Of a stretch of DNA of 64,000 nt, positions 1 to 64,000 are shown piece by piece (the stretch's first letter is position 1; each line of letters starts with the position of its first letter). Under the pieces are notes generated by a model. The model ran no database searches, was not told the origin of the DNA, and saw nothing but the letters and a program-made list of their open reading frames with translations. This DNA comes from Alphaproteobacteria bacterium. Lineage in GTDB: Bacteria; Pseudomonadota; Alphaproteobacteria; UBA8366; Aestuariispiraceae. The stretch spans positions 768,001 to 832,000 of the forward strand of contig JASJDC010000002.1 of assembly GCA_030065235.1 (NCBI GenBank), read 5' to 3'. The position numbers and the translations under genes were made by a program.

Positions 1-704
1 CTGGTCTCCAGAACCGCCATCTCAATCAGCGAGGTCAGAACATCCAACCGGTCCGAAAGAGTCGCCGCTTCCAGCAGCGCCTGTTTCTCCGACGCTTCAA
101 ACGGGCAGATCATCGACAGCGAATTCACCAGGCGGCCGCCCGGCGTGTCGTTGACCACGTCCCAGTTGGCTTCGATGCCGCGGCCGGTGAAATAAGGGCG
201 CAGGGATTTCAGCAAGCGCTCCTTGCTCAGTTCGGCGCCGTCATCTTCCCGCAAATCGGCCTCGAAGCCGGACCAATCCGGGCGCACGCGGCGGAAACCG
301 TCCTTAAGCGCCAACTCGTCGCCGACCCGAAATCGCGCCACGCCTTTCAGATTGATCAGATAGCGGCCGTCATCGGTTTCCTCGAACCGAACAATCCGCC
401 CGGCGCAGCCGATGTCGAACAGGTCGGGCTGCCCAGCCTCCTCATCCGCGTCGTCGGAGTCGTCGTCTCCGCTGTCAGACATTTGGTCATTGTCGTTCGA
501 CGGGGCGGCGGTCTCCACGCGCGGGCGAGGCTGGATCATGCCGATCAAGCGTTCGCCGCTCAACGCGTCGGCGGTCATGTTCAGATAGCGGGTCTCGAAA
601 ATATTCAGAGGCAGCATGCCGTGCGGCAGCAACAGCGCGCCCGATAGGGGGAAGACCGGCAGGATCGCCGGTAGATCGTCGAAGCTGGGGTCGAAGATGC
701 TCAT
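1..704 (-). CDS. LON peptidase substrate-binding domain protein (partial, C-terminus off the left edge)
   Basis: Translated directly from the minus strand from ATG 704-702; about 234 residues are visible and the frame stays open to base 1. The N-terminal LPVFPLSGALLLPHG followed by LPLNIFETRYLNM is the hallmark of the LON substrate-binding (PUA-like) domain that also occurs alone, without the AAA+ and protease parts, in small proteins of many alphaproteobacteria. Around residues 70-92 there is a strongly acidic Asp/Glu/Ser insertion (key residues SGDDDSDDADEE) that interrupts the domain. It ends 16 bp downstream of the thioredoxin-TPR gene stop and on the same strand, so the two probably form an operon. 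The family's function is poorly defined; a role in substrate recognition is inferred from Lon only. Confidence 0.85.
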   Translation of the reverse strand, partial: MSIFDPSFDDLPAILPVFPLSGALLLPHGMLPLNIFETRYLNMTADALSGERLIGMIQPRPRVETAAPSNDNDQMSDSGDDDSDDADEEAGQPDLFDIGCAGRIVRFEETDDGRYLINLKGVARFRVGDELALKDGFRRVRPDWSGFEADLREDDGAELSKERLLKSLRPYFTGRGIEANWDVVNDTPGGRLVNSLSMICPFEASEKQALLEAATLSDRLDVLTSLIEMAVLET

Positions 705-720
705 CCGCCGCGCCGCCCGA

Positions 721-1638
721 TCAAGAGAACATGATCGATGACATCCGGCGCCGGCCGTCCTGGGCCAAAGGATCGCTGAAGCCCAAGGCCTCGAAAATCT
801 TCAGAAGCTGCAGCCGCGCCGCCTCCTCGTTCCAGTTCCGATCTTTCTTGAAGATCGTCAGCAGGTTCTCGATCGCCGGTTCGTTGTCGCCGGTCGCCGA
901 TTGGGCGACGGCCAGGTCGTAGAGCGCGTGAAGGTTGTCCGGCTCGGCGTCCGCCCGGGCCTGCAGCGCCGCCAGTTCATTGCGCGCCTGATCGCCTTGC
1001 GCCGCGAGTTCGAGCGCCGCCAGGACCGAGACCATCTCCTGGCTCTTTGTCACCTCGTCCGGGAGCTGTTCGATGAAGGCCTGGGCGTCGTCGGTCTGGC
1101 CGATCTTGATCAGCGCCGTTGCGAACCCGGCCAAGGCCTTCACATCGGTCGGATCGTGATCGATCAATTGTCGGAAGATGTCGGCCGCGGCCGCGTGGTC
1201 GCCCGCCTCCGCCAATTCGGCCGCCTGGGCGTGCGCCGCTTCGATCGGGTTCTCACCCGCGGCGCCGCCGGCCGCCGCCAAGACGCGGTCGACGAAGCTC
1301 TTGATCTGGCTTTCCGGCAAGGCCCCGACGAAGCCGTCGACCGGGCGGCCCTGATGGAAGGCATAGACCGCCGGAATCGATTGGATCCGCATCTGCTGCG
1401 CGATCTCCGGGCTCTGGTCGATATCGATCTTGACCAGCTTCACCGCACCGCCGGCGTTCTTGACCACCCGCTCGATCGCTGGGCCGAGCGTCTTGCAGGG
1501 TCCGCACCAGGGGGCCCAAAAATCGACGATGATCGGCGTCTGCATGCTGGCGTCGATCACGTCGACCGCGAATTGGGCGGTGCTCGAATCCTTGATCAAA
1601 GTCTCGGCGCCGGGCGCGGCGGAGAGGTTCAATTCCAT
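721..1638 (-). CDS. thioredoxin-TPR protein (CnoX/YbbN-like chaperedoxin)
   Basis: 305 residues. An N-terminal thioredoxin fold (about residues 15-120) carries the intact WCGPC redox site at 44-48, and a C-terminal TPR-like helical part (about 130-300) follows. This is the architecture of CnoX/YbbN, a cytoplasmic holdase that protects proteins from oxidative damage and hands them to GroEL or DnaK. Unlike E. coli CnoX, which has an SxxC site, both cysteines are kept here, so thiol-disulfide activity is expected. The start ATG gives MELNLSAAPG. It is followed closely by the LON-domain gene on the same strand, a common alphaproteobacterial pairing. Confidence 0.9.
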   Translation of the reverse strand: MELNLSAAPGAETLIKDSSTAQFAVDVIDASMQTPIIVDFWAPWCGPCKTLGPAIERVVKNAGGAVKLVKIDIDQSPEIAQQMRIQSIPAVYAFHQGRPVDGFVGALPESQIKSFVDRVLAAAGGAAGENPIEAAHAQAAELAEAGDHAAAADIFRQLIDHDPTDVKALAGFATALIKIGQTDDAQAFIEQLPDEVTKSQEMVSVLAALELAAQGDQARNELAALQARADAEPDNLHALYDLAVAQSATGDNEPAIENLLTIFKKDRNWNEEAARLQLLKIFEALGFSDPLAQDGRRRMSSIMFS

Positions 1639-1775
1639 CGGGGCGGGTTCCTAGTCTCTGGCGTCTCTGGCGCGGTCGGTCCCTGCCGCGCTGGCGCGTC
1701 GCTTGCGGTCAACGGCTGTTATGTGGCCGTTCGCGCTGAAGATGGCAAGGTGCTAGAGGCGCACGGCCGGGCCGA

Positions 1776-2324
1776 TCAGCCGGCCGCCTCGGTCGCTCCC
1801 AACGGCTTTAGCGCATCGAAATCCAGGATCGTCGGGTCCTTGCCTTCGGCTTTCAAGAAGGTCAACAGGTCGGCGCAAGCGATTTGGGTGGTGCGGTCGT
1901 TGCGCAGCGGGTGCGCGTTGACTTCGGACTGATCGAAAATCGCTTTGTCCAGCACAACGGCGATCCGGTTCTCACGATCGTTGATCACGCCGAAGGGCGT
2001 GACGGCGCCGGGAATCACTCCCATCAACTCTATCAGTAATTCCGGCGACCCGAAGCTCAGATTGCCCTTTGCGCCGAGGGCGGTTTTCAGCGCCTTCAGA
2101 TCGACCTTGCGGTCCTCCAGCACCACCGCCAGCCAGACGCTCTTCTTCTTGTCGCGCAGGAAAAGATTTTTGATCGAGGCGCCGCCGAGATCCGCATCGA
2201 TTCGTTCCAGGATCGCCTGCGATTCCGCCACCGTGAAGGCTGGATCGTGTTCGATCGTGCGATGCGCAATCCTCAGAGCGTCCAAACGCTGATACAGTCC
2301 GTCTTCACCGATTGCGTCCTGCAT
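1776..2324 (-). CDS. prolyl-tRNA deacylase, ProXp-ala/PrdX type (YbaK-like)
   Basis: 182 residues from ATG 2324 (MQDAIGEDGLYQRLDAL); a longer open frame upstream has no domain similarity and is left out. The central ASIKNLFLRDKKK segment and the later GVIPGAVTPFGVIND segment are signatures of the free-standing INS-like editing domain that hydrolyses Ala-tRNA(Pro) made by mistake by prolyl-tRNA synthetase. The protein acts in trans in the cytoplasm. Many alphaproteobacterial ProRS enzymes lack their own editing domain and depend on such a protein. The gene is leftward and is separated from the downstream thioredoxin-TPR gene by 137 bp that show no clear terminator. Confidence 0.88.
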   Translation of the reverse strand: MQDAIGEDGLYQRLDALRIAHRTIEHDPAFTVAESQAILERIDADLGGASIKNLFLRDKKKSVWLAVVLEDRKVDLKALKTALGAKGNLSFGSPELLIELMGVIPGAVTPFGVINDRENRIAVVLDKAIFDQSEVNAHPLRNDRTTQIACADLLTFLKAEGKDPTILDFDALKPLGATEAAG

Positions 2325-2449
2325 CGCCTGCGCCCTCGCCGCCCCAGAGAAAAGATGAGAGTCAAAACCAGCCCGCGATGTAGCGCGTGGGCCAAGGCTG
2401 CGCAAATCCGAGACAGGGGGCCGAGGCTCAGGATGCGGGCGAAAGCCGC

Positions 2450-2478
2450 TTGCCAAGCCGCGTCGGATGGGACATAAC
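2450..2478 (+). promoter_or_regulatory. candidate sigma-70 promoter of tRNA-Gly
   Basis: TTGCCA at 2450-2455, a 17-bp spacer and CATAAC at 2473-2478 fit a housekeeping promoter about 60 bp upstream of the tRNA. Between promoter and tRNA sits an 8-bp inverted repeat (GCCGATGC 2501-2508, GCATCGGC 2518-2525) that would form a hairpin in the leader. Confidence 0.45.
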
Positions 2479-2540
2479 CGCGCGGCTCCGCCAGGAGCCC
2501 GCCGATGCGTCACCCAAGCATCGGCCCACAGACTGGAAAC

Positions 2541-2615
2541 GCGGGCGTAGCTCAGGGGTAGAGCGCAACCTTGCCAAGGTTGATGTCGTGAGTTCGAATC
2601 TCATCGCCCGCTCCA
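2541..2615 (+). tRNA. tRNA-Gly(GCC)
   Basis: Complete 75-nt cloverleaf with encoded CCA. The acceptor GCGGGCG (2541-2547) pairs with CGCCCGC (2605-2611). The anticodon stem CAACC/GGTTG closes the loop TTGCCAA, giving anticodon GCC. The T-loop motif GTTCGAATC is present. The gene reads rightward and ends 85 bp before the oxidoreductase gene. Confidence 0.97.
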
Positions 2616-2700
2616 GTTTTTCCTTTTCCGACATGCAATCCGCAGTTGAATGCCGAAGCGTACCGTCGTGGGTCCGCCAATTGCGTCTGTCTTGGTTCCG

Positions 2701-3948
2701 ATGAAAGCAAACATCGCCGTTCTTGGGGCCGGGATGGTCGGGGTGTGTTGCGCACTGGCGCTGTTGCGGCGTGGGGCGTCGGTGACGCTGTTGGATCGGC
2801 GGGGGCCGGGGGAAGAAACGTCTTATGGCAATGCGGGGGTCATCGCGCGGTCGTCGCTTGCCCCGCTCAATGGTCCGGGGCTTTGGAAGAACCTGCCGCG
2901 TCTGGCGACGAACCGGGCCCCGGCGATGCGCTATAGCCTGCCCTATCTGCTGCGGGATGTTCGATCCTTGTCAGCCTTTCTGCGCAATGCGACTCCGGCG
3001 CGGTTCGCCGAAACCTGCCGCGCCTTGGACGCGTTGATCGCCTGTTCGATCGAAGAGCATGGCCGGTTGCGCGACGAGGCCGGCGCGTCGGCGCGGTTTT
3101 CAGAGGACGGTTGGACCTATCTGCATCGCACCGAGGCGGCCTATGAGTCCGGCGCCGGGCTGCGGCGGTTGTTCGACGCCTATGGCGTGGCGACCGAAGC
3201 GCTCGACCGAGACGCTTTGCGCGAGCATGAGCCGTCGCTGGCCCCGATTTTCGCCAAGGCGCTCTGGATCAAGGACGCCTGGTCGGTCAGCGATCCGGGC
3301 GGTCTGGTCAAGGACTACGCCCGCCTGTTCGCCGACCGCGGCGGCGTCATCCGGCAGGCGGAGATCGTCCGGGTCGGGCCGCATGGCGACGTTTGGTCCC
3401 TGATCGACGCGGATGGGACCCGAAACGAGGTCGATCGTCTCGTTGTAGCCTTGGGGCCTTGGTCCAAAGACTTCCTGGCGCCGCTTGGGCTCGAGATCCC
3501 GATGATCTATGAGCGCGGCTATCACCAGGAGTTTTCGGTCGCGGGCAACAACCGGCTGCGCCGTCCCGCCTATGACATCGCCGGCGGCTATGTCCTGGCG
3601 CCGATGGCGCACGGGCTGCGCCTGACCTCGGGCGTCGAACTGAGCCGCCGCGACGCGCCGGCGCGGTCCGAGCAACTGAATGCAGCGATCCGGGCGGCGA
3701 AACAGGCCTTCCCACTGGGCGCGCCGCTTTCCGAGACGCCGTGGCTCGGCCGCCGCCCGACCCTACCCGACAGCCGGCCTATGATCGGACCCGCGCCGCG
3801 CCGACCGGGTCTTTGGCTCGCCTTCGGCCATCAGCATATCGGATTCAGCACCGGCCCTGGCACCGCGCGCCTCTTGGCGGACCTGATGGAGGGGGCCCCG
3901 TCCCCGTTCGATCCTGGCCCTTTTCTCCCGGAGAGATATCTGTCCTAA
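2701..3948 (+). CDS. FAD-dependent oxidoreductase, D-amino acid dehydrogenase-like (DadA family)
   Basis: 415 residues from ATG 2701, where the dinucleotide-binding fold begins at once (MKANIAVLGAGMVGVCCALA, GxGxxG at residues 9-14). The SYGNAGVI segment near residue 42 and the C-terminal GLWLAFGHQHIGFSTGPGT are typical of DAO/DadA flavoproteins, which oxidise D-amino acids to 2-oxo acids and pass electrons to the respiratory chain. It heads a rightward group with a TRAP transporter and an Asp/Glu racemase, so the likely job is oxidation of an imported amino acid, possibly the D-form. The exact substrate cannot be read from the sequence; related enzymes act on hydroxyproline or other secondary amino acids. 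Confidence 0.85.
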   Translation: MKANIAVLGAGMVGVCCALALLRRGASVTLLDRRGPGEETSYGNAGVIARSSLAPLNGPGLWKNLPRLATNRAPAMRYSLPYLLRDVRSLSAFLRNATPARFAETCRALDALIACSIEEHGRLRDEAGASARFSEDGWTYLHRTEAAYESGAGLRRLFDAYGVATEALDRDALREHEPSLAPIFAKALWIKDAWSVSDPGGLVKDYARLFADRGGVIRQAEIVRVGPHGDVWSLIDADGTRNEVDRLVVALGPWSKDFLAPLGLEIPMIYERGYHQEFSVAGNNRLRRPAYDIAGGYVLAPMAHGLRLTSGVELSRRDAPARSEQLNAAIRAAKQAFPLGAPLSETPWLGRRPTLPDSRPMIGPAPRRPGLWLAFGHQHIGFSTGPGTARLLADLMEGAPSPFDPGPFLPERYLS

Positions 3949-4044
3949 TGGCTTATGAGACACAGTGAGCTTTTCGGGGGAAGGGCTGATTCGACCGGTT
4001 GAATTCCAAGAATCAACAAGACGACCTGAACAGAGGAGATAGTA

Positions 4045-5007
4045 ATGCGTTTGAAGTCACTGCTGATCGCCGGCGCCGCCTTTGCGCTGTCCGGTGCGCC
4101 GGCCCTGGCCCAGAAATGGGACATGGCGCTGGCCTATTCGGCGACCAACTATCATTCGGAGATCGCCGCCGAATTCGCCGCCGAGGTTACGGCCAAATCG
4201 GATTTGGAGATCGTCACGCATCCCAGCGGCTCGCTGTTCGGCGGGTCGGAGATTTTCGGCGCGGTGCGCCGCGGGCTGGCCCCGATCGGCGAGCGTCTGA
4301 TTTCCGCGCTCGGCAATGAAAACGCGCTCTATGAGCTGGATTCCGTGCCTTTCCTGGCGACCAGCTTCGCCGACGCGAAGAAGCTCTATGACGCGTCGAA
4401 GCCGACCCTGGTCTCAACCCTGGATGAGGCGGGCGTGCATTTCCTGTATTCCTGCCCCTGGCCGCCCCAAGGCTTCTATTCGGTGCGCGCGGCGGACAGT
4501 CTGGAGGCGATCGAAGGTCTGAAATTCCGCGCCTACAACGCCACGACGTCGAAAATGGCCGAAGGGCTGGGCATGCTGCCGACGAAGATCGAGGCCGCGG
4601 AGCTCTCGCAGGCTTTCGCCACCGGCGTTGCGCAGTCGATGATCTCGTCGGGCTCGACCGGTTTCGACCGCAAGCTCTGGGAACATGTCGACTATTACTA
4701 TGACGTGAAGGCCTGGCTGCCGCGCAACATGGTCATCGTCAACCAGGGGGCCTGGTCTGGCCTGGACGACGCCACGCGCGCCGTGATCACCGAAGCCGCC
4801 GCCACGGCTGAGCAGAACTGCTGGGCCAAGGCCGAAGAACTCGACAGCTGGTACGTCGAGCAGTTCAAAGAGAACGGCATGAATGTCGGAACGCTGAACG
4901 CGGACATGACGGCGGCTTTTGAAACCGTCGGCGCCGAGCTGCGCGACGCGTGGCTTGAGCGGGCCGGCGACGCCGGCAAGGCCGTTCTGGAAGCCTACGC
5001 CCAATAG
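4045..5007 (+). CDS. dctP: TRAP transporter solute-binding protein, DctP family
   Basis: 320 residues with a clear Sec signal peptide (MRLKSLLIAGAAFALSGAPA, cleavage after ALA-Q near 22-23). A Shine-Dalgarno GAGGAG lies just upstream of ATG 4045. The body matches the DctP fold: it starts with a short strand and the ATNYHSE segment, and the conserved arginine that usually clamps a carboxylate ligand is probably in EGLKFRAYN (about residue 156). It would bind an organic or amino acid in the periplasm and deliver it to the DctQM membrane pair encoded next. Context with a DadA-like oxidase and an Asp/Glu racemase suggests an amino acid ligand, which is an inference. Confidence 0.93.
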   Translation: MRLKSLLIAGAAFALSGAPALAQKWDMALAYSATNYHSEIAAEFAAEVTAKSDLEIVTHPSGSLFGGSEIFGAVRRGLAPIGERLISALGNENALYELDSVPFLATSFADAKKLYDASKPTLVSTLDEAGVHFLYSCPWPPQGFYSVRAADSLEAIEGLKFRAYNATTSKMAEGLGMLPTKIEAAELSQAFATGVAQSMISSGSTGFDRKLWEHVDYYYDVKAWLPRNMVIVNQGAWSGLDDATRAVITEAAATAEQNCWAKAEELDSWYVEQFKENGMNVGTLNADMTAAFETVGAELRDAWLERAGDAGKAVLEAYAQ

Positions 5008-5079
5008 TCTCGGGCGGAACATGCGGCGCGGGCGGCTCTTGGGGAAGGGCCGCCCAACGCGCCGCGCAAGGGGATCTCT

Positions 5080-5595
5080 GTGCGGGCGATATCCGACGCA
5101 CTCGACCGGGTCTATAATATCGCGGCCTTCATGGCCGGCGCCCTCTTGGTGCTGCTCGCCTTGCTGATCCTGTACAGCATCCTGGCGCGGCTGATCGGGC
5201 TTTACGCTGGCGGCGCCAGTGACATGGCCGGCTACGTCATGGCGACCAGCACCTTTCTCGCCCTCGCCTATACGTTCCGGTCGAACGGCCATATTCGGGT
5301 TGCGCTGTTCATTCAGCGCGCGGGCGGGTCAAAGCGGCGGGGGATCGAGATATTCTGCCTCGGTTTTGCGACGCTGATCAGCCTCTTCCTCGCCTACTAC
5401 ATGGCGTTCCTGGCGATCGAAAGTTACCAATGGGGCGAGCGGAGCGAGGGCGCCGACGCGATCCTCTTGTGGATTCCGCAGACGCCGGTGGCGATCGGGG
5501 CCGCCCTGCTGGCTGTTTCGGTGATCCACACCTTCCTGCAGGCCCTATTCGACTACGACGCGATCAAGCCTGATCTGGATCAGTCGGACGGGTGA
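5080..5595 (+). CDS. dctQ: TRAP transporter small membrane subunit, DctQ
   Basis: 171 residues from a GTG at 5080 preceded by an AAGGGGA Shine-Dalgarno. Four hydrophobic segments (about residues 13-35, 50-68, 87-108 and 128-150) and the short length match DctQ. The subunit pairs with DctM to form the sodium-driven secondary transporter in the inner membrane. It lies 72 bp after dctP and 7 bp before dctM, the normal operon order. Confidence 0.92.
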   Translation: MRAISDALDRVYNIAAFMAGALLVLLALLILYSILARLIGLYAGGASDMAGYVMATSTFLALAYTFRSNGHIRVALFIQRAGGSKRRGIEIFCLGFATLISLFLAYYMAFLAIESYQWGERSEGADAILLWIPQTPVAIGAALLAVSVIHTFLQALFDYDAIKPDLDQSDG

Positions 5596-5602
5596 CGGTC
5601 GG

Positions 5603-6901
5603 ATGAGCGAAACTCTCTCCATCATCGTCTTCGTGGCGACGCTGTTCGTCCTGCTCGGCATGGGCGTCTGGGTCGGCGCGGCTTTGTTGGCCACCGCCAT
5701 AGTCGGCATGTTCCTGTTCACCTCGACGCCGATCGGCCTGTCCATGGCGGTCACGGTCTGGGGCGAACAGTCTTCCTGGACCCTGACCGCCCTGCCGCTC
5801 TTCATCTGGATGGGCGAAATCCTGTTCCGGACAAAGCTTAGCGAGACGCTGTTTCGCGGGCTGGCGCCGTTTCTTCAGCGCCTGCCCGGCGGGTTGCTGC
5901 ATGTGAATATCGGCGCCTCCGCCGTCTTCGCGGCGATCTCCGGTTCCTCGGCGGCGACGGTGGCGACCGTCGGCAAGATGTCGATCCCGGAACTGCGGCG
6001 CCGCGAGTATCCGGAGCATATGATCATCGGCACCCTGTCCGGGGCCGGCACGCTGGGCCTTCTGATCCCGCCGTCGATTTCGATGATCATCTATGGCGTG
6101 ACCGTGAATGAGAGCATCTCGAAGCTCTTCATGGCGGCGATGCTGCCGGGTCTGGGGTTGGCGCTCTTCTTCATGATCTATGTGATCCTGTGGTCGCTGG
6201 TGAAGCGCGGCACCTTCAAGCCGCAGATCGACGTCAATGTCTCCGGTATTTTTGGGCGCTTGTTGGATCTGTTGCCGGTCCTGCTGCTGATCGGCTCTGT
6301 GATCGGGTCGATCTATACCGGCGTGGCCACGGCGACGGAGGCGGCGGCGCTGGGCGTCCTCGGCGCCTTCATCCTGTCCGCCTTGCAACGCAGCCTGACC
6401 TGGCAAAGCGTCACCGAGAGCGTGATCGGCGCGGTGCGGACCACCGCCATGATCATGCTGATCCTGATGGGGGCCGGATTCCTCTCGCTCGCCATGGGCT
6501 TCACCGGGATCCCCAAAGCGTTGGCCGAGGGTATCGAGGCTTGGAACCTGTCGCCGCTCGCCCTGATCGCCATTCTGACCATCTTTTACATTATCCTTGG
6601 CTGTTTCTTGGACGGGCTGTCCTCGATCGTGCTGACCATGGCGGTGATCGAGCCGATGGTGCGCGCCGCTGGGTTCGACATGCTGTGGTTCGGCGTCTAT
6701 GTGATGATCGTCGTCGAGATGGCCCAGATCACGCCGCCGATCGGGTTCAATCTGTTCGTGCTTCAGGGCATGACCGGCCGGGATATGGGCTTCATCTCCC
6801 GCGCGTCCTTCCCGATGTTCCTGGTGATGTGCGTCTTCATCGTCTTCCTGGTCATGGTTCCGGAAATCGCGACCTGGCTGCCTGAAGTCCTGAGCAAATA
6901 G
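5603..6901 (+). CDS. dctM: TRAP transporter large membrane subunit, DctM
   Basis: 432 residues, about 12 transmembrane segments, typical DctM length. Family motifs are visible: ISGSSAATVATVGKMSIPEL near residues 112-131, GAGTLGLLIPPS near 147-158 and ITPPIGFNLFVLQG near 376-389, which belong to the two pseudo-symmetric hairpins that bind sodium and substrate. With DctQ and DctP it completes a tripartite uptake system. The next gene, a racemase, begins 11 bp after the stop, so all are probably one transcript. Confidence 0.95.
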   Translation: MSETLSIIVFVATLFVLLGMGVWVGAALLATAIVGMFLFTSTPIGLSMAVTVWGEQSSWTLTALPLFIWMGEILFRTKLSETLFRGLAPFLQRLPGGLLHVNIGASAVFAAISGSSAATVATVGKMSIPELRRREYPEHMIIGTLSGAGTLGLLIPPSISMIIYGVTVNESISKLFMAAMLPGLGLALFFMIYVILWSLVKRGTFKPQIDVNVSGIFGRLLDLLPVLLLIGSVIGSIYTGVATATEAAALGVLGAFILSALQRSLTWQSVTESVIGAVRTTAMIMLILMGAGFLSLAMGFTGIPKALAEGIEAWNLSPLALIAILTIFYIILGCFLDGLSSIVLTMAVIEPMVRAAGFDMLWFGVYVMIVVEMAQITPPIGFNLFVLQGMTGRDMGFISRASFPMFLVMCVFIVFLVMVPEIATWLPEVLSK

Positions 6902-6912
6902 AGCGTCGCGCC

Positions 6913-7635
6913 ATGGCCAAAGCAGGGCGGGACGCCGTCGGCGTGCTTGTGTTGGACACCCGATTTCCGCGCGTGCCCGGCGACATCGCCAGCGCGCGGA
7001 CGTTCGGATTTCCGGTGCGGCTGAAGACGGTTGCGGGGGCGACGCAGGACGTCATTGTCGGCGATGTCGCCCGCGCCCGCCCGTTCCTGCCGGCTTTCAT
7101 CGACGCCGCGCAGGAATTAGAGCGCGAAGGGGTCGGCGCCATCACATCAAGCTGCGGCTTCCTCTCGCCGTTTCAGGATGCGCTGGCGGCGTCGGTCGAC
7201 ATCCCGGTCGTCCTGTCCAGCCTGACCCTGATCCCGCTCGTCTCACAGATGGTTGGCGGCCGACCGGTCGGCGTGATCACGGCCCAAGCCGAACATCTGT
7301 CGCGCTGGCATCTCGAGGCGGCCGGCGTCGCCTCATCGCATAGGGTCTATGTCCGCGGCATGGAAGACAGCCCCGCCTTCACCAAGGCGATACTCGATAC
7401 GGCGGCCGGCTCGGAAAACGCCTTCGACGCCGAAAAGATCGCTGCGGATTTCACGAACGTGTGCCGCCGGCTCGTCGAGGACGAGCCCGACACCGCCGCC
7501 TTGGTGTTGGAATGCACGAACCTGCAGCCCTATGCGGCGGCGGCGCAATCCGCGCTCGGGCTGCCGATTTTCGGTATCTATCACGCTGTCGCCCTGGCCC
7601 AGTCCGGCGTCGTCAACCCGACCTTCCCAAGCTGA
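6913..7635 (+). CDS. aspartate/glutamate racemase family protein
   Basis: 240 residues. Two cysteines in family positions, SSCGFL (about residue 80) and LECTNL (about 197), are the expected acid/base pair of cofactor-independent Asp/Glu/hydantoin racemases. The start ATG 6913 lies 11 bp after dctM. Because it is cotranscribed with the DctPQM transporter and downstream of a DadA-like oxidase, it probably interconverts the stereoisomers of the imported substrate or acts as a related decarboxylase or isomerase of the superfamily. Substrate not assignable from sequence. Confidence 0.82.
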   Translation: MAKAGRDAVGVLVLDTRFPRVPGDIASARTFGFPVRLKTVAGATQDVIVGDVARARPFLPAFIDAAQELEREGVGAITSSCGFLSPFQDALAASVDIPVVLSSLTLIPLVSQMVGGRPVGVITAQAEHLSRWHLEAAGVASSHRVYVRGMEDSPAFTKAILDTAAGSENAFDAEKIAADFTNVCRRLVEDEPDTAALVLECTNLQPYAAAAQSALGLPIFGIYHAVALAQSGVVNPTFPS

Positions 7636-7753
7636 GCCGGCGCCCGGCCCGCCTCTGCACCCTCGGACCTGCGCCATTGCATTGATCCGTCGCGCCGCCT
7701 ACACAGCGCTCCGGTCTCGTCGGGGGCCGGGTCAATAAGGGGACCTGCAAAGT

Positions 7754-8719
7754 ATGGACTGGCAGCTTGCGGCGCAGAATCTGATTTCTCCGCCGGTGCT
7801 CTTTTTCGCGTTGGGCGTCGCAGCGGCGCTGATGCGCTCGGACCTGTCGATCCCGGAAGCCATCGCCAAGGGCCTGTCGCTCTATTTGATGCTGTCGATC
7901 GGCTTCAAGGGTGGGGTCGCGGCCGGCGCGCATGGTTTGGGGTTCGATCTGGTCGCGGTGATCGCCGCCGCGGTCGTGCTGAGTTTCCTGATCCCGTTCA
8001 TCGCCTTCGGTTTCCTGAAGCTGACCACCGCCTTGCCGCAGGTCGATATGGCGGCGATTTCAGCCCATTACGGCTCGATCTCGATCGTCACCTTCATCGC
8101 GGCGACCTCGGCGATCGAGGCGGCGGGCCTGTCCTATCCGGGCATCATGGTGGCGGCGGCGGCGGCGATGGAAGTGCCGGCGATCGCCACGGCGCTCTTC
8201 CTCGCCCGGTCGAAGGCGGGGGGCCCGGTCCAGGGTGAGACCCCATGGCGCGAGGCGGCGCTGAACGGCTCGGTCCTGCTGCTGGTCGGCGCCTTCATCG
8301 TCGGGCTGATCACCGGAGAGCAGGGCTATAACGACATCGCGCCCTTCATCGTCGCGCCGTTTACCGGCGTGCTATGCCTGTTCCTGCTGGATATGGGCCT
8401 GGTGGCGGGCGGCGAACTGCGCCAGGCGCGCAAGAACCTGACGCCCGCCTTGCTCGGATTCGGGCTCTATATGCCGCCTGTCGGCGGGTTGCTGGGCGGC
8501 GCGGCGGGGGCCTTGATCGGCATGGATACGGGCGGGGTCGCGCTGCTGACGGTGCTGGCCGCCAGCGCCTCCTATATCGCGGTGCCGGCGGCGATGCGTC
8601 TGGCGCTTCCGGAGGCGCGGCCGTCGCTCTATCTGACCCTGTCGCTGGCGATCACCTTCCCCTTCAATCTGACGATCGGGATTCCTTTGTATATCACCTA
8701 TGCCGATTGGCTGACATAA
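7754..8719 (+). CDS. sodium-dependent bicarbonate transporter family permease (SbtA-like)
   Basis: 321 residues, about ten hydrophobic segments in two repeats. Recognisable SbtA features are LSLYLMLSIGFKGGVA (about 38-53), the AAISAHYGSISIVTF segment (about 97-111) and LLDMGLVAGGEL in the second half. In cyanobacteria SbtA is a single-protein sodium/bicarbonate symporter inhibited by the PII-like SbtB. Here a small PII-like gene follows 26 bp downstream, so the pair is kept together. In a heterotroph the transported anion may be bicarbonate for anaplerosis or another small carboxylate; the sequence does not decide. Confidence 0.87.
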   Translation: MDWQLAAQNLISPPVLFFALGVAAALMRSDLSIPEAIAKGLSLYLMLSIGFKGGVAAGAHGLGFDLVAVIAAAVVLSFLIPFIAFGFLKLTTALPQVDMAAISAHYGSISIVTFIAATSAIEAAGLSYPGIMVAAAAAMEVPAIATALFLARSKAGGPVQGETPWREAALNGSVLLLVGAFIVGLITGEQGYNDIAPFIVAPFTGVLCLFLLDMGLVAGGELRQARKNLTPALLGFGLYMPPVGGLLGGAAGALIGMDTGGVALLTVLAASASYIAVPAAMRLALPEARPSLYLTLSLAITFPFNLTIGIPLYITYADWLT

Positions 8720-8744
8720 CAGGGACGGGAAGCAAGGAAACGCC

Positions 8745-9065
8745 ATGGAAAAGCTGCCGACATTCCCGAAAAAGCGTCTCTCGATCATCATCGAGGCGCC
8801 GTTCCTCAACCGTCTGCTGACCCTGTTGGATGACTTGGATGCGCCTGGCTACACGGTGCTGCCCGCCCTGGCCGGGCGCGGCAGGAGCGGGTCGTGGCGG
8901 CGCGACGCGCTGTCGTCCGACGCCGGCCGGATGGTTCAGGTCCTGATCGTGCTTGATGAAGAGCGCGTGCCGGAAATCCTGCGCGCGGTGCGCGGCGTGG
9001 TGGAGCGCCAGATGGGGATCGTCTCGCTGTCCGATGTCGAGGTCCTGCGGCCCGAGCATTTTTGA
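8745..9065 (+). CDS. PII-like signalling protein, SbtB-type partner of the SbtA-like permease
   Basis: 106 residues, the length of the GlnB/SbtB fold. The ferredoxin-like pattern shows as KRLSIIIEAPFLNRLLTLLD, a loop rich in Gly/Arg/Ser (LAGRGRSGSWRRD) in place of a canonical T-loop, then VQVLIVLDEERVPEILRAVR and GIVSLSDVEVL. SbtB proteins bind adenine nucleotides and plug SbtA from the cytoplasmic side. Position directly after the permease, on the same strand with a 25-bp gap, supports that role. No uridylylation-type tyrosine loop of GlnB is seen, so this is not the nitrogen PII. Confidence 0.8.
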   Translation: MEKLPTFPKKRLSIIIEAPFLNRLLTLLDDLDAPGYTVLPALAGRGRSGSWRRDALSSDAGRMVQVLIVLDEERVPEILRAVRGVVERQMGIVSLSDVEVLRPEHF

Positions 9066-9104
9066 GCGTTTGTCAGGGACTCGGGACAATGAGCAGATTT
9101 CTCT

Positions 9105-9132
9105 TTGCGCTGGACTGGCGCGGGTCTAGAAC
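9105..9132 (+). promoter_or_regulatory. candidate promoter of the adenosine deaminase gene
   Basis: TTGCGC at 9105-9110, a 16-bp spacer and TAGAAC at 9127-9132, 40 bp upstream of the deaminase start. The A/G-rich stretch between (AAGAAGAAGAAAAAGAGAG) includes its ribosome-binding region. Confidence 0.35.
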
Positions 9133-9172
9133 ACGCGCCACATCATAAGAAGAAGAAAAAGAGAGCAGCGCC

Positions 9173-10183
9173 ATGCCGATGTTTGAGGCGCAGGAAACCT
9201 GGCGGAACTTCCCCAAGGTCGAACTGCATGTCCATATCGATTGTTCCCTGAGTTATCGCGCGGTGCGTGATCTGTCGCCCGGCACAAGGCTAGCTGATTG
9301 GCGCAATACGTTCATCGGGCCGACACGCTGTGAGGACCTGGTTGAGTTTCTGGTCTGCGTCGATCCGGCGATCGCCCTGATGCAGACGAAACAAGCGGTG
9401 GCGCTGGCGGTCGACGATATGGTCGATCAGTTGGCCGCCGACAATGTGCGTTATGCGGAGCTGCGTTTCGCCCCCTTGCTGCACACGCGCGAAGGCTTGG
9501 CCCCGGAACTGGTGGTCGAAACCGCGCTGGAGGCGATGCATAAGGCCGCCGAGCGGGACGGGATCACCTGCCGCATGATCCTCTGCACCTTGCGGCACTA
9601 TACCGAGGCGGAGACGCTTCTGACCGCCGACCTGGCCTTGCGCTACGCCGATCAGGGCGTGGTCGCAATGGATCTGGCCGCTGACGAGAACAGCCACCCG
9701 CTGGACGCGCATATAGCCGGTTACGCCAAACTGCGGGCCGAAGGCTTGGACGTGATCGCCCATGCTGGCGAGGCCAAAGGCGCGGACAGCGTTCATGAGA
9801 CGTTGGAGAAGCTTGGCGTCAGCCGAATCGGTCACGGCGTGCGCAGCATCGAGGACCCGGCGGTGGTCGATATGCTTGGCGAGCGCGGCGTGCATCTGGA
9901 GGTCTGTCCGACCTCAAATATCCAAACCGCCGTCTTCGCTGATTTCGCGGACCATTCGGTGCAGGCGCTGCGCGACGCCGGACTGTCGATCGGGATCAAC
10001 ACCGATGGGCGCACCGTGACCAATACGACGCTCTCGGCGGAGTATCTGGCGCTCGAACGCACTTTCGGTTGGGGCCGAGAGGCGTTTCGCGACGCCAATC
10101 TGGCCGCTCTGGCCGCCAGTTTCGCGCCGGCCGAGGTCAAGGACGCCCTGGCGCGCGAGATCCGCACCGCCTATTCGGCCTAG
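9173..10183 (+). CDS. adenosine deaminase family protein
   Basis: 336 residues of the metal-dependent amidohydrolase barrel. Metal and catalytic motifs are in order: HVHID (residues 20-24), HAGE (about 197-200, with the catalytic Glu), IGHG (about 222-225), CPTSN and NTDGR (about 281-285). The usual reaction is adenosine to inosine and ammonia. Two positions differ from classical enzymes: IDCSLSY replaces the usual LDGS/LDGA, and the second Asp of the TDD motif, which contacts the purine, is Gly here. Such changes occur in subfamilies with altered substrate preference, so an aminopurine derivative other than adenosine is possible. Confidence 0.85.
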   Translation: MPMFEAQETWRNFPKVELHVHIDCSLSYRAVRDLSPGTRLADWRNTFIGPTRCEDLVEFLVCVDPAIALMQTKQAVALAVDDMVDQLAADNVRYAELRFAPLLHTREGLAPELVVETALEAMHKAAERDGITCRMILCTLRHYTEAETLLTADLALRYADQGVVAMDLAADENSHPLDAHIAGYAKLRAEGLDVIAHAGEAKGADSVHETLEKLGVSRIGHGVRSIEDPAVVDMLGERGVHLEVCPTSNIQTAVFADFADHSVQALRDAGLSIGINTDGRTVTNTTLSAEYLALERTFGWGREAFRDANLAALAASFAPAEVKDALAREIRTAYSA

Positions 10184-10310
10184 CCGCGCCGCCTTTGGGA
10201 TGGACCCGACTGCTTTGGGCGAATCCGTCTAGCCTAAAGAGTGACAATCCGCCTTTATGGACGAGGCGGGACCGCGCCGTTACCTCTTAAAATCGCTCAG
10301 GCTAACCCTT

Positions 10311-10330
10311 TGTCTTTTCACGGAAAGACA
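10311..10330. promoter_or_regulatory. inverted repeat in the leader region of the glutamate dehydrogenase gene
   Basis: TGTCTTT (10311-10317) and AAAGACA (10324-10330) form a 7-bp perfect inverted repeat with a 6-nt loop, about 150 bp upstream of the gdh start, in the otherwise empty 298-bp gap 10184-10481. It could be an operator or an RNA hairpin. No T-run follows, so a terminator is unlikely. Confidence 0.35.
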
Positions 10331-10481
10331 CTAATGTCCCTGCATAAAGAAAGACTAAACCGCCGCCCCGGTCGAAAGGCCCCGCCGGAGGCGACGGATG
10401 CGGGATGGGGACCTGGACGAAGGCCCGACGGCGCTGCGTGCGACAGGTCGCGACGGTCTCGGCAATCTTTGGGGAAGAGAG

Positions 10482-13400
10482 ATGGCGCCACGATCGGAAG
10501 CGCTTAAGCAGGACCTGCTTGAGAAGATTCACGGTCTCATCGAAAAGCGGCAGAGCGGCGACAAGGCGGTCTGCGCGCGGAATTTCGTCGATCATTTCTA
10601 CCGTTACGCCCCGGTCCACGACATGGCGGAGCTGGAGATCGAAGATCTTTACGGCGCCGCGATCTCGATGTGGAACTACGGGCGGAAACGCGCGCCCGGC
10701 GAAGCCAAGATTCGGGTCTACAATCCGCGCTTCGAAGAGCATGGCTGGCACTCCACCCACACGGTCATCGAGATCGTCAATGACGACATGCCTTTCCTGG
10801 TCGACAGCGTCACCATGGAGTTGGCGCGCCAGGACACCACCGTGCATCTCGTCATCCATCCGGTCTTCGGCGTCGAACGGGACGCGGCCGGCGCCGCCGT
10901 CGATTTCCCGTTGGCGGCGAAACGACCGAAGGACCTACCGAACGAAAGTTTCATGCATGTCGAAATCGACGAGGAGACCTCCGCCGAGGCTCTCGCCGAA
11001 ATTGAGGCCGGCCTACGTCACGTCTTGCAGGATGTGCGCGCCTGCGTCGAGGATTGGCGGCCGATGCGGGCGCACGCCCAGGCGATCGCCAAGGACCTGA
11101 AAGTCTCGCCGCCGGTGCATATGGACAAAAAGGCGGTCGCCGAAATGGCCGCTTTCGTCCAGTGGCTGCATGACGACCATTTCACCTTCATGGGGTATCG
11201 CGAAGCCGCCTATAAGGGATCGGGCGCCACGGCGAAGATGCAAATGATTGAAGGCGCTGGGCTCGGCGTCTTGCGCGACCCGGCGCGCGCTGTCTTCGAA
11301 GGGCTGCGCGATCTCGGCAAATCACCGCCGGCGGTTCAGGAGGCGATGCTGCAGCCCGAATTGATCCGGGTGACCAAGGCCAACAACCGCTCGACCGTGC
11401 ATCGCCGCGTCCATATGGACACGATCGCCGTCCGAAAATTCAACGCCAAGGGCAAGCCGATTGGCGAGCATCTCTTCGTCGGCCTCTTGACTAGCAGCGC
11501 CTATAACCAGAGTCCGCGCGAAATTCCCTTCCTGCGGCGCAAGGTGGACGCCGTGATGACCCGCTCCGGCCACCGGCCTCACAGCCATAGCGGCAAAGCG
11601 CTGACCCACATTCTCGAGACCTATCCGCGCGACGAGCTGTTCCAGATCGACGAGGCGCTGCTGTCGGAAATCGCCGCGGGCATCCACAATCTTCAGGAGC
11701 GCGCCCGTATCTCGGTCTTCCTGCGCCCGGACATGTTCCAACGCTATATTTCGGCGATCGTATATGTGCCGCGCGACCGTTTCTCCTCCAGCCTGCGCGA
11801 AAGGCTGGGCGAGATCCTGGCCAAGAGCTTCGCCGGGGCGATCGCCGCCTACTATACCTTTATGACCGACGAGGTCCTGAGCCGCGTCCTGTTCATCGTG
11901 AAGACGACGCCTGGCGCGGTGCCCGCTTATGACCAGCGCCAGATCGAGGCGCGTTTGCGCGACGCCGGCCGGACTTGGGCCGACAAGCTGCGCCAAGCCT
12001 TGGTCGAGAGTTTGGGCGAGGAACGCGGCCTCGACCTGTTCCGCCGCTATAAGGGCGCGTTTCCTGTCTCCTATTGCGACCGGTTCAACGTGCAGACCGC
12101 GCTGTTCGACATCAACCAGATCGAGGCGGCGCGAAAAGACGGCCAGATCCGGGTCAACCTCTATCACCCGATCGAAGCGGAGCCGCATCAACTGCGCTTC
12201 AAACTGTATCATGTCGGCGGGCCTGTGGTGCTCTCCACCGTCATGCCGATGATGGAGAATATGGGCGTGAAGGTCATGGAGGAGCAACCCTTCCAAGTCA
12301 CACCGTCCGACGAGGCAGACGGCGGGACCGGGTCCGCGGGGTCCGTCTATATCCATGATTTCGGCCTAGAGACCCTGGACGGGCGCGGCGTGGATCCGAC
12401 CGTCGTGCGCGAACCGTTTCACGAGAGCTTCGCGCGGACTTGGACTGGCGAGATCGAAAATGACGGGTTCAACCAACTGGTGCTGTTCGGCGGTCTGTCC
12501 TGGCAGGATGTCGTGGTGCTGCGCGCCTATTCGAAATATCTGCGCCAGGCCTCGATCCCTTTCAGCCAGGACTATATGGAGCAGACCCTTTCCAAGAACG
12601 CTGGTCTGACCCGATCGCTCGCCGCCCTGTTCCGCACCCGGTTCGACCCGGATTTCGAAGGCGACCGGGACGGCCGGGAGGGCGAGATCACCGCCGAGAT
12701 CGAGGCCGCCTTGGACGCGGTCGATAATCTGGACGAAGACCGGATCATCCGGCGCTTCCTGAATATCGTTCAATCGACGTTGCGGACCAATTTCTACCAG
12801 CTCGACGCGGACGGTTGCGCGAAGCCGGCTCTGTCGCTGAAATTCGACGCCCGCAATATCGACGAGCTGCCGCAACCGGCGCCCTTGCGCGAGATTTTCG
12901 TCTATGCGCCGCGCTTCGAAGCCGTGCATCTGCGTTTCGGCATGGTCGCGCGCGGCGGCTTGCGCTGGTCGGACCGGCGCGAGGATTTCCGGACCGAGGT
13001 GCTGGGCTTGGTCAAGGCGCAGCAGGTCAAGAACGCCGTGATCGTGCCGGTCGGGTCGAAGGGCGGTTTTGTGCTCAAACGCCCGCCGCCGATGAGCGAC
13101 CGCGCCGCCTTCATGGAAGAGGGCGTCGCCTGCTACAAGACCTTCATCGGCAGCATGTTGGACATCACCGACAACCTGTCAGGCGACGAGATCATCGCGC
13201 CTAAGCGGGTGGTCGCCAAGGATGCGGCCGACCCCTATCTTGTGGTCGCGGCGGATAAGGGCACGGCGACATTCTCCGACTACGCCAACGCGGTGTCGGT
13301 TCAGCGTTGTCATTGGTTGGGCGACGCCTTCGCTTCCGGCGGGTCGGCCGGATACGATCACAAGAAAATGGGAATTACTGCCCGCGGCGCCTGGGAATCG

Positions 13401-15332
13401 GTGAAGCGCCACTTCCGGGAGATGGGTGTCAATACCCAGTCAGAGGATTTTACTGTGGTCGGCGTCGGCGATATGGGCGGCGACGTCTTCGGCAACGGCA
13501 TGCTGCTAAGCGAGCATATAAGGCTGGTTGCGGCCTTCAATCATCTGCATATCTTCGTTGATCCAAATCCTGACGCAGCCAAGAGTTTCGCCGAACGCAA
13601 GCGGCTGTTCGATGCGGTCAAGGGTTGGGGCGACTATGATCAATCCCTGCTATCCAAGGGCGGCGCGATTTTCGAGCGCAAACAGAAGTCGCTGCCCCTG
13701 TCGCCGGAGATCCAGAAGATCACAGGCCTGACCGAGGACGCGGTGGCGCCCACGGTGCTGATCAACGCGCTGTTGAAGGCGCAGGTCGATTTGCTCTGGT
13801 TCGGCGGCATCGGCACTTATGTGAAACACAGCGACGAGAGCCACGCCGAGGCGGGGGATCGCGCCAATGATGCGGTGCGCGTCAATGGCGATGAGCTGGG
13901 CTGCAAGGTTTTGGGCGAGGGCGCCAATCTGGGCATCACCCAGCGCGGCCGGATCGAGTTCGCTTCTCGCGGCGGGCGCTGCAACACGGACGCGATCGAC
14001 AATTCCGCCGGGGTCGATTGCTCGGATCATGAGGTGAATATCAAGATCCTGCTTGGCGATGTCGTCGCCCGCGGCGATATGACGGAAAAGCAGCGCAACA
14101 AGTTGCTCGAGCAGATGACCGATGCGGTCGCCGAGCATGTCCTGCGCGACAATTACCAGCAGACTCAATCGATCTCGGTGACCGAGAGCCGGGCGTCCGG
14201 CGTGCTCGACCGCCACCAAAGGCTGATGCGGGCGATGGAGCGCGGCGGCGCCTTGGATCGCGCGCTGGAATTCCTGCCGGACGACGAGGAAATCGCCGAC
14301 CGACTTCAGGCGCGTAAAGGTCTGACCAGGCCGGAGCTGTCCGTGTTGCTGGCCTACGCCAAGAACATCAGCTACCAGGAACTGCTGGACAGCGACTTGC
14401 CGGACGACCCGCAACTGTCGATCGATCTGGAGCGCTATTTCCCGCCGGTCTTGATCAAGAGGTTCCCCGACAGCGTCGCCAATCATCGGCTTCGGCGCGA
14501 GATCATCGCGACCTCGGTCACCAACTCGATGATCAACCGGACCGGTCCCAGCTTCGTCAATGAGTTGAAGATCAGGACCGGCCTGTCCGCGCCCGATATC
14601 GCGCGGGCCTATACGATCGTCCGCGAGGTTTTCGATCTGCGCGCCCTGTGGGCCCGGATCGAGGGGTTGGACAGCCAGGCGGACAGCGCGGCCCAGACCG
14701 CGATGCTGCATGAGACCAGCCGCACGATCGAACGGATGACCGAATGGTTCCTGCGCAATGGCGAACATCCGCTGGATATCGCCGGCAATGTGGAGACCTA
14801 TAAATGCGGCGTCGATATTCTCGCCCCGGCGTTGGGTGAAGTGCTGGGCGATCACGCGCATGCGGCGCTCGCCAAACGCAGCCAACGGTTCCGCGCCGAG
14901 GGCGTGCCCGACGATCTGGCCCGGGCGGTCGGCGAGCTGAAGGTGCTGTCCTCGGCCTGCGATGTGGTGCGGCTGGCCAACGCGACGTCGCAGCCGGTCA
15001 AGGATGTCGGCATCGTCTATTCCTCGCTAGGCGGGCGCTTTGGGCTCGACTGGCTGCGCTCCTCGGCCAACAAGATCCCGGCGGACACGCAATGGCATCG
15101 GATGGCGCTGGCGGCGATGATCGACGATCTATGGAGCCTGCAATCGGAGATCACAAGCCGAGTCCTGGCGGCGGGCGGCGCGCAGGCCGGCGCCGTCGAG
15201 GCCTGGACCGCGCGGCGGGCGGAGGCGGTCGAGCGGGTCGATCTGCTGCTCGGCGAGTTGCAGCAATTGCCGCAGCTCGATCTCGCCATGCTGGCGGTGG
15301 TCGGGCGGGAGTTGCGCACCCTGGTCGCTTGA
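10482..15332 (+). CDS. gdhB: NAD-dependent glutamate dehydrogenase, large (about 180 kDa) type
   Basis: 1616 residues from ATG 10482, which has GGGGAAGAGAG just upstream; an open frame begins earlier but has no ribosome-binding site. This is the very large oligomeric GDH (GDH_N/ACT-like regulatory N-terminal region, catalytic centre, helical C-terminal domain). The catalytic core is recognisable at about residues 820-870 (MVARGGLRWSDRREDFRTEV, then IVPVGSKGGFVLK), followed by GDMGGDVFGNGML and FGGIGTYVK of the dinucleotide-binding part. It converts glutamate to 2-oxoglutarate and ammonia and is usually catabolic. Kynureninase follows 46 bp downstream on the same strand. gdhB is the symbol used for this type in several proteobacteria. 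Confidence 0.96.
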   Translation: MAPRSEALKQDLLEKIHGLIEKRQSGDKAVCARNFVDHFYRYAPVHDMAELEIEDLYGAAISMWNYGRKRAPGEAKIRVYNPRFEEHGWHSTHTVIEIVNDDMPFLVDSVTMELARQDTTVHLVIHPVFGVERDAAGAAVDFPLAAKRPKDLPNESFMHVEIDEETSAEALAEIEAGLRHVLQDVRACVEDWRPMRAHAQAIAKDLKVSPPVHMDKKAVAEMAAFVQWLHDDHFTFMGYREAAYKGSGATAKMQMIEGAGLGVLRDPARAVFEGLRDLGKSPPAVQEAMLQPELIRVTKANNRSTVHRRVHMDTIAVRKFNAKGKPIGEHLFVGLLTSSAYNQSPREIPFLRRKVDAVMTRSGHRPHSHSGKALTHILETYPRDELFQIDEALLSEIAAGIHNLQERARISVFLRPDMFQRYISAIVYVPRDRFSSSLRERLGEILAKSFAGAIAAYYTFMTDEVLSRVLFIVKTTPGAVPAYDQRQIEARLRDAGRTWADKLRQALVESLGEERGLDLFRRYKGAFPVSYCDRFNVQTALFDINQIEAARKDGQIRVNLYHPIEAEPHQLRFKLYHVGGPVVLSTVMPMMENMGVKVMEEQPFQVTPSDEADGGTGSAGSVYIHDFGLETLDGRGVDPTVVREPFHESFARTWTGEIENDGFNQLVLFGGLSWQDVVVLRAYSKYLRQASIPFSQDYMEQTLSKNAGLTRSLAALFRTRFDPDFEGDRDGREGEITAEIEAALDAVDNLDEDRIIRRFLNIVQSTLRTNFYQLDADGCAKPALSLKFDARNIDELPQPAPLREIFVYAPRFEAVHLRFGMVARGGLRWSDRREDFRTEVLGLVKAQQVKNAVIVPVGSKGGFVLKRPPPMSDRAAFMEEGVACYKTFIGSMLDITDNLSGDEIIAPKRVVAKDAADPYLVVAADKGTATFSDYANAVSVQRCHWLGDAFASGGSAGYDHKKMGITARGAWESVKRHFREMGVNTQSEDFTVVGVGDMGGDVFGNGMLLSEHIRLVAAFNHLHIFVDPNPDAAKSFAERKRLFDAVKGWGDYDQSLLSKGGAIFERKQKSLPLSPEIQKITGLTEDAVAPTVLINALLKAQVDLLWFGGIGTYVKHSDESHAEAGDRANDAVRVNGDELGCKVLGEGANLGITQRGRIEFASRGGRCNTDAIDNSAGVDCSDHEVNIKILLGDVVARGDMTEKQRNKLLEQMTDAVAEHVLRDNYQQTQSISVTESRASGVLDRHQRLMRAMERGGALDRALEFLPDDEEIADRLQARKGLTRPELSVLLAYAKNISYQELLDSDLPDDPQLSIDLERYFPPVLIKRFPDSVANHRLRREIIATSVTNSMINRTGPSFVNELKIRTGLSAPDIARAYTIVREVFDLRALWARIEGLDSQADSAAQTAMLHETSRTIERMTEWFLRNGEHPLDIAGNVETYKCGVDILAPALGEVLGDHAHAALAKRSQRFRAEGVPDDLARAVGELKVLSSACDVVRLANATSQPVKDVGIVYSSLGGRFGLDWLRSSANKIPADTQWHRMALAAMIDDLWSLQSEITSRVLAAGGAQAGAVEAWTARRAEAVERVDLLLGELQQLPQLDLAMLAVVGRELRTLVA

Positions 15333-15378
15333 GGCTTTGTCTTCTAGCCGACCGCATCGCCTGGAACCCGAGGATATC

Positions 15379-16623
15379 ATGACGGACCTGACCCGCGCCG
15401 ATTTGGAGGCGCGCGACCTAGCTGACCCCTTGCGGGCGTATCGCTCGTTCTTCGAATTGCGCGAGGGGCTGATTTATCTAGACGGCAACTCGCTGGGCGT
15501 CTTGCCGCATGGCGTGGCGGAGCGGGTGGCGGATGTGGTCTGCCGCGAATGGGGCTGCGACCTGATCACCAGTTGGAATAAGAATGACTGGATGGGTCTG
15601 GCGCCCCGGATCGGCGCGAAACTTGCGCGTCTGATCGGGGCCGCGCCTGGGGAAGTGATCGCCGCCGATTCCACCTCGATCAATATCTTCAAGCTTCTGA
15701 CCGCCGCCCTGAAATTACGGCCGAGCCGACGCGTGATCCTGTCGGAGAAAGGCAATTTCCCGACCGACCTCTATATGGCGCAGGGCCTTATCGACCTCCT
15801 AGGCGGGACGTATGAGCTGCGGTTGGTCGAGGACGGCGCCGATCTGTCTGGCGCGCTCGACCAGGATGTCGCGGTCGTGATGCTGACCCAGGTCGATTAC
15901 CGGACTGGCCGGATGCTTGACATGGCGGCGACCACCCAAGCGGCGCATCAGACGGGCGCGCTCGTGCTCTGGGATTTGGCGCATAGCGCCGGCGCCTTCC
16001 CGGTCGATCTGAACGGAAGCGATGCGGATTTCGCGGTCGGCTGCGGCTATAAATATCTCAATGGCGGGCCGGGCGCGGCCGCTTTTCTCTATGTGGCCGA
16101 GCGGCTGCAGGACGCCATAAATCCAGCCTTGAGCGGTTGGCTCGGGCATGAAGCGCCCTTCGCGTTTGACGGCGACTACCGGCCGGCGCCGGGGATCGCG
16201 CGGCATTTGGTGGGCACGCCGCCGGTGCTCAGCTTCGCCGCCTTCGATCAGGCGCTGTCGGTCTTCGACACGGTCGATATGGGCTTGGTGCGGGAGAAGT
16301 CGAAAGCGCTGAGCGACCTGTTCATCCAATTGGTCGAGAGCCGCTGCGCCGGCCACGGCCTGACCCTCGCCAGCCCGCGCGACGCCGCGCAACGCGGCAG
16401 CCAGGTCTCCTTTGGGTCCGACAACGGCTATCCGATCATGCAGGCCCTGATCGCCCAGGACGTGATCGGCGATTTCCGCGCCCCCAACCTGATGCGCTTC
16501 GGCTTCACCCCGCTCTATATCGGTTACGCCGATATCTGGGACGCGGTCGAACGGCTGCGGATCATCCTCGAGACCTGCGCTTGGGACACCGAAGCCTTCA
16601 AACAGCGCAGCGCGGTGACGTAG
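15379..16623 (+). CDS. kynU: kynureninase
   Basis: 414 residues from ATG 15379 with GAGGA upstream. PLP-dependent aminotransferase-like fold; DGNSLG (residues 35-40), the DSTSINIFKLL segment and WDLAHSAGAFPVDLN (about 197-211) are kynureninase hallmarks, and the PLP lysine is in GCGYKYLNGGPG (about residue 231). It cleaves L-kynurenine to anthranilate and L-alanine in tryptophan breakdown. The other kyn genes (kynA, kynB) are not in this window. It lies 46 bp after gdhB on the same strand, so co-expression as an amino acid catabolic unit is plausible. Confidence 0.95.
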   Translation: MTDLTRADLEARDLADPLRAYRSFFELREGLIYLDGNSLGVLPHGVAERVADVVCREWGCDLITSWNKNDWMGLAPRIGAKLARLIGAAPGEVIAADSTSINIFKLLTAALKLRPSRRVILSEKGNFPTDLYMAQGLIDLLGGTYELRLVEDGADLSGALDQDVAVVMLTQVDYRTGRMLDMAATTQAAHQTGALVLWDLAHSAGAFPVDLNGSDADFAVGCGYKYLNGGPGAAAFLYVAERLQDAINPALSGWLGHEAPFAFDGDYRPAPGIARHLVGTPPVLSFAAFDQALSVFDTVDMGLVREKSKALSDLFIQLVESRCAGHGLTLASPRDAAQRGSQVSFGSDNGYPIMQALIAQDVIGDFRAPNLMRFGFTPLYIGYADIWDAVERLRIILETCAWDTEAFKQRSAVT

Positions 16624-16641
16624 GCGGCCACCGACAAAACC

Positions 16642-16710
16642 GTCGCCCCGGACCTGATCCGGGGCCCATGGCGCCACCCGATGGACGCCGGCTCGGAGGC
16701 CGGCGTGACA
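16642..16710 (+). repeat. palindromic intergenic repeat, copy A
   Basis: 69-bp unit starting GTCGCCCCGGACCTGATCC. It has two palindromic arms, CCCCGG...CCGGGG and ACGCCGGC...GCCGGCGT, joined by a CCATGG-containing linker. It is about 90% identical to copy B (17051-17119), in the same orientation, and lies on the other side of parD. Related copies C and D are at 23.3-23.5 kb. It resembles REP-type or other dispersed palindromic units of alphaproteobacteria. Confidence 0.85.
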
Positions 16711-16782
16711 GTAAGGGCGGCGCGGCGACTGTTTGACAGTCTTTGGCAATATCCGTCATTGTCCCTGTGCAAGGAGGCGCCC

Positions 16783-17034
16783 ATGGCGACGATGAACGTA
16801 TCGCTGCCCGATCCGATGAAAGACTGGGTCGAGGGCCAGACCAAAGGCGGTCGCTACAGCAATGTCAGCGACTATATCCGCGACCTGATCCGCCGCGATC
16901 AAGACCGCCAGACCGCTATCACCGAACTGCAGTCGCTGGTCGATGAAGGCCTCGCCAGCGGCCCGCCGCGCCCTTTTGATAGGGACGCGTTCTTAGCCCG
17001 CATGCGGAAAGGCGATGACGCGACCCAAGCGTAG
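16783..17034 (+). CDS. parD: ParD-type antitoxin (ribbon-helix-helix), no toxin partner
   Basis: 83 residues from ATG 16783, preceded by a strong AAGGAGG at 16771-16777. The N-terminal MNVSLPDPMKDWVEGQ and YSNVSDYIRDLIRRDQ are the strand and helices of the ParD/CC2985 DNA-binding ribbon-helix-helix. The C-terminal part would wrap a ParE toxin. No ParE gene follows: the overlapping ATG at 17015 opens a frame of only ten codons and a palindromic repeat starts directly behind. The gene is bracketed by direct repeats A and B. It may be a solitary antitoxin left after toxin loss, able to repress its own promoter or to neutralise a related toxin elsewhere. Confidence 0.9.
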   Translation: MATMNVSLPDPMKDWVEGQTKGGRYSNVSDYIRDLIRRDQDRQTAITELQSLVDEGLASGPPRPFDRDAFLARMRKGDDATQA

Positions 17035-17047
17035 CACCCTTCGCTAA
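17015..17047 (+). pseudogene. possible start of a lost parE toxin gene
   Basis: ATG 17015 overlaps the end of parD in the +1 register, exactly where parE normally begins. It encodes only MTRPKRSTLR before TAA 17045-17047, and repeat B begins 4 bp later. The interpretation as a toxin remnant cut off by the repeat is inference: ten residues are too few for homology. Confidence 0.3.
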
Positions 17048-17050
17048 CGT

Positions 17051-17119
17051 GTCGCCCCGGACTTGATCCGGGGCCCATGGGGCCGCCCGATGGACGCCGG
17101 CTCGCGGGCCGGCGTGACG
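17051..17119 (+). repeat. palindromic intergenic repeat, copy B
   Basis: 69 bp starting GTCGCCCCGGACTTGATCC, same orientation and length as copy A with about 6-7 differences, including paired changes in the second arm's loop. It lies between parD and the convergent TPR gene, ending 17 bp from that gene's stop. Confidence 0.85.
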
Positions 17120-17135
17120 GCAAAGGAGGCTTTGA

Positions 17136-18881
17136 TCAGCGACCGTCCTCTTCAGCCAATCCTTTCAACATAGCCGCCGTCTGTGCCGCTTCTGGCGACG
17201 CGCCAATTTCCGCAAACAGCGCATAGGCCCGCTCCCAATGTTCCCGCGCGACCTCGAGATTCCCGCGTGTTTCAGCGACGGTACCAAGATTTCCATAGGA
17301 TTTTTCCATGCCTTCCTTGTGGTTCAGCTCCTCGCTGAAGGCGAGCGATTCACGAAAGAACTCCTCGGCGGCGTCGAGATTGCCCCGCTTTCGAGCAATG
17401 ATACCAAGATTGCCAATGGAGATTGCAGCACTTTCTTTGCTGCCTAGCGCTCTCCCAATCGCTAGTGCTTGCCGATGGTACTCTTCGGCGTTCACGAGAT
17501 CGCCACGCGTCTGAGCGATGAATCCGAGATTACTGTAGCATTTCGCCGTGCCTTCTCGGATTCCCAACACCTCATCGATGGCAAGGGCTTTACGGATTAG
17601 ATCTTCGGCATTGTCGAGGTGGCCACGCTCTAGGGCAATGAGTCCAAGATTGCCGCACGCGTTCGCTATGCCTTCTTTGCGGCCCAGCTCTTTGTTGAGA
17701 GCGAGGGACTTGCAAAAAAGTTCTTCGGCAGCGTCGAGATCGCCTCGTATTTGAGCAATGAGTCCTAGATTGCCGCATTGGCTGGCTATGCCTTCCGTGC
17801 TGCCTAGTGCCTCTTCGATGGCTAGGGACCTGCGATGGTAGGCCTCGGCGACGTTTAGATCACCGCGTGTTTGGGCGATGAGCCCGAGATTGCTGTATTC
17901 GCTCGCCATGCCTTCTTTGTCGCTTAGTACTTTTTCGATTGAGAGGGCTTTGCGATGGAGTTCATTGGCGTCCTCAAGATCACCCCGAACTTGGGCAATG
18001 ATGCCAAGATTGCCGTACGCATTCGCCATGCCCTTTACGCGGCCAACGGCCTCATTGAGGGCGAGGGATTTTCGATGGAACCGCTCGGCTTCGTCGAGAT
18101 CACCGCGCGTTTGAGCGATGATCCCTAGATTTCCTGCTGCGATGGCGAGAAGCGTCTTGTCGTCGAGCTTGTTTCCCAAAGCCTCGACCCGGAGATACGC
18201 GTGTTCCGCCGGATCGAGATTGCCTTTGCGGAAATGCAGGTGACCCAGTTGGTTCCAGGCCTCGGCGTCGTCTGGGTTGAGGGTCGTGGCGCGGTCGTAG
18301 GCGTTGAGCGCCTTGTCGGTGTCGTGCAGAAAGGCGAGCGCGCCGATATGTTTCGCGGCCTCAGCGGCTTGGACGTTGTGCGCGGCGCCTTGCGCGGTTT
18401 CCCGTGCTTCGATGCGTGCGAACAGGGTTTCGGCTTCCGCTGTGTCGCCTTGTTCCAGCAAAGCTAGCGCCTCCTCCACGTTCTCTGCGCCTTCCGACTC
18501 GCGTGTCGCGTCGGATTGTAGCGCATCGACCGCTTCTTCGACCTGTTTGCGCTGTTCCCTATCGGCGAGCAGTGCGGCGTTTTGCACCTCGAGCGCGGCG
18601 ATAACCTTGTCCTTTCCGTCTGACTTTCTCTGTTCCTCGGTCAGCGCGTTCTTGGTGGCGCCAAGCTCCTCAACGCGGTCGAGCATTTCCGGCGATACGT
18701 TTTGCGTAGTTGGCGGGGTTTTTCGGAGGAGAAGCTTCCCCAAAAGCCATGCCATGCCTCCGACAACCGTCGCGACGATGGCGACCAACGCCGCCAGTGC
18801 GCCAATCGGCCCCGCATGCGTCGCAAGAGCATCCCAAAACGCTTTCAGATTTTCCGGAAACCCTTCCATACGCGCAAACAT
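17136..18881 (-). CDS. membrane-anchored tandem TPR protein (kinesin-light-chain-like repeats)
   Basis: About 581 residues from ATG 18881; a GTG at 18905 is an alternative and neither has a strong ribosome-binding site. One N-terminal membrane segment (IGALAALVAIVATVVGGMAW, about residues 26-45) is followed by a charged, probably coiled-coil stretch to about 140, two ordinary TPRs, and then eight nearly uniform 40-residue repeats with the pattern GNLGxIAQTRGDLDxAExxH. This protein-protein interaction array faces the cytoplasm or periplasm depending on anchor orientation. Base composition looks lower in GC than in flanking genes, as expected for a recently amplified or acquired gene. No enzymatic domain is seen; function unknown. 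Confidence 0.85.
   Translation of the reverse strand: MFARMEGFPENLKAFWDALATHAGPIGALAALVAIVATVVGGMAWLLGKLLLRKTPPTTQNVSPEMLDRVEELGATKNALTEEQRKSDGKDKVIAALEVQNAALLADREQRKQVEEAVDALQSDATRESEGAENVEEALALLEQGDTAEAETLFARIEARETAQGAAHNVQAAEAAKHIGALAFLHDTDKALNAYDRATTLNPDDAEAWNQLGHLHFRKGNLDPAEHAYLRVEALGNKLDDKTLLAIAAGNLGIIAQTRGDLDEAERFHRKSLALNEAVGRVKGMANAYGNLGIIAQVRGDLEDANELHRKALSIEKVLSDKEGMASEYSNLGLIAQTRGDLNVAEAYHRRSLAIEEALGSTEGIASQCGNLGLIAQIRGDLDAAEELFCKSLALNKELGRKEGIANACGNLGLIALERGHLDNAEDLIRKALAIDEVLGIREGTAKCYSNLGFIAQTRGDLVNAEEYHRQALAIGRALGSKESAAISIGNLGIIARKRGNLDAAEEFFRESLAFSEELNHKEGMEKSYGNLGTVAETRGNLEVAREHWERAYALFAEIGASPEAAQTAAMLKGLAEEDGR
17180..18140 (-). repeat. tandem 120-bp coding repeats (eight TPR units)
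   Basis: Eight consecutive 120-bp units inside the TPR gene, each containing a recognisable sequence for [G/S]NLG followed 7 residues later by RGDL or RGNL/RGHL. Units are close in DNA as well as protein sequence, so unit number may vary by recombination between strains. Boundaries are approximate. Confidence 0.8.
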
Positions 18882-19156
18882 GGCGGCGATTCCGCGGCGA
18901 GTCACGCTTGCGACCCGCCGCGCCTTTTCTCGTCTCGCACGAACCCCGCCGCTGCGCTGATATCCCGCGCTTATCGCCTCTTGGTGGGGCGTGACAGAGG
19001 CCTAGTTTCCGCCTAAACACAGCGCGTGGCGGCGTTGGGGGCCGTCCGGGGGGCCAGAGTGGTTTGGGGCGGCGTCGGCCGCTGCGTCTCTTACCGCTTC
19101 CTCCCCGGGCGCTTGAACGCCGTGAGCAATCACGATGAGCGAAGGAGTGTGTCTCG

Positions 19157-21844
<2,688 letters not shown>

Positions 21845-21880
21845 TTGGCGGCCTGACCGCTTAAGCAGAGCGTCAAAATA

Positions 21881-21915
21881 AAGGGCGGCGCGGTCGACAG
21901 GCCCGCCGCCCTGTT
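21881..21915 (+). terminator. hairpin downstream of acnA, probable terminator
   Basis: GGGCGGCG (21883-21890) pairs with CGCCGCCC (21904-21911) around a 13-nt loop, 38 bp after the acnA stop. The following tract (TGTTCACTG) is only weakly T-rich, so termination may be partial or Rho-assisted. Confidence 0.45.
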
Positions 21916-22084
21916 CACTGTGGCCGGCCGAATCGATCCTTGGAGAAGTCTGCGGCCCATCGATGATGTTGGGCGGCGCTGCAAAGTCCTGACAATCACT
22001 GCGGTCACTCGGATGTGACTCGCTCCATGTCTGCAGACTGGCGTAGTGTTGTCGTCGATTGGTCAAGATCGCGGGTACACACTC

Positions 22085-22846
22085 ATGTCGTTCATCCGGC
22101 GCAACACGGCGCTCGCCGCATTCGTACTCCTGCCCCTATTGGCCGCCGGATCGCACGCGGGTCCCGCCGCCGCCGAACCGGGCGGCATGCCGCGGGTGGT
22201 CGTAGAGCTATTCACCAGCCAAGGCTGCTATTCCTGTCCGCCTGCCGAGGCGATCCTGGGCGAGTTAGCGGATCGGGACGATGTGCTCGCGCTCGAATTT
22301 CATGTCGACTATTGGGACTATATCGGCTGGAAGGACCCGTTCGCTTCGGCCGCCTTCACCGAGCGGCAGCGCGCCTATCGCGGCGCGTTGAACGCGCGCT
22401 ATGTCTATACGCCGCAGATGGTCATCGATGGACGGATGGACGAGGTCGGTTCGCGCCGTATGGCGGTCGAAAAGAAAATCCGCGCCGCCTATGACGCCAA
22501 GCACGCCCGCCCCGCGCCGACCGTCTCGCTGTCGCGCGCGCCGGATGGCGCGGTGACCGTACGCTTGGCAGGCGCCCCTGACGGCAAGGAATACGAGATC
22601 ATCCTGGCCGCGTTCGACGACCGGCATTCGACGGAAGTGCTGCGTGGCGAGAACGCCGGCAAAGTGCTTATCAGTCGCCATGTGGTGCGCGGCTTCCGGA
22701 AACTGGGCGACTGGATCGGCGGCCCTGCGGAACAAACGGTCGCCTTGGACGGCGCTATGCAGGCGGACGGTCTGGCGGTGCTGGTTCAGGAAAAGGGCTA
22801 TGGTCCGATCATCGCCAACGCCTTGCTGCGCCCTGGAGGGTCCTGA
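22085..22846 (+). CDS. DUF1223 family secreted thioredoxin-like protein
   Basis: 253 residues from ATG 22085, giving a signal peptide (basic SFIRR, hydrophobic core LAAFVLLPLLAAGSHA). The mature part opens with VVVELFTSQGCYSCPPAEA, where CYSC is the CxxC of this thioredoxin-fold family, then FHVDYWDYIGWKDPF and VYTPQMVIDGR, all DUF1223 signatures. Likely periplasmic with a redox or chaperone role, but the biochemical function of the family is not established. Monocistronic in appearance; the decayed DUF1428 gene follows. Confidence 0.92.
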   Translation: MSFIRRNTALAAFVLLPLLAAGSHAGPAAAEPGGMPRVVVELFTSQGCYSCPPAEAILGELADRDDVLALEFHVDYWDYIGWKDPFASAAFTERQRAYRGALNARYVYTPQMVIDGRMDEVGSRRMAVEKKIRAAYDAKHARPAPTVSLSRAPDGAVTVRLAGAPDGKEYEIILAAFDDRHSTEVLRGENAGKVLISRHVVRGFRKLGDWIGGPAEQTVALDGAMQADGLAVLVQEKGYGPIIANALLRPGGS

Positions 22847-22921
22847 TCGGACTGGGTCCGCTCTGAATCCAAGCGCGGGCGTGATATGATGGCCCTGACC
22901 TGAACGACAGGGAGAGGGCGC

Positions 22922-23146
22922 ATAGCCTATATCGATGGATTTGTGGCGGCGGCGCCGACAGCGAAGAAGGACGCATTCCTAGAGCATGCGAAGATTGCCG
23001 CTGTGGTTTTCAAGGAACATGGCGCGCTTGGCGTCGTCGAAACCTGGGGCGATGACGCGCCGCCGGGCGAGGTGACCTCTTTCCCGATGCCGTTCGACGG
23101 CAAACGCCTGATCTATGAAGGGTTCGAGGTGATCCTCGAAAGTTAG
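22922..23146 (+). pseudogene. decayed DUF1428 family gene (start codon lost, central deletion)
   Basis: The frame reads AYIDGFVAAAPTAKKDAFL, the normal N-terminal signature of DUF1428 proteins, but the codon in the start position (22922-22924) is ATA although a GGGAGAGG ribosome-binding site stands just upstream. After VETWGDDAPPGEVTSF the sequence jumps directly to MPFDGKRLIYEGFEVILES, the normal C-terminus. About 40-45 residues of the central domain expected from the family are missing, in frame. An in-frame GTG at 22943 could still start a short product of 67 residues. Function of the intact family is unknown (ferredoxin-like dimeric fold). Confidence 0.75.
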
Positions 23147-23268
23147 ATCGGCGGTCGCTGACCTGCGGGCGCCTGTGGGCCATAGCTGGCTTGACTGGAG
23201 CGTCGAACGCGACCGGCTTCGCCTACAGACGGTGGCTTGGCGCCCGGACAAGCCGGTATCGGCAAGGC

Positions 23269-23339
23269 GTCGCCCCGGCCCCAGAGCCGGGGCCCATGGT
23301 CCCGTCCGGTGGACGCCGGATCACAAATCCGGCGAGACG
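23269..23339 (+). repeat. palindromic intergenic repeat, copy C
   Basis: Starts GTCGCCCCGGCCCCAGAGCC. Same plan as copies A and B: first arm CCCCGG...CCGGGG, CCATGG linker and TGGACGCCGGAT second arm, but more diverged, with the second arm now CCGGATcacaaATCCGG. Confidence 0.75.
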
Positions 23340-23443
23340 GTTAGAGACGGCCTGCTTTTCTGTCCAAACAGAAGCGGATGGCGAAAATCCACGGCGGGTC
23401 AACGCCCTACGGCCTTCCTGCAATCCTCATCCTGCGGACAATA

Positions 23444-23505
23444 GTGGACTTGATCCGGCGTCCAGCACATGGTTGCCATGGGCCCCGGATCAAGTCCGGG
23501 GCGAC
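23444..23505 (-). repeat. palindromic intergenic repeat, copy D
   Basis: Read on the minus strand it starts GTCGCCCCGGACTTGATCC GGGG and continues with the CCATGG linker and GGACGCCGGATCAAGTCC. Inverted relative to copy C, 104 bp away, so the pair could form a large stem or invert the segment between. Confidence 0.75.
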
Positions 23506-23616
23506 GCCTCGGCCAACCACGCATAGCCGTTGATGATCCAGCATCGATCAACAAGACGGCGGCGCTTTCGCTCTTTTTTGGTTAGGGTTCATTTCGCACC
23601 GACCCGCCGGCGCGCG

Positions 23617-23937
23617 CTATTCCAGGATGACCGCTGTGCCGTTGGCGGTGACCATCAGCATGCCGTTATCCTTGCCCAACACCTCGTAATCGAGATCGAC
23701 GCCGATGACCGCATTGGCCCCCCAATCGGCGGCCTGTTCCTGCATGTCCTTGATCGCCAGATCCTTGGCGTCATGCAGCGTCTTCTCGTAGGACCCGGCG
23801 CGGCCGCCCACGACATCCCGGATGCCGGCGAACATGTCCTTGAAGATGTTGGTGCCGACGATCGCTTCGCCGCTGCAGATCCCGAGATATTGCTTGACCT
23901 GGCGCCCTTCGACGCCGTCGGTGGTGGTGACCAACAT
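23617..23937 (-). CDS. YbjQ family (UPF0145) heavy-metal-binding-domain protein
   Basis: 106 residues from ATG 23937 ([20 protein letters not shown]). The pattern [21 protein letters not shown] and later [13 protein letters not shown] is diagnostic for the YbjQ/UPF0145 family, a small decameric ring protein with a dodecin-like fold. Function is unproven. It starts 88 bp from the divergent MFS transporter start, so the promoters share a short region. Confidence 0.92.
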
Positions 23938-24025
23938 CGCACCCGCTCCATTTTGGTTTAATCGATCTTGCTGGCACGATAGCCTGTCGACCTCGGCCCG
24001 GCCAGAGAGCAGATCGGAAATCCGC

Positions 24026-25324
24026 ATGACGCAATCGGACACGCTGGACCCCGCCGCGCCCACTCCAGACCCCCAGCTTGAGAAGAAGGCCGTCTGGGCC
24101 TGGTGCCTCTATGATTGGGCCAACTCGGCTGTGCCGACGGTGATCGGCACCTTCGTCTTCGCGACTTACTTCACCAAGGCGATTGCGCCGGATGAGGTGA
24201 CCGGGACCGGGCTCTGGGGAAACGCCATGGCGCTGGCCGGGTTGGGCGTCGCCGTGCTGGCCCCGGTTCTGGGCGCCATCGCCGACGGGGCCGGCCGGCG
24301 CAAGCCGTGGATCGCATTCTTCACCGCCGCCTGCTGCGTGGCGACGGCGATGCTGTGGTTCGCCGCCCCGTCCGAAGAATGGATTTATTGGGCGCTGATC
24401 TTCACCATTCTCAGCACCTGGGGATTCGAGTTCGGGACCGTCTTCTATAACGCGATGCTCGCCGATGTGGCGCCGCGCAGCCACTATGGCCGCGTTTCAG
24501 GCTGGGGCTGGGGGCTGGGATATGCCGGCGGTCTGGCGTCGCTCGTCGTCTGTCTCATCGGTTTTGTACAGACCGAGACGCCCTGGTTCGGCGTTTCCAC
24601 CGAAAACGCAGAGAATATCCGTGCGGTGACCCTGGTCGTCGCGGTCTGGTTCGCGGTCTTCTCGCTGCCGCTTCTGATCTTGGCGCCGGACCGGCCGCGC
24701 GGCTTGAGCCTGGGCCCTGCGGTGCGCCAAGGACTGGCGACGCTTGTCGAGACGATCCGGCAGTTGAAGCGCTATCGCCTGATCGCCCGATTCCTGCTGG
24801 CCCGGATGATTTATGCGGACGGAATCGCGACGCTCTTCGCTTTCGGCGGCATCTACGCCGCCGGCACATTCGGCATGAGCTTCGCCGAGGTCATCCAGTT
24901 CGCGATCGCCATGAATGTCGGCTCGGCCCTGGGGGCTGCGGCCTTCGCATTCCTCGATGATCGGATTGGCGGCAAGCCGGTGATCACCCTGTCGCTGATC
25001 GCCCTGATCACGTTCGGATCGATCCTGCTGTTGATCGATTCCGTGACGCTGTTCTGGATCTTCGGGCTCGGGCTGAGCGTCTTTGTCGGACCGGTGCAGG
25101 CCGCTAGCCGGGCGATGATGGCGCGGCTGGCGCCGCCCGAGAAGGAGTCGGAGTTCTTCGGGCTCTACGCCCTGTCGGGCAAGGCGACGGCATTCCTCGG
25201 TCCCTTGATCCTGGGCTGGGTGACGGTTGCGTTCGACAGCCAGCGGGCCGGGATGGCCACCGTGGTCGTGTTCCTGCTTATCGGATTGGCCTTGTTGGCG
25301 CCGTTGAAACTGCCGACCCGATGA
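24026..25324 (+). CDS. MFS transporter, UMF1/Atg22-like family
   Basis: 432 residues from ATG 24026 ([15 protein letters not shown]); a longer frame overlaps the divergent YbjQ gene and is rejected. About 12 transmembrane helices. The N-terminal [20 protein letters not shown] and FATYFT segments are typical of the UMF1 (unknown major facilitator, Atg22-like) family, members of which export amino acids from yeast vacuoles. [10 protein letters not shown] (about residues 91-100) is the loop 2-3 motif. Substrate in bacteria unknown; amino acid or small-metabolite efflux is a guess. The gene ends 4 bp from the convergent ihfB stop. Confidence 0.88.
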
Positions 25325-25328
25325 GCCC

Positions 25329-25610
25329 TTAGCCGCCGTTTAGGCGTTCGCGCAGTTGCTTGCCGGTCTTGAAAAACGGCACCGCCTTGGCGTCGACCGA
25401 TACCGACTCGCCGGTGCGGGGGTTGCGGCCTTGGCGCGCCTCTCGATGTTTCACGGAAAAAGCCCCGAATCCGCGCAATTCGACCCGGTCTCCACGCGCC
25501 AGCGCCAGCGAGATCTCTTCGAAGATCGTCGTAACGATCCGCTCCACATCGCGCTGATACAAATGCGGGTTCCGCTGCGCGATCGCCGCGATCAATTCCG
25601 ACCGGGTCAT
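25329..25610 (-). CDS. ihfB: integration host factor subunit beta
   Basis: 93 residues from ATG 25610 ([20 protein letters not shown]), exactly the family length. The body has the HU/IHF helices, [20 protein letters not shown] and the DNA-inserting arm [10 protein letters not shown] with its intercalating proline. With IhfA it bends DNA at specific sites and assists recombination, replication and sigma-54 promoters. The position downstream of rpsA is conserved across proteobacteria, but here a terminator separates the two. Confidence 0.95.
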
Positions 25611-25929
25611 GCACTCCCCCTGTTCGCCCTCTTCCCGTCCGCCTATCGGAAACGGGCCGTTCTTGTGATGATCCCCAACCTCAGCATCCGGCAGACCAAC
25701 CGGACCCAACGCCGAGCGCTAGACCATAGGCGGGAAGAGCCGTGCCACGCAACCGTGAATCGTCGGAAAAAGTGACCTAGATCGTTGAAATCGTTATCGG
25801 ATAGGGTCGGGTGCGCCGGCTTGGCCGAACAGCTTGCCGTCTATGCGCAACGAAAAAACCCGCCGATCGTCTGACCGGCGGGCTTGTTCCAAACCCGAGG
25901 CGCGGCCCCGGATGTCAGGCGGCGAAGCG
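25611..25929. other. 319-bp intergenic region between rpsA and ihfB
   Basis: Contains the rpsA terminator (25853-25882) and presumably the ihfB promoter and leader in the remaining 240 bp. No coding frame is supported and no clear -35/-10 pair was found on the minus strand. Confidence 0.6.
25853..25882 (-). terminator. Rho-independent terminator of rpsA
   Basis: On the minus strand CCCGCCG (25882-25876) pairs with CGGCGGG (25865-25859) and is followed by six T residues (25858-25853). It begins 47 bp after the rpsA stop, implying that ihfB has its own promoter or depends on readthrough. Confidence 0.88.
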
Positions 25930-27642
25930 CTATTTCTCTTCGCCTTCCTGCTGCTTCTGCTGAAGCGCGGCGCCGAGAATGTCGCCCAGAGACGCGCCCG
26001 AATCCGAGCTGCCATAGGCTTCCATCGCTTCTTTCTCCTCGGCCTGTTCGAACGCCTTGATCGACAGGGTCAGCTTGCGCGTGGCTTTGTCCACGGCGGT
26101 GACCTTGGCGTCGACCTTCTCGCCCGGCGCGAACCGGTCGGGACGCTGTTCCGAACGGTCGCGGCTGAGATCGCCCTTGCGGATGAAGCCGTGGAGCTGA
26201 TCGTTGACCAGGACCTCGACCCCGTTATCAACCACCTTGGTGACGACGCAGGTGACGACGGCTCCCTTCTTGATGTCGCCGGCCGAGGCTTCGAACGGAT
26301 CGGACTCGAGCTGTTTGACGCCGAGGCTGATGCGTTCCTTGTCGGTGTCGATATCCAACACCTTGGCTTTCACCATGTCGCCCTTGTTGTAGCTGGCCAG
26401 CGCCTCTTCCGGGGACTGATCCCAACTCAGGTCCGACATATGCACCATGCCGTCGATATCGCCCGGCAGGCCGACGAACAGGCCGAATTCGGTGATGTTC
26501 TTGACCTCGCCCTCGATCTCCTGGCCGACTGGGTTGCCGCTGAGGAAATCTTCCCACGGGTTGCTCAAGCACTGTTTGATGCCCAGGCTGATGCGCCGTT
26601 TGACCGGATCGACATCCAGCACCATGACCTCGACTTCCTGGCTGGTCGAAATGATCTTGCCGGGATGCACGTTCTTCTTGGTCCAGCTCATTTCCGAGAC
26701 ATGGACCAGTCCTTCGATCCCCGGCTCCAGCTCGACGAACGCGCCATAGTCGGTGATGTTCGTGACCGTGCCGGTGAAGCGCGCGCTGATCGGGTATTTC
26801 GCGGCGACGCCGTCCCACGGATCGCTCTCCAACTGTTTCATGCCCAGGCTGATGCGCTGGGTTTCCGGGTTGAAGCGCACGACCTGCACTTTGACCTGCT
26901 GGCCGAAGGTGAGGACTTCCGACGGATGGTTGATCCGCTTCCACGAGATGTCGGTGACGTGCAACAGACCGTCGACGCCGCCGAGATCGACGAACGCGCC
27001 GTAATCGGTGATGTTCTTCACCACGCCATCGAGCACCATGCCTTCTTTGAGGTTCTCGATCAGTTCCGAGCGCTGCTCGGCGCGGGTCTCTTCCAGAACC
27101 GCCCGGCGCGAGACGACGATATTGCCGCGGCTGCGATCCATTTTCAGGATCTGGAAGGGCTGTTCTTCATTCATCAGCGGTCCGACATCGCGCACCGGAC
27201 GGATGTCGACCTGGCTGCCCGGCAGGAAGGCGACGGCGCCGCCCAACTCCACCGTGAAGCCGCCTTTGACGCGGCCATAGATGACGCCGGTGACGCGCTC
27301 GCCATTGTTGAAGCTTTCTTCCAGCTTCTTCCAGGCTTCCTCGCGCTTCGCGCGCTCGCGCGACAGCATCGCTTCGCCGTTTTTGTCTTCCAGCCGCTCG
27401 ACGAAGACTTCGACCGTGTCGCCGGCCTTCAAGTCAGCGGGTTGGCCCGGCGCGCCGAACTCTTTCAGCGCCACACGGCCTTCGGCCTTCAGGCCGACAT
27501 CGATCAGGACCATGTCGTTATCGACGGAGATCACCGTGCCCGCGACTACCGAGCCGACAATGTCCTGATTGCTGCCGAAGCTTTCCTCCAGCAAGGCGGC
27601 GAAACTTTCGCCGCTGGTTTCCATTGCGTTTTCCGCACTCAT
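25930..27642 (-). CDS. rpsA: 30S ribosomal protein S1
   Basis: 570 residues with six S1 (OB-fold) domains, recognisable by repeated elements such as ITDYGAFVDLGGVDGLLHVT, ITDYGAFVELEPGIEGLVHV and ITEFGLFVGLPGDIDGMVHM, each followed by an HPxE/HPGK- or SPEE-type loop and RISLGxKQ. S1 brings mRNAs onto the 30S subunit. The C-terminal tail is short and Gln/Lys/Glu rich. The gene follows aroA-cmk, the conserved proteobacterial order, after a 266-bp gap (27643-27908) that is the likely site of its own promoter and leader. Confidence 0.98.
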   Translation of the reverse strand: MSAENAMETSGESFAALLEESFGSNQDIVGSVVAGTVISVDNDMVLIDVGLKAEGRVALKEFGAPGQPADLKAGDTVEVFVERLEDKNGEAMLSRERAKREEAWKKLEESFNNGERVTGVIYGRVKGGFTVELGGAVAFLPGSQVDIRPVRDVGPLMNEEQPFQILKMDRSRGNIVVSRRAVLEETRAEQRSELIENLKEGMVLDGVVKNITDYGAFVDLGGVDGLLHVTDISWKRINHPSEVLTFGQQVKVQVVRFNPETQRISLGMKQLESDPWDGVAAKYPISARFTGTVTNITDYGAFVELEPGIEGLVHVSEMSWTKKNVHPGKIISTSQEVEVMVLDVDPVKRRISLGIKQCLSNPWEDFLSGNPVGQEIEGEVKNITEFGLFVGLPGDIDGMVHMSDLSWDQSPEEALASYNKGDMVKAKVLDIDTDKERISLGVKQLESDPFEASAGDIKKGAVVTCVVTKVVDNGVEVLVNDQLHGFIRKGDLSRDRSEQRPDRFAPGEKVDAKVTAVDKATRKLTLSIKAFEQAEEKEAMEAYGSSDSGASLGDILGAALQQKQQEGEEK

Positions 27643-27908
27643 TGAAGAGTCATCCTTTCAAGTGTGTCACTGTACCGGCCGCCCGGTTGTCTCCGGCGGT
27701 CTCGCCTCAAAGCGCGGCGCCGGGTCCGGGATCGGACGGGCGGTCGCCGCATCGGATGGCTGCGCGGCGTAAGGCTCAAACGCGCAACCGATGGTCACTT
27801 TCCTTGTTTCGAACGCTCAAGTTGGGGTCACCGGCGACCAACTCCTTTGATCGGTCCACCTGTTAACACCGCTTTTGAAACGCTCTCGCGGCCTAAACGA
27901 GGCCCGGA

Positions 27909-28553
27909 TCAGCCAAGCTTTCCATCGATCAGGCGCAACGCTTGTGCGAGGACTTCTTCGATGGTCAGGGCGCTGGTGTCCAGGACGACCGCATCGTCGG
28001 CAGGCTTGAGCGGCGCGTCGGCGCGGGTCGTGTCGCGTCGATCGCGGTCTTCCAAATCCTGCAAGACGCGCGCGTATATACTGGCCTCGCCGCGCGAAAG
28101 CAATTCCTTGTGCCGGCGCTCGGCCCGCACGCCGACATCGGCGGTGATGAACAGCTTCGCCGGCGCGTCCGGGCAGATCACCGTGCCGATATCCCGCCCG
28201 TCCAACACGGCCCCGTGCGCCCCATCCGGCGGCGCGGCCGCAAAGCCCATTTGGAAATCGCGTAAGGCGGCGCGGACCTCGTGAATGGCGGCGACTTTGG
28301 AGGCGGCGGAGGCGGCGGCGTCGCCGGTCAGATCGTGATCGTCGAGATGGGTCGGATCGATGGCCTTGGCGGCGGATTCGGCTTTCTCAATATCGGTCGG
28401 GTCGCCGCCGGCGCGCAGCACCGCCAGCCCGACCGCGCGATACAGCTTGCCTGTATCGAGATAGGCGTAGCCGAAATGCGCCGCCAGACGCCGCGCGAGC
28501 GAGCCTTTGCCGCTGGCGGCCGGGCCGTCGACCGCGATCACCGGCTTAGCCAT
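27909..28553 (-). CDS. cmk: cytidylate kinase
   Basis: 214 residues. N-terminal [20 protein letters not shown] holds the P-loop (GPAASGKGS, residues 9-17), then [12 protein letters not shown] of the CMP site, [13 protein letters not shown] and the LID region [12 protein letters not shown]. It phosphorylates CMP and dCMP with ATP. The first 8 bp overlap the end of aroA, so the two are translationally linked. Confidence 0.97.
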
Positions 28554-29943
28554 GATCCGCCTCGCTCTCGCTGATCTCCGCGCCCAGGCCGCGCATCAGA
28601 GAGATGAAATTCGGGAAGCTGGTGGCGATCGCGCCGCCATCGTCGATCCGAACCGGCGTGCGCGCCGCCAGACCCAGGACCAGCGCGCTCATGGCGATCC
28701 GGTGGTCGAGATGGGTCTCGACCGCGCCGCCGCCCGGAACCGCCCCGGCCATGCCATGCACCGCCAGCCAGTCCGGTCCGTCCTCGACCGTCACGCCATT
28801 GTTGCGCAGCAGCGCCGCGACAGCGGCCAACCGGTCGGATTCCTTCACCCGCAGCTCGCCGACGCCGCGGAAGACCGAGACGCCCTCGGCGAAGGCGGCG
28901 GCCACGGCGAGGATCGGATATTCGTCGATCATGCTGGGCGCGCGGGCGGCTGGCGGTTCGACGGCTTTCAAGGGCGCTGCGCGCACGGTCAGATCGCCGA
29001 TCGGTTCGCCGCCCGCCTCGCGCCGGTTCGCAATCGTGATCTCCGCGCCCATCTCCAACAGCGTGTCGATGATCCCGGTGCGGGTCGGGTTCAGGCCGAT
29101 CGCCGTCATGGTCAGTTCGGATCCGGGCAGGATGCTGGCCGCGACCAATAGGAAGGCGGCGCTGCTGGGATCGCCGGGCACCTGGATCGGCGCCGCCGGC
29201 GCGGTCAGTTCCGGCTGACCGGTGACCGTCACGCGCGAACCGTCTGCCGCCCCATCTGCCGCCCCATCCCCCTCTTCCAGCGGCGCGACCGAGACCTCGG
29301 CCCCGAAATGGCGCAGCAGGTTTTCCGTATGGTCGCGGGTCGCTTTGCGCTCAATCACCGTGGTCGCGCCGCGCGCGGTCAGCCCGGCCAGCAACACGGC
29401 GGATTTCACCTGGGCCGAGGCGACCGGCGTTTCATACACGATCGGAATCGGCTCGGCCTGGCCGCGCACCATCAGCGGCAGCCGCGCGCCCGATCGGCTG
29501 TGGAACTGCGCGCCCATTTGCGACAGCGGCGCGATCACCCGCTTCATCGGCCGCGACCGCAGCGAGGCGTCGCCGGTCATGAAGGCGGTCACATCGGCGC
29601 CCGCCAGCAGGCCCAACAGCAGCCGCGCGGCGGTGCCGGAATTGCCCATATCCAGAACATCATCCGGCTCCGCGAGGCCGCCCAGCCCGACCCCTTGGAC
29701 ATGCCAGACGCCGTCCGCGTCGGGCGCGATCTCCGCCCCCATCCGGCGGAAGGCCTCGGCGGTGCGCAATACGTCGTCGCCGGTGAGCAGACCGTGAATC
29801 TCAGTCCGGCCGACGCTGATCGCGCCGAACATCAGCGCCCGATGCGAGATCGACTTGTCGCCCGGGATCGCCGTCGCGCCCGTCAATAGGCCAGCGAGCG
29901 CGCCGCTGGGACTTGCGGTCATCGGGAGTTTCGCGCCCTGCAT
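28546..29943 (-). CDS. aroA: 3-phosphoshikimate 1-carboxyvinyltransferase (EPSP synthase), class II type
   Basis: 465 residues from ATG 29943 ([14 protein letters not shown]), chosen because AGAGGA stands 7 bp upstream; an ATG at 29922 is possible. Catalytic segments are [53 protein letters not shown] and [13 protein letters not shown] and SAQVK are hallmarks of class II EPSP synthases. The residue after GNS is Gly, as in most EPSPS. It makes 5-enolpyruvylshikimate-3-phosphate in aromatic amino acid synthesis. Compared with relatives there is a short Asp/Gly/Ala-rich insertion ([11 protein letters not shown]) near residue 230. Confidence 0.97.
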
Positions 29944-30201
29944 GAAAGCATCCTCTGGAGAGCCGGCCGGGGCCGGGATGAAAAGCGCGCGCGCTGTAGC
30001 ATGCCGGAAAACCTGCGTCACGTCCCCTGCTGATGCGCATTGGACGACGCGCCGGGGTCGCCGACTGTCGGCTTCGCCGTATTTCGTTTTTGACAGCGGC
30101 GGTCAAGCTTGGCACAAGCCCGCTGTTCAGGCCCGATGCGGCGCGCTTGCGGTTCAGACCGCCGCCAGCAATCGCTTGAACACAAGCGGTATAAGGAGAT
30201 C

Positions 30202-30561
30202 ATGACCGTGGCGAAGCCGGAACTTGGCGTGAAACGCATCTGCCTCAGCTGTGGGGCGAAATTCTATGATTTGGGCAAGGATCCGGCCGAGGAGCAGCTG
30301 GCCTGCCCGTCTTGCGGCGCCGATTTCGACCCGGAAGCGGCGGTCAAGCTGAAGCGCGGCCGCGTCTCCGCCGCCAATGACGACAAGCCGAAGGCGCAGA
30401 AAGAAAAGGCGGAAGACGCCGACGAATCGGAAGAGAGCGACGAGGACGATATCGACCTCGACGACGACGAGGATGACGGCGTGCTGGAAGACACCAGCGA
30501 CCTGGAAGACGACGAAGACGTGCCCGCGGTGGTCTCCAGCGACAAAGAAGAAGAGACCTGA
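30202..30561 (+). CDS. FYDLN acid domain protein (TIGR02300 family)
   Basis: 119 residues from ATG 30202, preceded by AAGGAG at 30193-30198. The N-terminal zinc-ribbon-like region has CLSCGAKFYDLG and CPSCGADFDPE (two CxxC pairs), and the C-terminal half is almost entirely Asp/Glu with a few Ser and Val (residues 70-118). This matches the alphaproteobacterial FYDLN acid family, whose role is unknown; a zinc-bound adaptor with an acidic nucleic-acid-mimicking tail would be a guess. Divergent from aroA with about 260 bp between the starts. Confidence 0.92.
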   Translation: MTVAKPELGVKRICLSCGAKFYDLGKDPAEEQLACPSCGADFDPEAAVKLKRGRVSAANDDKPKAQKEKAEDADESEESDEDDIDLDDDEDDGVLEDTSDLEDDEDVPAVVSSDKEEET

Positions 30562-30650
30562 TCCGCGCTGCTTGCAAAGCCTGCGGCGCCCAGGGCGGAC
30601 CCCAATGCGGCGCCGCTTGGCGGGCCTGACGGGGCCTATGAAAAATCCGC

Positions 30651-30678
30651 TTGCGCCGCCGTTGGCGCGGCGTATAAC
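30651..30678 (+). promoter_or_regulatory. candidate sigma-70 promoter of tRNA-Ala
   Basis: TTGCGC at 30651-30656, a 16-bp spacer and TATAAC at 30673-30678, placing the transcript start about 35 bp before the tRNA. The spacer contains CGCCGTTGGCGCGGCG, GC-rich as is common for stringently controlled stable RNA promoters. Confidence 0.5.
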
Positions 30679-30720
30679 CACCGCTCATTCCGCCCGGCGC
30701 CCCATCGCCGGCGGCGAAAC

Positions 30721-30795
<75 letters not shown>

Positions 30796-30796
<1 letters not shown>

Positions 30797-30812
30797 TCGC
30801 TCCGCGATTTTT
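30796..30812 (+). terminator. short hairpin plus T-run after tRNA-Ala
   Basis: ATCGC (30796-30800), loop TCC, GCGAT (30804-30808) followed by T residues to 30812. The stem is only 5 bp and starts in the CCA end, so it is a weak but plausible terminator. Confidence 0.4.
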
Positions 30813-31127
30813 CCGCCCGGCGAGGCGGCGAACGGCGGTGAGACCGCTGTGGCATACTTGGTTTCCGGTCAAGATTTTTCCTCTCATCGCCAACATCGAC
30901 TCCCGAGTCGTTTCGCGCCTAGCCGTTGACGGCGCCGCTACGGGGTTCCGGGGCGTTGATCGCCATTTTGTCTGGCGCCGTTCTCGTAGCAGGCTCGATA
31001 TCACTTTACACAATTAGGGTAGAATGACGCTTCTTCCTGCGGTGCGAAGGGCGGAAGTTAATCCGTTGTTAAGAAACCGCGCGCAGAGTGTGGAATTCGG
31101 AACGGTTTCTAAAGCGGGGATATCGTC
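30797..31127. other. 331-bp intergenic region between tRNA-Ala and the chemoreceptor gene
   Basis: Less GC-rich than its surroundings, especially 31000-31060. Apart from the tRNA terminator I see no gene, repeat or clear promoter; the chemoreceptor's promoter must lie here. Confidence 0.5.
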
Positions 31128-32837
31128 ATGTTGACCAATCTGGCTCTGACAACGCGGGCAACGGCGCTGACCATCGGGTTGCTCTTGGCGTTGACGATCG
31201 TGCTTGGGCTGAGCGCCTTCACAACCGTTTCCAAGTCCATTGCGGATCAGGTCATCCAGCGGCAATCGGCGAGCCTGCGTATTGCGTCGCTTGAGTTCGC
31301 AGAGAACTACCCGCAGTTCCAGATTACGTATAACAGCGCTGGCGATGTTGAGAGAATAACCGCCGATACGCTTCCTGAATTCACAGATCATGCATTGATC
31401 GACCGGATTGGCTCGATGACGGGCGAGACCGCGACTGTTTTCGCCTGGGAAAGCGCGAATCAGGACTTCTGGCGGCGGACCACCAACATCATCAAACCGG
31501 ACGGCCAGAGGGCCGTCGGGACTCAGTTAGGCCAGAATGGCGCGGTCTATCCGGTGATTACCGCTGGCGAAACGTTCTCTGGGGAGGCCGTGATTCTGGG
31601 CACTCCCTATTACACGATTTATGAGCCGATCTTTAACAGCAGCGGCCAAACCATCGGCATCCTCTATGCCGGTGTCGAGAAAGCTAAAATCGATGTGGAG
31701 CTGACGGAGGTTCTTTCGGCCTTTGGTCTGACCGCCGCGGTTGCGCTGGTGGTCGCCGTAGCGATTGCTCTGGTGCTGTTTCGCAAGATGCTCAGACCCA
31801 TTCCTGTCTTGTCGGAATTCATGCTGCGGCTTTCCAAGGATGAGAAAGGGTTGGAGATTCCCTTTATGGATCGACGCGACGAAATCGGCAAAATCGCCAG
31901 CGCGTTGGGCGTGTTCGAAGAGCATGCGAAAGAACGGCGCGCCTTGGCCGAGTCCCAAGTCGAGGCCGAACAAAGGGCCGCCAACGAGCGCCGCGAAGCG
32001 CTGGAGGGCATGGTGTCGAAGCTGGAAGCGTCCGTCGGCAAGGTCGCCGGGACGATCACGAACTCGTCGACGCAACTCACCGACACGGCCACCACCATGG
32101 TCGGCGCGGCGCAAGGCTCCGCGGAGCAATCCCAGTCGGCCAAGTCAATGGCCGAATCCTCGTCCGAGCGCGTCGACTCAATGGCCGCGGCCGCGGAACA
32201 GCTGGGCGTTTCCATTCGCGAGATCAGTCAGCAGATGGCTTCGCAAACCAGCGCCGCCGACGACGCGGTTCACGCCGTCGAGGCCAGCAACGAACAGATC
32301 AAGGGCCTCGCCGAAAGCGTCGCGTCGATCAGCGAGGTCATCGGACTGATCACCACGATCGCCGAGCAGACCAACCTGCTGGCGCTGAATGCGACGATCG
32401 AAGCGGCGCGCGCCGGTGACGCGGGCAAGGGGTTTGCGGTCGTCGCGTCCGAAGTGAAAAGTCTGGCGACGCAGACCGCGTCCGCGACCGAACAGATCGC
32501 CAATCAGATCCAGGCTGTTCAGACCCAGACGAACGCGACGGTCCAGACGATCAGCGGCATCAACGAGCGGATCCAGAATATCAAGGAGATCTCCACCAGC
32601 GTCGCCGCCGCCGTCGAAGAACAGAACGCCGCCGCGTCGGAAATCAACCGGGCGACCCAGGAAACCGCCGCCGCGACCCGGGACATGGCCGCCTCCATGG
32701 AAGACGTCAACAGCGCGGCAGAAGAATCCGGCGGCCGGGCGCAATCCATGCTCACCATGGCCAAGGAACTCGACGACGAGGCGAAAGGGCTCGAACAGGA
32801 AATCAAACGCTTCGTGACCACGGCCGTCGCCGCGTAA
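31128..32837 (+). CDS. methyl-accepting chemotaxis protein with periplasmic Cache-type sensor
   Basis: 569 residues. Membrane segment 1 (about 10-32), a periplasmic single-Cache-like sensor (about 33-195, with [12 protein letters not shown] and [20 protein letters not shown]), membrane segment 2 (about 196-220), HAMP (about 221-275, [15 protein letters not shown]) and a long cytoplasmic signalling coiled coil. The kinase-contacting hairpin is [20 protein letters not shown] (about residues 408-427). No C-terminal CheR-binding NWETF-type pentapeptide. The ligand is unknown; Cache domains of this class often bind small carboxylates. No che genes nearby, so it probably feeds a distant chemotaxis cluster. 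Confidence 0.93.
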
Positions 32838-32931
32838 GGGGCGGGAACCGCCTCGTGACAGCCGGTGTCGCTTCCGACACACTCGCGTCTCTGTTTCGGA
32901 CGAACGATTTCGGAAGAGGGTCGGGCTGGCT

Positions 32932-33948
32932 ATGCTCAAGGTGAAAGGCGGGCGGCGGACGCGGGTTATTGCGGAGATCGGCAATAATCATGAGGGGGAT
33001 ATCGGCGTCGCGCGGGAGTTGGTGCAGGCGGCGGCGGCGGCTGGGGTGGATGCGGTCAAGTTTCAGACCTTCGTCCCGGAAAACTACACGACCGTCCTGG
33101 ACCGCGACCGGCAGGCGCGGCTGCGCGGGTTCCAGCTTTCCTTCGATCAATTCGCGGAACTGGCGGAGCTCGCCCACGGGCTCGATCTCGGCTTCATCTC
33201 AACACCGCTCGATCTCGACAGCGCCCGGTTCCTGGGCGGGATCGTGGACGCGATCAAGATCGCCTCGGGCGACAATACCTTCTATCCGCTGATCGCCTGC
33301 GCCGCCGAAAGCGGCAAGCCGATGATCGTCTCCACCGGCATTGCCGATGAGGCCCAGATCGCCAAGGCCGTCGGCTGCGCGCGCGCGGTCTGGGCCCGGA
33401 CCGGGGCCGGCGGCGATCTGACCCTGCTGCATTGCGTCGTCAGCTACCCGGCCGCGCCCGATCAGGCCAATCTCGCGGCTGTCGGAACGCTGCGGGCGCG
33501 CTTTCCTGAAGAACGGATCGGCTATTCCGACCATACGATCGGGGCGGAGGCCGCCTGTCTCGCCGTGGCGCTGGGGGCCGAAGTGCTGGAGAAGCATTTC
33601 ACGCTGGACAACAACTATTCGGATTTCCGCGACCATCAGGTCTCGGCCGATCCGGACGCGATGCGCGCCTTCGTCGACGCGGTGCGCCGGACCGAGAACA
33701 TGCTGGGCGATGGGGCCCTCGGGACCATGCCGTGCGAGGAAGAGAATATCACGCCGGTTCGGCGCTCGCTCTGCGCCGCCCGGGATCTGCCGGCGGGGGT
33801 GGTGTTGGGGCCCGACGATGTGAATTGGGTCCGGCCGGGCGGCGGCATTCCGCCGGGCGGCGAGGCGGCGGCGTTGGGAAAGCGGCTGATGCGCGCCCTG
33901 GCGCAGGGCGAGATGGTCGTGGGGCGGGATCTTCAGCCTGCCGACTAG
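32932..33948 (+). CDS. N-acetylneuraminate synthase (NeuB) family protein
   Basis: 338 residues from ATG 32932. TIM-barrel part with RVIAEIGNNHEGDIGVA, DAVKFQTFVPENY, FISTPLDLDSA, IKIASGDNTFYPLI and the metal/phosphate-site HCVVSYPA and GYSDHTIGAEA. The C-terminal 60 residues are the antifreeze-like SAF domain (RRSLCAARDLPAGVVLGPDD...KRLMRALAQGEMV). NeuB enzymes condense phosphoenolpyruvate with a hexosamine to make sialic, legionaminic or pseudaminic acid, sugars used on flagellin or surface polysaccharide. No CMP-transferase or epimerase gene is beside it, so the exact product cannot be told. Confidence 0.87.
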   Translation: MLKVKGGRRTRVIAEIGNNHEGDIGVARELVQAAAAAGVDAVKFQTFVPENYTTVLDRDRQARLRGFQLSFDQFAELAELAHGLDLGFISTPLDLDSARFLGGIVDAIKIASGDNTFYPLIACAAESGKPMIVSTGIADEAQIAKAVGCARAVWARTGAGGDLTLLHCVVSYPAAPDQANLAAVGTLRARFPEERIGYSDHTIGAEAACLAVALGAEVLEKHFTLDNNYSDFRDHQVSADPDAMRAFVDAVRRTENMLGDGALGTMPCEEENITPVRRSLCAARDLPAGVVLGPDDVNWVRPGGGIPPGGEAAALGKRLMRALAQGEMVVGRDLQPAD

Positions 33949-34024
33949 GCCGGGTCCGGCTGGCGCTGCCAAAATCTGACGCGGATCAAGGGCGGCCCAG
34001 GACGACGGCCCTATAGTCCCCTGC

Positions 34025-35692
34025 ATGATCGTGGATATCGCGAGGACGTTGGGCGGCGTCGGCGTGTTCCTGGTCGGGATGGCGATCCTGACTGAGGGGC
34101 TACGGGCGCTTTCGGGCGATCGGTTCCGGCGCTTCCTGGCGGCGCGCACCCAGACACCCTGGCGCGGGGCGTTGGCGGGCGCGACGGCGACGGCGGCGGT
34201 TCAATCCTCCAGCGCAACCACGGTGACCGCCGTCGGCTTTGTCGGCGCCGGTTTGCTCACGTTCGAACAGGCGTTGGGTGTGATTTTCGGCGCCAATATC
34301 GGCACCACCGCGACCGGCTGGATCGTCGCTTTGGTCGGGTTCAAGCTGCAACTGGCGGCGCTGGCCCTGCCGCTGCTGTTCGTCGGCGCGGTGCTGCGGC
34401 TTCTCGGGCGTGGTCCGGCGCGCGCCCTGGGCTGGAGCCTGGCCGGCTTCGCCCTGCTGTTTGTCGGCATTGCGCTGATGCAGGACGGTATGGCGGCCTT
34501 CCAAGGGGCCGTGACGCCAGAGAGTTTCCCCGGCGCCTCGATTCTCGGACTGCTGCAATTGGTCGGGATCGGGGTCGCGATCACCATCGTGACCCAATCC
34601 TCGAGCGCCGGCGTGGCGACGGCGATGGTGGCGCTGGGCGCGGGCGCGATCGATTTCACCCAGGCCGCGGCGATGGTGATCGGCATGGATGTCGGCACAA
34701 CCTTTACCGCGGCGTTGGCGACTGTCGGCGGTTCGACGGCGATGCGCCGCACCGGCTGGGCGCATGTGATCTATAACCTGATGACGGGGGCGATGGCGTT
34801 GATCCTGCTCGGCCCCTACACCGCCGCGACGGAGAGCTGGTTCAGCATGGCCGGCGCGGAACAGGCGGGCGACGCTCAGATGCGGCTGGTCGCCTTCCAT
34901 ACGCTGTTCAATCTGCTCGGCGTGGTCGCGGTGCTGCCATTCGCGCGGCCCTTCGCGCGTTTGATGATGCGCCTGGCGCCCGAGCGTGGGCCGGTCCTGA
35001 CCGGTGGACTGGACGATCGGCTGCTGCGCGATCCGCCGGCTGCGATCGACGCTGCGCTGGGCGCGTTGCGGGCGATCGTCGATTTCGAGATGGAGACTCT
35101 GCGCCACGCGCTGGTTGCGCCGAAACCCGAGGCCGGCTTGGAGTCGCGCCTGGCCGTGATGGACCGGGCCCTGGATGACGCCAGCGCCTATGTCGATCGG
35201 ATCAAGACCGAGCCGGCGGACAGGACCGCGCATACGCGGCATCTGGCGCTTCTCCACGCGTTGGATCACGCCCATCGGCTGGCGCATCGGTTCAGCCAGA
35301 CTGAGCGTCTCGACACGTTGCGCACCGATGAGCGCTTGCGGCGGATGGCCGGATTGCTGGCGCGGGCGGCGGAGGGGATGCGCACGCGCGCCGAGCAAAA
35401 CCCGCCGCCGCCAGCGCTCGATCTCGACCGGCTGCGCGGCGTGTTCCGACGCCAGCGTCGCCGCTTCCGCGCCCGCGCTGTATCGGACGCGGCGACGGAT
35501 CGCGTGGATCTGGAGGACAGTCTCGACAGGATGGATGCGGTGCGCTGGCTGCATCGGGTCGTCTATCATCTTTGGCGCCTGGATCGGCATTTGAGCCGGG
35601 CGGTCGAGACCGATCGCGTCACCGGTTCCACGGCCGACGCCGCCGCGCGCGGCCACCGCGAGGCGGCGTTATCCGTACGCGAGGACCTCTGA
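34025..35692 (+). CDS. Na/Pi cotransporter family protein with C-terminal PhoU-like domain
   Basis: 555 residues. Two inverted repeats of the Na/Pi cotransporter family with the duplicated QSSSA motif (VQSSSATTVTAVGFVGAG about residues 59-76 and TQSSSAGVATAMVALGAG about 190-207) and about eight to nine membrane segments to residue 325, then a cytoplasmic helical PhoU-like region (about 340-545). Such proteins import phosphate with sodium or act in phosphate/c-di-AMP signalling. It begins 76 bp after the NeuB gene and is convergent with the carnitine dehydrogenase gene (9-bp gap). Confidence 0.92.
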   Translation: MIVDIARTLGGVGVFLVGMAILTEGLRALSGDRFRRFLAARTQTPWRGALAGATATAAVQSSSATTVTAVGFVGAGLLTFEQALGVIFGANIGTTATGWIVALVGFKLQLAALALPLLFVGAVLRLLGRGPARALGWSLAGFALLFVGIALMQDGMAAFQGAVTPESFPGASILGLLQLVGIGVAITIVTQSSSAGVATAMVALGAGAIDFTQAAAMVIGMDVGTTFTAALATVGGSTAMRRTGWAHVIYNLMTGAMALILLGPYTAATESWFSMAGAEQAGDAQMRLVAFHTLFNLLGVVAVLPFARPFARLMMRLAPERGPVLTGGLDDRLLRDPPAAIDAALGALRAIVDFEMETLRHALVAPKPEAGLESRLAVMDRALDDASAYVDRIKTEPADRTAHTRHLALLHALDHAHRLAHRFSQTERLDTLRTDERLRRMAGLLARAAEGMRTRAEQNPPPPALDLDRLRGVFRRQRRRFRARAVSDAATDRVDLEDSLDRMDAVRWLHRVVYHLWRLDRHLSRAVETDRVTGSTADAAARGHREAALSVREDL

Positions 35693-35701
35693 GCTGGGCC
35701 G

Positions 35702-36682
35702 CTAATCCTTCAACCGTCGCGCAAAGGCGTTCAACGCCTTGCCGGCGCCCATATCGTGTTTCGCCAGCACGCGCTGGATCGCGACCAGGCATTCGTCCCG
35801 CACGGCCTCCAGCTCTTGGATCGAGCGTCCCGCCGCTTGCGCCGCCGTTCCCTCAACAAATCGGTCGATGATGGCGTCCGTCAGGGGCGGAGCCTTCAAA
35901 TGCGTCCAGGGCAGGTCGAGCGCCGGGCCGAACTGTTTCATGAAATGACGGGCGCCGCCGGCGCCGCCGCCCAGCATATAGATCTGATTCATGCCCATGA
36001 CGGCCCAGCGCAGGCCGGGCCCGTAGACGATGCTCTCATCCAACTCGCCGGTGGTGGCGATATCGTCATTCAGCGCATGCAGGATTTCTCGCCACATCGC
36101 TTCCTGAAGCCGGTCGGAAAGATGGCCGGGGACTTCTTTCCGGACATGCAGGGCATGCATGCCGATGCTTTCGTAGAATTCCTGGGAAGCCGCCTTGGCG
36201 GCGTCGCTTGTCTCCGCGCCGCCGACAATTTCGACCAGCGGGCAGAGATAGACCGGATTGAACGGGTGCCCGACCAGGACGCGGTCTGGATGGGTCAAGC
36301 CGGCCTGCAGCTCGCTGGGCATGAAGCCGGAGGTCGAGGAGGCGATGATGACATCGGCCGACGCGCGCCGCGCCGCTTCGGCCAAGGCCGCCCGTTTCAG
36401 CGCGAGCCGCTCCGGCGTGTTCTCCTGAATGAAATCCGCCGCCTCGGCCATTTCACCGATATCGGTCGTGAAACGGAGCGATCCGGGCGCTGGGAGGCGC
36501 ATTCCCTCGGTCAAGGCGTCGAGCGCCGGTCGGGCGTTGGCCACGGCGCCGCGGAGCCGCTCTTCCATCGTTGGATCGATGTCGGCGGCGACCACATCGA
36601 TCCCGGCATGCAGCGCGCGCGCCGCCCAACCGCCGCCAATAACGCCGGTTCCCAACAAGCCGAGCGTTCGAACCGTGCGCAT
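35702..36682 (-). CDS. lcdH: L-carnitine dehydrogenase (3-hydroxyacyl-CoA dehydrogenase superfamily)
   Basis: 326 residues from ATG 36682 (MRTVRTLGLLGTGVIGGGWA). NAD-binding GTGVIGGGW at residues 11-19; SSTSGFMPSELQ, VGHPFNPVYLCPLVEIVGG and the C-terminal YGPGLRWAVMGMNQIYMLGG...HFMKQFGPALDLPWTHL are the features that separate carnitine 3-dehydrogenases from fatty acid enzymes. It oxidises L-carnitine to 3-dehydrocarnitine. The usual partners (dehydrocarnitine cleavage enzyme, thioesterase) are not next to it. Its start overlaps the stop of a 34-residue reading frame by one base (TGATG), so translation is probably coupled. Confidence 0.88.
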   Translation of the reverse strand: MRTVRTLGLLGTGVIGGGWAARALHAGIDVVAADIDPTMEERLRGAVANARPALDALTEGMRLPAPGSLRFTTDIGEMAEAADFIQENTPERLALKRAALAEAARRASADVIIASSTSGFMPSELQAGLTHPDRVLVGHPFNPVYLCPLVEIVGGAETSDAAKAASQEFYESIGMHALHVRKEVPGHLSDRLQEAMWREILHALNDDIATTGELDESIVYGPGLRWAVMGMNQIYMLGGGAGGARHFMKQFGPALDLPWTHLKAPPLTDAIIDRFVEGTAAQAAGRSIQELEAVRDECLVAIQRVLAKHDMGAGKALNAFARRLKD

Positions 36683-36786
36683 CAGAACAGGTTTTGCACG
36701 GCCGCCGCTCGGGCGTCGACCCGCGCGGTCGCCGCGCAAGGCGGCCGGTTGGCGGCGTAAATGGTGATGTCGCATCGCGCCGTCAT
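36682..36786 (-). CDS. 34-residue small protein coupled to lcdH
   Basis: ATG 36786-36784 preceded by AAAGGACG with 5-nt spacing, a better ribosome-binding site than lcdH itself has. The peptide begins MTARCDITIYAANRPPC and ends AAAVQNLF, and its TGA overlaps the lcdH ATG (TGATG). No membrane segment; two cysteines 12 residues apart. It may be a leader that controls entry into lcdH, or a genuine small protein. No homology recognised. Confidence 0.5.
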   Translation of the reverse strand: MTARCDITIYAANRPPCAATARVDARAAAVQNLF

Positions 36787-37472
36787 GAATTCGTCCTTTC
36801 GGTTTTGCGCATGGTCAAACAGGCGCAAATCCCGACTTTGGCGAAGCCGACATGCGCGTGATTAGGAACTCGGTCGAATGGCTGGGACAGCAAGGCGACG
36901 GCGCAGAAAAAAAGCCCCGGCTCACGATGGAGCCGGGGCGAGGTACCGTCTCGCTGGAGACATCAGGTTCGCCTCACCATGCCAAACGGCGAGGAGAATT
37001 TCGTATGCCCGCGCCGTATTGAGCGGGGCTCACCGTGTCCAATATCGACGCTTCCCGATCGCGCGCGAGCGGCGGGAGGATGCCGCCGCGCGTCGACGGG
37101 AACCCGCCTCGCGGGGCCGACGGCGCATTCATGTGGGGTGACGCGCCGCACTGACCACACGCGTGATGGGTCTGCCGATTTCGGACGCATTTGAATCGAT
37201 CGAAACCCCGGATATCGCCAAAACGCTCGCGCGGCACACCCCAACCGGGCGTCATACATACCGACAAACCCAGCCATTCCCTGGCCGCGCCCAGGCTGTT
37301 TCGGAAATACCTTTTGGAACCCCTCAATCGCTCCTTGCGTATTTGTGGGCAGTAAAGCGTCTGGGTGTGAACGCGCCGTGAATTCCGCCCGCGCCTCGGC
37401 GATCCGATCGTTTTTCGTAGGGTTTGGAGGCCGATCGTTTCTTGGTCGGCCGCGCCGTGACCGCCGTCGGGG
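36787..37472. other. 686-bp gene-free region with one leftward terminator
   Basis: Lies between the SARP-like gene stop and the lcdH leader frame. A strong leftward hairpin terminator (36907-36939) is the only definite element. Open frames of 60-200 codons on both strands have no recognisable domain, poor ribosome-binding sites and unlikely composition. A leftward untranslated RNA ending at the terminator is possible. Confidence 0.6.
36907..36939 (-). terminator. strong leftward Rho-independent terminator
   Basis: GCCCCGGCTC (36914-36923) and GAGCCGGGGC (36930-36939) form a 10-bp perfect stem with a 6-nt loop. On the minus strand it runs into seven T (36913-36907). It is 121 bp upstream of the lcdH leader frame and 533 bp downstream of the SARP-like gene, so it either ends that transcript after a long 3' region, ends an unrecognised RNA, or attenuates lcdH. 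Confidence 0.9.
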
Positions 37473-39308
37473 CTATTCGAAGTCTGGATCAACCAGTCGC
37501 AACAGGCCGGCGGCCCGCAGCGCGGCGCTCGGATAGCCCGGCTCCCGCATCTTATAGAGCGAGAAATCCGGTTCGGTGCGCCGCAGCGTCTCCATCGCGT
37601 CAAAGGCGCGTTTGCGATCGCCTTTGTTCAGATATAGGGCCGTCAGATACCGGTAGGCGGGTTTGTAGTCCGGCTTCTTTGCGCGCACGATTTCTGTCAG
37701 GGCGATGGCGTCATCAAAACGTCCGGCCAGGGTGGCCGTGACCGCGCCGAGGAAATCGATTGCGTAGCGATGCGGGCCGGCGCCGACCCGCTGGCGCGCA
37801 TCCTGCACCATACGATACCCGGCTTCTGGGTCGCCGCCATAGGCTTTCGCGAGGCCGAGGAAGGATGCGCCCATCGGGTTGGACGGCGCCAGATCCACGC
37901 TCTGCTCCGCCAGCTCCCGCGCGGCGCTGGTTTCCTGCAGGATGAAACTATGCACATAGGAGGACAGCGCGAGCACGTAGGAATTGGCCGGCGCCAACTC
38001 AATGGCTTTGCTCACGAACTCCCGCACCTGATCCGACACATCGCGCGGGTCGAAGCCGTGCTCCGCGACCAGAAATGTCCTGAGATACGCTTTCCAGGCC
38101 AGGGCCGCGCCGCTGGGTTCAAGATCGATCGATCGATCCAATAAGGTTTCGGCTTCGTCCAGTTCGGTCCGCCCAAGCTTGAACATTTTGCTGATCGCAT
38201 CCATGCCAAGCGAGAAGCGCGAATGCGGCGCGCCGTCTTGCGCCGCGCGTTCGTCCGCCAGCGTTTTCAGCGCGCTCAAGACCATGTCGGTCGTTTGGTT
38301 GACCAGCCGGCTCAACGCGTTTCGCTCGAAGGGGACGCCATCGCCTGACGGCACGTCTTTGACGCCGGACCAGAAAACGCGGCTTGAGCGTCCGTCCAGC
38401 ACAGCAATGACCGCGACGCCGCCGCCCTGGGCGTTGATCGTGACATCGATGCGCAGGCCGACGCCAAATCCGTCGCCAGGCTCGACGCGGACCGCAACGC
38501 CCGCAATGTCGCTGACGCTCTGCGCGATGCTGGCTGTCATGACATTGCTGTAGAACAGAGCGGCGTCGCCGATCGTTGATGTCGGGGCGAGGATCTGAAG
38601 CCAGGGCCTCGCATCCGGCCGTGCTTTGTCCAGGGTCGCCGAGCCCTGAACCACCGCGCCTTCAACCGGCTGCTTAGGAAGGGCGTCCTGACGCCATGGG
38701 ACTGGAGATGCAGGCCCTCGGTCAGGCGCCGCCGGCTCGACGATCCGGAGCCGAGGCGGGCGCTCGGCGTCGGTTTTCGGCGCGCTGTTATGGAGATCGA
38801 GCAGCATATTCTCGAAGGCTGACCGTTCGTCCCGCAACCAGTCTTCGAACTCGCTTTCCGGAATGTCGATATCTTCAAGCAGAACTGGGAGCGCCTCGGT
38901 TTCTTCCCGATCGGTCCAGCGCCTCGCCCGATCGGCTCGGAGCGGGCTCAGCTCCGGCGACAGCCAACTCTCCATGTCGAGTGCAACGCGATCCGGCGCC
39001 AGGCCGACCATTGCACCGTCGGTCACCAGGCAGTCCCGATAGCGGCCCAACCCTCTGCGAATATCGGAGAGCGCGCTGCGCAGGTTCGTCGTTCCCTGTT
39101 TGCCGGGGCTCTCGCCCCACAGTTTGTCCTGAAGCGCGGCGCGTGTTCGGCTCATATTTCGCGACAACGCTAGCAAAGCGAGCAGCGCCCGCGACTTCAC
39201 GAGCCGCGGCCGCAGATCCTCCCCTAAGGGTCCGATCACCTGGAACGGACCGACCAACCGAACTTCAACCTTCGGCGGATTCTGGTCCTGCCCTGCAGCC
39301 CCGCTCAC
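37473..39308 (-). CDS. SARP/winged-helix transcriptional regulator with TPR-like C-terminus
   Basis: About 611 residues from GTG 39308, chosen because GGGGA stands 7 bp upstream and the domain starts directly after; the open frame continues to 39719 only as the antisense of the Asn-Gly-Gly repeat and is rejected there. The N-terminal OmpR/BTAD-type winged helix (about 14-100: VEVRLVGPFQVIGPLG, SRALLALLALS, LQDKLWGE, NLRSALSDIRRGLG) is followed by a linker, a middle domain like those of adenylate-cyclase-associated regulators (about 220-340), and TPR-like helices (about 370-605). A DNA-binding activator sensing an unknown cue is likely. It is divergent from the NGG-repeat PAP2 gene and probably controls it. 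Confidence 0.83.
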   Translation of the reverse strand: MSGAAGQDQNPPKVEVRLVGPFQVIGPLGEDLRPRLVKSRALLALLALSRNMSRTRAALQDKLWGESPGKQGTTNLRSALSDIRRGLGRYRDCLVTDGAMVGLAPDRVALDMESWLSPELSPLRADRARRWTDREETEALPVLLEDIDIPESEFEDWLRDERSAFENMLLDLHNSAPKTDAERPPRLRIVEPAAPDRGPASPVPWRQDALPKQPVEGAVVQGSATLDKARPDARPWLQILAPTSTIGDAALFYSNVMTASIAQSVSDIAGVAVRVEPGDGFGVGLRIDVTINAQGGGVAVIAVLDGRSSRVFWSGVKDVPSGDGVPFERNALSRLVNQTTDMVLSALKTLADERAAQDGAPHSRFSLGMDAISKMFKLGRTELDEAETLLDRSIDLEPSGAALAWKAYLRTFLVAEHGFDPRDVSDQVREFVSKAIELAPANSYVLALSSYVHSFILQETSAARELAEQSVDLAPSNPMGASFLGLAKAYGGDPEAGYRMVQDARQRVGAGPHRYAIDFLGAVTATLAGRFDDAIALTEIVRAKKPDYKPAYRYLTALYLNKGDRKRAFDAMETLRRTEPDFSLYKMREPGYPSAALRAAGLLRLVDPDFE

Positions 39309-39461
39309 CCGAACATCCCCGATGCATGACCAGCGAAAGGTACTGGCTCGCCCCATTCTATACAACAGATCGCACAAATGGACCGCTGGAACGACCGACT
39401 TGGACCGATATTGGGTCTGCCAGAACGGACGATAACTCACGCGTTGCGCGTAGTATATCAT

Positions 39462-39476
39462 AATAATGCCATTATT
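39462..39476. promoter_or_regulatory. perfect palindrome in the divergent promoter region
   Basis: AATAATG-C-CATTATT, a 7-1-7 perfect inverted repeat in a short AT-rich island (39451-39480) of an otherwise GC-rich region, 65 bp upstream of the proposed PAP2 start and about 155 bp from the regulator start. Likely an operator, possibly overlapping the PAP2 promoter. An ATG inside it has no ribosome-binding site and is not used as a start here. Confidence 0.5.
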
Positions 39477-39540
39477 GCGACCTGCGCTCGACAAGGTTCG
39501 GCGCGATATGTCAGCGGAAATCGAGAATGGGAGAGCTATG

Positions 39541-40773
39541 ATGTTACTGACTGGACCCCTAAACGGCGGCAATGGCGGCAATGGTGGAAACGGAGGCAAT
39601 GGCGGAAACGGCGGCAACGGAGGCAATGGCGGAAACGGCGGCAATGGCGGAAACGGGGGTAATGGCGGGAATGGCGGAAACGGAGGCAACGGCGGCGGGA
39701 AGCTGATGAATCCCGTCACCTCCGGCGCCTTGATCTCGCATTACGACGGGATTACCGGTCCGTTCGCGGACACGAAGGACCCGGCTAAAACGACCCCGAC
39801 CGCGACGGAAAAGATGATGGAGCGCTGGTCTTTTCGGGTGCGCTCCTTCGTCCTCGGCGGCGAAGTGTTGGAAGGGCTGAAATTCGTCGCCAACGCCAAA
39901 CAGAGCAAAGGCAAGGATCAAAGCGTCAGCTATCAGGTCACCGACGCGGTCCCCGGCGGCAAGACGCCGGCGCCCGGCGAATTGGCGCGTATTCTAAGAC
40001 CGTCGGAAACGGACTTCCGCAAGGACCAGCTCCACTATGTGCGCGGCTACGCCGATTTGCGCCGCGACCGTGCGGCGGAGATCTATTCGCAGGTCGATGG
40101 GTTCACGGAGTTCTTCGCCGGAATCGGCTTCCTGCATCCGGAGCGTACGAAATACACGCTCGAACTGCTGTCGGCGATGCTGGGCGCCTGCATCACCACC
40201 GAGATGCGCCTGAAACACGCCTTGGCGTGCCGGCGGCCGGTTGAATATAGCGCCCAACTGGGCGCGACCATTCAGACGCCGTCGCACAGCACCTTCCCCA
40301 GCGGTCACGCCTGTGAGGCTTTCCTGGTCGCGGAGGTCCTGTCGGTCCTCTCGGAACGCCAGGACAAGAAGCTCTATGGGTCGAAACGTCTGCTGCGCCG
40401 GCAGTTGCTGCGGGCCGCGGCGCGGATCGCGACGAACCGGATCGTGGCCGGCGTGCATTTCCCGGTGGACAACGCTGTCGGCCAAGTTTTCGGAACGTCG
40501 CTGGCCAAATACTTGATCGCCCGGGCTGAGGGCGCGGAGGCGAAAGTCGGCGGCTGGTTCTTCGACGGGACGCAGTACGGCGACCAGGACCATGAATGGA
40601 TCGAAATCGCGGACGCCCTGGACTCCGGCGATCCAGGTCCGACGGGCCGCTACCTGACGCCGCTGCCCGGCTTTATCATCCCCGCCGCGCCGCCGGCCTA
40701 TCCGAAGGACGATCTGAGCCCGCTCAACTGGCTCTGGGAGAAAGCCCGCGCCGAATGGCGCAACGTTCTCTGA
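39541..40773 (+). CDS. PAP2/vanadium-haloperoxidase superfamily protein with N-terminal Asn-Gly-Gly repeat
   Basis: 410 residues from ATG 39541, where GGGAG sits 7 bp upstream; ATGs at 39466, 39508 and 39538 are alternatives. Residues 1-7 (MLLTGPL) are followed by 15 uninterrupted NGG triplets (8-52), a linker and a helical catalytic domain. The three phosphate/vanadate-binding motifs are complete: K225-x6-R232-P233, P253-S-G-H256 and R300-x5-H306-x3-D310. No signal peptide or membrane helices are evident, so it resembles soluble bacterial haloperoxidase-like or acid phosphatase enzymes more than membrane lipid phosphatases. The subtilase gene follows 52 bp on, same strand; the regulator is divergent. 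Substrate unknown. Confidence 0.85.
   Translation: MLLTGPLNGGNGGNGGNGGNGGNGGNGGNGGNGGNGGNGGNGGNGGNGGNGGGKLMNPVTSGALISHYDGITGPFADTKDPAKTTPTATEKMMERWSFRVRSFVLGGEVLEGLKFVANAKQSKGKDQSVSYQVTDAVPGGKTPAPGELARILRPSETDFRKDQLHYVRGYADLRRDRAAEIYSQVDGFTEFFAGIGFLHPERTKYTLELLSAMLGACITTEMRLKHALACRRPVEYSAQLGATIQTPSHSTFPSGHACEAFLVAEVLSVLSERQDKKLYGSKRLLRRQLLRAAARIATNRIVAGVHFPVDNAVGQVFGTSLAKYLIARAEGAEAKVGGWFFDGTQYGDQDHEWIEIADALDSGDPGPTGRYLTPLPGFIIPAAPPAYPKDDLSPLNWLWEKARAEWRNVL
39562..39696 (+). repeat. fifteen 9-bp units encoding (Asn-Gly-Gly)15
   Basis: Each 9-bp unit reads AAY GGN GGN. Third positions vary between units (AAT or AAC; GGC, GGA, GGT, GGG) while the amino acids never do, so the protein repeat is kept by selection or is older than a simple slippage product. 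The antisense strand reads as Pro-Pro-Phe/Leu and creates a false N-terminal extension of the regulator. Confidence 0.95.
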
Positions 40774-40825
40774 GCCAGGCGATGACATCGGATTGGATAT
40801 CGGAGATCGGCTGAAGGAGCGCATG

Positions 40826-43033
40826 ATGAAGAATATATGGAAATACGCGCCGCTCGGCGGCGGCGCGGTCAGCCCAGAGGCGGATTGGTTCGCCTTTGTC
40901 GGCGATGTGAACGGGCCGCCGGATCCGGTCCTGACCGACCGCACCCCGCGGCCGTCGACGATCCGGCTGGGCCGCGCGACCGGCGCGGCGCTGCTCAGCG
41001 CCTATCGAAAACGATCGGGGTTGCCCAAATTGGAGGCGGTGGAGGAAGCCGCCGCCTCCTGTCCGGCTTGGTTCAAGAAGCTGCGGTCGGAAATCAGGCT
41101 ATCCCAAGGCGCGTTCGATCAGTTGTCGGCCTTCATCGCGGACGGTGGCGAGACGCTTGATCTGGCGGTCTCGCTGATGCGCGCCGGCTATGCCGGTTTC
41201 ATGGCTCGGATGGCTATCGGCGAGGGCGGCTGCGCGGCGGAGGATGCGACGCTTCTGGATTTCGGCGTCGGTCTGAACAAGTCGGTATATGCTAGGGGCG
41301 TCGTGCGCGAGACCGGGTCCGGTCCCGGGGCGGCCGAGCCGACGGCGCTGACCGGCGATGAGGTCATCATGGCGATCATCGATGACGGGATCGCTTTCGC
41401 TCACGACCGGTTCCGGCTCGGCCCGACCGAGACCCGGTTCGAGTATTTCTGGGCGATGGACGCGCGTCCCGATCCGCGGGGGCCGGGCGACAGTGTCGGC
41501 TGCACCCACGGCCGCTCGTTGCGCAAGTCCGAGATCGACGCGCTGCTGCGGCGATACGGGTCGGACAATGATACAGCGATCTATCGGGCCTGCGGCCTTT
41601 TGGATTTCGCCAAGGATCAACGCCAGCCGCTGCGGATCGCGCAGTCCCACGGCACGCATGTGCTCGATGTCGCGACCGGTTTTGACCATAGCGACCGGCG
41701 ACAGCGTCAGTCGGCGGCGAAACGGCCGATCATCGGCGTGGAGCTGCCGGCGGCGATCGTTGCAGACACCTCGGGCGCGCTGACGCCGCCCTACCTCCAG
41801 GAAGCGCTCGACCGCGTTTATGAGAACGCGGTGGAGCTGGCCGATCGGATCGGGGCCAGCCGGGGCCGGCCTGTCAGATACTTGCCGATGGTGCTGAATT
41901 TCAGCTTCGGCGTCTTTGCCGGTCCCTTGGACGGCCATGGCCCGATCGAGCGTATGATCGACGCTTTTCTGGCGCGTTACCGCGCCTTGCCGGGCGGCCC
42001 GGAATGCCAGATCGTCCTGCCGGCGGGCAATTCTTATCTTGAGGAAACGGTCGCACAGCCGCGGGCCGGGACCAAGGGCGCGAAAATCAAGATGGCCGCG
42101 CGGGTGCTGCCCGACGACAAGACTGTCAGCTTCATCCATATCTGGTTGCCGGAACGGCCGGCCGGTTCCGCCCAGGCGGTTTCGGTCGCGGCGGTTCCGC
42201 CGACCGGCGGTCCGTCCCAGCGGAAATGGAGCAAACGCGGTCACGCGTTGGAATGGGTGCGCGACGGCGTGGCGCTGGCCCGCCTATATCACCGGACGGT
42301 GTCGCGCCCTGGCGGCATGGAGCGTGAGCAGATCGTGCTTTGTACACGGGCGACGGAGACCGAAGGTCTTGATGTGCCGCGTTGCCCGTCGGGTCTGTGG
42401 CGCTTGATCGTCCGCAACGAGGACTTGCCGGCCGAGGCCACGGTCGAGTTCCGAATTCAGCGGGACGATCCGCTCTATGGGCAAGTCTTCAAGGGGCGGC
42501 AAGCCTATTTCGATATGCCCTCCTATGTGCGCTACGAAGTCCTGAACGGACGTCTGCGCCAGGACGCCTCGTTGGAGAAAGGCCCGGTCACTCGAAAAGG
42601 CACGTTGAACGCCTATGCCGGGTCCCCGAATCCGGTCGTGGTGGCCAGCTACCGCCGATCTGACGGCCATCCGGCGCTCTATTCGTCGGGCGGACCGTTG
42701 AAGCGGCGGCCCGACGGGCCGGACCTGGCCGCGGTCAGTGAGGAAAGCTACGCCGCCTATGGCGTGATCGGCGCGGGGACGCAAAGCGGCTCCACCATCG
42801 CCCAGAACGGCACCAGTGTCGCGGCGCCGATGGTCGCTCGGGTCCTGGCGGCGGAAATTGAAGCCGGAACGCCGGACCCGGTTTCCGCCTTGAAGCTGGC
42901 GGTGGCGAAACAGGAGGCGTCCGGCATTGTCGGCCCTCATGGGCTCTATGAGCCGAACCAGCCGACCCGCGCGGGTGTCGGGCGTGTGACCTTCCATTCA
43001 ATGGGGTGGCGCCCGAGCCGGATCGAGGGCTGA
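40826..43033 (+). CDS. S8 family (subtilisin-like) serine protease with large insertion
   Basis: 735 residues from ATG 40826, 6 bp after AAGGAG (ATG 40823 is too close). The catalytic triad is complete: Asp186 in MAIIDDGIAF, His275 in SHGTHVLDVATG and Ser664 in NGTSVAAPMVA, with oxyanion Asn402 in LPAGNSY. About 260 residues separate Asn402 from Ser664 instead of the usual 60-80; the insertion (about 410-600) has beta-rich segments such as GLWRLIVRNEDLPAEATVEF, like a carbohydrate- or P-domain-like module. No signal peptide; residues 1-180 are an unrecognised N-terminal domain. Probably a cytoplasmic or non-classically exported protease acting with the PAP2 protein. Confidence 0.87.
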   Translation: MKNIWKYAPLGGGAVSPEADWFAFVGDVNGPPDPVLTDRTPRPSTIRLGRATGAALLSAYRKRSGLPKLEAVEEAAASCPAWFKKLRSEIRLSQGAFDQLSAFIADGGETLDLAVSLMRAGYAGFMARMAIGEGGCAAEDATLLDFGVGLNKSVYARGVVRETGSGPGAAEPTALTGDEVIMAIIDDGIAFAHDRFRLGPTETRFEYFWAMDARPDPRGPGDSVGCTHGRSLRKSEIDALLRRYGSDNDTAIYRACGLLDFAKDQRQPLRIAQSHGTHVLDVATGFDHSDRRQRQSAAKRPIIGVELPAAIVADTSGALTPPYLQEALDRVYENAVELADRIGASRGRPVRYLPMVLNFSFGVFAGPLDGHGPIERMIDAFLARYRALPGGPECQIVLPAGNSYLEETVAQPRAGTKGAKIKMAARVLPDDKTVSFIHIWLPERPAGSAQAVSVAAVPPTGGPSQRKWSKRGHALEWVRDGVALARLYHRTVSRPGGMEREQIVLCTRATETEGLDVPRCPSGLWRLIVRNEDLPAEATVEFRIQRDDPLYGQVFKGRQAYFDMPSYVRYEVLNGRLRQDASLEKGPVTRKGTLNAYAGSPNPVVVASYRRSDGHPALYSSGGPLKRRPDGPDLAAVSEESYAAYGVIGAGTQSGSTIAQNGTSVAAPMVARVLAAEIEAGTPDPVSALKLAVAKQEASGIVGPHGLYEPNQPTRAGVGRVTFHSMGWRPSRIEG

Positions 43034-43123
43034 CAGGCGCGCACGCCGCACTCCCACCCGTGCCGCGTTCAGGCGTCCTAGAACGGTCCGGAAGACCCGT
43101 CGTCTTCACCCGTAAGGCGGGGA

Positions 43124-44911
43124 ATGGCGACGAGTCTACCCCGGGCGCTCAATTTCTGCATTGCCTTCTGCGCGGTGAGCGGGTTCTCTTCGTGCAAGCA
43201 GTTGACCGGCGCGCCTCTCGCGCGTTGGTCGGCGCTGTCCGCCGACCGGGTTGGGAGGCTGAGCGCGGACGCGGATCAATCGACGCAGTCGGTGACGGTC
43301 AAACAGGTGCAGGCGAAAGCTCTAGGGGCGAACGCGGCTGCGAGTGAAAGGGACCGGTTTGTCGGATTCGCTTTCGCCGGCGCCGATGTTCTGATCGAGG
43401 CGGATTCGTCCGGCCTTATCCTGTTCGCGGCGGGCGCCTGTCAGACGGTGATGGACGCAACCGCCGGCGACCTGTTCGGCGCTGATGTTTGCGGTCTGTT
43501 CAGTCCGGCCTATCAGCCGGCGATCCGTTCGATGATCGCGTCCAGCGCGGCGGGCGGACGTTTCGGGCCATTGTTTCTGCGGACCGAAGCCGGCGCCTCG
43601 GTCGAACTCAGCCTTTGCCGGCTGCCGACGACGGGCTCGAACGTTTATTTCGCTGTCAGCGCGCGAACGAATGGGGATGCGGACGCCCCGCTTAACAATC
43701 AGGATCAGTTCATCGATAGGGCGCTCGACGCGGCGAAGACGGCGTCGGACGCCGCGATCACGCTCGTCAATCTTCGCGGCGCTGGCCTAAGCGCTGAAAA
43801 CGCCGATCCGGCTCTGAAGCGCGAACTTGACGCCGCTGTTGCGGTCTATCTCCAAGCCAGCGCGATGTCCCCAAACGCCGCGGGCAAGATGGGCGACGGG
43901 CGATTCGGGATCATCCATAGTGAAGAGCATGAGCTGGACCAGATCATGTCCGAGCTCGAGAGCGTCGTCACCGCCTTGAACCCGGCCTTAGGCGACGTGA
44001 CGCTACAAGCGGAATCCCTGCCGGCGGGGGAGTTGCGCGACAATCCCGAACTGGCGCGTCAGGCCTTAAGGCGGGCCATCGACGAATTCTGCAACCAGGC
44101 TTTCCAGTCAGAAAGCGGCGCCCTCCGCCGAACCTTCAAGAATAGCATCGCCGAGGCGACGAACCGGATCGCTTGGCTGACGCAAGTCTTGGAAAGCCGT
44201 CGCTTTGGCATCAGCGCCCAGCCGATCGTCTCCCTGGCGGATTCTTCGGTGCATCACGTTGAAATCCTCTGTCGCTTTCAGGAAGACGCCTCGCCTTTTG
44301 AGCTGATCTCTTTCGCCGAGAACACGGACCTGATCCAGGATCTCGACGCGGCGGTGCTAACCGCGGCGGCCTCCGCCATGGCGGCGGGCAAGATCCCGGC
44401 GCCGCAAGGGGCGGCGGTGAATGTGTCCGGGATTTCGATCGAATCGTCTGCGTTTCTGGCGCATGTGCTGGAAATCTACAGAAAAACGCCGGAACTCTCA
44501 GGACGCCTGCTGATCGAGATCACGGAGTCGGCGCGGATCACGGATCTGGAGTCGGCGCGCGGCTTTGTCGGTTCTCTGCGCGAGGCCGGCGTTCAGGTCT
44601 GCCTGGATGATTTTGGCGCCGGCGCTTCGTCCTTCCCCTATCTGCAGACCTTGGATGTCGATTGCGTGAAGATCGATGGCGTCTATATCGGGCGCATGAT
44701 GACCAATAGCAAGGACCGGCTTTTGGTGAAGGCGCTGGCCGATCTCTGCCATGCTTTAGGGATCGTGACCGTCGCTGAGTATGTTGAGGATGCGGCGCAA
44801 GTGGCCGCGCTCAAGGATCTGAACATCCAATACGGCCAGGGCTTCTATTTCGGCGCGCCCGAACCTTTGATCGCAGCGCCGCGCGACGGCGCCTCCGCTG
44901 CACCCGCATAA
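43124..44911 (+). CDS. PAS-like and EAL domain c-di-GMP phosphodiesterase
   Basis: 595 residues from ATG 43124; starts further in (GTG 43292) are possible because the first 60 residues look unstructured. A PAS-like sensor (about 80-185), a poorly conserved GGDEF-like middle (about 190-330) and an EAL domain (about 360-590). EAL catalytic residues are mostly intact: E in VEILCRF (the EAL motif reads EIL), N in NVSG, E in EITES, the metal-binding DDFGAG, K in VKIDG and QGFYFGAP. Active hydrolysis of c-di-GMP is therefore plausible. It follows the subtilase gene by 90 bp on the same strand; functional connection uncertain. Confidence 0.88.
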   Translation: MATSLPRALNFCIAFCAVSGFSSCKQLTGAPLARWSALSADRVGRLSADADQSTQSVTVKQVQAKALGANAAASERDRFVGFAFAGADVLIEADSSGLILFAAGACQTVMDATAGDLFGADVCGLFSPAYQPAIRSMIASSAAGGRFGPLFLRTEAGASVELSLCRLPTTGSNVYFAVSARTNGDADAPLNNQDQFIDRALDAAKTASDAAITLVNLRGAGLSAENADPALKRELDAAVAVYLQASAMSPNAAGKMGDGRFGIIHSEEHELDQIMSELESVVTALNPALGDVTLQAESLPAGELRDNPELARQALRRAIDEFCNQAFQSESGALRRTFKNSIAEATNRIAWLTQVLESRRFGISAQPIVSLADSSVHHVEILCRFQEDASPFELISFAENTDLIQDLDAAVLTAAASAMAAGKIPAPQGAAVNVSGISIESSAFLAHVLEIYRKTPELSGRLLIEITESARITDLESARGFVGSLREAGVQVCLDDFGAGASSFPYLQTLDVDCVKIDGVYIGRMMTNSKDRLLVKALADLCHALGIVTVAEYVEDAAQVAALKDLNIQYGQGFYFGAPEPLIAAPRDGASAAPA

Positions 44912-44912
44912 A

Positions 44913-44943
44913 CAAAGGGCCCGCCTGTGAGGCGAGCCCTTTT
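44913..44943. terminator. bidirectional terminator between EAL gene and petC
   Basis: AAAGGGC-cc-GCCT, loop GTG, AGGC-ga-GCCCTTT is a hairpin with A's on one side and T's on the other, so it can end transcripts from both sides. It sits 2 bp after the EAL stop and 25 bp after the petC stop. Confidence 0.8.
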
Positions 44944-44967
44944 CAAACCTGTTTGACCGGTATGGCC

Positions 44968-45747
44968 CTAGTGCAGTTGGGCCCAGAGCCGCCGCTTGTT
45001 GAAATAAGCGACGACAATGAAGAACAGGATGAACAGGATCACGGCGTGGCCCATGCTCTTGCGTTCTTCCATTTCCGGCTCAGCGGTCCAGCTCAGGAAG
45101 GTGGTCAGATCGCGGGCCTGCTGCTCGACCGTCGCCGGCGTGCCGTCGGCGTATTCGACGCCATCCGGCCAAAGCGGCGGCGCCATCGCGATCGCATGGC
45201 CCGGATAGAAATCGTTGTAATACTGCGTATCCGACAGCTCGAACCCTTCCGGCGCTTCGTCGCGATAGCCGGTCAGAAGCGCATACAGGTAATCAGCCCC
45301 GTTTTTCCGCGCCTTGGTCATCAGGGTCAGGTCCGGCGGCACGGCCCCGCCATTGGCGGCCGCCGCCTCGCGGGCGTTGGCGAAGGGTTCGACGAATCGA
45401 TCCTTCGGTTCGGCCGGGCGGAAGAACATTTCGCCGAATTCATCCGGGCCGTCCTGGACCTCGAATTGCGCCGCATAGGCCTTGATTTCATCGTCGGTGT
45501 AACCCAGGGCCGACAGGTTGCGATACGACATCAGGCGCAGGCCGTGGCAGCTTGCGCAGACCTCGGTATAGACCTGAAACCCGCGCTGTTTCGCAGCCCG
45601 ATCGAATTTGCCGAAGACGCCTTCGAAGCTCCAATTCTGCGACGGCGGCGGCGGCGCCTTGGCGGCGCTCGCCGGCCCCGCCCATGCCAAAGTTGCGGCG
45701 AGGGCCAGCCCCAAGGCGGTCGACAGTGTTTTAACGGAAGTCAACAT
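44968..45747 (-). CDS. petC: ubiquinol-cytochrome c reductase cytochrome c1
   Basis: 259 residues. Signal peptide to about 29 (LALAATLAWAGPASA), haem-binding CASCH at residues 64-68, the sixth-ligand methionine in a C-terminal region (AIAMAPPL), and a C-terminal membrane anchor (AVILFILFFIVVAYF, about 235-249) with a basic tail. Carries electrons from the Rieske centre to cytochrome c on the periplasmic side. Last gene of the petABC operon. Confidence 0.97.
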   Translation of the reverse strand: MLTSVKTLSTALGLALAATLAWAGPASAAKAPPPPSQNWSFEGVFGKFDRAAKQRGFQVYTEVCASCHGLRLMSYRNLSALGYTDDEIKAYAAQFEVQDGPDEFGEMFFRPAEPKDRFVEPFANAREAAAANGGAVPPDLTLMTKARKNGADYLYALLTGYRDEAPEGFELSDTQYYNDFYPGHAIAMAPPLWPDGVEYADGTPATVEQQARDLTTFLSWTAEPEMEERKSMGHAVILFILFFIVVAYFNKRRLWAQLH

Positions 45748-45758
45748 GCTGGGACCCT

Positions 45759-47033
45759 TTACTCAGCCGGGCTTAGGACGGATTGCGAGATGCTGGACGG
45801 CAATGGCTTGGGCCGTTCGATCCAGCCGATGACCGGCATAAAGACGAGGAAATGCAGGAAATAGTAGATCGTCGATAGCTGCGCGATCGTGACATAGGGC
45901 TCTTCGGCCTCCTTGCCGCCGACCCATCCCAGGATCAGGAAGTTGATCACGAACAACGCCACCGCCCATTTGTAGATCGGTCGGTACCGGGCCGATTTGA
46001 CCCGAGACGTGTCGAGCCACGGCACCAGCGCCAGCACGACCAGAGAACCGAACATGGCCAGAACGCCCGCCAGTTTGGCGTCAACGCCCCACCAGCTGAA
46101 CACGACCAGGAACACCCACCAATCGTCGGTGAAGGAGCGCAGGATCGCGTAGTAGGGCAGGAAGTACCATTCCGGCACGATATGCGGCGGCGTCACCTGC
46201 GGGTTGGCCGGAATGTAGTTGTCCGGATGGCCCAGGAAGTTCGGCGCGAAGAACACCAGCGCGGCGAAAAGCAGCAGGTAGAAGCCGATGCCGATCATGT
46301 CCTTCGAGGTCATGAACGGATGGAAGTTCACCGTGTCCTGCGGGCCTTTCGGCTCGATGCCGGTCGGGTTGTTCGAGCCTGGGATATGCAGCGCCGCGAC
46401 ATGCAGCACGACCACGCCGAGAATCACGAAGGGCAGCAGGTAATGCAGCGCGAAAAACCGGTTGAGCGTCGGGTTGTCGACGGAGAAGCCGCCCCAGAGC
46501 AGTGTCACCAAATCCTCGCCGACCAGTGGAAAGGCCGAGAACAGATTGGTGATCACGGTCGCGCCCCACAGGCTCATCTGACCCCAGGGAAGGACGTACC
46601 CCATGAAAGCGGCGCCCATCATCAGGACCAGGATGATGACGCCGAGGATCCAGAGCAGCTCGCGCGGCTCCTTGTATGACCCGTAATAGAGACCCCGGAA
46701 GATATGGATATACACGACGATGAAGAACATCGACGCCCCGTTCATATGGATATAGCGGATCAGCCAACCGTAATTCACATCGCGCATGATCCGCTCGACG
46801 CTGTCGAAGGCGAGCGCCGTGTTCGGCTGATACTGCATCGCAAGGATGATGCCGGTCGCGATCATCACGATCAGCGTGATCGAGGCGAGCGCGCCGAAGC
46901 TCCAGAAATAGTTCAGGTTCTTCGGAACCGGGAAGGCCTTATATTCCTTGTGCATCATCGTGAAGATCGGCAAACGCCGATCGATCCAGCGGACAACGCC
47001 TGTGAATTCCGGATCCGGTGAAGTGCTGCTCAT
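45759..47033 (-). CDS. petB: ubiquinol-cytochrome c reductase cytochrome b
   Basis: 424 residues, eight membrane helices, full-length proteobacterial cytochrome b. Visible features: [20 protein letters not shown] of the Qo site, four helical histidines (for example in [13 protein letters not shown] and ALHYLLPF) that bind two haems, and the PEWY motif in [15 protein letters not shown]. Forms the quinone-oxidising core of complex III. petA is 130 bp upstream and petC 11 bp downstream. Confidence 0.98.
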
Positions 47034-47163
47034 CGTTTTCTATCGCCTCTTCGGAACGATCCCCGCCGTCCCGTCTCAACTGATTTACCAGAACCGGTAG
47101 ATATGAAATCCGCCTACCGACGCCGATACGTCAAATCGCCGCCCTTGGCGGACGGCGGCGGCG

Positions 47164-47727
47164 TCACCCGATCCGAACGACGCCTTCCTCAATGAACTCG
47201 TAGTCCGGCACCGGCAGATTCGTAGGGGCGGGACCCTTCCGAATGCGGCCCGACGTGTCGTAGTGCGAGCCATGGCACGGGCAAAACCAACCGCCGAATT
47301 CGCCTTTCGAATCGCCGTCTTTTTGACCTAGCGGGATACAGCCCAAATGGGTGCAGACCCCGACCATGATCAGATATTCGGGGTTCTGAACCCGTTCCGC
47401 GTCGGTCTGCGGATCGATCAGGTCTTCCAGCGCCACCGCTTCCGCCTCGGCGATTTCCTCGGGCGTGCGCCGACGGATGAATACCGCCTTGCCGCGCCAG
47501 GTGACCGTGATCGCCTGCCCGGGTTCGAGCGCGCTGATATCCTGTTCGATCGACGCGAGCGCCAGCACGTCCTGAGACGGGTTCATGCTGTCGATCAAAG
47601 GCCAGACGAAGGCGACGCCGCCGACTGCAAGCGTCGCGTTCGTCAACATGCCCAGAAAGTCGCGGCGGTCTCCGCCTTCTTTCTCTTCGGACGCGCCTTC
47701 GGACGTGGCGTTCTGTGCATCGGACAT
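47164..47727 (-). CDS. petA: ubiquinol-cytochrome c reductase iron-sulfur (Rieske) subunit
   Basis: 187 residues from ATG 47727 ([11 protein letters not shown]), with AGAGGA 11 bp upstream; ATG 47751 is an alternative. A Tat-type anchor starts with RRDFLGML and continues [16 protein letters not shown]. The 2Fe-2S ligands are in CTHLGC and CPCHGSHYD. First gene of petABC; accepts electrons from ubiquinol on the periplasmic face. Confidence 0.96.
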
Positions 47728-48029
47728 TGCGTTGTCGATCCTCTGTTTCATTCTTTCACGGGGGACGGTGCGGATATCAGACGTGTCGCCTGACGGTGCG
47801 ACGTGACCTCTCGCCGCAGCGCGATAGCCTTCGAACCCGACGCACGGCGTGTGACCTTCCCCTATGAGCGTTCGTGTACCGTGAAGTCTCGACCGCGTCA
47901 AACCCGCCGGGCCGGAACTAACCGTGGAATTTCAAACCGGTATACGCTTTCGTCTTGACCGTCGGTTCTGTCTGCGACACGGAGACGCAACGGCGCGGCC
48001 CCGACCGCTCGAAACATCGGCGAATCTGC
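47728..48029. other. 302-bp divergent intergenic region petA / trmL
   Basis: Must hold the promoters of the bc1 operon (leftward) and of trmL-hemF (rightward). No operator or -35/-10 pair stands out to me, and no gene is supported. Confidence 0.5.
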
Positions 48030-48512
48030 ATGCGTTTGGCCCTCTTTCAACCCGACATCCCTCAGAATACCGGGGCCGCGCTGCGGCTCGCCGCCTGCCT
48101 GGGCGTCGGGGCCGACGTGATAGAGCCGTGCGGGTTCGTTTGGTCGCCGGACCGGATGCGCCGATCCGGCATGGACTATCTCGACAAAGTCGATCTCGTC
48201 CGACACGTGAACTGGGACGCCTTCCTGGCCGCGAAACGCGGTCGCCTGCTGCTGCTGACGACGAAAGGCTCGGTTCCCTACACGGCGTTCGCGTTCGCGC
48301 CGGACGACATCCTGCTGCTCGGCCGGGAGAGCGTCGGCGCGCCGCCAGACGTGCACGCCGTGGCCGACGCCAGGCTGACGATTCCGATGGCGCCGGGCCT
48401 GCGGTCCTTGAATGTTGTGACGGCGGCGGCGATGGTGCTAGGCGAGGCGCTGCGCCAGACCGGTGGATTCCCGGCGCCGAGCGATGATGGTCCGGGGGAG
48501 ACAAGCGCATGA
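48030..48512 (+). CDS. trmL: tRNA (cytidine(34)-2'-O)-methyltransferase
   Basis: 160 residues from ATG 48030. SPOUT/trefoil-knot fold: [45 protein letters not shown] and the knot region [20 protein letters not shown] match TrmL. It methylates the wobble ribose of certain leucine tRNAs. Its stop overlaps the hemF ATG (ATGA), an arrangement common in alphaproteobacteria near petABC. Confidence 0.93.
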
Positions 48513-49441
48513 GCGTCAGCGAACGTGAGCGGGCGAAGGCGGCAATGGCGGCGGCCGTCGGCGCCGTCGTCACGCCGGAGGTCCTGGAAACGCGGAAGAA
48601 AACGGCCCGCGCTTGGTTCGAGGCGCTGCGCGACCGGATCTGCGGGGCTTTCGAAGCGATCGAAGATGACGCGCCGGCCGAGACCGCAACGCCTGGCCCG
48701 GAGGGCCGGTTCGAACGCACGCCCTGGGAGCGCACGAATGAGGACGGCTCGCCCGGCGGCGGCGGCGTGATGTCGGTCATGAAGGGCCGGGTGTTCGAGA
48801 AGGTCGGCGTTAATGTCTCGACGGTGTTCGGCAGCTTCTCACCGCAATTCGCCAAAGAGATCCCAGGCGCCGCCGAGGACCCGCGCTTCTGGGCCAGCGG
48901 CGTTTCTCTCGTCGCGCATATGCAGTCGCCGCGGGTTCCGGCGGTTCATATGAATACGCGCTTCATCTGCACAACGCGCGGCTGGTTCGGCGGCGGCAGC
49001 GATCTCAACCCGCCGATCCCGGTGGACGAAGACACGGCGGATTTTCACGCCGCCTTCAAGGCGGCCTGCGACGCCCACGACCCGGACTATCATGCAAACT
49101 ATAAGAAATGGTGCGACGAGTATTTCTATATCCCGCACCGAAACCGCCCGCGCGGCGTTGGCGGGATTTTCTACGACTACCTTGATACCGGCGACTGGGA
49201 CGATGATTTCGCGATGACAAAGGATGTCGGCGAGGCTTTCCTGGACATCTATCCGAAACTGGTCCGTCGGAGAATGGCCGAGCCCTGGACAGAAGCGGAG
49301 CGTGAGATCCAATTGATCTATCGCGGGCTCTACGCGGAGTTTAATCTGGTGTATGACCGAGGCACGCGGTTCGGCTTGATGACCGGCGGAAACACCGAGG
49401 CGATCCTGATGTCGCTGCCGCCGGAAGCGAAATGGCCCTGA
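48509..49441 (+). CDS. hemF: oxygen-dependent coproporphyrinogen-III oxidase
   Basis: 310 residues. Signature segments are [63 protein letters not shown] and [18 protein letters not shown]. It decarboxylates coproporphyrinogen III to protoporphyrinogen IX using oxygen, indicating aerobic haem synthesis. Starts within the trmL stop. Its neighbourhood with the bc1 operon links haem supply and respiration. Confidence 0.97.
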
Positions 49442-49495
49442 ACCAACAGCCTTTGGAAGACCGCCGATGAGATCGCTGAAAGGAACAGACGCGCC

Positions 49496-50047
49496 ATGAA
49501 CCGACTATTCGCCTTAGCACTGCTTGCGTTCACCGCCTTCGCAGGACCGACGGTCTGGGCGTCCAGCGTCGCGGCCCAAGGTATCGAGGCGTTCTTCGGC
49601 CGCTTCCAAGGCTCCGGCATTTCCGAGAACGCCGACAGCATTTATTTCGCTGTTTCCGTGCGCGACTTGGACGTGCAGATCTCGCCGACCGCGAATGGCG
49701 GATTCATGCTCGATTGGACAACGATCACCCGGGAAAGGGGCGACCCCAACAATCCGACGGTGAAAAGCAAGCAGACCAGCAAGGTCTTCAATCCGACAGA
49801 CCGGCCCGGGGTCTATCGCGCCCCCGATACCGGCGACGTGCTGGACGGCCATCCGATCTGGTGGAGCCGGGTCGATGGTCCCAAGCTCTACACCTATATG
49901 ATGATGATCGAAGAAAACGGATCTTGGCATGTACAGAAATACGAGCGCACCGTCTCGGGATCCGGCATGGAACTGGTGTTCGAGCGGCTGCGGGACGGAG
50001 ACGAAACGCGGGAAGTCCGCGCCAGGCTGGTGAAGGTCGAGCAGTAG
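49496..50047 (+). CDS. conserved secreted protein of unknown function
   Basis: 183 residues with a signal peptide (MNRLFALALLAFTAFAGPTV, likely cleavage after ASSVAAQ near 28). The mature part is beta-rich, with SIYFAVSVRDLDVQIS, an aromatic HPIWWSRVDGPKLYTY segment and an LVFERLRDGDETREV end; lipocalin-like or calycin-like folding is a guess. No catalytic motif. Located 54 bp after hemF on the same strand and convergent with the CCA-adding enzyme gene. Confidence 0.75.
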   Translation: MNRLFALALLAFTAFAGPTVWASSVAAQGIEAFFGRFQGSGISENADSIYFAVSVRDLDVQISPTANGGFMLDWTTITRERGDPNNPTVKSKQTSKVFNPTDRPGVYRAPDTGDVLDGHPIWWSRVDGPKLYTYMMMIEENGSWHVQKYERTVSGSGMELVFERLRDGDETREVRARLVKVEQ

Positions 50048-50057
50048 CGCCGGCGCG

Positions 50058-51272
50058 TCAGCCGGCGGCTTCGTCGATCAGCCGTCGCGCTTCGGCCAGG
50101 CAGGCCGCGCGGTCCGGGGCGAAGGCTTTATCGATCCACCAGGCTTCGACTCGCGCCCGGATCGCCCCGATTGCGGGCCCGTGATCCAATCCCAGCGCCA
50201 CCAGGTCGCGGCCCTTGATCGGCAACGTGCGAGGCTTCCAGTTTTCGGCCGCGTCCAGGGCGGCGCGCCAACCTGGGTCCGGCGCCGGCCCGGCCAGGCT
50301 CAAGGCGGCGGCCCCGTCGATCGCGTCGGCCCCGCGCCGGTAAAGCGCGTCGTTTAGGCCGGCCCCGTTTGGCGGAGCCTGCGCCGCGAAATCCGCCCAG
50401 GCCTCCAGACGTCTCTTTTCGCGATTGGACAGGCGCAGCTTCGTCGCCAGGGCGCCCGGCGCGACCGCGCCGTCGATCAGACAGGCCAACCTGAGCAAAG
50501 GGTCGCGCGTAATCGGAATATCGAGCGCCAGAAACCGGCGGAATTTGTCGAGGGCCGCCTCGCCGACGCCGATCCGGCGCCAGACCCCGATCCGGCTCGC
50601 CAACTCGAGGGTCGGCGTCGGGTCCGGCGCCTCGAGCAGGCGCAGCGTCTCCTGGTGCACGCGCTCCGCCGACAGGGTTGGGATCAGATGCGCCAAGTCC
50701 TTACAGGCCGCCAGGCCTTCCGCGTCCGGATCGGTGCGGCCGTAATGGGCGTGGAATCGGAAGAATCGCAGGATGCGCAGCACATCCTCCCGAATCCGTT
50801 CCTCCGCTACGCCGACGAAGCGCACCCGCCCCGCCTCTGCGTCCGCCACGCCGCCGAAATAATCGTGCAACACGCCGTCCGGCGACAGGCTCAGCGCATT
50901 CATCGTCAGGTCGCGGCGCAGCGCGTCTTCGCGCCAGTCGGTCGTGAAGGCGACCACGGCCCGCCGTCCGTCCGTTTCGACATCGCGCCGTAAGGTGGTG
51001 ACCTCGACCGGGATATGGTTGCTGATCACCGTGACGGTGCCGTGCTCGATACCGGTCGGCACGGCCTTCAACCCGTCGGCTTCGGCGCGCGCGATCACGG
51101 TTTCCGGCAACGCCGTCGTCCCGAGATCGATGTCCTTGATCGGCCGCCGCAGCAGGGCGTCGCGCACGCAGCCGCCGACGAACCGGACCTCGTCCTCGCC
51201 GCCGGCCCCGACGGCGTGGATGATCCGCGTCGTGTTCGCGTCCTGCATCGCCGGCGCGCGCGCGAGTTTCAT
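50058..51272 (-). CDS. CCA tRNA nucleotidyltransferase / poly(A) polymerase family
   Basis: 404 residues. Nucleotidyltransferase motifs: FVGGCVRDALLRRPIKDIDL (GG...RD and the metal-binding DID, about residues 31-50), EHGTVTV, then the RRDLTMNAL segment and an RxxRF-like helix (REDVLRILRFFRFHA) for ATP/CTP selection. Class II enzyme, as in all alphaproteobacteria. It adds or repairs the tRNA 3' CCA, though both tRNAs here already encode CCA, so repair is its main role. Starts 27 bp after the small membrane protein. Confidence 0.93.
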   Translation of the reverse strand: MKLARAPAMQDANTTRIIHAVGAGGEDEVRFVGGCVRDALLRRPIKDIDLGTTALPETVIARAEADGLKAVPTGIEHGTVTVISNHIPVEVTTLRRDVETDGRRAVVAFTTDWREDALRRDLTMNALSLSPDGVLHDYFGGVADAEAGRVRFVGVAEERIREDVLRILRFFRFHAHYGRTDPDAEGLAACKDLAHLIPTLSAERVHQETLRLLEAPDPTPTLELASRIGVWRRIGVGEAALDKFRRFLALDIPITRDPLLRLACLIDGAVAPGALATKLRLSNREKRRLEAWADFAAQAPPNGAGLNDALYRRGADAIDGAAALSLAGPAPDPGWRAALDAAENWKPRTLPIKGRDLVALGLDHGPAIGAIRARVEAWWIDKAFAPDRAACLAEARRLIDEAAG

Positions 51273-51299
51273 CCGTCGAGCCCCCGCCTTCGGCCGCCC

Positions 51300-51602
51300 T
51301 CAGTCGGCCTTTGGCGCGTCTTGGAACCCGCCCGGCACGATCCGCCCGTCCTCCAGCCGCGCCGGGGCGTAGTCGCTTTCCCGGTCGCCGCCGTCGCCGA
51401 AATAGGCGAGGCCCATCAGCCCGATGATCGCAAACAGAGCGCCGCCGCCGATCAGGTTCGTCCAAGGCCAAGTGCGCCAAGGCGGCAGCGCTTTGCCGTC
51501 GGCGATGTCTTCGCGATTCTTGCGCGTGTAGTAGGCGTAGAGGATATAGCCGATCGTCGGGGCCAAAAACGGCAGGCCGATAATCAGGAATTTTCGCAGC
51601 AC
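51300..51602 (-). CDS. small membrane protein, DUF6111-like
   Basis: 100 residues, two membrane segments (FLIIGLPFLAPTIGYILYAY, about 5-24; LIGGGALFAIIGLMGLAYF, about 50-68) separated by a charged cytoplasmic loop, followed by a hydrophilic tail PARLEDGRIVPGGF. This matches a small family (I believe DUF6111) found between NUDIX and CCA-adding genes in alphaproteobacteria. Function unknown. Confidence 0.75.
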   Translation of the reverse strand: MLRKFLIIGLPFLAPTIGYILYAYYTRKNREDIADGKALPPWRTWPWTNLIGGGALFAIIGLMGLAYFGDGGDRESDYAPARLEDGRIVPGGFQDAPKAD

Positions 51603-51669
51603 TCTTCGGTCTCCAGGCGGTCGGCTTGCGACCCGTTTCGTGTGTTCGGTTTCGGGGCGGCGCGCCGCG

Positions 51670-52329
51670 TCAGCCTGCGTCGCTTTTCTCGATCAGCATA
51701 TCGACCAGATTCACCAGCATGCCCGCCGTTGCGCCCCATATATAGTAGTCCTTGTAAGGCATGGCATAGAAATACCGCTTGCGCCCCTCATGGTCGCGCG
51801 AATGGCGCCGCCGGACGCCCGGCGTCATGAAATGGGTCAGCGGGGTTTCGAACACCTCAGCCACCTCATAGGCGTCGGGCCGGATATCGAAGGGCGGCGT
51901 GATAAATCCGACCACCGGGGTGATCCGGAAGCCGGTTCTGGTGACGTAGGGGTCCAGCGCGCCGACAACGTCGATCTTACTGTCGGGCAGGCCGACTTCT
52001 TCATAGGTCTCGCGCAACGCCGCTTCGACGGGCGATGAATCCACGTCCTCGACCTTGCCGCCCGGGAAACTGATTTGCCCGGCATGGGTGCGCAGATGCG
52101 CGGTGCGCTGCGTCAGCAGGACATGAAATCCGTCCGCGCGCTCAACCAGGCCGACCAGAACCGCCGCCGGCGTCAGCCGGGGCGGCGGGTCCGGAATCAT
52201 GCCCGGATTGAGGTCGTCGTCGCCGCGCCGCGCAGTGACCACGCGGTGCGTCAGCCGCGCCGCGATCTGGCCTCGGCTCCAGTCGCGTCGATGCGGCGCG
52301 TCCGGATGGTTGAGCCGCCCGCCGCTCAT
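51670..52329 (-). CDS. CoA pyrophosphatase, NUDIX family (NudL/YeaB-like)
   Basis: 219 residues from ATG 52329, which overlaps the stop of the upstream DUF1285 gene (ATGA). The NUDIX box is GKVEDVDSSPVEAALRETYE followed by EVGL, the standard GX5EX7REVXEEXGXX pattern with Ser/Pro-rich spacing typical of CoA-type enzymes; the UPF0035-like VLLTQRTAHLRTHAGQISFP precedes it. It hydrolyses CoA and its derivatives to 4'-phosphopantetheine and 3',5'-ADP. Confidence 0.93.
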   Translation of the reverse strand: MSGGRLNHPDAPHRRDWSRGQIAARLTHRVVTARRGDDDLNPGMIPDPPPRLTPAAVLVGLVERADGFHVLLTQRTAHLRTHAGQISFPGGKVEDVDSSPVEAALRETYEEVGLPDSKIDVVGALDPYVTRTGFRITPVVGFITPPFDIRPDAYEVAEVFETPLTHFMTPGVRRRHSRDHEGRKRYFYAMPYKDYYIWGATAGMLVNLVDMLIEKSDAG

Positions 52330-52889
52330 GCCGCAGCGCCCTCCAGCGCGAAGAAACACCCGCTGCTTTCGACGCCGAGCGTCGGGACGCCCTCGACCAT
52401 CCGTTCCACGGCCCAATCCGCCAGCTCGTAATAGACCGGCCGCGCCAGTCGCGCCGCCAGCCCGTCGCGGAACCGGATATAGGGGGTCGGCGCGCCGTTC
52501 TCGGCGTCCAGCGTGACCCAGATCGGATGCTCGGCGTCGGCCGTCACCCAGTGATCGAGATTGGTGCGAAAGGACAGGACCGGCCCGTCCGCCCGCACCG
52601 CGCGCCGCGCCTCAACGGCGATGAAGGGCGCGTCCTCGACCGCGATGACGCCGCGCTCGCCTGGGGTGACCAACCAATAAGTCCCGTCCCCGTCGCGCTG
52701 TAGGACTGTGGCGAATAGGCGCACCAGAGAGCGCCGCTCGATCGGATCGCCCCAATGGGTCCAGACGCCGTCGCGCCGAATGGCGATGCCGTATTCCCGT
52801 GTGGCTTCAGGCCAGGGAAAGCCTTCCAACACGCCGCCCGACGCGATCAAATCGGCGAGACGCCTCTGGGATTCGGCTTGCGTCGGCAT
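52326..52889 (-). CDS. DUF1285 family protein
   Basis: 187 residues. Conserved segments of the family: EYGIAIRRDGVWTHWGDPIE, RRSLVRLFATVLQRDGDGTYWLVTP, DAPFIAV and VSFRTNLDHWVT-like text (VLSFRTNLDHWVTADAEHPI). Beta-rich, cytoplasmic. Function unknown. First gene of the leftward run DUF1285-NUDIX-DUF6111-CCA enzyme, divergent from the MoxR operon. Confidence 0.9.
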   Translation of the reverse strand: MPTQAESQRRLADLIASGGVLEGFPWPEATREYGIAIRRDGVWTHWGDPIERRSLVRLFATVLQRDGDGTYWLVTPGERGVIAVEDAPFIAVEARRAVRADGPVLSFRTNLDHWVTADAEHPIWVTLDAENGAPTPYIRFRDGLAARLARPVYYELADWAVERMVEGVPTLGVESSGCFFALEGAAA

Positions 52890-52902
52890 GGTCCCGCACT
52901 CA

Positions 52903-52998
52903 TCCTCACATATGTAGCGTCGACCGCCGGCCGCATGCGGGCCGTCCGCAGGCGGATCGGGGCCGTGATATCGTCCAATTCTCTCCTTACATACGTAG
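52903..52998. promoter_or_regulatory. pair of near-identical 15-bp sites between DUF1285 and moxR
   Basis: TCCTCACATATGTAG (52903-52917) and TCCTTACATACGTAG (52984-52998), 13 of 15 identical, same orientation, 81 bp apart, each with a partly palindromic ACATAYGTA core. They lie in the 167-bp divergent promoter region and could be a shared operator or two similar promoter elements. Confidence 0.4.
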
Positions 52999-53056
52999 TA
53001 CCTTGAGGAGAAATTCCAGAGCGCGAGAGAACCGCGCGGAAATTGGGAGCCAGTGA

Positions 53057-54091
53057 ATGTCCGGATCGGAGAACACAGCCCAGGCCGCGCGCGCCGCAGC
53101 GACGTCGGAGGACCCGTCTGACTTGGCGTCCGACATCCAGGGGGTCGTGGATGACCTAACCCGCGCGCGCGAGCAGATCGAGCGCGTCATTTACGGCCAA
53201 CAGTTGGTGATCGAAAACGCGCTGATCACGCTGCTGGCTGGCGGACACGCGGTTCTGGTCGGCGTACCGGGGCTCGGCAAGACCCTTCTGGTCGAGACCC
53301 TCGGCAAGGTCATGGGGCTGGACGAGAAACGGGTTCAGTTCACGCCCGACCTGATGCCGGCCGATATCCTAGGCTCGGAAGTGCTGGAAGAGGGGGCCGA
53401 CGGGGCGCGCGCCTTTCGTTTCATCCAAGGGCCGATCTTCACGCAGTTGCTGATGGCCGACGAGATCAACCGGGCCAGCCCGCGCACCCAGTCGGCGCTG
53501 CTACAGGCGATGCAGGAGGCGCGGGTCTCGATCGCCGGGGACTATCACGATTTGCCTAAGCCGTTTCATGTGCTGGCGACCCAGAACCCGATCGAACAGG
53601 AAGGGACCTATCCGCTGCCCGAGGCGCAGTTGGACCGTTTCCTGATGCAGATCGACATTCACTATCCCGATCACGGGGCCGAGCGTGAGGTGATCCTGCG
53701 GACGACCGGCAGTTTGGCCAACTCGGCGGAACCGGTTTTCACGGCCGAGGGGCTGATCGCAGCGCAAGCTTTGGTGCGCCGCGTGCCGGTCGGAGAGAGC
53801 GTCGTCGACGCGATCCTAAACCTGGTGCGCAACGGACGGCCCGAAACCAGCGAGCTGGAATCGGTGCGCGACTATGTCGCCTGGGGCCCGGGTCCGCGGG
53901 CCAGCCAGGCCTTGATGCTGGCGGCGCGGGCGCGGGCTTTGGTGACCGGTCGGTTGGCGCCGTCGGTCGATGACGTGATCGATCTGGCCGCGCCGGTGTT
54001 GCGGCATCGCATGGCGTTGGGGTTCGCGGCGCGGGCGGAAGGCGTCTCAATCGATCAGGTGATCGGCGATCTGACCGAACGGCTCGGTTAG
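53057..54091 (+). CDS. MoxR family AAA+ ATPase
   Basis: 344 residues. Walker A GVPGLGKTLLVET (about residues 72-84), Walker B LLMADEINRASPRTQSALLQ (about 131-150), then ATQNPIEQEGTYPLPEAQLD (about 174-193), the sensor-1 and MoxR-specific insert. A C-terminal lid domain follows. MoxR ATPases act as chaperones that mature metal- or cofactor-containing enzyme complexes and are usually encoded with DUF58 and VWA proteins, as here. Head of a four-gene, overlapping rightward operon. Confidence 0.95.
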   Translation: MSGSENTAQAARAAATSEDPSDLASDIQGVVDDLTRAREQIERVIYGQQLVIENALITLLAGGHAVLVGVPGLGKTLLVETLGKVMGLDEKRVQFTPDLMPADILGSEVLEEGADGARAFRFIQGPIFTQLLMADEINRASPRTQSALLQAMQEARVSIAGDYHDLPKPFHVLATQNPIEQEGTYPLPEAQLDRFLMQIDIHYPDHGAEREVILRTTGSLANSAEPVFTAEGLIAAQALVRRVPVGESVVDAILNLVRNGRPETSELESVRDYVAWGPGPRASQALMLAARARALVTGRLAPSVDDVIDLAAPVLRHRMALGFAARAEGVSIDQVIGDLTERLG

Positions 54092-54100
54092 GCCGCGGTG

Positions 54101-55171
54101 ATGGCGGCTCTGAAAGCACATGACTCAAGCTCGTCTGGGCCGCCGGGGCCGCCTGGCATAGACATCCACAATCTCGATGCTGCGCCGGATGAGGCCGCTG
54201 GCCGGGCGGCGCGACGCGCGGCGTCCCACGAGGCGGCGGCGCGCGCCACCGGGGTTGAGACCGAGGCGGAGCATCTGGGCGAGCGGCTGCCGGCGTTGCT
54301 GGTCCATGCCGAGCGCGTCGCCATGACCGTGGCGCATGGTCTGCACGGCCGGCGCCGCCCGGGCCATGGCGAGACCTTTTGGCAATATCGCGCCTTCAAC
54401 GACGCCGATTCCTATCGGGCCGTCGATTGGCGCCGCTCCGCGCGCTCGGATGAGCTGTTCGTGCGCGAGACCGAGTGGGAGGCGGCGCAGACGGTCTGGT
54501 TGTGGCGCGATCCGTCGCCGTCGATGGATTTCGCCTCCAGCAAGGATCTGCCGACCAAGCGGGCCCGGGCCGACCTGATTTCGACGGCGCTCGCCGCTCT
54601 TTTGTTGCGTGGCGGCGAGCGAGTCGGGCTCTTCGGCGGCGGCGGCAAGCCCGGCCTTGGCCGTGCGGCGCTGCGCCGGATCGCCAGCGATCTTCTCTTG
54701 GAGACCCGGACCGGCGACAGTCTGCCGGCGGAGTCGGCGCCGCCGCTGCGCTCTCATATGGTGCTGATCGGCGATATGCTGGAACGGCCGGCCGCTTTGC
54801 AACGGCGGGTCGCCGCCTATGCCCAGCGCGGCGTGCGCGGCGTGATCTGCCAGACGCTCGACCCGGCCGAGGAATTCCTGCCCTATCGCGGCCGGGTCCG
54901 GTTTTCCGGCATGGAGGGCGAAGGCGAGACGCTGCTGGATCGGGTGGACGGATTGCGCGGCGCTTACCACGGCGCGTTGCGGACGCACCGCGACGCCTTG
55001 CGTGAGATCTGCCGCCGCACCGGTTGGACCTACCTGCTGCATCATACCGACAAGCCGGCGGAGCATGCGTTGCTGCTGCTCTACGAAATTCTCGAGGGCG
55101 GGGACCGGCCTCTCTCCGCCGCTTCGACCGGGGGGCGCGGCGCCGTCGGCCGGCGCATGGGGTCACGATGA
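54101..55171 (+). CDS. DUF58 domain protein (MoxR operon partner)
   Basis: 356 residues from ATG 54101 (GTG 54098 is possible). The diagnostic DUF58 segment is GETFWQYRAFNDADSYRAVD followed by WRRSARSDELFVRE (about residues 90-125), then WLWRDPSPSMDF, a VWA-like MIDAS-type DxSxS pattern (here DPSPS). Partner of the MoxR ATPase as substrate adaptor. Its stop overlaps the next gene's ATG (ATGA). Confidence 0.93.
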   Translation: MAALKAHDSSSSGPPGPPGIDIHNLDAAPDEAAGRAARRAASHEAAARATGVETEAEHLGERLPALLVHAERVAMTVAHGLHGRRRPGHGETFWQYRAFNDADSYRAVDWRRSARSDELFVRETEWEAAQTVWLWRDPSPSMDFASSKDLPTKRARADLISTALAALLLRGGERVGLFGGGGKPGLGRAALRRIASDLLLETRTGDSLPAESAPPLRSHMVLIGDMLERPAALQRRVAAYAQRGVRGVICQTLDPAEEFLPYRGRVRFSGMEGEGETLLDRVDGLRGAYHGALRTHRDALREICRRTGWTYLLHHTDKPAEHALLLLYEILEGGDRPLSAASTGGRGAVGRRMGSR

Positions 55172-57933
55172 CGGCGGGGCTTCTACAATCGGTCGCCTTC
55201 CTTAATCCCTGGCTGTTGCTCGGGCTCGCCGCCTTGCCGGCCCTGTGGTGGCTGTTGCGGGTGCTGCCGCCGGCCCCGCGGCTTGTGGCTTTCCCGGCCA
55301 TCCGTTTCCTCATGGGCTTGGAGAGCGATCAGAAAGCGCCCGTCTCGGCGCCCTGGTGGCTGGTCCTGCTGCGCCTGCTCGCAGCCGCGTTGATCATCTT
55401 GGCCGTGTCGCAGCCGATCCTCAATCCAGGCGCGCTGTTGCAGCAGGACGGCCCGCTGGTGCTGGTGGTCGATGACGATTGGTCCGCCGCCGCGGATTGG
55501 GACGCGCGCATCGCGGCGCTGGCCGACTTGACCGAGCAGGCGGACCGGCAGGGCCGCGCCGTGCGTCTGATCACGACCGCCTCGGCGCCAGACGGGTCAG
55601 GCGTTCCGGATCACGGCGTCTTGCGGCCGGACACGGCGCTCGACCTGTTGCGCGCGCTCAAGCCGAAACCCTGGCCGGCGGATCGGGAAGCCGCCGCCGC
55701 GCTGGCCACGGCGATCCCGGCGAACGGATCCGCGAATGTGGCGTGGGCTTTCAACGGACTCGACGATCCCGGTTTCGAGGGCCTGGCGAGCGCTCTGCAA
55801 GCTCTGGGGCCTGTTCGGCTGTTGGCGCCGGGCCCGTCGCAGAGCCCGGTGGCGCTGGCGGCGACGGGAGAGGATTTCGCCGCCTTGTCTTTCGTTGTAC
55901 GCCGCGCTTCGACGGCGGCGGAGGAGCGGCTCGCCTTTATCGCGCGGGGTGAGGACGGCCGGGCGCTGGGTCGCGCCGAAGCGGTGGCCCCGGCAGGCGA
56001 GTCCGAAACGAGCCTCGATTTCGACCTGCCGACCGAGTTGCAGAACGCGATCACCAGCGTCGCGCCCGAACGCGCTCTGGGCGCCGGGGCCGTTGCGCTG
56101 CTGGACGCCCGCTGGCGGCGCAAACCTGTCGGCATGATCGACGAGGCCAGTATGGATGTCGGGCCGGCGCTGCTCTCAGAATCCTACTACGTTCGGCGCG
56201 CCTTGGAGCCGATCGGGCAGATGAGCCAAGGGCCTGTCGAGACGCTGCTGTCGATTCCGCAAGCGGTGATCGTTGCGCCTGACAGCGCCCGGATCGAACC
56301 GTCTGAAGAGGCGCGGCTGCTGGAATGGATCGAACAGGGCGGCGTGCTGTTGCGCTTCGGCGGCCCGCGCCTGGCGGCGCGGCAGGGCGAGGCCGAGCCC
56401 GATCCTCTGACGCCGGGACCGCTGCGCGCCGGCGGCCGCGTCTTGGGCGGGGCCATGCTTTGGTCCGAGCCGCTGACCATCGGGTCCTTCGCCGCGGCCG
56501 GCCCGTTCGCCGATCTGACGCCCAGTCGGGATGTGCGCATCTCGCGTCAGGTCTTGGCCGAGCCGACGCCGGAACTGGATGCCAAGACCTGGGCCCGCCT
56601 ATCGGATGGCACGCCGATCGTGACCGCCGACCGGCGCGGCGAAGGTTGGCTGATCCTGGTCCACACGACGGCCAACGCCGACTGGTCCAACCTGGCGCTG
56701 TCCGGTCTGTTCGTCGAAATGTTGGAACGGATCATTGATATGAGCCGCGGCGTGATCGGGCTCGACGCGGCCGACGACCGGCTGGCGCCGGAGCGTGTGA
56801 TGGATGGGTTCGGCGTGTTGGGCGCGCCGGGTCCCTTCGCCGCCTCCCTGGACGGCGCAGCGCTTGAGTCCGTTCGTGTCGGACCGGCTCATCCGCCGGG
56901 CCTGTACGCCCAAGGCGCGATCAAACGCGCGCTGAATCTCGGGCCCGCGGTGTTCGAGATGACGCCGCGCGCAACGTTCCCGCAGGGCTTCGCCGTGGCG
57001 GGGTATGAACAAGGCGAGGCGGTCGATCTGAAGGCGGCGCTGCTGGTCGCAGCCTTGCTGCTGCTGCTCCTGGACGCGGTGATCTCGCTCTGGCTGCGCG
57101 GCCTGCTGACGGCCGGTCGTCTGCGTGTCGGCGGGCTGTCGAAGGGTGCGGCGGCGATCGTCGCGGCTTTGCTGCTGACGCCGGCGCTGGACCGGGACGC
57201 CGCCGCGCAAAGCGCCGCCGCCGAGGCGGAAATCCTGGCGGCGCTCAGCGGCACGACCTTCGCCTATGTCCGGACCGGCGACCGCCGCCTCGACGAGATC
57301 AGCCGCGCGGGCCTGTTGGGCCTGTCCGCGGTGCTCAATCAGCGGACGGCGGTCGAGGCCGTCGATCCGATCGGCGTCGATCTCGAGCGCGACCCGATTC
57401 ATTTCTACCCGCTGCTCTATTGGCCGATCAGCGAAGGTCAGGATCGCCCGAACAGCGTCGCCGTCGAGAAACTGAATGATTTCATGGCGACCGGCGGCAC
57501 GATTCTGTTCGACACCGGCGATCAGGCGTCGGCCGGGGTCGGCGGGGGGGCGGCGCGCACGCTGCGCCGACTGACGGTGGGTTTGGATATTCCACCGCTG
57601 GCGCCGGTTCCGCCTGATCATGTTCTGACCAAAAGCTTCTATCTGTTGCAGGATTTCCCGGGGCGCTGGGCCGGCGGCGAGGTCTGGGTCGAGACCGAAG
57701 GGTCGCGCTCGAATGACGGTGTGTCGCGGGTGATCGTCGGCGGCGCCGATTGGGCCTCGGCCTGGGCGATCGACGAGGTCGGGCGGCCGCGCTTCGCCGT
57801 GACGCCCGGCGGCGAACGCCAACGGGAGATGGCCTATCGTTTCGGCGTCAATCTGGTGATGTACACGTTGACCGGCAATTATAAGGCGGATCAGGTGCAT
57901 GTCCCGGCGATCCTGGAAAGGCTGGGACAATGA
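55168..57933 (+). CDS. BatA-N / DUF4159 membrane protein
   Basis: 921 residues from ATG 55168 overlapping the DUF58 stop. The N-terminal BatA-like segment (FLNPWLLLGLAALPALWWLL, about 8-30, then FPAIRFL) leads to a second membrane helix (about 60-85) and a VWA-like domain (VLVVDDDWSAAADW). A further helix pair lies about 625-650 and 675-690, and the C-terminal DUF4159 domain occupies about 695-920 (TFAYVRTGDRRLDEISRAGL, TGGTILFDTGDQ). Predicted periplasmic-side machinery served by the MoxR ATPase. Substrate not identifiable. Confidence 0.88.
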   Translation: MTAGLLQSVAFLNPWLLLGLAALPALWWLLRVLPPAPRLVAFPAIRFLMGLESDQKAPVSAPWWLVLLRLLAAALIILAVSQPILNPGALLQQDGPLVLVVDDDWSAAADWDARIAALADLTEQADRQGRAVRLITTASAPDGSGVPDHGVLRPDTALDLLRALKPKPWPADREAAAALATAIPANGSANVAWAFNGLDDPGFEGLASALQALGPVRLLAPGPSQSPVALAATGEDFAALSFVVRRASTAAEERLAFIARGEDGRALGRAEAVAPAGESETSLDFDLPTELQNAITSVAPERALGAGAVALLDARWRRKPVGMIDEASMDVGPALLSESYYVRRALEPIGQMSQGPVETLLSIPQAVIVAPDSARIEPSEEARLLEWIEQGGVLLRFGGPRLAARQGEAEPDPLTPGPLRAGGRVLGGAMLWSEPLTIGSFAAAGPFADLTPSRDVRISRQVLAEPTPELDAKTWARLSDGTPIVTADRRGEGWLILVHTTANADWSNLALSGLFVEMLERIIDMSRGVIGLDAADDRLAPERVMDGFGVLGAPGPFAASLDGAALESVRVGPAHPPGLYAQGAIKRALNLGPAVFEMTPRATFPQGFAVAGYEQGEAVDLKAALLVAALLLLLLDAVISLWLRGLLTAGRLRVGGLSKGAAAIVAALLLTPALDRDAAAQSAAAEAEILAALSGTTFAYVRTGDRRLDEISRAGLLGLSAVLNQRTAVEAVDPIGVDLERDPIHFYPLLYWPISEGQDRPNSVAVEKLNDFMATGGTILFDTGDQASAGVGGGAARTLRRLTVGLDIPPLAPVPPDHVLTKSFYLLQDFPGRWAGGEVWVETEGSRSNDGVSRVIVGGADWASAWAIDEVGRPRFAVTPGGERQREMAYRFGVNLVMYTLTGNYKADQVHVPAILERLGQ

Positions 57934-60071
57934 GCGGGGCCGGAGAAGGCTTGTTGAGCGGCTTCGCGATCGCCTTCGATCCGCTGCTGCCGCTTTGGCT
58001 GCTGGCGGGGCTGGCGGGTCTCGCCGCCGTGACCGTCCTGTTGGCGCTGATCGCCCGCGCGCCCGGGGCCTGGCTGCGCGCCGCAGCGGCGGCGTTGATC
58101 CTTCTGGCGCTGGCCAATCCCGCCGCTGTCCAGGAAGAGCGGGAGCCGCTGAAAGACGTCGCGGTGATCGTCGTCGATGAGAGCCCGTCGCAACGGTTCG
58201 GCGAGCGGGCGGCGGCCACCGAGGCGGCGACGGCGGAGATTGAGGCCGCGCTGGCTGGCTTTGGCGACAGTCTGGAAACCCGTGTGTTGCGGGTCGCCCA
58301 TGACAGCGTCGATGACGCGGCGGACGGCACGCGTCTGCTGGCGCCGTTGCGCGAGGTCTTGGCCGACACGCCGGCGCGGCGCATCGCCGGCGCGATCCTG
58401 GTGACCGACGGACAATTGCATGATTTGCCCGCGCTCGACGAAAGCGCGCCGGAGGCTGAGGAAACCGACCCGTTGATGGCGAATGGCGGTCCGATCCAGG
58501 CGCCGATCCACACGATCGTGACGGGCGCGCGTGAGGAAAAGGACCGGAGGCTGGTCGTGCTCGAAAGCCCGGGCTTCGGCTTGGTTGGCGAAGAGTCGGT
58601 GCTGCGGCTGCGGGTCGAGGATGCGACGGCGGAAGGTGAATCGACGCGTGTTACGGTGCGGGTGAATGGCGAGTTTCTGCGGCCCGCCCGCGTGCAGATC
58701 GGCGCCGATGCAGCGGTCTCGATCCCGATCCGCCGACGCGGTCCGACCATTGTCGAGCTGGAGACCCCGGTCGCGGACGGCGAGCTGACCCCGCTGAACA
58801 ATCGGGCCGTGCTGTCGATCAACGGGGTCCGAGACCGGCTGCGGGTGCTGCTGGTCTCTGGCGAGCCGCATCCGGGCGAGCGGACCTGGCGCAACCTGCT
58901 CAAGTCCGACCCGTCGGTCGATCTGGTGCATTTCACCATTCTGCGCCCGCCGGAAAAGCAGGATGGCACCCCGATCCATGAGTTAAGCCTGATCGCCTTC
59001 CCAACGCGGCAATTGTTCGAGGTGAAGCTGCAGGATTTCGATCTGGTCGTGTTCGACCGGTTCCGGCGGCGCGGTGTTCTACCCTCGCTCTATCTCTCCA
59101 ATATCGTCGATTATATCGACCAGGGCGGCGCCTTTCTCGAGGCGGTGGGACCCAGTTTCGCCGGACCCTACAGCCTGTTCCGGACGCCGCTGGGCCGGGT
59201 CCTGCCGGGCGAGCCGACGGGCGCCGTCATCACGCGCGGCTATCGGCCCGACGTCACCGATATCGGCAAACGCCACCCGGTAACCGCCGGCTTGCCGGGC
59301 GGACCGTTGGGCGAGGCGGGCGAGCCGCGCTGGGGTCGATGGTTCCGGCAGATCGAGGTCGAGCCGTTGAGCGGCCAGGTGCTGATGGAAGGGGTCGATG
59401 ATTCACCCTTGCTGATCCTGGATCGGATCAATGAGGGTCGCGTCGCGCAATTCATGAGCGATCATATCTGGCTCTGGGCGCGCGGGGTCGAAGGCGGCGG
59501 GCCGCAGCGCGAGTTGCTGCGCCGTCTCGCCCATTGGCTGATGAAAGAGCCGGACCTCGAGGAAGAGGATTTGCGAGCCGAGGTGCAGGCCGGCGTCCTT
59601 GAAGTGACCCGCCGCACCGTCGCCGAGCAGGCGGCGCCGGTTCAAGTGACCGATCCTCTCGGCGAAACCGTGGAACTGAGTCTCGAGCGCGACCGCCGCG
59701 GCGCCTTTAGCGCCCGGCTGCCGGTGACCGAGGCCGGCGTCTATCGCCTGACGGACGGCGAGATGGATGCGATCGTCGCCGCTGGCGCGCTCAACCCGGT
59801 CGAGTTCGCCGCCGTCACCGCCTCCGACGCGGCGCCGCAACGCTTGGCCGAGGCTTCTGGCGGCGGCGTCTTCTGGCGCGCCGACGGCTCCCCGGCCATC
59901 CGCCGGACCCAGCCCGATCGGGTCGCTTCGGGATCGAATTGGATCGGCTTGCGCGCCAACAATGACTATGTCGTTACCGGCCTGTCGACCACCTCGCTGG
60001 CCCCACCGATTCTGGTTCTGCTCGCGCTGTTGGGGGTTCTGGCGGCGGTCTGGCGCCGCGAGGCGGACTAA
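57930..60071 (+). CDS. large membrane protein with glutamine-amidotransferase-like domain
   Basis: 713 residues; starts within the previous stop (ATGA). Two N-terminal membrane helices (about 13-60), a VWA-like domain (VAVIVVDESPSQRFGERA, about 76-93, lacking a full MIDAS), a beta-rich middle domain, a class I amidotransferase-like fold (about 290-520, RVLLVSGEPHPGERTW, DLVVFDRFRRRG, YIDQGGAFLEAVG) and a final membrane helix (LAPPILVLLALLGVLAAVW). No catalytic Cys-His-Glu set is evident, so the amidotransferase fold probably has a structural role. Last gene of the MoxR operon. Confidence 0.85.
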   Translation: MSGAGEGLLSGFAIAFDPLLPLWLLAGLAGLAAVTVLLALIARAPGAWLRAAAAALILLALANPAAVQEEREPLKDVAVIVVDESPSQRFGERAAATEAATAEIEAALAGFGDSLETRVLRVAHDSVDDAADGTRLLAPLREVLADTPARRIAGAILVTDGQLHDLPALDESAPEAEETDPLMANGGPIQAPIHTIVTGAREEKDRRLVVLESPGFGLVGEESVLRLRVEDATAEGESTRVTVRVNGEFLRPARVQIGADAAVSIPIRRRGPTIVELETPVADGELTPLNNRAVLSINGVRDRLRVLLVSGEPHPGERTWRNLLKSDPSVDLVHFTILRPPEKQDGTPIHELSLIAFPTRQLFEVKLQDFDLVVFDRFRRRGVLPSLYLSNIVDYIDQGGAFLEAVGPSFAGPYSLFRTPLGRVLPGEPTGAVITRGYRPDVTDIGKRHPVTAGLPGGPLGEAGEPRWGRWFRQIEVEPLSGQVLMEGVDDSPLLILDRINEGRVAQFMSDHIWLWARGVEGGGPQRELLRRLAHWLMKEPDLEEEDLRAEVQAGVLEVTRRTVAEQAAPVQVTDPLGETVELSLERDRRGAFSARLPVTEAGVYRLTDGEMDAIVAAGALNPVEFAAVTASDAAPQRLAEASGGGVFWRADGSPAIRRTQPDRVASGSNWIGLRANNDYVVTGLSTTSLAPPILVLLALLGVLAAVWRREAD

Positions 60072-60082
60072 GCCGCCGCGTC

Positions 60083-60931
60083 TTACCAGCGAAACGCCGC
60101 GGACGCGAAGTCCGGCGTCTGGCCATAGGGCGCGCCGACCCGCGCGACAGCGTCCGGCGACAGCGGACCCGTCAGTTCGTCCTTGTGGACGCCGCCGGCG
60201 ATGAACAGCGAGTCGAGACCGAAATCGGCCGCCCCCTTAATGTCATGGATCATTGAATCGCCGATCCCCAAAGCCGAGTCCCATCCGCCGGCGATATCCT
60301 CACAGGCGCGATAGATCTCCGCCGTCGGTTTGCCGTGCCAGCGCACCGTCCCGCCCATCTCCTCATAGAGATCCGCGATCGCGCCGGGGCAAAGCCGCAA
60401 GTTGCCATCAGGCTGCACCGCCACGCGGTCCGGATTGGCGCAGATCATGGCCAGCCCCTTGTCGATCCCAACCCGCAGATCCGGCCGATAGGCGTCCAGG
60501 TCCTGACGGTCTGTGCCGGCGCAGAGAATGAAGTCCGCCTCATGCACCGAGGCGACTTCCTCCAGTCCCGTCTCTTCCAGAATACCGCGATCCGCGTCCC
60601 AGGCGAAGACGAAGACGCGCCGGCCGAGCGCGCGATAGAAAGGATCGGGACGCGTCATGAAACAGCGATGCACCGTCTCGCCGGAAGTGACGATGTCGAG
60701 ATAGTCCTGGCGCGGGAACCCCAACTCCGCCATCCGGCGATAGGAGTCGGCGGCCCGTTTGCCGGAGTTCGATAGGATCACGGTCTTCTTCCCCGCCTCG
60801 GCCAGACGCCGGACCGCCTCGACCGCGCCGTCATGGGCGATGGCCCCGTTATGCAGCACGCCCCATTGATCGAGCAGGAAGGCGTCGTAAGCGTCGGCGA
60901 TTTCGGACAGGCCGGCGATGAGTCGGGTCAT
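60083..60931 (-). CDS. TIGR01459 family HAD-type hydrolase
   Basis: 282 residues. FLLDQWGVLHNG near residue 20 is the DxWG motif of this HAD subfamily (the classical DxD second Asp is replaced by Trp), then VILSNSGKRA (motif II), KPTAEIYRAC (motif III) and GIGDSMIHDIKGAADFGLDS (motif IV). Cap type and substrate are unproven; phosphatase activity on a sugar or nucleotide phosphate is usual for the family. Convergent with the MoxR operon. Confidence 0.9.
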   Translation of the reverse strand: MTRLIAGLSEIADAYDAFLLDQWGVLHNGAIAHDGAVEAVRRLAEAGKKTVILSNSGKRAADSYRRMAELGFPRQDYLDIVTSGETVHRCFMTRPDPFYRALGRRVFVFAWDADRGILEETGLEEVASVHEADFILCAGTDRQDLDAYRPDLRVGIDKGLAMICANPDRVAVQPDGNLRLCPGAIADLYEEMGGTVRWHGKPTAEIYRACEDIAGGWDSALGIGDSMIHDIKGAADFGLDSLFIAGGVHKDELTGPLSPDAVARVGAPYGQTPDFASAAFRW

Positions 60932-61008
60932 GGAGGCCTCGGCTTTTGGCTGATGGTTGACGGGCCGCAGGACCTATCGGGGCCGGTCGTCCGGCGCAAG
61001 CGTCCGTG

Positions 61009-62547
61009 TCAACGGGGTTTGACGATCGGGTTCTTGCTTGGGCGCGGCGCACCGAAAAGATGGCCTTGTCCATAGTCGATATTGAAGTCCAAGAGTTCGA
61101 TCAGCATCTGCTCGGTTTCGATCTCTTCGATGATCAGATCGATGCGCGCCGCGTCCAACTGTTGCTTCAAGATCCGGATATCCGCCGCCGCGCCGCTCGC
61201 CAGCTTCTGCATCACCAGATCGGCGTCGACTTTGACATATTGGAATTGGTTGCGCGTCAGCAGATCGATATCCAGCGCGGCGTCCCGCACCCCGTCCAGC
61301 GAAAATCGGTAGCCCAGCGTTCCCAACCGAGCCAGATCCTCCCTGATGGCCGGCAAGGCGGCTTCAAGGTCGTGCTGACTGAATTCGAGCACTAAATTCG
61401 GACCCAGTTCCGCATGCCGCTCCATATAGCCGATGAAGTCCTGCAAGAACCCCCGATCGGCCAGCGTGTGCGCCGAAATGTTGCAGAAAAAGATCGTCGC
61501 GCTGTCCTGAGCGCGCGCTTTCCTGAGGAGCTGAATGCAGCGGAACAGCAGCATATTGTCGATCGCGGTTAATAGCCCCGCTGCTTGGGCGGCCTCCGAA
61601 TAGACGTCGGGCGCGATGACATCGCCGACCTCGTTCCGGATCCGGCTCGAGCATTCATAGAAGCGGCGTTTACGCTGCGGCAGACTGACGATCGGTTGGA
61701 CATAGAGATCGACGCGGTTCTCCCGCAGCGCCTCGCGCACCACCGTCAGCATGTCGGGCGCGCGCGCCGCGCCGGTCTCACGCGCGTCCGGATCGGTCCC
61801 TGCCGCGGCGCCCGCGCCGGCTTCGGGCGCGTCCGCATAGAGCTTCTCCAGCAGCGCGTGCATTACCGTGACTTCTTCATTCACCGCCTGCGCTGCGGCT
61901 TCCGGAGAGGGTCCCGCCAACGCCTCTGGTTCCTGCAGCCGCGGTTCCGGCATGGCTGCTTCCTGGGGGGCTGCTTCTCGCGCGCGCGGTTCTGGTAGGG
62001 GCGGCGCGAGGGTTGGCGCGGGCGGCGCGGCGCGTTCCGTTCTTTGCAAGACCGGTTGGCGATCGGCGGCGGCGAGGGCGGCGCTCAAGTCGGTAAAGGA
62101 GCCTTTCGACGTCGGCTCTGGCGTCCGCTCTGGGTCTTGCGCCGGATTCTGCGCCGGGTCGGCGTCGCGTAAATTCGGTTCAGACTGCAGCGGTTCGGGC
62201 GCCGCCTGTTCGGGCGCGGGCGGAGGTGTGCTTTGCTCTGCCGGACCGCGCCTGCCCGGCCGCGGGATCGCGCCGGATTCGACCATCCGGTAGAGCTGCG
62301 CCATTTCGGTGCGCGCGCTCTCCAGATCGGCCTTGCTGAAATCATAGGCCCGTTTCAGCGCCAAGAGGTGGCGTGTGGCGCGGGCGTCGGCGGCGCGCCG
62401 GGCCAAGATTTCATGCGCCAACGCACAGAGGGCGAACAGGCAGAGGCCCGCCAAGACCGGCGCGCCGACCCGGTCTTCCGGCGCATAAAGCGCGATGGCG
62501 ACGGCGGCCGCGCCATAGGCCAGGATCAGACTCACATGCAGAAGCAT
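61009..62547 (-). CDS. membrane-anchored degenerate EAL domain protein, TipF-like
   Basis: 512 residues. Two short N-terminal membrane helices (about 3-20 and 28-45), a coiled-coil stretch to about 95, a long Pro/Ala/Glu-rich disordered linker to about 240 and a C-terminal EAL domain (about 270-510). Several catalytic positions are lost: EAL reads ECS, and the metal-binding DDF reads DGV (SLDGVRDA), while FCNIS, LEFSQHDL and YGQGHLFGAP remain. It should bind c-di-GMP rather than cleave it. This architecture matches Caulobacter TipF, which places the flagellum at the pole in response to c-di-GMP. It ends 77 bp upstream of the HAD hydrolase start. Confidence 0.85.
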   Translation of the reverse strand: MLLHVSLILAYGAAAVAIALYAPEDRVGAPVLAGLCLFALCALAHEILARRAADARATRHLLALKRAYDFSKADLESARTEMAQLYRMVESGAIPRPGRRGPAEQSTPPPAPEQAAPEPLQSEPNLRDADPAQNPAQDPERTPEPTSKGSFTDLSAALAAADRQPVLQRTERAAPPAPTLAPPLPEPRAREAAPQEAAMPEPRLQEPEALAGPSPEAAAQAVNEEVTVMHALLEKLYADAPEAGAGAAAGTDPDARETGAARAPDMLTVVREALRENRVDLYVQPIVSLPQRKRRFYECSSRIRNEVGDVIAPDVYSEAAQAAGLLTAIDNMLLFRCIQLLRKARAQDSATIFFCNISAHTLADRGFLQDFIGYMERHAELGPNLVLEFSQHDLEAALPAIREDLARLGTLGYRFSLDGVRDAALDIDLLTRNQFQYVKVDADLVMQKLASGAAADIRILKQQLDAARIDLIIEEIETEQMLIELLDFNIDYGQGHLFGAPRPSKNPIVKPR

Positions 62548-62665
62548 CGCTCACCGGTCTTTGCTATGGGCGTCGCTTCGGGGCGCCGCGCCGCACTATC
62601 CTGTTGAAAATCCTACGCTTGCCGGAACCGGCGGACAAGGCGGCGGCGCCCCGCCAATCACCGGG

Positions 62666-63751
62666 TCAGGCGTCGGCGCCGATCGCCTGGGCGATGCGTG
62701 TATGGCCGTCCGCCTTCATCAAATCGACCAGCTCCGACTTGATCCGCCCGATCAGGGTCGGACCCTGATAGGCGAAGGCGGAATAGACCTGCACCAGGCT
62801 CGCGCCGGCCCTGATCTTAGCGTAGGCCTCGGCCCCGGAGCCCACACCGCCGACGCCAATGATCGGCAGCGCGCCGTCGGTTCGCCGATAGAGCGCGCGC
62901 AACGCCTCGGTTGAGCGGGTGAAGAGCGGCGCGCCGGACAGGCCGCCCGCCTCCGCCGCCTGGGCCGGGTCCAGACCGTCCGGCCGCGCCAGAGTCGTGT
63001 TTGAGACGATCAATCCGTGCAGCAACCCGCTTTCGGCCGCTGAGGCGACGAACCGGGCGATCTCGGCGATATCGTCGTCGGTCAGGTCCGGGGCCAGCTT
63101 GACCAGCACCGGCGGGGCGACGCCGCGGCCATTGACCTGTCGGGCCTCCGAGACCGCCTGCAGGATCGCCGTCAGCGCCGTCGGGTCCTGCAACGCCCGC
63201 AGTCCTGGTGTGTTAGGCGAGGAAACATTGACGACCAAATAATCGGCATGCGGCGACAGGGTCTTGGCCCCAAGCGCATAATCCGCCGCCGCGTCCGCGC
63301 TGGTCTTGTTCTTGCCCAGATTGACGCCGATCGCTCGGTCCCGCGCCCCCCAGCCGCGCCGCGCCAAGCGCGCCTCGGCCGCTGCGGCGCCGGCATTGTT
63401 GAAGCCCATCCGGTTGATGATCGCCTGCTGCGCCGGGGCGCGGAACAGCCTTGGCTTGGGGTTGCCGGGCTGTGGCTTCGGCGTGATCGAACCGACCTCC
63501 GTGAAGCCGAAACCGAGCGACAGGATCTGCGCGAAGACCTCGGCGTTCTTGTCGAACCCGGCGGCGAGACCGATCGGGTTCGGGAAATCCAGATCCAACA
63601 CGCGTACGGCCAGACGCGGATCATCCGTTGGCGGCGACTTTGGCGCCAGGCCGAGCGCAGGGCCCCAGCGCAAGCCCCGCAACGCCCAGTCATGCGCTGT
63701 CTCCGGCGGCAATTTCGTCAGCCAGGACTGCGCGATGTCGATCAGAGCCAT
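62666..63751 (-). CDS. pyrD: dihydroorotate dehydrogenase (quinone), class 2
   Basis: 361 residues. FMN-binding barrel with the class 2 N-terminal membrane-association helix region (MALIDIAQSWLTKLPPETAH), PIGLAAGFDKNAEVFAQIL, the GSITPKPQPGNPKPRLFR segment, NRMGFNNAG, VNVSSPNTPGLR and IIGVGGVGSGAEAY. The catalytic Ser lies in the SSPNT loop. It oxidises dihydroorotate to orotate, passing electrons to ubiquinone in the inner membrane. Confidence 0.97.
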   Translation of the reverse strand: MALIDIAQSWLTKLPPETAHDWALRGLRWGPALGLAPKSPPTDDPRLAVRVLDLDFPNPIGLAAGFDKNAEVFAQILSLGFGFTEVGSITPKPQPGNPKPRLFRAPAQQAIINRMGFNNAGAAAAEARLARRGWGARDRAIGVNLGKNKTSADAAADYALGAKTLSPHADYLVVNVSSPNTPGLRALQDPTALTAILQAVSEARQVNGRGVAPPVLVKLAPDLTDDDIAEIARFVASAAESGLLHGLIVSNTTLARPDGLDPAQAAEAGGLSGAPLFTRSTEALRALYRRTDGALPIIGVGGVGSGAEAYAKIRAGASLVQVYSAFAYQGPTLIGRIKSELVDLMKADGHTRIAQAIGADA

Positions 63752-63821
63752 GGCGGAACTGTATCGGCGCCCCGGACGGCGAATGCAAACCGAAATCGCG
63801 CTGCGCGAAATGCCCGATTGA

Positions 63822-64000
<179 letters not shown>

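Follow-up and report, generated by a model that had tools for sequence, protein, structure and literature searches.

The analyzed window, a stretch of 64,000 nucleotides from an alphaproteobacterium of the Aestuariispiraceae, carries three genetically linked genes encoding a regulator, a PAP2-superfamily enzyme with an N-terminal array of tandem tripeptides, and a Csp-like subtilase. Across the related loci, strong selection at the amino-acid level keeps each array uniform, while the unit itself varies from lineage to lineage. The first-pass annotation had put the locus forward as an uncharacterised system, and this view was upheld: the three genes form a conserved set without a name, and a literature search for the module, its parts and its repeat strings listed no system that would explain it.

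Organization of the locus

The PAP2 gene (39541..40773, forward strand; best start ATG 39541) matches the Pfam PAP2 model with an E-value of 1.1e-13 and 51.5 bits against a cut-off of 27.2. The superfamily motifs K225-x6-RP, PSGH at residue 253 and R300-x5-H-x3-D are all present (40213..40470, forward strand). The protein begins with the leader MLLTGPL (39541..39561, forward strand), a Met and two triplets that share the frame of the array, followed by exactly the 15 NGG units counted earlier (39562..39696, forward strand), which are written in mixed synonymous codons with seven distinct 9-mers. The protein lacks any strongly hydrophobic segment (maximum over 19 residues, 1.25). In the AF2 model (pLDDT 84.6; residues 1–53 below 50), the array is predicted to be disordered, and the best solved match was the acid phosphatase 7f17 (Z 18.1 over 201 residues), compared with Z 13.4 for vanadium haloperoxidases. 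Thus, of the initial description as a PAP2/haloperoxidase-like enzyme, the PAP2 part stands, while the modeled fold resembles acid phosphatases more closely than haloperoxidases.

The subtilase gene (40826..43033, forward strand) starts at ATG 40826, 52 bp past the PAP2 stop, and encodes a prodomain and an S8 domain (Pfam, 1.1e-9) with the complete triad, as first described. D186, H275, S664 and the oxyanion residue N402 are invariant across 42 aligned sequences, the window's included. The very large insertion seen at first reading lies between N402 and S664 and is beta-rich, resembling the Csp jelly roll (42047..42625, forward strand, limits approximate). AF2 modeling (pLDDT 87.5, pTM 0.92) gave Csp proteases as the closest solved folds among the matches listed (4i0w, VIA Z 31.1 over 419 residues; 9pr8, Foldseek E 1.9e-20). 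The curated Csp model was not matched, the NCBIfam CspBA model scoring 9.9 bits where the cut-off is 1250. PADLOC models for a subtilase (1.3e-4) and IetS (6.6e-5) gave weak matches over the Ser region only.

The regulator gene (37473..39356, reverse strand) is divergent from the PAP2 gene and encodes a protein with a winged-helix (OmpR/SARP-like) N-terminus, a TolB-like middle and a TPR C-terminus. Its longest frame (37473–39719, reverse strand) overlaps the NGG array in antisense; the start probably lies at ATG 39356 or GTG 39308. The winged helix gave a weak Pfam match (Trans_reg_C, 17.5 bits, cut-off 26.2), and the NCBIfam AfsR model was hit at 4e-7 with 28.4 bits (cut-off 1430). A divergent winged-helix TPR regulator, as initially described, is therefore present, but its assignment to the SARP type did not hold, no Pfam BTAD match being found in it at E 1; among 74 upstream relatives, BTAD was present in one (L127).

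Conservation of the module

A contig search with the window PAP2 protein alone found nothing, and a profile of ten relatives retrieved at least 513 matches. The best 80 of these, not a random draw, were analyzed as loci; L010, L033 and L037 duplicate L046, L047 and L060 and were removed, and alignment A6 excludes L106, L114, L121 and L037. The homologues are not scattered, as chance adjacency would have them: a subtilase lies beside the PAP2 gene in 79 of the 80 loci and a regulator in 79, the exceptions being contig ends. The protease adjoins PAP2 even when inverted (L175, L177). The subtilases of L174 and L175 were called by a custom profile only, with no Pfam match at 0.01. Judged by record titles, the linkage spans Alpha-, Beta- and Gammaproteobacteria, including roseobacters, rhizobia and Burkholderiales.

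The regulator is thus a part of the module, but mostly not in the winged-helix form of the window. Homologues of the window regulator are divergent from PAP2 in 15 of the 80 loci, and also in L010, L033 and L038; most relatives encode a class III cyclase–TPR protein upstream instead. The flanking genes change between loci, and the downstream EAL gene was rejected as a member of the system, in line with its earlier reading as a possible later addition.

An internal control linked the array to its partners. All 21 examined loci with a PAP2 match at E ≤1.4e-16, seven of which had been seen before the comparison, have N-terminal tandem repeats, and 20 of the 21 have a regulator within 1.5 kb; the nine weaker PAP2 relatives examined have neither a repeat nor a regulator, S8 or A4 match within 1.5 kb. 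Among six further array-less PAP2 relatives, L128 has a weak divergent regulator match adjoining (1.6e-18), and L011 has a regulator gene at a distance of 2.6 kb. In the distant, repeat-bearing group-II loci, the place of the protease is taken by a non-homologous Peptidase_A4 in five of nine, and the others lie beside other proteases. Seen from the protease, ten places with this subtilase type were found, of which the two weakest (E ~1e-50) have no PAP2 gene in the stretch examined. PAP2 matches occur on 35 plasmid records, and the module was found in all seven examined. A phage origin was considered and is unsupported, with three weak matches in viral contigs.

A uniform but replaceable repeat

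The NGG repeat itself is not conserved; what is conserved is a uniform tandem unit. Period 3 was found in 86 of 86 arrays of the census, which use 39 units (e.g., NGE, NAD, GGV, GAF and RAQ); L117, whose array runs past the contig end, is outside these counts. On a quick tree in which 33 of 91 inner branches are unresolved, the unit changed at least 49 times and the array was always kept. Units range in chemistry from SSD and RAQ to GGL and TGW, several lack Gly (NAD, SSD, RAQ, SAY, TAM, QTQ), and the largest residue occupies the third place in 26 of 37 in-frame units. Interruptions are exactly three residues long in 15 of 15 cases, nine of them from related GAF arrays. Other loci have periods other than three: SGGA (L151), EGGG (L127), NK (L129, L159, L160) and NWFGG (L176).

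Within arrays, pN/pS is 0.038, with pN counted only between units matching at two or more of three residues, and synonymous divergence is 1.06 of expectation (median of 86). Selection against slippage was not supported, adjacent identical 9-mers numbering 49 of 733 against 40.7 expected (sd 5.2). An array/catalytic comparison in sister pairs (0.045 vs 0.275) is biased because the pairs were hand-picked and nearly all share one unit. Perfect repeats of at least four copies occur in none of 906 other ORFs (≥90 aa) tiled in the 80 loci by a heuristic that put six of the 80 PAP2 reading frames out of place. A search of the 4.18 Mb genome for sequence encoding three NGG units found it inside the PAP2 gene only, giving no sign of a tag shared with a second protein.

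With start codons picked by a Shine–Dalgarno heuristic, 74 of 94 arrays have their triplet frame anchored at residue 2, probably 73, L073 (TTG start, leader 19) being counted in frame though its close relatives are off frame. On the tree, the leader underwent 36 length changes and 12 frame changes, compared with 58 and 37 for the downstream linker as a control; taking the nearest ATG as the start gives 33 and 10 for the leader. Position 1 of in-frame leader triplets is a small residue in 51/61, 32/41 and 16/19. That the leader consists of decayed copies of the present unit is unsupported (matches 0.26 vs 0.33 shuffled); it may possibly be the decay of an older array, which would also yield the frame.

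The arrays fall into a hydrophilic set (17 arrays, mean hydropathy −1.71) and a hydrophobic set (69 arrays, +0.67), which follow the two regulator types; because the tree shows a single change of regulator type, this association counts as one event. Unit similarity tracks subtilase distance given PAP2 (r 0.26, p 0.001), and in 60 loci it tracks upstream regulator distance better (0.37 given PAP2; 0.26 given PAP2 and S8). In the same loci, a protease-specific signal was not found once the regulator was allowed for (S8, 0.107, p 0.074); the subtilase prodomain alone keeps p 0.024.

Possible roles of the array

We tentatively propose, at somewhat under an even chance, that the module is a protease-gated enzyme system in which the partner protease reads the array and removes it as a propeptide. 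The regulator would turn on both the PAP2 and subtilase genes; the subtilase would mature and then take the array off the PAP2 enzyme, either one unit at a time or by a cut at the array, and this would activate the phosphatase or, less likely, inactivate it. Each unit would have to fit the same protease subsites, so that a misfit would stop the reaction and be purged, and this proposed constraint would account for uniformity within an array together with drift of the unit between lineages. Speaking for this reading are the steady protease partner, even where it is inverted or replaced by an A4 enzyme, the internal control, the low pN/pS, the three-residue interruptions, the steadier leader frame, the residue sizes in units and leader triplets, and the Csp-like fold. 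Speaking against it are the lack of a protease-specific signal, the single SleC cut and the tolerance of CspB described below, the two subtilase places with no PAP2 gene, the periods other than three, the regulator genes near the array-less L128 and L011, and the profile-only subtilase calls in L174 and L175. A stricter variant, which we regard as rather unlikely, has the protease eating the N-terminus three residues per step after Met removal, reading small-x-bulky triplets, with array length setting a delay and a misfit causing a stall. It would explain why the frame is fixed at residue 2, why interruptions are exact triplets, why arrays are pure, why the unit differs between lineages and why the protease is constant.

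Alternatively, the array could serve assembly: a helix bundle with three residues per turn, or a homotypic low-complexity sticker, could cluster the enzyme, uniformity serving self-stacking and the protease setting amount or location. The strict period and uniform small-small-bulky units suit stacked ladders, and the hydropathy split between regulator types, a single event, also counts in its favour; the range of unit chemistry and the low predicted confidence of the window array (pLDDT below 50) speak against it, and the anchored frame and constant protease are left unexplained; we regard this role as unlikely. Docking of the array to the upstream regulator's TPR domain, by which the regulator would sense free or processed enzyme, would fit the closer tracking of regulator distance than of subtilase or PAP2 distance. 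That correlation may, however, arise from linkage alone, because a few tens of bp separate the array from the regulator gene's end in these loci, and the regulators' outputs (cyclase, wHTH) differ without relation to any single unit; we consider docking quite improbable. Neutral DNA slippage, already disfavoured, is very improbable: four arrays are young at the DNA level (TSD, SSD, SGD, WVA) and three Phaeobacter species (seven records) carry 5, 6 or 7 copies, but synonymous saturation, low pN/pS, retention of the array through every unit replacement and the absence of repeats from the other ORFs argue otherwise. An unlikely role, compatible with protease gating, is anti-phage or inter-bacterial conflict, proteolysis freeing a toxic phosphatase. 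Patchy spread, changing flanks, protease swaps and the plasmid records are consistent with it; against it, the regulator and PAP2 have no PADLOC match at E 0.1, the subtilase matches are weak, and viral contigs yielded little.

To our knowledge, no case has been described of a repeat that is uniform within a protein and whose unit has been replaced dozens of times. This pattern suggests a code that a partner reads. The module would add a protease-gated enzyme system, linked to a cyclase-domain protein in most relatives, and its arrays would supply a set of candidate protease–substrate tags.

Comparison with known systems

Collagen-like and elastin-like repeats share period 3 and Gly in many units with the arrays. 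Gly at every third residue is found in the window NGG array but not throughout the family (NAD, SSD, RAQ), and the repeated changes of unit on the tree are a further difference. Amyloid-signalling pairs are marked by the same motif in a second protein, whereas NGG is confined to PAP2 and none of the neighbouring ORFs carries repeats. Class A acid phosphatases (7f17, PhoN, PhoC) have the fold and motifs of the window PAP2 enzyme, which differs in its N-terminal array, an extra region before residue 99, the lack of a strongly hydrophobic stretch, and its constant regulator and protease partners; vanadium haloperoxidases share the superfamily motifs, with a weaker structural match. Tripeptidyl peptidase II, an S8 enzyme like the window protease, is comparable in that it would read from the N-terminus in steps of three residues; it was absent among the 50 structural matches listed, which excludes nothing.

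The Csp germination proteases share with the modeled window protease the subtilase fold, a prodomain and a jelly-roll insert after the oxyanion Asn. According to published work (PMC3567191), Csp protease activity is required for pro-SleC cleavage, SleC is cut at one site, and CspB tolerates changed P1–P3 residues at its own processing site. Given the single SleC cut and this tolerance, a protease of the Csp kind need not demand a uniform unit. The Csp substrate is the pro-enzyme pro-SleC of a spore system; the window locus is not one, and the substrate would be the array-bearing PAP2 enzyme.

Conservation of the gene module

The module at window positions 37473-43033 consists of a PAP2 enzyme that carries 15 NGG units, a regulator divergent from it, and a subtilase 52 bp downstream of the enzyme gene; every element of this arrangement, unit count and gap included, was found as the first-pass annotation had described it. 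The PAP2 enzyme and the subtilase both have complete catalytic motifs, which confirms the complete triad claimed for the latter. The regulator had been described as a SARP-type winged-helix TPR protein; its divergent placement stands, but the winged helix scores under the Pfam cut-off, and no BTAD match was obtained with Pfam and NCBIfam models.

Three query rows searched against 385 genomes of the class gave 16 genomes with a match at E ≤1e-8. The PAP2 relatives of the same family (G003, locus L009) and the same order (G031, locus L010) have like kinds of neighbours, with TGV and NGE, respectively, as the repeat instead. A profile scan of a named genome collection detected at least 513 PAP2 relatives, the best 80 of which were kept as loci. 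In 79 of these 80, the PAP2 gene is followed on its own strand by a subtilase gene (78 by script, plus L053, where we take it to be the terminal part of a longer called frame), and in 79 a regulator lies within 500 bp of the PAP2 gene (64 co-directional, 15 divergent). Both exceptions, L121 for the subtilase and L117 for the regulator, occur at contig ends, which in L117 cuts the locus. The module genes are genetically linked, and the module as a whole is conserved. Judged by record titles, the hosts belong to Rhodospirillales, Rhodobacterales, Hyphomicrobiales and Burkholderiales, with a Chromatiales symbiont in addition. Outside the module, each neighbour family is shared by 13 of the 80 loci at most. 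The EAL gene, already suspected to be a later addition, is ruled out as a member, similar genes being present among the 80 loci in L098 only (two distant matches).

Several side observations were made. Loci L052 and L093 derive from records titled Oceanobacillus sp. HTM 045, with a GC content of 67-69% and modules resembling alphaproteobacterial ones; this title is probably wrong. A protein with thermolysin-like sequence features, recognized by eye, is encoded two genes away from the TGV module (L009:5904-7694). The window also contains a 120-bp tandem repeat (2.3 copies, 17737-18015) inside an ORF on the reverse strand (17136-18905).

Uniformity and replacement of the array unit

The array survey (n=86) drew on the window, 79 of the 80 loci and six additional ones. 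All have period 3, with 4 to 16 perfect copies, and they display 39 distinct units when rotations are merged; NGG itself is thus not the conserved feature, and in the window's own genome the NGG pattern does not occur outside the PAP2 gene. On a PAP2 tree of 94 domains, built with the arrays left out, at least 49 unit changes are needed; the array unit has been replaced between lineages. Perfect repeats of at least four copies were absent from the 906 other tiled ORFs of the 80 loci.

Only 29 of 856 units are imperfect, within-array pS is 0.73 against a pN of 0.028, and the units of an array differ from each other at synonymous positions as much as codons drawn at random from that gene would (median ratio 1.06); uniformity is therefore not a DNA artefact, and strong selection maintains it. 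Four arrays (TSD, SSD, SGD and WVA) are clearly younger. Between closely related pairs the codons of the array differ and the residues are mostly kept. Copy number varies by whole units, as in three Phaeobacter species with 5, 6 and 7 (seven plasmid records opened of 35 found, with generic names only for the module genes).

Reading frame of the array

The array starts a multiple of three residues past the chosen start methionine in 74 of 94 group-I proteins, i.e., the close PAP2 relatives (probably 73); a first count including the distant group II gave 78 of 102. The array frame is thus fixed relative to the N-terminal start. On the tree, the leader preceding the array underwent at least 36 length changes and 12 frame changes, versus 58 and 37 for the linker following it, a control measured in 87 of the 94 proteins (Fisher p 0.006); linker frames are spread evenly (33, 27, 27). 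In distinct in-frame leaders, Gly/Ala/Ser/Thr occupy triplet position 1 in 51/61, 32/41 and 16/19, compared with 14, 14 and 5 at position 2 and 22, 14 and 2 at position 3; the very first of these positions is residue 2, at which small residues are favoured by Met removal too. In 26 of 37 in-frame units the third residue is the largest, and each of the 15 array interruptions, of which nine occur in related GAF arrays, spans exactly three residues. Among the 20 off-frame proteins, eight belong to a Microvirga group whose leaders end in GIGPL, and L097, L102, L115 and L122 are off-frame only because pre-array residues match the array by chance.

Regulator types and protease partners

Among 74 upstream co-directional-type proteins, a class III cyclase domain was matched in 56, a winged helix in three and BTAD in one (E 0.001), with TPR_2 in 66. 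By simple pattern search, the cyclase motifs K-x2-GDG and N-x-A-[AS]-R are kept in 64 and 48 of 78. Regulator type requires one change on the PAP2 tree. A Crp-family gene, called by profile and with the cyclic-nucleotide-binding domain confirmed in Pfam for two, adjoins ten cyclase-type modules (e.g., L009:14986-15651 and L107:4782-5441) and is absent beside every divergent-regulator module examined, hinting at cAMP as the output of the former.

Distant PAP2 proteins at nine loci carry TSN, DAR, TGN, AGN, DGM, EGGG or NWFGG repeats. Peptidase_A4 adjoins five, a subtilase two, and a papain-like gene on the opposite strand, matched below the Pfam cut-off, the ninth. In the remaining locus, an M24 peptidase frame (L126:10579-12015) overlaps the 3' end of the DGM-array PAP2 gene and is possibly another protease partner. 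The window's own genome holds a second module on contig C14 (L129:319-6627), with a regulator, an NK dipeptide-array PAP2 protein and two subtilases. L172 and L173 likewise combine the NK form with a subtilase. Adjacency is retained in L175 and L177, where the subtilase is inverted. This subtilase type was found at ten places in 385 genomes, the two weakest having no PAP2 gene in the examined stretch.

A natural control was drawn from 398 genomes of the phylum. Of the loci examined, the 21 whose PAP2 match was strongest (E 1.4e-16 or better; seven already in earlier sets) all encode short tandem repeats at the N-terminus, with period 3 in 18, SGGA in one and NK in two. A regulator lies within 1.5 kb in 20 of them; in L155/L174, the remaining one, it is situated past the subtilase. 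The nine weaker loci examined lack repeats, and regulator, S8 and A4 matches are all absent from the surrounding 1.5 kb. Two of six further array-less relatives counter a strict rule, L128 with a weakly matching regulator adjoining and L011 with one 2.6 kb away.

Possible role and comparison with known systems

The putative reader of the array is the partner protease. Such reading would account for uniformity and unit replacement together, as well as for a protease partner of varying family and for the frame. Against this reading, a test for co-evolution pointed to the regulator gene more than to the protease, perhaps because the array adjoins the regulator gene, and the frame could have been left over from an older array. 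The array may instead dock to the regulator or act as an assembly element.

The protein families of the module are already known, and the module and the array's behaviour are without a described match in the searched literature, which included few subscription papers and no preprints. The predicted PAP2 structure is confident apart from the array (residues 1-53, pLDDT below 50). Among solved structures it comes closest to class A acid phosphatases (Z 18.1, 201 residues, 2.2 A), with haloperoxidases scoring lower (Z 13.4), and the sequence profile agrees with this ranking; the earlier PAP2/haloperoxidase-like assignment is confirmed for PAP2 and shifted towards acid phosphatases. The subtilase model is closest to Csp proteases, prodomain and jelly roll included. 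In Clostridium, efficient pro-SleC cleavage, at a single site, requires CspB activity (PMC3567191).
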